Shown piece after piece: positions 1 to 9,601 of a stretch of DNA of 9,601 nucleotides. Under the pieces are notes generated by a model. It made no database searches and was not told where the DNA came from. It saw only the letters and a list, made by a program, of their open reading frames with translations. The number at the start of each line of letters is the position of its first letter. Within the stretch, counting starts at the first letter, position 1. Origin of the DNA: Candidatus Rokuibacteriota bacterium. Its GTDB lineage: Bacteria; Methylomirabilota; Methylomirabilia; Rokubacteriales; JACPHL01. The position numbers and the translations under genes were made by a program. The stretch is from the NCBI GenBank assembly GCA_016188625.1, contig JACPHL010000049.1:1-9601 (forward strand), given 5' to 3'.

Positions 1-1363
1 CGGCCAGCCGGGCCGAGTCCAGCCGGTTCATCTGCCCGGCGCCCACCCCCACCACCTGGTCGGCGGTGGCCAGCACGATGGCGTTGGACTTGACGTGCTT
101 GGCGACCTTCCAGGCGAAGCGGAGGGCGCTCCACTCGGCCTCGGTCGGCTGGCGGCGGGTCACCACCTTCAGGCTCGAGGGGTCGAGGTCGGCCAGGTCC
201 GGCCCCTGGACCAGGAGCCCGCCCGCCACGCTCCTGAGATCGAGCGCCGTGGGCACCGGGCGATCGAGCGGGAGCTCGAGGACGCGGAGCTTCTTCTTGG
301 TGCGGCGCAGCTCTTCGAGCGCCGCCTCCGTGAAGGTCGGGGCGAAGAGGATCTCGAGCAGGATCCCCGCGAGGGCCTCGGCCAGGGCCGGCTCCACCGG
401 CCGGTTCACCCCGACGATCCCGCCGTAGATCGAGACCGGGTCCGAGGCACGGGCCTTCCCGAAGGCCTCCACGACATCGGCCCCCAGGGCGGCCCCGCAC
501 GGGTTGGTGTGCTTGATGACGACGCACGCCGGCTCGGCGAACTCCTGGAGGAGACCGAGGGCGGCCGAGAGGTCGAGGAGGTTGTTGTACGACAGCTCAG
601 GGCCGTGGAGCTGGCGGGCCGCGCCGAGGCCGCCCGGCGCGCCCAGGGGGCGGTAGAAGGCCGCGGCCTGGTGCGGGTTCTCGCCGTAGCGGAGGGGCTC
701 CCGCCGCTCGGCCTCGACCCGGAGGAGCGGCGGGAAGACGGGCGGCGCCTCGGCGGCGGGCGCGCGGGTGGCCGCCGGCTCCCGGAGCCAGGCCGCGATC
801 GCGGCGTCGTACTGGGCGGTCCGCCGGAAGGCCTCCCGGGCCAGGCGGAGCCGGGTCTCGGCCGACAGGCTCCCGCCGCTCGCCCTCAGCTCCTCGAGGA
901 CCGGCCCGTACTGGGCCGGGTCCACCAGGATCGCGACCGCCGCATGGTTCTTCGCGGCGGCGCGGATCAGGGTCGGGCCGCCGATGTCGATCTGCTCGAT
1001 CACCTCCTCGAAGCCGACGCCGGGGCGCCGGGCGGTCTCCTCGAACGGGTAGAGGTTGACGGCGACGAGGTCGATCGGGGCGATCTTCTGCTCGGCGAGC
1101 TGGGCCAGGTGCTCGGGCCGGTCGCGGCGGGCCAGGATCGCCCCGTGGATGGCCGGATGGAGGGTCTTGACGCGGCCGTCCAGCATCTCCGGGAAGCCGG
1201 TGAGCCCCGACACCTCGCGGACCGCGAGCCCAGCCCCGACGAGGGCGCGGGCGGTCCCGCCGGTCGAGATCAGCTCCACCCCCAGGTCGGCCAGCCCGCG
1301 GGCCAGTTCCACGATCCCGGTCTTGTCCGAGACGCTCAGGAGAGCGCGCTGAATCCGGCTCAT
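1..1363 (-). CDS. purH: Bifunctional AICAR transformylase / IMP cyclohydrolase (3' end cut by window)
   Basis: PurH performs the last two steps of de novo purine synthesis in the cytoplasm: formylation of AICAR from 10-formyl-THF, then ring closure to IMP. Seen: the N-terminal IMP cyclohydrolase domain begins MSRIQRALLSVSDKTG and contains the GRVKTLHP motif (K66, H69). The AICAR transformylase domain contains VIKHTNPCG with the catalytic K284-H285 pair. The last visible residues include HVKSNAIVLA and GVGAGQMNRLDSAR, strongly conserved in the family. There are 454 codons visible without a stop; the family is usually about 515-530 residues, so roughly 60-75 residues lie beyond the left edge. 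The start ATG overlaps the purN stop as ATGA, with AGGGAGGG (1374 to 1367, minus strand) just upstream inside purN, so translation is probably coupled to purN. No missing key residue was seen. Confidence 0.97.
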   Translation of the reverse strand, partial: MSRIQRALLSVSDKTGIVELARGLADLGVELISTGGTARALVGAGLAVREVSGLTGFPEMLDGRVKTLHPAIHGAILARRDRPEHLAQLAEQKIAPIDLVAVNLYPFEETARRPGVGFEEVIEQIDIGGPTLIRAAAKNHAAVAILVDPAQYGPVLEELRASGGSLSAETRLRLAREAFRRTAQYDAAIAAWLREPAATRAPAAEAPPVFPPLLRVEAERREPLRYGENPHQAAAFYRPLGAPGGLGAARQLHGPELSYNNLLDLSAALGLLQEFAEPACVVIKHTNPCGAALGADVVEAFGKARASDPVSIYGGIVGVNRPVEPALAEALAGILLEILFAPTFTEAALEELRRTKKKLRVLELPLDRPVPTALDLRSVAGGLLVQGPDLADLDPSSLKVVTRRQPTEAEWSALRFAWKVAKHVKSNAIVLATADQVVGVGAGQMNRLDSARLA

Positions 1364-2016
1364 GATCCCTCCCTGATGATCACCCGCCGCCCCTGGATCT
1401 CCAGGCGCCCCTCGACGAAGAGCTGGATCGCCCGGGGGTAGATCTTGTGCTCCTCGGCCAGGATCCGGGCCGAGAGGGTCTCCTCGGTGTCGTCGTCGAG
1501 GACCGGGACCGCCGCCTGGAGGATGATCGGCCCGGTGTCCACGCCCTCGTCCACGAAGTGGGCGGTCGCCCCGCTGATCTTCGCGCCGTAGGCCAGGGCC
1601 TGACGCTGGGCGTGGAGCCCGGGGAAGCTCGGCAGGAGCGCCGGGTGGATGTTCAGGATCCGGTGCCGGTAGGCGGCGATGAAGCCCGGGGTCAGGAGGC
1701 GCATGAACCCCGCCAGGCAGACCAGCTCGACTTTGTGCTCATCCAGGACGGCCAGCATGGCCCGGTCGAAGGCCTCCCGGTCCGGGTGCTGGCGGGGATC
1801 GACGAAGACCGCCTTGGCCCCGTGGCGGCGGGCGCGGTCGAGGGCCTGGGCGTCGGCCCGGTCGCTCACCACGACCACGACGCGGGCGGCGAGCCGGCCG
1901 GCGTCGATGGCGTCGAGGATCGCCTGGAGATTACTCCCCCGCCCCGACGCCAGCACCCCCACCCGCAGGTGCTCGCCCCTCGTCTTCTGTCCGCGCTCGC
2001 GCCCCGGCTCGCCCAT
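1360..2016 (-). CDS. purN: Phosphoribosylglycinamide formyltransferase (GAR transformylase)
   Basis: PurN transfers a formyl group from 10-formyl-THF to GAR, the third step of purine synthesis. The 218-residue protein shows the phosphate-binding loop ASGRGSNLQAI (about residues 23-33), the hydrophobic LVCLAGFMRLL strand/turn, the catalytic region LNIHPALLPSFPG with N122 and H124, and D160 in FVDEGVDTGP. These match E. coli N106, H108 and D144 with a constant offset of 16, so the protein has a 16-residue N-terminal extension rich in charged residues. An in-frame TAA at 2034-2032 limits the gene, making ATG 2016 the first possible start; a GTG at 1962 (residue 19) would give a family-like N-terminus and cannot be excluded. 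The stop overlaps the purH start (ATGA), so purN and purH form an operon. Confidence 0.96.
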   Translation of the reverse strand: MGEPGRERGQKTRGEHLRVGVLASGRGSNLQAILDAIDAGRLAARVVVVVSDRADAQALDRARRHGAKAVFVDPRQHPDREAFDRAMLAVLDEHKVELVCLAGFMRLLTPGFIAAYRHRILNIHPALLPSFPGLHAQRQALAYGAKISGATAHFVDEGVDTGPIILQAAVPVLDDDTEETLSARILAEEHKIYPRAIQLFVEGRLEIQGRRVIIREGS

Positions 2017-2030
2017 GGCCCCAGCGCGGA

Positions 2031-2036
2031 ATTATA
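2031..2036 (-). promoter_or_regulatory. Probable -10 box of the purN-purH operon
   Basis: The minus strand reads TATAAT here, a perfect sigma-70 type -10 hexamer, 14 nt upstream of the purN ATG. A 17-nt spacer places a poor -35 (TTTCCT, 2059 to 2054) upstream. The predicted transcription start, about position 2024, would leave a leader of only about 8 nt with no Shine-Dalgarno. AAGGAGG (2043 to 2037) lies directly upstream of the -10 box, 20 nt from the ATG, so it would be outside the transcript and is badly spaced in any case. Confidence 0.5.
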
Positions 2037-2088
2037 CCTCCTTCTCGAGGTGCAGGAAACCCACCGGCCGAATTCAGCCCACCACCTC

Positions 2089-2925
2089 TCAGCTCCCCGG
2101 CAGACCGAGCGGCAATGGCCGGTACGGGTCATGGCGATACTGAAGCGCCTCGGGCATCCACTTCGTGAGCTGCCGAGCCCTCGTGCCCGGCGCCGGATGC
2201 GTGGACATGAACTCCGGAATCCTGCTGCCCTTTTCACGCTCCATCCGCTCCCACAATTCGACCGCGGCCCGAGGGTCGTAGCCGCCCTTCGCCGCGAGGA
2301 TCAGGCCGATGTAATCCGCCTCGGTTTCGTGGAGCCGGCTATAGGGGAGAAGAACGCCGAAGGTCACGCCGAGGCCGAACGCCGCATGGACGTACGGCGC
2401 ACTCCGCGACGACGCCAGAGCCAGTCCGAGCGAGGTCTCGGTCAACTGAGCGGCCATCACCTGGGAGAATCGCTCACCCCCATGCCGCGCGATGGCGTGG
2501 CCGGCCTCATGCCCGATGACCGCGGCCAGCTTGTCATCGCTCTCCGCGAAATTCAACATGCCGCTGAACATGACCATCTTGCCGCCCGGGTAGATGCCGG
2601 CGTTGATGGTCTTCGGTTCATCGATGATCGTGTGCTCCCACTGATACCGGCGATCCCAGCCAGACGCCTTCACCACACGAGAGAACACCTCCGAGACGCG
2701 CTCGTGCATCCGGTCGGCCTCGGGCGACGAACCCCGCTCGATGGTACGACGGCCGCGTTGGCGAACGGCGGACAGGAAGTCGCGGTATGCCTGAAGACCG
2801 AGTCGAGCCTCCGCGTCCGAAGAGAGGAACATGAGCTGGCGACGGCTGGTGAGCGGGGTGCTGGCGCAGCCCGACCAGATCACGCTCCCTGTCGCGAGGT
2901 AACCGAGAAGTTGGCGCCGCGTCAA
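2089..2925 (-). CDS. M48-family zinc metalloprotease, lipoprotein (Oma1/LoiP-like)
   Basis: Predicted membrane-anchored peptidase of the bacterial M48 family, which degrades misfolded or assembly-defective envelope proteins. Seen: HEAGH (H139, E140, H143) as the zinc-binding HEXXH, E200 in HETEADYIG as the likely third ligand, and the family STHPAPGTR motif near residue 241. The N-terminus MTRRQLLGYLATGSVIWSGC resembles a Tat signal (TRRQLLG) joined to a lipobox with C20 as the acylated cysteine, although W at -3 is atypical. The start is TTG at 2925, chosen because GAGGAG (2938 to 2933, minus strand) lies 7 nt upstream; a GTG at 2929 is in another frame. The 278-residue length is normal for single-domain M48 lipoproteins. 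It follows the TPR lipoprotein gene by 4 nt, with its ribosome site inside that gene's last codons, so the two are co-translated. The exact substrate is unknown. Confidence 0.9.
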   Translation of the reverse strand: MTRRQLLGYLATGSVIWSGCASTPLTSRRQLMFLSSDAEARLGLQAYRDFLSAVRQRGRRTIERGSSPEADRMHERVSEVFSRVVKASGWDRRYQWEHTIIDEPKTINAGIYPGGKMVMFSGMLNFAESDDKLAAVIGHEAGHAIARHGGERFSQVMAAQLTETSLGLALASSRSAPYVHAAFGLGVTFGVLLPYSRLHETEADYIGLILAAKGGYDPRAAVELWERMEREKGSRIPEFMSTHPAPGTRARQLTKWMPEALQYRHDPYRPLPLGLPGS

Positions 2926-2929
2926 ACAC

Positions 2930-3445
2930 CTACTCCTCGCAGATCTCGCGGATCTGCTCCTGGATCAGCTCCCCTCCCCGAAACATCCGTTCCTTGACGC
3001 GCCTGCACCTCGGGTCGGCGGAGGCGAGCGGCTCGGCCTCAACCCGCACGACGCCATCGGTGGAGTCGTAGTACACGGGCTTGCCCGTCTCCGCCGCCTC
3101 ACGCCCGGCCCGCGCGGCGATCTCGGCGACTTCCGGCGGTACCGGAGGTCCTTCTCCGCCGGATCGCGCCGCGATCGCGGCTTTCACGTCCGAGACCGCC
3201 TTTTGGTATTGGGGATTGTCCGGATCGGTAGCCAGGGCCTGCTCGAAGGCGGCGAGCGCTGCCCGATACTGGCCCTGGTCGTAGTGCTTGAGTCCGAGCC
3301 GGTAAGCCTCTCTGTCTGCGGTGGTGGCGGCGCACCCGATCAGCCAGAGACCTAACAGGAATAGGAGCGCAAGCCGCAGCGGGGGTGCAGCGAGGCAGAG
3401 TCTCAGCAGCCGCTCAACACCATCGGACCGGCGCGAAATCGCCAT
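2930..3445 (-). CDS. Small TPR-containing lipoprotein
   Basis: 171-residue envelope lipoprotein of no assigned specific role. Residues 1-37 form a basic n-region, a long hydrophobic stretch (LRLALLFLLGLWLIG) and a good lipobox LIGC with C38; A39 at +2 predicts outer-membrane sorting. Residues about 44-85 (AYRLGLKHYDQGQYRAALAAFEQAL, then ATDPDNPQ) match a tetratricopeptide repeat, usually a protein-protein contact surface. The C-terminal half has no repeat and carries two cysteines near the end (PRCRRVKERM and IREICEE) that could form a disulphide. ATG 3445 is preceded by GGAGAGG 4 nt upstream. The protease gene begins 4 nt after the stop, so the lipoprotein may act as adaptor or scaffold for it; this is inference from context. 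Confidence 0.85.
   Translation of the reverse strand: MAISRRSDGVERLLRLCLAAPPLRLALLFLLGLWLIGCAATTADREAYRLGLKHYDQGQYRAALAAFEQALATDPDNPQYQKAVSDVKAAIAARSGGEGPPVPPEVAEIAARAGREAAETGKPVYYDSTDGVVRVEAEPLASADPRCRRVKERMFRGGELIQEQIREICEE
2933..2938 (-). promoter_or_regulatory. Ribosome binding site deciding the TTG start of the M48 protease
   Basis: The minus strand reads GAGGAG, 7 nt before TTG 2925. These bases are also the final two Glu codons of the upstream lipoprotein gene. No ATG or GTG in the same frame lies near, so this site is the main reason for accepting the TTG start. Confidence 0.65.
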
Positions 3446-3468
3446 GTCGCCTCTCCGGCTGTCTCCCA

Positions 3469-3474
3469 GTGTAC
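3469..3474 (-). promoter_or_regulatory. Possible -10 box for the lipoprotein-protease operon
   Basis: The minus strand reads TACACT (4 of 6 matches to TATAAT), 23 nt before the lipoprotein ATG. It would give a leader of roughly 17 nt that includes the GGAGAGG site. No convincing -35 box is found at the right spacing, so the call is weak. Confidence 0.25.
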
Positions 3475-3476
3475 CA

Positions 3477-3496
3477 CGCCGGCCACGGGGCCGGCG
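3477..3496. repeat. Perfect 8-bp inverted repeat in the divergent intergenic region
   Basis: CGCCGGCC, a 4-nt loop (ACGG), then GGCCGGCG form a perfect hairpin. It sits in the 146-bp gap between the minus-strand lipoprotein operon and the plus-strand HEPN gene. It could be an operator or a structure in readthrough RNA. No T-run follows on either strand, so it is not a typical intrinsic terminator. GC-rich DNA produces such palindromes by chance fairly often. Confidence 0.4.
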
Positions 3497-3579
3497 GCTG
3501 TGCCCCTGATGGCCTCAAGAGATAGGCGGCAGCGCGATCGCGGCCAGGAAACCCCAGGCCCACTTCCCACGGGATGACC

Positions 3580-3585
3580 TATAAT
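3580..3585 (+). promoter_or_regulatory. Probable -10 box of the HEPN-MNT-SNF2-SWIM-YgiT operon
   Basis: A perfect TATAAT lies with its last base 6 nt before ATG 3592. With the usual spacing from -10 to +1, transcription would start at or next to this ATG, giving a leaderless mRNA. No good -35 box is seen 16-18 nt upstream. This argues against the more upstream in-frame ATG at 3574, which would place the -10 box inside the coding region. Confidence 0.5.
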
Positions 3586-3591
3586 GGTGGC

Positions 3592-3975
3592 ATGCGCCAG
3601 GAGATCGCGCGTCTTCTCAAGCAGGCCGACCGGGATCTCGAAAACGCTCGCAAGAGCCTCACGATCCAAGCCTACGAGGTCTCGGCGTTCCTGGCGCAGC
3701 AGGCGGTCGAAAAGTACCTGAAGGGGGCGTGGGTTCTCCTCAAAAAGGAACCTGCCCCCCACACTCACTCGCTCACGGAGCTCGGCGACGGCGTGGGGAT
3801 CCCGCCCGAGCTTCGGCGGCACCTCGCCGACCTCACCCCCGACTACACCGTGAGCCGCTATCCCAACGCAGCCAACGCCATCCCCTACGAGCTCTACGAC
3901 GAGGCCACGGCCCGGGCCAAGGTGGAGCGCGCGGAAGAGGTCATCCGGTGGCTCAGGACGAGGATCCCAAAGTAG
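3592..3975 (+). CDS. HEPN domain protein (putative toxin partner of the adjacent MNT nucleotidyltransferase)
   Basis: A 127-residue all-helical HEPN domain protein (PF05168-like). Recognised features are the N-terminal helix RQEIARLLKQADRDLENAR, the AFLAQQAVEKYLKGAWVLL helix, PHTHSLTEL, and DYTVSRYPNA with PYELYDEATA near the C-terminus. HEPN proteins commonly pair with MNT nucleotidyltransferases, often as toxin and antitoxin. The classic HEPN ribonuclease motif RX4-6H is not present here: neither histidine of PHTHSL nor the one in RRHLADL has a suitably placed arginine. RNase activity is therefore not supported by the sequence. ATG 3592 is preferred to ATG 3574 because the protein family starts here and a TATAAT box lies between the two. 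The 3' end overlaps the MNT gene by 28 nt, indicating coupled translation. Confidence 0.88.
   Translation: MRQEIARLLKQADRDLENARKSLTIQAYEVSAFLAQQAVEKYLKGAWVLLKKEPAPHTHSLTELGDGVGIPPELRRHLADLTPDYTVSRYPNAANAIPYELYDEATARAKVERAEEVIRWLRTRIPK
3933..3940 (+). promoter_or_regulatory. Ribosome binding site deciding the GTG start of the MNT gene
   Basis: GGAAGAGG lies inside the HEPN gene, 7 nt before GTG 3948. This spacing is good and supports the GTG start over the far upstream ATG at 3729, whose extra residues are an out-of-frame reading of the HEPN gene. Confidence 0.6.
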
Positions 3976-4271
3976 CCGCCTTCGTGCGCGACCACCTCCC
4001 CCGGCTCCGGGAGCGCTTCGCCCCCCTCCGGGTCATCCTCTTCGGCTCTCGAGCCCGCGGCGAGGCTCTCTCGACCAGCGATCTTGACCTGATCCTCATC
4101 TCGCCGTGCTTCGCCTCGGTGCCCTTCCTCGAGCGTCCTGTCAAGATCCTCGAAAGCCTCGGCTACCCCGGCGGGCTCGAGTTGCTCTGCTATACCCCCG
4201 AGGAGTTCGAGGCCAAGCGCGAGGAGATGGGCATAGTCCGCGTCGCCGTCATGGAAGGGATCGAGCTTTAG
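3948..4271 (+). CDS. MNT-type minimal nucleotidyltransferase (putative antitoxin of HEPN)
   Basis: A 107-residue Pol-beta superfamily nucleotidyltransferase. The catalytic core is VILFGSRARGEALSTSDLDL with G33-S34 and metal-binding D45 and D47. The third acidic residue is probably E78 in GLELLCYTPEEFE, where related MNT proteins more often have Asp. In characterised HEPN/MNT pairs the MNT protein neutralises the HEPN partner, in some cases by transferring AMP to a tyrosine. The C-terminus VRVAVMEGIEL is typical of the family. GTG 3948 is chosen as start because it has a good ribosome site and yields a normal family length. The gene overlaps HEPN by 28 nt and is followed after 16 nt by the SNF2 helicase gene. 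Confidence 0.9.
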   Translation: MAQDEDPKVAAFVRDHLPRLRERFAPLRVILFGSRARGEALSTSDLDLILISPCFASVPFLERPVKILESLGYPGGLELLCYTPEEFEAKREEMGIVRVAVMEGIEL

Positions 4272-4287
4272 CGCGGACCTTCCTTCA

Positions 4288-7200
4288 ATGGGCCATCTCG
4301 TCTTCCTCCCGCAACCGGCCGGCGGGCCAGCGCTTTTCCTCTGGGGGCGCGACCCTGGCCGGGCGGGCCCGGGAGTCGTCGAACGGCTGGCCGCCCTGGG
4401 GCGGCGCGGCACCGCCCGGGTGATCACTCCCCGTCCCTCGGTCGAGCGGATGAGCGGGTTGAGGATTCCGCTCTCGGACGGGGCCGCCGTCCTGGCGGGG
4501 CTCGCGGCCGCCGACCTCGACCGCATCCCGGCCTCGGTGGCAGCATGGAGTCTTGCGGCCAAGCTGGCGCTCGAGCTGATGGCGCGGGAACGGATCCTCC
4601 CGCATCCCCGCGCTGATCGAGGGGAAGCCGAGGCCCGGTGGGGCGTCTCCCTGTCCCTCCCCGATGACGCCGGGCGATTCACCCAGCTTGCGCGGGCCCT
4701 GCCCCCAGCAGCCCACGCCGTCCCCCTGGATGGCGAAGAACCCCCCCGCGCCCGTCGAGGCCGGAAGTCCCGGGACGGCGCTCGGGTCTGGGCTCCCGAA
4801 GCGCTCCTGACCGAGTTCCTGGACGCGACGGCGGATGCCCTGGTCAGGCAGGCAGCCGCGCGAACCCCGCTCCGGGCGCGCGCCGGAGAGCGGAGGGGGT
4901 GGGAAGGGCGGTTCGTCGCCGCGCTGACGGAGACAGACGCGTCGTTCCCGACCCAGGGATTCATCGAGCGGGCGCTCCTCGACGAGCTGGCCCGGTGGGC
5001 CGCCCCGGCGCGCGGGGTGCTCGCCGCGCAGACCCCTCGCCTCTGCTTCAAGCTCGACCCTCCCGGCGATGGAACGCGCGCCAGGGCTCGCGGCGCCTGG
5101 CGGCTCTTCTATTTCCTCCAGGCCCCGGACGACCCGAGCCTCCTCCTCCCCGCGGGACGGGTCTGGGCCTCGGCCGAGGAGCGCCTCACGTGGATGGATC
5201 GCACCTTCGCAGCGCCTCAGGAGCTGCTCCTCCGGGGGCTGGCCCAGGCGGCCCGGCTCTCCCCGCCGATCGAACGGAGCCTGGAGGCCCCGCGGCCGGA
5301 GTCCGCCACGCTGAGCGACGAGGAGGCGTGGCGCTTCCTCTCCGAGGCCGCGCCCCTCCTCGGCGAGGCCGGGTGCACGGTCCTCCTCCCGGCCGAGCTG
5401 TCCCCCGCCGGCCAGCGACGGCTCAGACTCAGGATGCAAGTGGGCGGCCGGGCCACCGGGGTCGCGGGCGCGGTGGCCACCGACGGCCGGCTGGCGCTGG
5501 ACGCCCTGGTCGCCTATCGCTGGGAGGTGGCGCTCGGCGATCACCCCCTCTCCCCGGCGGAGTTCAAGGCCCTGGCGGCGCTCAAGCGACCGCTCGTCCG
5601 GTGGCGGGGGGAGTGGGTGGCCCTGGACCCGAATGAGATCGCCGAGACCCGGCGCCTTCTCGCAGAGGCAAAAGACGGCAGGCTTGCCGCGACCGAGGCC
5701 CTGGCCGCCGCGCTCAGAGGAACGCTCCCCCGCGAGGGGTTCCGGGTGCCGGTGGAGGTCGCTCCTGAAGGGCCGCTGGCCTCGGTGATCGAGCGGCTCA
5801 GGGCCGGGATCGAACCCGTCGCCCCTCCCCCCGACCTCGCGGGGACGCTCCGGACGTACCAGGAGCGGGGGCTGGCCTGGCTCGGCCTGATGGCGGGCCT
5901 CGGCCTCGGCGGCTGCCTGGCCGACGACATGGGGCTCGGCAAGACCATTCAGACCATCGCTTTCCTCCTCGCCCGGCGGGCAGGCCGGCCCGCCGATCCC
6001 CGCCCCGCGCTGGTCGTCTGCCCCACCTCCGTCGTCGGCAACTGGGAGCGGGAGCTGGCCCGCTTCGCCCCGACCCTCCCGCTCTTCCGCCACCACGGCC
6101 CCGAGCGGGCGCGAGGCGCCGAGGCCCTCCGGGAAGCGCCCCCGCATGCCGTGGTGGTCACCAGCTACGGCCTCTTGAGGCGCGACCAGGCCCTACTCGG
6201 CGAGATCGACTGGGCGGTGGCGGTCCTCGACGAGGCCCAGAACATCAAGAACGCCGCCTCCCGCCAAGCCCAGGCCGCTCGGGCCCTCCGGGCGTCCCAT
6301 CGCTTCACCCTCACCGGGACCCCCGTGGAGAACCGGCTGGCCGAGCTCTGGTCCATCCTGGAGTTCTGCGCCCCCGGGCTCCTTGGTCCCCTCGAACGCT
6401 TCCGGCGGCAGTTCGCCATCCCCCTCACGCGCGAGCAGGCCACCCTCTACCAGGCTGTCGTAGACGAGACCATGGCGAAGATCGAGGCGGCCGAGGGGAT
6501 CCAGCGCCGGGGGCTCGTCCTGGCGCTCCTGACCGCGCTCAAACAGATCTGCAACCACCCCGCCCACTACCTCCGCGAGCCGGGCCCCCTCCCCGGCCGC
6601 TCGGGGAAGCTCGACCGGCTGAGCGAGATGCTGGAGGAGACGGTGGCCGCGGGAGATTGCGCGCTCGTCTTCACGCAGTTCCGCGAGATGGGCGCGCGGC
6701 TGGTGCCTCACCTCGAACGGGCGCTGGAGCGCGAGATCCTCTTCCTCCACGGGGGCGTCCCCCGCGCGGCCCGCGACGCCATGGTCCACCGCTTCCAGGA
6801 GGATCGGACCGGGCCGCCGATCTTCGTCCTCTCCCTCAAGGCGGGCGGCACCGGGCTCAACCTGACGCGGGCCACCCGCGTCTTCCACTTCGATCGCTGG
6901 TGGAATCCCGCGGTGGAGGACCAGGCCACCGACCGGGCGCACCGGATCGGGCAGCGGTCCCTGGTCCAGGTCTACCGGCTCCTGACCGCGGGGACGGTGG
7001 AGGAGAAGATCGACGCCCTCCTGGCCGACAAGCGGGCCCTGGCCGATCGGATCGTGGGAGCCGGGGAGGCGTGGATCACCGAGCTGTCCGACCAGGAGTT
7101 GAGGCGGCTCCTCACCCTGTCTGGCGATGCCGTGGTCGAGGATGACGAGGAAGAGGCGGGCCGGCGCGCCGGGGCAGGTGCCGGGAGGAGGCGTCGCTGA
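4288..7200 (+). CDS. SNF2-family helicase/ATPase with DUF3670 domain; apparent inter-lobe deletion
   Basis: A 970-residue SNF2-type dsDNA translocase. The N-terminal half (about 1-485) is the bacterial SNF2-associated region, including a DUF3670-like segment from about residue 340 (EEAWRFLSEAAPLLGEAG; RWRGEWVALDPNEI). The ATPase core has motif I DDMGLGKTIQT (K552), motif Ia VVCPTSVVGNWERE, motif II DEAQ (D648-Q651), motif III LTGTPVENRL, LVFTQFREMG, LSLKAGGTGLNL, and motif VI TDRAHRIGQ (H885, R886). Between FRRQFAIP and LTREQATLYQ (around residue 712) relatives normally carry about 50 more residues with an (F/I)LRR(L/M)K element; here the flanks are joined directly in frame. Activity is therefore uncertain. 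No strong ribosome site precedes ATG 4288. The tail is acidic, then Arg/Gly-rich. The stop overlaps the SWIM gene start, a pairing common for this family. Confidence 0.95.
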   Translation: MGHLVFLPQPAGGPALFLWGRDPGRAGPGVVERLAALGRRGTARVITPRPSVERMSGLRIPLSDGAAVLAGLAAADLDRIPASVAAWSLAAKLALELMARERILPHPRADRGEAEARWGVSLSLPDDAGRFTQLARALPPAAHAVPLDGEEPPRARRGRKSRDGARVWAPEALLTEFLDATADALVRQAAARTPLRARAGERRGWEGRFVAALTETDASFPTQGFIERALLDELARWAAPARGVLAAQTPRLCFKLDPPGDGTRARARGAWRLFYFLQAPDDPSLLLPAGRVWASAEERLTWMDRTFAAPQELLLRGLAQAARLSPPIERSLEAPRPESATLSDEEAWRFLSEAAPLLGEAGCTVLLPAELSPAGQRRLRLRMQVGGRATGVAGAVATDGRLALDALVAYRWEVALGDHPLSPAEFKALAALKRPLVRWRGEWVALDPNEIAETRRLLAEAKDGRLAATEALAAALRGTLPREGFRVPVEVAPEGPLASVIERLRAGIEPVAPPPDLAGTLRTYQERGLAWLGLMAGLGLGGCLADDMGLGKTIQTIAFLLARRAGRPADPRPALVVCPTSVVGNWERELARFAPTLPLFRHHGPERARGAEALREAPPHAVVVTSYGLLRRDQALLGEIDWAVAVLDEAQNIKNAASRQAQAARALRASHRFTLTGTPVENRLAELWSILEFCAPGLLGPLERFRRQFAIPLTREQATLYQAVVDETMAKIEAAEGIQRRGLVLALLTALKQICNHPAHYLREPGPLPGRSGKLDRLSEMLEETVAAGDCALVFTQFREMGARLVPHLERALEREILFLHGGVPRAARDAMVHRFQEDRTGPPIFVLSLKAGGTGLNLTRATRVFHFDRWWNPAVEDQATDRAHRIGQRSLVQVYRLLTAGTVEEKIDALLADKRALADRIVGAGEAWITELSDQELRRLLTLSGDAVVEDDEEEAGRRAGAGAGRRRR

Positions 7201-8486
7201 TGGGCCGGGGCTACTGGGGGTGGGGCTCCTATCCGTACTATCCGCCTGCGCCCCCCAAGCGCCCACCTCCTGAGCACGGGATCAAGGTCAAAAAGGTCGG
7301 CGCCACCTGGTGGGGGCAGCGCTGGATCGAGGCCCTGGAGCGGTTCGGCTACGCCTACTCGGCCCGGCTCGGGCGGGGACGGAGCTACGCGCGGCAGGGG
7401 CGCGTCCACGACCTCACCGTCAAGGACGGCGTGGTCGCGGCCCGCGTGACCGGTTCCCGCCCGACGCCCTACCTGGTAACGCTCCGCCCGGCGCCGCTCG
7501 GCGACCGCGTCTGGAAGGCGGCGATCAAGGCCATGGCCGCCCGCGCCGTCTTCGCCGCCCGCCTCCTCGCCGGCGAGATGCCCCGGGAGATCGACGAGGC
7601 GTTCCGGGCGAGCCGCGCCAGCCTCTTCCCCGCGCGGGAGAAGGACCTCGCCACGGCCTGCACCTGCCCGGACTGGGCCAACCCCTGCAAGCACGTGGCC
7701 GCGGTCCACTACGTCCTCGGCGAGGCCTTCGACCGCGACCCGTTCCTCCTCTTCGAGCTGCGCGGTCGCTCCAAAGCGGAGGTGCTGGCGGCGCTCCGCG
7801 GGCTCCGGTCCGCCTCGTCCGAGGTCCCGCCGGCCGCCGAGCCGGAAGAGGCCCCCGCCGGTGTCACGCTCAAGGGGATCGCGCCCGAGGGCTACGAGGC
7901 CTTCCGCGAGCCGGTAGACGCCCTGCGCTTCCACATCGGCGCCCCGGCGGCAGAGGGCGCCCTCCTCCGCCAGCTCGGCGCCCCGCCCTCCTGGCGGCTC
8001 CCCGAGACCCCGCGGGACCTTCTCCAGCCGTTCGTGGCCCGCGCCGCCGCCCTGGCCCGCGAGCTGGCCCTGGGCGCCTCGTCCGATGAAAGCGAGCCGA
8101 CGCCCCCCGCGGCCTCGCCATCGCCCCGCCGGACGCCGCGTCCGGGCAGAAAGAACGAGGCCACCAAGGGATCGGCCGGACGCATCAAGTGGCGGTACCA
8201 TGCGCTCCGCCGGGCATACCAGCGCGGGATTCGACGGGAGCGGGCTCTTCGGGTCATCCAGGAAGGTCAAATCATCGAGCAACGACCCCGGGCTAAGCCC
8301 TTCCCAAAGTATTTGCTGATGGCGATGGTGGAGCCAGACCGACCGCTCTATGTCTCCGTCGGTTACGACCGAGCCAGGGACTACCTCCATGTCATTACCG
8401 TCCACTGGTTCGATCCCCGCAAATGGGAGGACCCCTGGACACGGAAGCCGAAACCTCCTAAGCTAAGGAGGGAGAAGGAACCATGA
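7200..8486 (+). CDS. SWIM zinc-finger protein fused to a C-terminal DUF4258 toxin-like domain
   Basis: A 428-residue two-part protein. Residues about 1-297 are the SWIM protein that commonly accompanies SNF2/DUF3670 helicases: an aromatic/Pro-rich start (GYWGWGSYPYYPP), WWGQRWIEALE, and the zinc motif C154-x-C156-x6-C163-x-H165 (CTCPDWANPCKH), ending in the usual LRFHIG...LLRQLGAPPSW region. A Ser/Pro/Arg/Lys-rich linker (about 298-328) leads to a DUF4258 domain (about 329-415) with YHALRRAYQRGI, VIQEGQIIE, and PLYVSVGYD...LHVITVHWFDPRKW. DUF4258 is usually a small separate protein related to the MqsR/RelE toxins. No ATG, GTG or TTG in frame lies at the domain start, so a fusion is the simplest reading. 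ATG 7200 overlaps the helicase TGA, with GGAGGAGG 8 nt upstream. The stop overlaps the YgiT start (ATGA). Confidence 0.92.
   Translation: MGRGYWGWGSYPYYPPAPPKRPPPEHGIKVKKVGATWWGQRWIEALERFGYAYSARLGRGRSYARQGRVHDLTVKDGVVAARVTGSRPTPYLVTLRPAPLGDRVWKAAIKAMAARAVFAARLLAGEMPREIDEAFRASRASLFPAREKDLATACTCPDWANPCKHVAAVHYVLGEAFDRDPFLLFELRGRSKAEVLAALRGLRSASSEVPPAAEPEEAPAGVTLKGIAPEGYEAFREPVDALRFHIGAPAAEGALLRQLGAPPSWRLPETPRDLLQPFVARAAALARELALGASSDESEPTPPAASPSPRRTPRPGRKNEATKGSAGRIKWRYHALRRAYQRGIRRERALRVIQEGQIIEQRPRAKPFPKYLLMAMVEPDRPLYVSVGYDRARDYLHVITVHWFDPRKWEDPWTRKPKPPKLRREKEP
8454..8471 (+). promoter_or_regulatory. Hairpin that can mask the ribosome binding site of the YgiT gene
   Basis: CCTCCT (8454-8459) and AGGAGG (8466-8471) are perfect complements around a 6-nt loop (AAGCTA). 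AGGAGG is the best Shine-Dalgarno for ATG 8483, at a spacing of 11 nt. The structure lies in the last codons of the SWIM-DUF4258 gene, so translation of that gene could open it and couple YgiT production to toxin-domain production. A second purine run (GGAGAAGGA, 8471-8479) lies closer to the start and may also serve. Confidence 0.45.
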
Positions 8487-8746
8487 AGACCAGAACCAAA
8501 CTTCCTAAAGAGCGTTGCGCCGTTTGTGGTGGTCGGCTCCAGCGGACTACCATTACCCACGAGGAACGGCGTGGGACGAACCTCTATCTCTTCCAGAATG
8601 TGCCGGCTCAGGTGTGCACCGCCTGTGGAGAGATCTGGATCAAGGAGGCAACCCTCCAAGAGATCGACCGGCTCATTCGAGAGGGCGAACCCATCCAGAA
8701 GGTCGAGACTCCGGTCTACGACTTCGCCGCTGCTGGTATACAGTAA
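8483..8746 (+). CDS. YgiT-type zinc-finger protein (MqsA N-terminal-like antitoxin)
   Basis: An 87-residue protein with two zinc knuckles, C12-x2-C15 (CAVCGG) and C45-x2-C48 (CTACGE), separated by the usual beta-hairpin region YLFQNVPAQV. The tail EIDRLIREGEPIQKVETPVYDF is typical of stand-alone YgiT-type proteins. It resembles the zinc-binding, toxin-contacting domain of MqsA but has no C-terminal helix-turn-helix, so autoregulation by DNA binding is not supported. Such proteins regularly sit next to DUF4258 proteins as presumed antitoxins; here the DUF4258 domain is the C-terminus of the preceding SWIM fusion, and the genes overlap by ATGA. It presumably binds that domain. Base composition is visibly less GC-rich than in the helicase gene, consistent with later acquisition of this module. 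Confidence 0.9.
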   Translation: MKTRTKLPKERCAVCGGRLQRTTITHEERRGTNLYLFQNVPAQVCTACGEIWIKEATLQEIDRLIREGEPIQKVETPVYDFAAAGIQ

Positions 8747-8775
8747 AGTTCCTTCGCCACACCTCATGGTTCGCC

Positions 8776-8832
8776 AGGATCCTCAAGCAGGCCAAGATCA
8801 GCCTGGCTGAGTTCCTGCGTCACGACCCATAG
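8776..8832 (+). pseudogene. Possible hicA C-terminal remnant
   Basis: In the frame ending at TAG 8830-8832, the last 18 residues read RILKQAKISLAEFLRHDP. This resembles the common C-terminal helix of HicA mRNA interferases (of the type R-S-I-L-K-Q-A-G-I-S-x-E-E-F-L). Upstream in the same frame there is no HicA-like dsRBD fold or catalytic histidine, only an out-of-frame reading of the YgiT gene. It is best explained as debris of a third toxin gene. The match is short, so a chance resemblance remains possible. Confidence 0.4.
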
Positions 8833-8871
8833 AGCGGGGCGAGGTCGTCGCTATGCCAGCGCGCAACCGGC

Positions 8872-9270
8872 TCACAGAACGGGCCAGAACAGCTCTTCGC
8901 TCTCAATCGTTTCAAAGCACTCCGAAAGGCTCAGGCCGGCGTACACAGTCCACCAGCGGTTCGTGTGCCGGAAGTACGCGAGGTTGAATCGACCGAGATC
9001 CGTGTATTCGAGGCGGGTGCTGCGCACGACAAAATCATCGGCCGGACGACCGCCTGGTGTACGGTACCTGGTGCAAAGGTAAAAGTACCGGCCCCGCCCT
9101 TCAGCAAACACCTCGATAGGGTAATTGAACGCGTGACGGCGGCGGCGCTCAAGGGGAACGCGCGGCTCAAATTTTCGAGAAAGGAGTTCGTTTGCTCGCT
9201 TCAATACCTCGCGCCTCATCGACTCGGGCACGTCGGCTGCCGTTCCATGCGCTTTCCGTCGCTGCGCCAT
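8872..9270 (-). CDS. Uncharacterised 132-residue cassette protein
   Basis: I do not recognise a named function. The protein has a basic N-terminus, a helical segment (SMRREVLKRANELLSRKF), then a beta-rich and aromatic core (HAFNYPIEVFAEGRGRYFYLCTRYRTP, TRLEYTDLGRFNLAYFRHTNRWWTVY) and an acidic end (LSECFETIESEELFWPVL). No signal peptide or membrane segment is seen. ATG 9270 lies 30 nt after the predicted attC crossover point and has no Shine-Dalgarno, as often seen for integron cassette genes; ATG 9219 (residue 18) is an alternative start. It is transcribed in the same direction as the HNH gene across the attC site. No second attC is visible after its stop, so the distal end of the cassette may be lost. 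Base composition is less extreme than in the purine and helicase genes. Confidence 0.75.
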   Translation of the reverse strand: MAQRRKAHGTAADVPESMRREVLKRANELLSRKFEPRVPLERRRRHAFNYPIEVFAEGRGRYFYLCTRYRTPGGRPADDFVVRSTRLEYTDLGRFNLAYFRHTNRWWTVYAGLSLSECFETIESEELFWPVL

Positions 9271-9294
9271 ACGAGTGTGGAACGTCTCGAGTCC

Positions 9295-9366
9295 GTCTAA
9301 CGCGCGCGGTGAGCAGCCGCGGCGAGCGAATGCGAGCCAGCGGTCTGCTCTACTGCGAGGTTAGAC
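9295..9366 (-). other. attC: Integron attC recombination site
   Basis: The 72-bp site begins GTCTAAC (9295-9301) and ends GTTAGAC (9360-9366), matching the attC consensus RYYYAAC/GTTRRRY as a perfect inverted repeat (one more C-G pair lies outside). Inside, after 9-nt spacers, GAGCAG (9311-9316), CCGC (9317-9320) and GGC (9321-9323) pair with CTGCTC (9345-9350), GCGG (9340-9343) and GCC (9336-9338). A9339 and T9344 are left as extrahelical bases, and the terminal loop is 12 nt. Extra bases on the right arm imply R'' at 9366-9360 and R' at 9301-9295 on the minus strand, so cassettes are oriented leftward. The HNH stop codon TAA (9363-9361) falls inside R'', typical of cassette genes. The predicted crossover is between 9301 and 9300. 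Confidence 0.88.
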
Positions 9367-9601
9367 GCCCGGTTGCCGCACGTCGTCCCGATCAGCCTTT
9401 CCCAGATTGCACTTCGAGCAGAGGGTCTGGAGATTCTCGAGCGCGGTCTCTCCGCTTCGGACGAACGGGACAACGTGGTCCACATGCAGCTCGACGGTAA
9501 GATCCGAGATGGGCGATCTACCACAGAACACGCAGCGGAAGCGGTCACGCTGATACACCTTCAATCGAAGGCCCGCTGGAACTTCTCTGGAAGCCCTCTT
9601 C
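9361..9601 (-). CDS. HNH endonuclease family protein (5' end beyond window)
   Basis: C-terminal 79 residues of an HNH nuclease. Seen in order: REVPAGLRLKVYQRDRFRC, a first zinc knuckle CVFC, the HNH core LHVDHVVPF with the VDH dyad, the Asn of ALENLQTL, and a second knuckle CSKCNLGK. This is a metal-dependent ββα-metal nuclease fold typical of McrA-like and accessory nucleases. A TTG at 9564 gives an apparent start, but the frame stays open through the right edge and the upstream residues match the usual family lead-in, so the true start lies outside. The stop codon TAA lies in the attC R'' box, so this is a cassette gene just upstream of that attC. A full-length partner domain, defence role or DNA target cannot be seen here. 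Confidence 0.88.
   Translation of the reverse strand, partial: KRASREVPAGLRLKVYQRDRFRCVFCGRSPISDLTVELHVDHVVPFVRSGETALENLQTLCSKCNLGKADRDDVRQPGV

Follow-up and report, generated by a model that had tools for sequence, protein, structure and literature searches.

At its right end, the window discussed here (the whole 9,601-nt stretch of contig JACPHL010000049.1) carries an attC hairpin at positions 9295–9366, and the contig ends at 9601, 235 bases past the site. Read along the minus strand, an HNH gene (9600–9361) runs into the attC (9366–9295), which is followed after 24 nt by a DUF3024 gene (9270–8872). The individual features are given below, with bit scores from two covariance models, R1 and R2, that are described further on.

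9361–9600, minus strand: 3′ part of a gene for an HNH endonuclease, running off the contig with 79 aa visible (PF01844, E 3e-12; PF14279, E 7e-9)
9295–9366, minus strand (cassette sense): attC site, 72 nt, the plus strand being the bottom, recombinogenic strand (R1, 67.2 bits; R2, 35.5 bits)
9360–9366, minus strand: R″ box GTCTAAC, which fits RYYYAAC and pairs perfectly with R′
9351, A on the minus strand and T on the plus strand: extrahelical base 1, at minus-strand position 16, which is class 1 attC column 16
9345–9350, minus strand: L″ core stem (GAGCAG), flanked by the two extrahelical bases and paired with 9311–9316 in the DNA fold and the covariance-model alignment
9344, A on the minus strand and T on the plus strand: extrahelical base 2, at position 23, which is class 1 column 23, six bases from base 1
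9317–9345, minus strand: 29-nt apical core GACCGCTGGCTCGCATTCGCTCGCCGCGG, the variable terminal structure with flanks, with 25 exact public copies
9339, T on the minus strand: third single-base bulge, nearer the apex, at minus-strand position 28 (DNA fold)
9295–9301, minus strand: R′ box GTTAGAC, which fits GTTRRRY
8872–9270, minus strand: gene for a 132-aa DUF3024 protein, beginning 24 nt past R′, with no attC behind it (PF11225, E 4e-13)

The remainder of the window holds several other genes of note on the plus strand. At 3574–4271, a HEPN domain protein and, behind it, a nucleotidyltransferase (MNT) form a HEPN-MNT pair. The gene at 7200–8486 appears to be an in-frame fusion of a SWIM zinc-finger protein with a DUF4258 domain, and a small YgiT/MqsA-like zinc-ribbon protein follows (8483–8746); together they resemble a toxin-antitoxin pair attached to a SWIM gene, and they adjoin an SNF2 helicase (4288–7200). 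A short open stretch at 8746–8832, ending in KQAKISLAEFLRHDP, resembles by eye the C-terminus of a HicA-type toxin and is possibly a gene remnant.

The outermost elements of the hairpin are the inverted R boxes. Both GTCTAAC at 9295–9301 and GTTAGAC at 9360–9366 are exact, as the first-pass annotation of this DNA had claimed, and they form seven of seven pairs around an imperfect palindrome of 58 nt. The pattern GTCTAACN{45,70}GTTAGAC occurs once in the 2.6-Mb genome (84%-complete), and the mirror-control pattern of the R-box pair has no occurrence there. At attC spacing, a RYYYAAC/GTTRRRY pair with perfect complementarity turns up in 0.45% of Markov-shuffled windows, a count in which the stem is not yet demanded. 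From established attC knowledge, we take the crossover to be expected in R′, between G (9301) and TT (9300–9299). Folded as DNA, the plus strand reaches −28.9 kcal/mol (z −4.6), which none of 200 shuffles equalled, so that the imperfect stem claimed earlier is real, and the minus strand reaches −25.3 kcal/mol. The polarity is that of an attC, with the bottom (plus) strand folding better and the model score higher on the sense strand of the gene. Two extrahelical bulges on one arm had been described: the restriction to one arm stands, every single-base bulge lying on the L″ side (minus strand), and the count is corrected to three by the bulge at 9339. The symmetric 9-nt spacers that had been noted are present when the first bulge is included in the count, although part of their length is paired. 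On the bottom strand the extrahelical bases read T-N6-T, and the CCGC[T]GGC apex, which includes the third bulge, is seen again in relatives.

A gathering-threshold scan of the window with Rfam gave no match, and the attC was therefore scored with purpose-built models. R1 was built from 18 aligned attC-like palindromes from genomes of the same order, with the window site held out. In its seed alignment, the 22 base pairs are formed in 94.6% of cells, a percentage that arises partly by construction because the seeds were chosen as hairpins, and 13 pairs have changed on both sides. Under R1, the window site scores 67.2 bits with an E-value of 1e-15 on the minus strand and 19.2 bits on the plus strand, values that are not fully independent of the site given that one seed (L103) has the apical core of the window. 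The next-best place in the window scores 14.2 bits, and an unfiltered R1 scan found no second attC above background anywhere in the window, including the region after the DUF3024 gene. As a check on plasmid class 1 integrons, R1 found attCs directly behind annotated cassette genes (aadA1, aadA2, aadB, catB3, catB8, dfrA12, and others) and on the correct strand, scoring the aadA1 site at 54.5 bits and less typical sites lower, to about 20 or below. Of 20 control genomes from outside the class, 14 had no R1 match and the rest had none above about 45 bits; R1 had matches in eight of the eight class-member genomes tried. The second model, R2, contains ten plasmid class 1 attCs and nothing else, and the site is its sole convincing match in the window (35.5 bits, E 2e-8, minus strand; next place, 9.2). 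The covariance-model check that had been suggested for the site was thus passed with both models, on the strand expected from the flanking genes, and the attC identity put forward in the first-pass annotation is borne out by the R boxes, the extrahelical bases, their side, the polarity, and the agreement of the two models.

Known sites provide useful comparisons. The class 1 attCs of aadA1, aadA2, aadB, and catB3 share with the window site the R boxes, the extrahelical bases in columns 16 and 23, the six-base spacing, and the bottom-strand polarity. The window site differs from them in its longer apex (72 vs 60 nt overall), its higher GC content, its extra apical bulge, and its bottom-strand extrahelical bases, which are T-N6-T where those of class 1 are mostly T-N6-G. 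A chromosomal attC of a Candidatus Rokubacteria genome (GWC2_70_16, MGBV01000106.1; locus L140) matches the window site in its length of 72 nt, its 29-nt core, and its extrahelical positions. Its L arms are GACCGG/CCGGTC whereas those of the window are GAGCAG/CTGCTC, which are compensating changes, and a different gene lies upstream. The coordinates of this attC are those of an attC on contig C106 of genome G053, which has an integron integrase (IntI) above the cut-off. The genome of the window probably belongs to a separate family within the order that includes Rokubacteria. Across the order as a whole, attCs and IntI are both abundant. R1 found attC matches in 57 of 60 genomes, integron integrases above the TIGR02249 cut-off were present in 24 of the 60 (and in none of 14 control genomes), and several attC arrays in the order loci adjoin intI.

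The genes on either side of the site bear on whether it belongs to a gene cassette. The arrangement that characterizes one is found here: the HNH gene lies directly upstream of the attC in the same orientation, with its own upstream border off the contig. The stop codon said to be embedded in R″ is indeed that of the HNH fragment (TAA, 9361–9363, minus strand), and the flanking genes do run in the same direction, HNH and DUF3024 both being on the minus strand. PF01844 and PF14279 are HNH families named among the abundant integron functions (PMC7370490). A genome of the same order, G002, encodes a relative of the HNH protein with 91% identity, and its DNA matches that of the window at this gene up to just past GTCTAAC and then diverges. 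The G002 copy has GTTAGAC just before its ATG and GTCTAAC across its stop codon, and it therefore has cassette borders. No attC stem was found at these borders, R1 having no match in the locus (L076). At L076:1840–1895 and 2622–2700 (G002:C116), the R boxes are retained and the hairpin stems are gone on both sides of the HNH cassette; either loss by deletion or an assembly effect would account for their absence. The DUF3024 domain is rare in the lineage, with a Pfam profile finding it in 7 of 119 genomes. Such a profile is needed to find relatives, as protein similarity is insufficient: searches of public genome contigs with the DUF3024 protein and by similarity in the 119 relatives returned nothing outside its own genome. 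In genome G015, a DUF3024 gene (114 aa) sits between two attCs downstream of intI, and in G006 and G038 degenerate DUF3024 copies follow an attC, as in the window. The DUF3024 gene of the window is probably a cassette whose own attC is gone, or else the first gene of the host past the array.

In the assembled genome, the window site is the only intact attC. R1 has two other matches there, at 34.7 and 33.6 bits, which have lost their R boxes. These decayed attC-like sites, G000:C104:636–691 (L136) and G000:C76:17276–17336 (L135), retain the L stem, and the former lies a few hundred bases past a HigA-like antitoxin gene. No IntI above the cut-off was found in the rest of the 84%-complete assembly, where the recombinases consist only of full-length XerC/XerD-like proteins and a phage-type integrase fragment. 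The integrase that the first-pass annotation expected past the right edge would lie outside the contig. Two of the genome's own tyrosine recombinases (on contigs C201 and C106) were rejected as candidate IntI proteins because they match the XerC and XerD/tyrosine recombinase families best. A search for close matches to the window attC on plasmids found none.

Taken with these results, the hairpin is almost certainly the attC of an HNH-endonuclease gene cassette, situated at the broken end of a probable cassette array in a chromosome of the order that contains Rokubacteria. We count against this explanation that the site is the sole intact attC in the window and the genome, that the genome has no IntI above the cut-off, and that the second bottom-strand extrahelical base is T where class 1 has mostly G. 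An alternative that concerns the surroundings of the site rather than its identity is a lone remnant, in which the attC is genuine by descent, the integron is gone, and what is left is a single cassette or a CALIN remnant without an integrase, like the two decayed sites elsewhere in the genome. We give this reading slightly less than an even chance, and its probability overlaps with that of the cassette explanation. It draws on the finding of one intact and two decayed attCs with no IntI in an 84%-complete assembly, and on G002, the nearest relative with the HNH cassette, where IntI is broken and the attC stems are missing at the HNH borders. The window site itself, however, shows no damage, and the break in the contig 235 nt past it is of the kind that draft assemblies often have at repeated cassette arrays (PMC9024848). 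The window resembles a CALIN in having an attC and no integrase found in the assembly; the default of IntegronFinder 2.0 for a CALIN is at least two attC sites (PMC9024848), whereas the window shows one intact site with the contig ending there.

The remaining alternatives dispute the identity of the site. An intrinsic transcription terminator or a generic intergenic palindrome would also place a G+C-rich hairpin right behind a stop codon, yet no T-run follows the hairpin, and the R boxes, the extrahelical bases in fixed columns, and the polarity match models from two unrelated sources, which argues strongly against this explanation and leaves it very improbable. A chance palindrome, for which the easy folding of high-GC sequence might speak, is refuted by the held-out E-value of 1e-15, the absence of an equally good fold among 200 shuffles, and the rarity of the R-box pair (0.45% of shuffles), and its probability is negligible.

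For an attC at the end of an HNH cassette, a mechanism can be proposed by analogy with known integrons. The extrahelical bases mediate the binding of IntI to the folded bottom strand, and sites with a spacing of six are excised best (PMC3053210). In the case of the window site, the plus (bottom) strand, when single-stranded, would form a hairpin whose two extrahelical bases lie on one side, and an integron integrase would be expected to bind this folded strand. Cutting in the R′ box would then allow the cassette to be excised or to be joined to attI or another attC. We infer that this copy recombines, that it is served by an integrase in cis or in trans, and that further cassettes follow past the end of the contig.

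The apical core of the site extends the comparison well beyond the order. A GTDB-based collection contains 25 exact copies of the 29-nt core in 24 contigs (loci L138–L161), under record titles that include Rokubacteria, Acidobacteria, Armatimonadetes, Brocadia, Hydrogenedentota, Deltaproteobacteria, and Acidithiobacillus. As attCs, 24 of the 25 copies score at least 45 bits. The genes upstream of these attCs are unrelated, and 11 of them stop inside R″ with TAA, like that of the window. Within the order loci, a CTCGC..GCTCG apex is present in 47 of 114 distinct attCs. The identical core occurs in at least six phyla or classes, an estimate of cross-phylum conservation that is biased because an exact-match search favors identical cores and MAG bins may be contaminated; the adjoining L arms vary with compensation. 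An apex sequence kept across phyla could mean that the apex itself is recognized, or that a single recent pool in soil and groundwater, in which cassettes are both made and shared, is the source of them all, although we regard this interpretation as rather unlikely. Sites of this kind are reported to group by environment and not by host phylogeny (PMC8352920), and an identical apical core in several phyla is in line with such clustering.

The site in the window is itself an ordinary attC of a known kind. The literature that we searched contained no description of integrons in this order, and it is the commonness of integrons there that is mildly interesting. What the finding brings to notice is an order of uncultured bacteria whose genomes nearly all have matches to an attC model and in 40% of cases carry an integron integrase.
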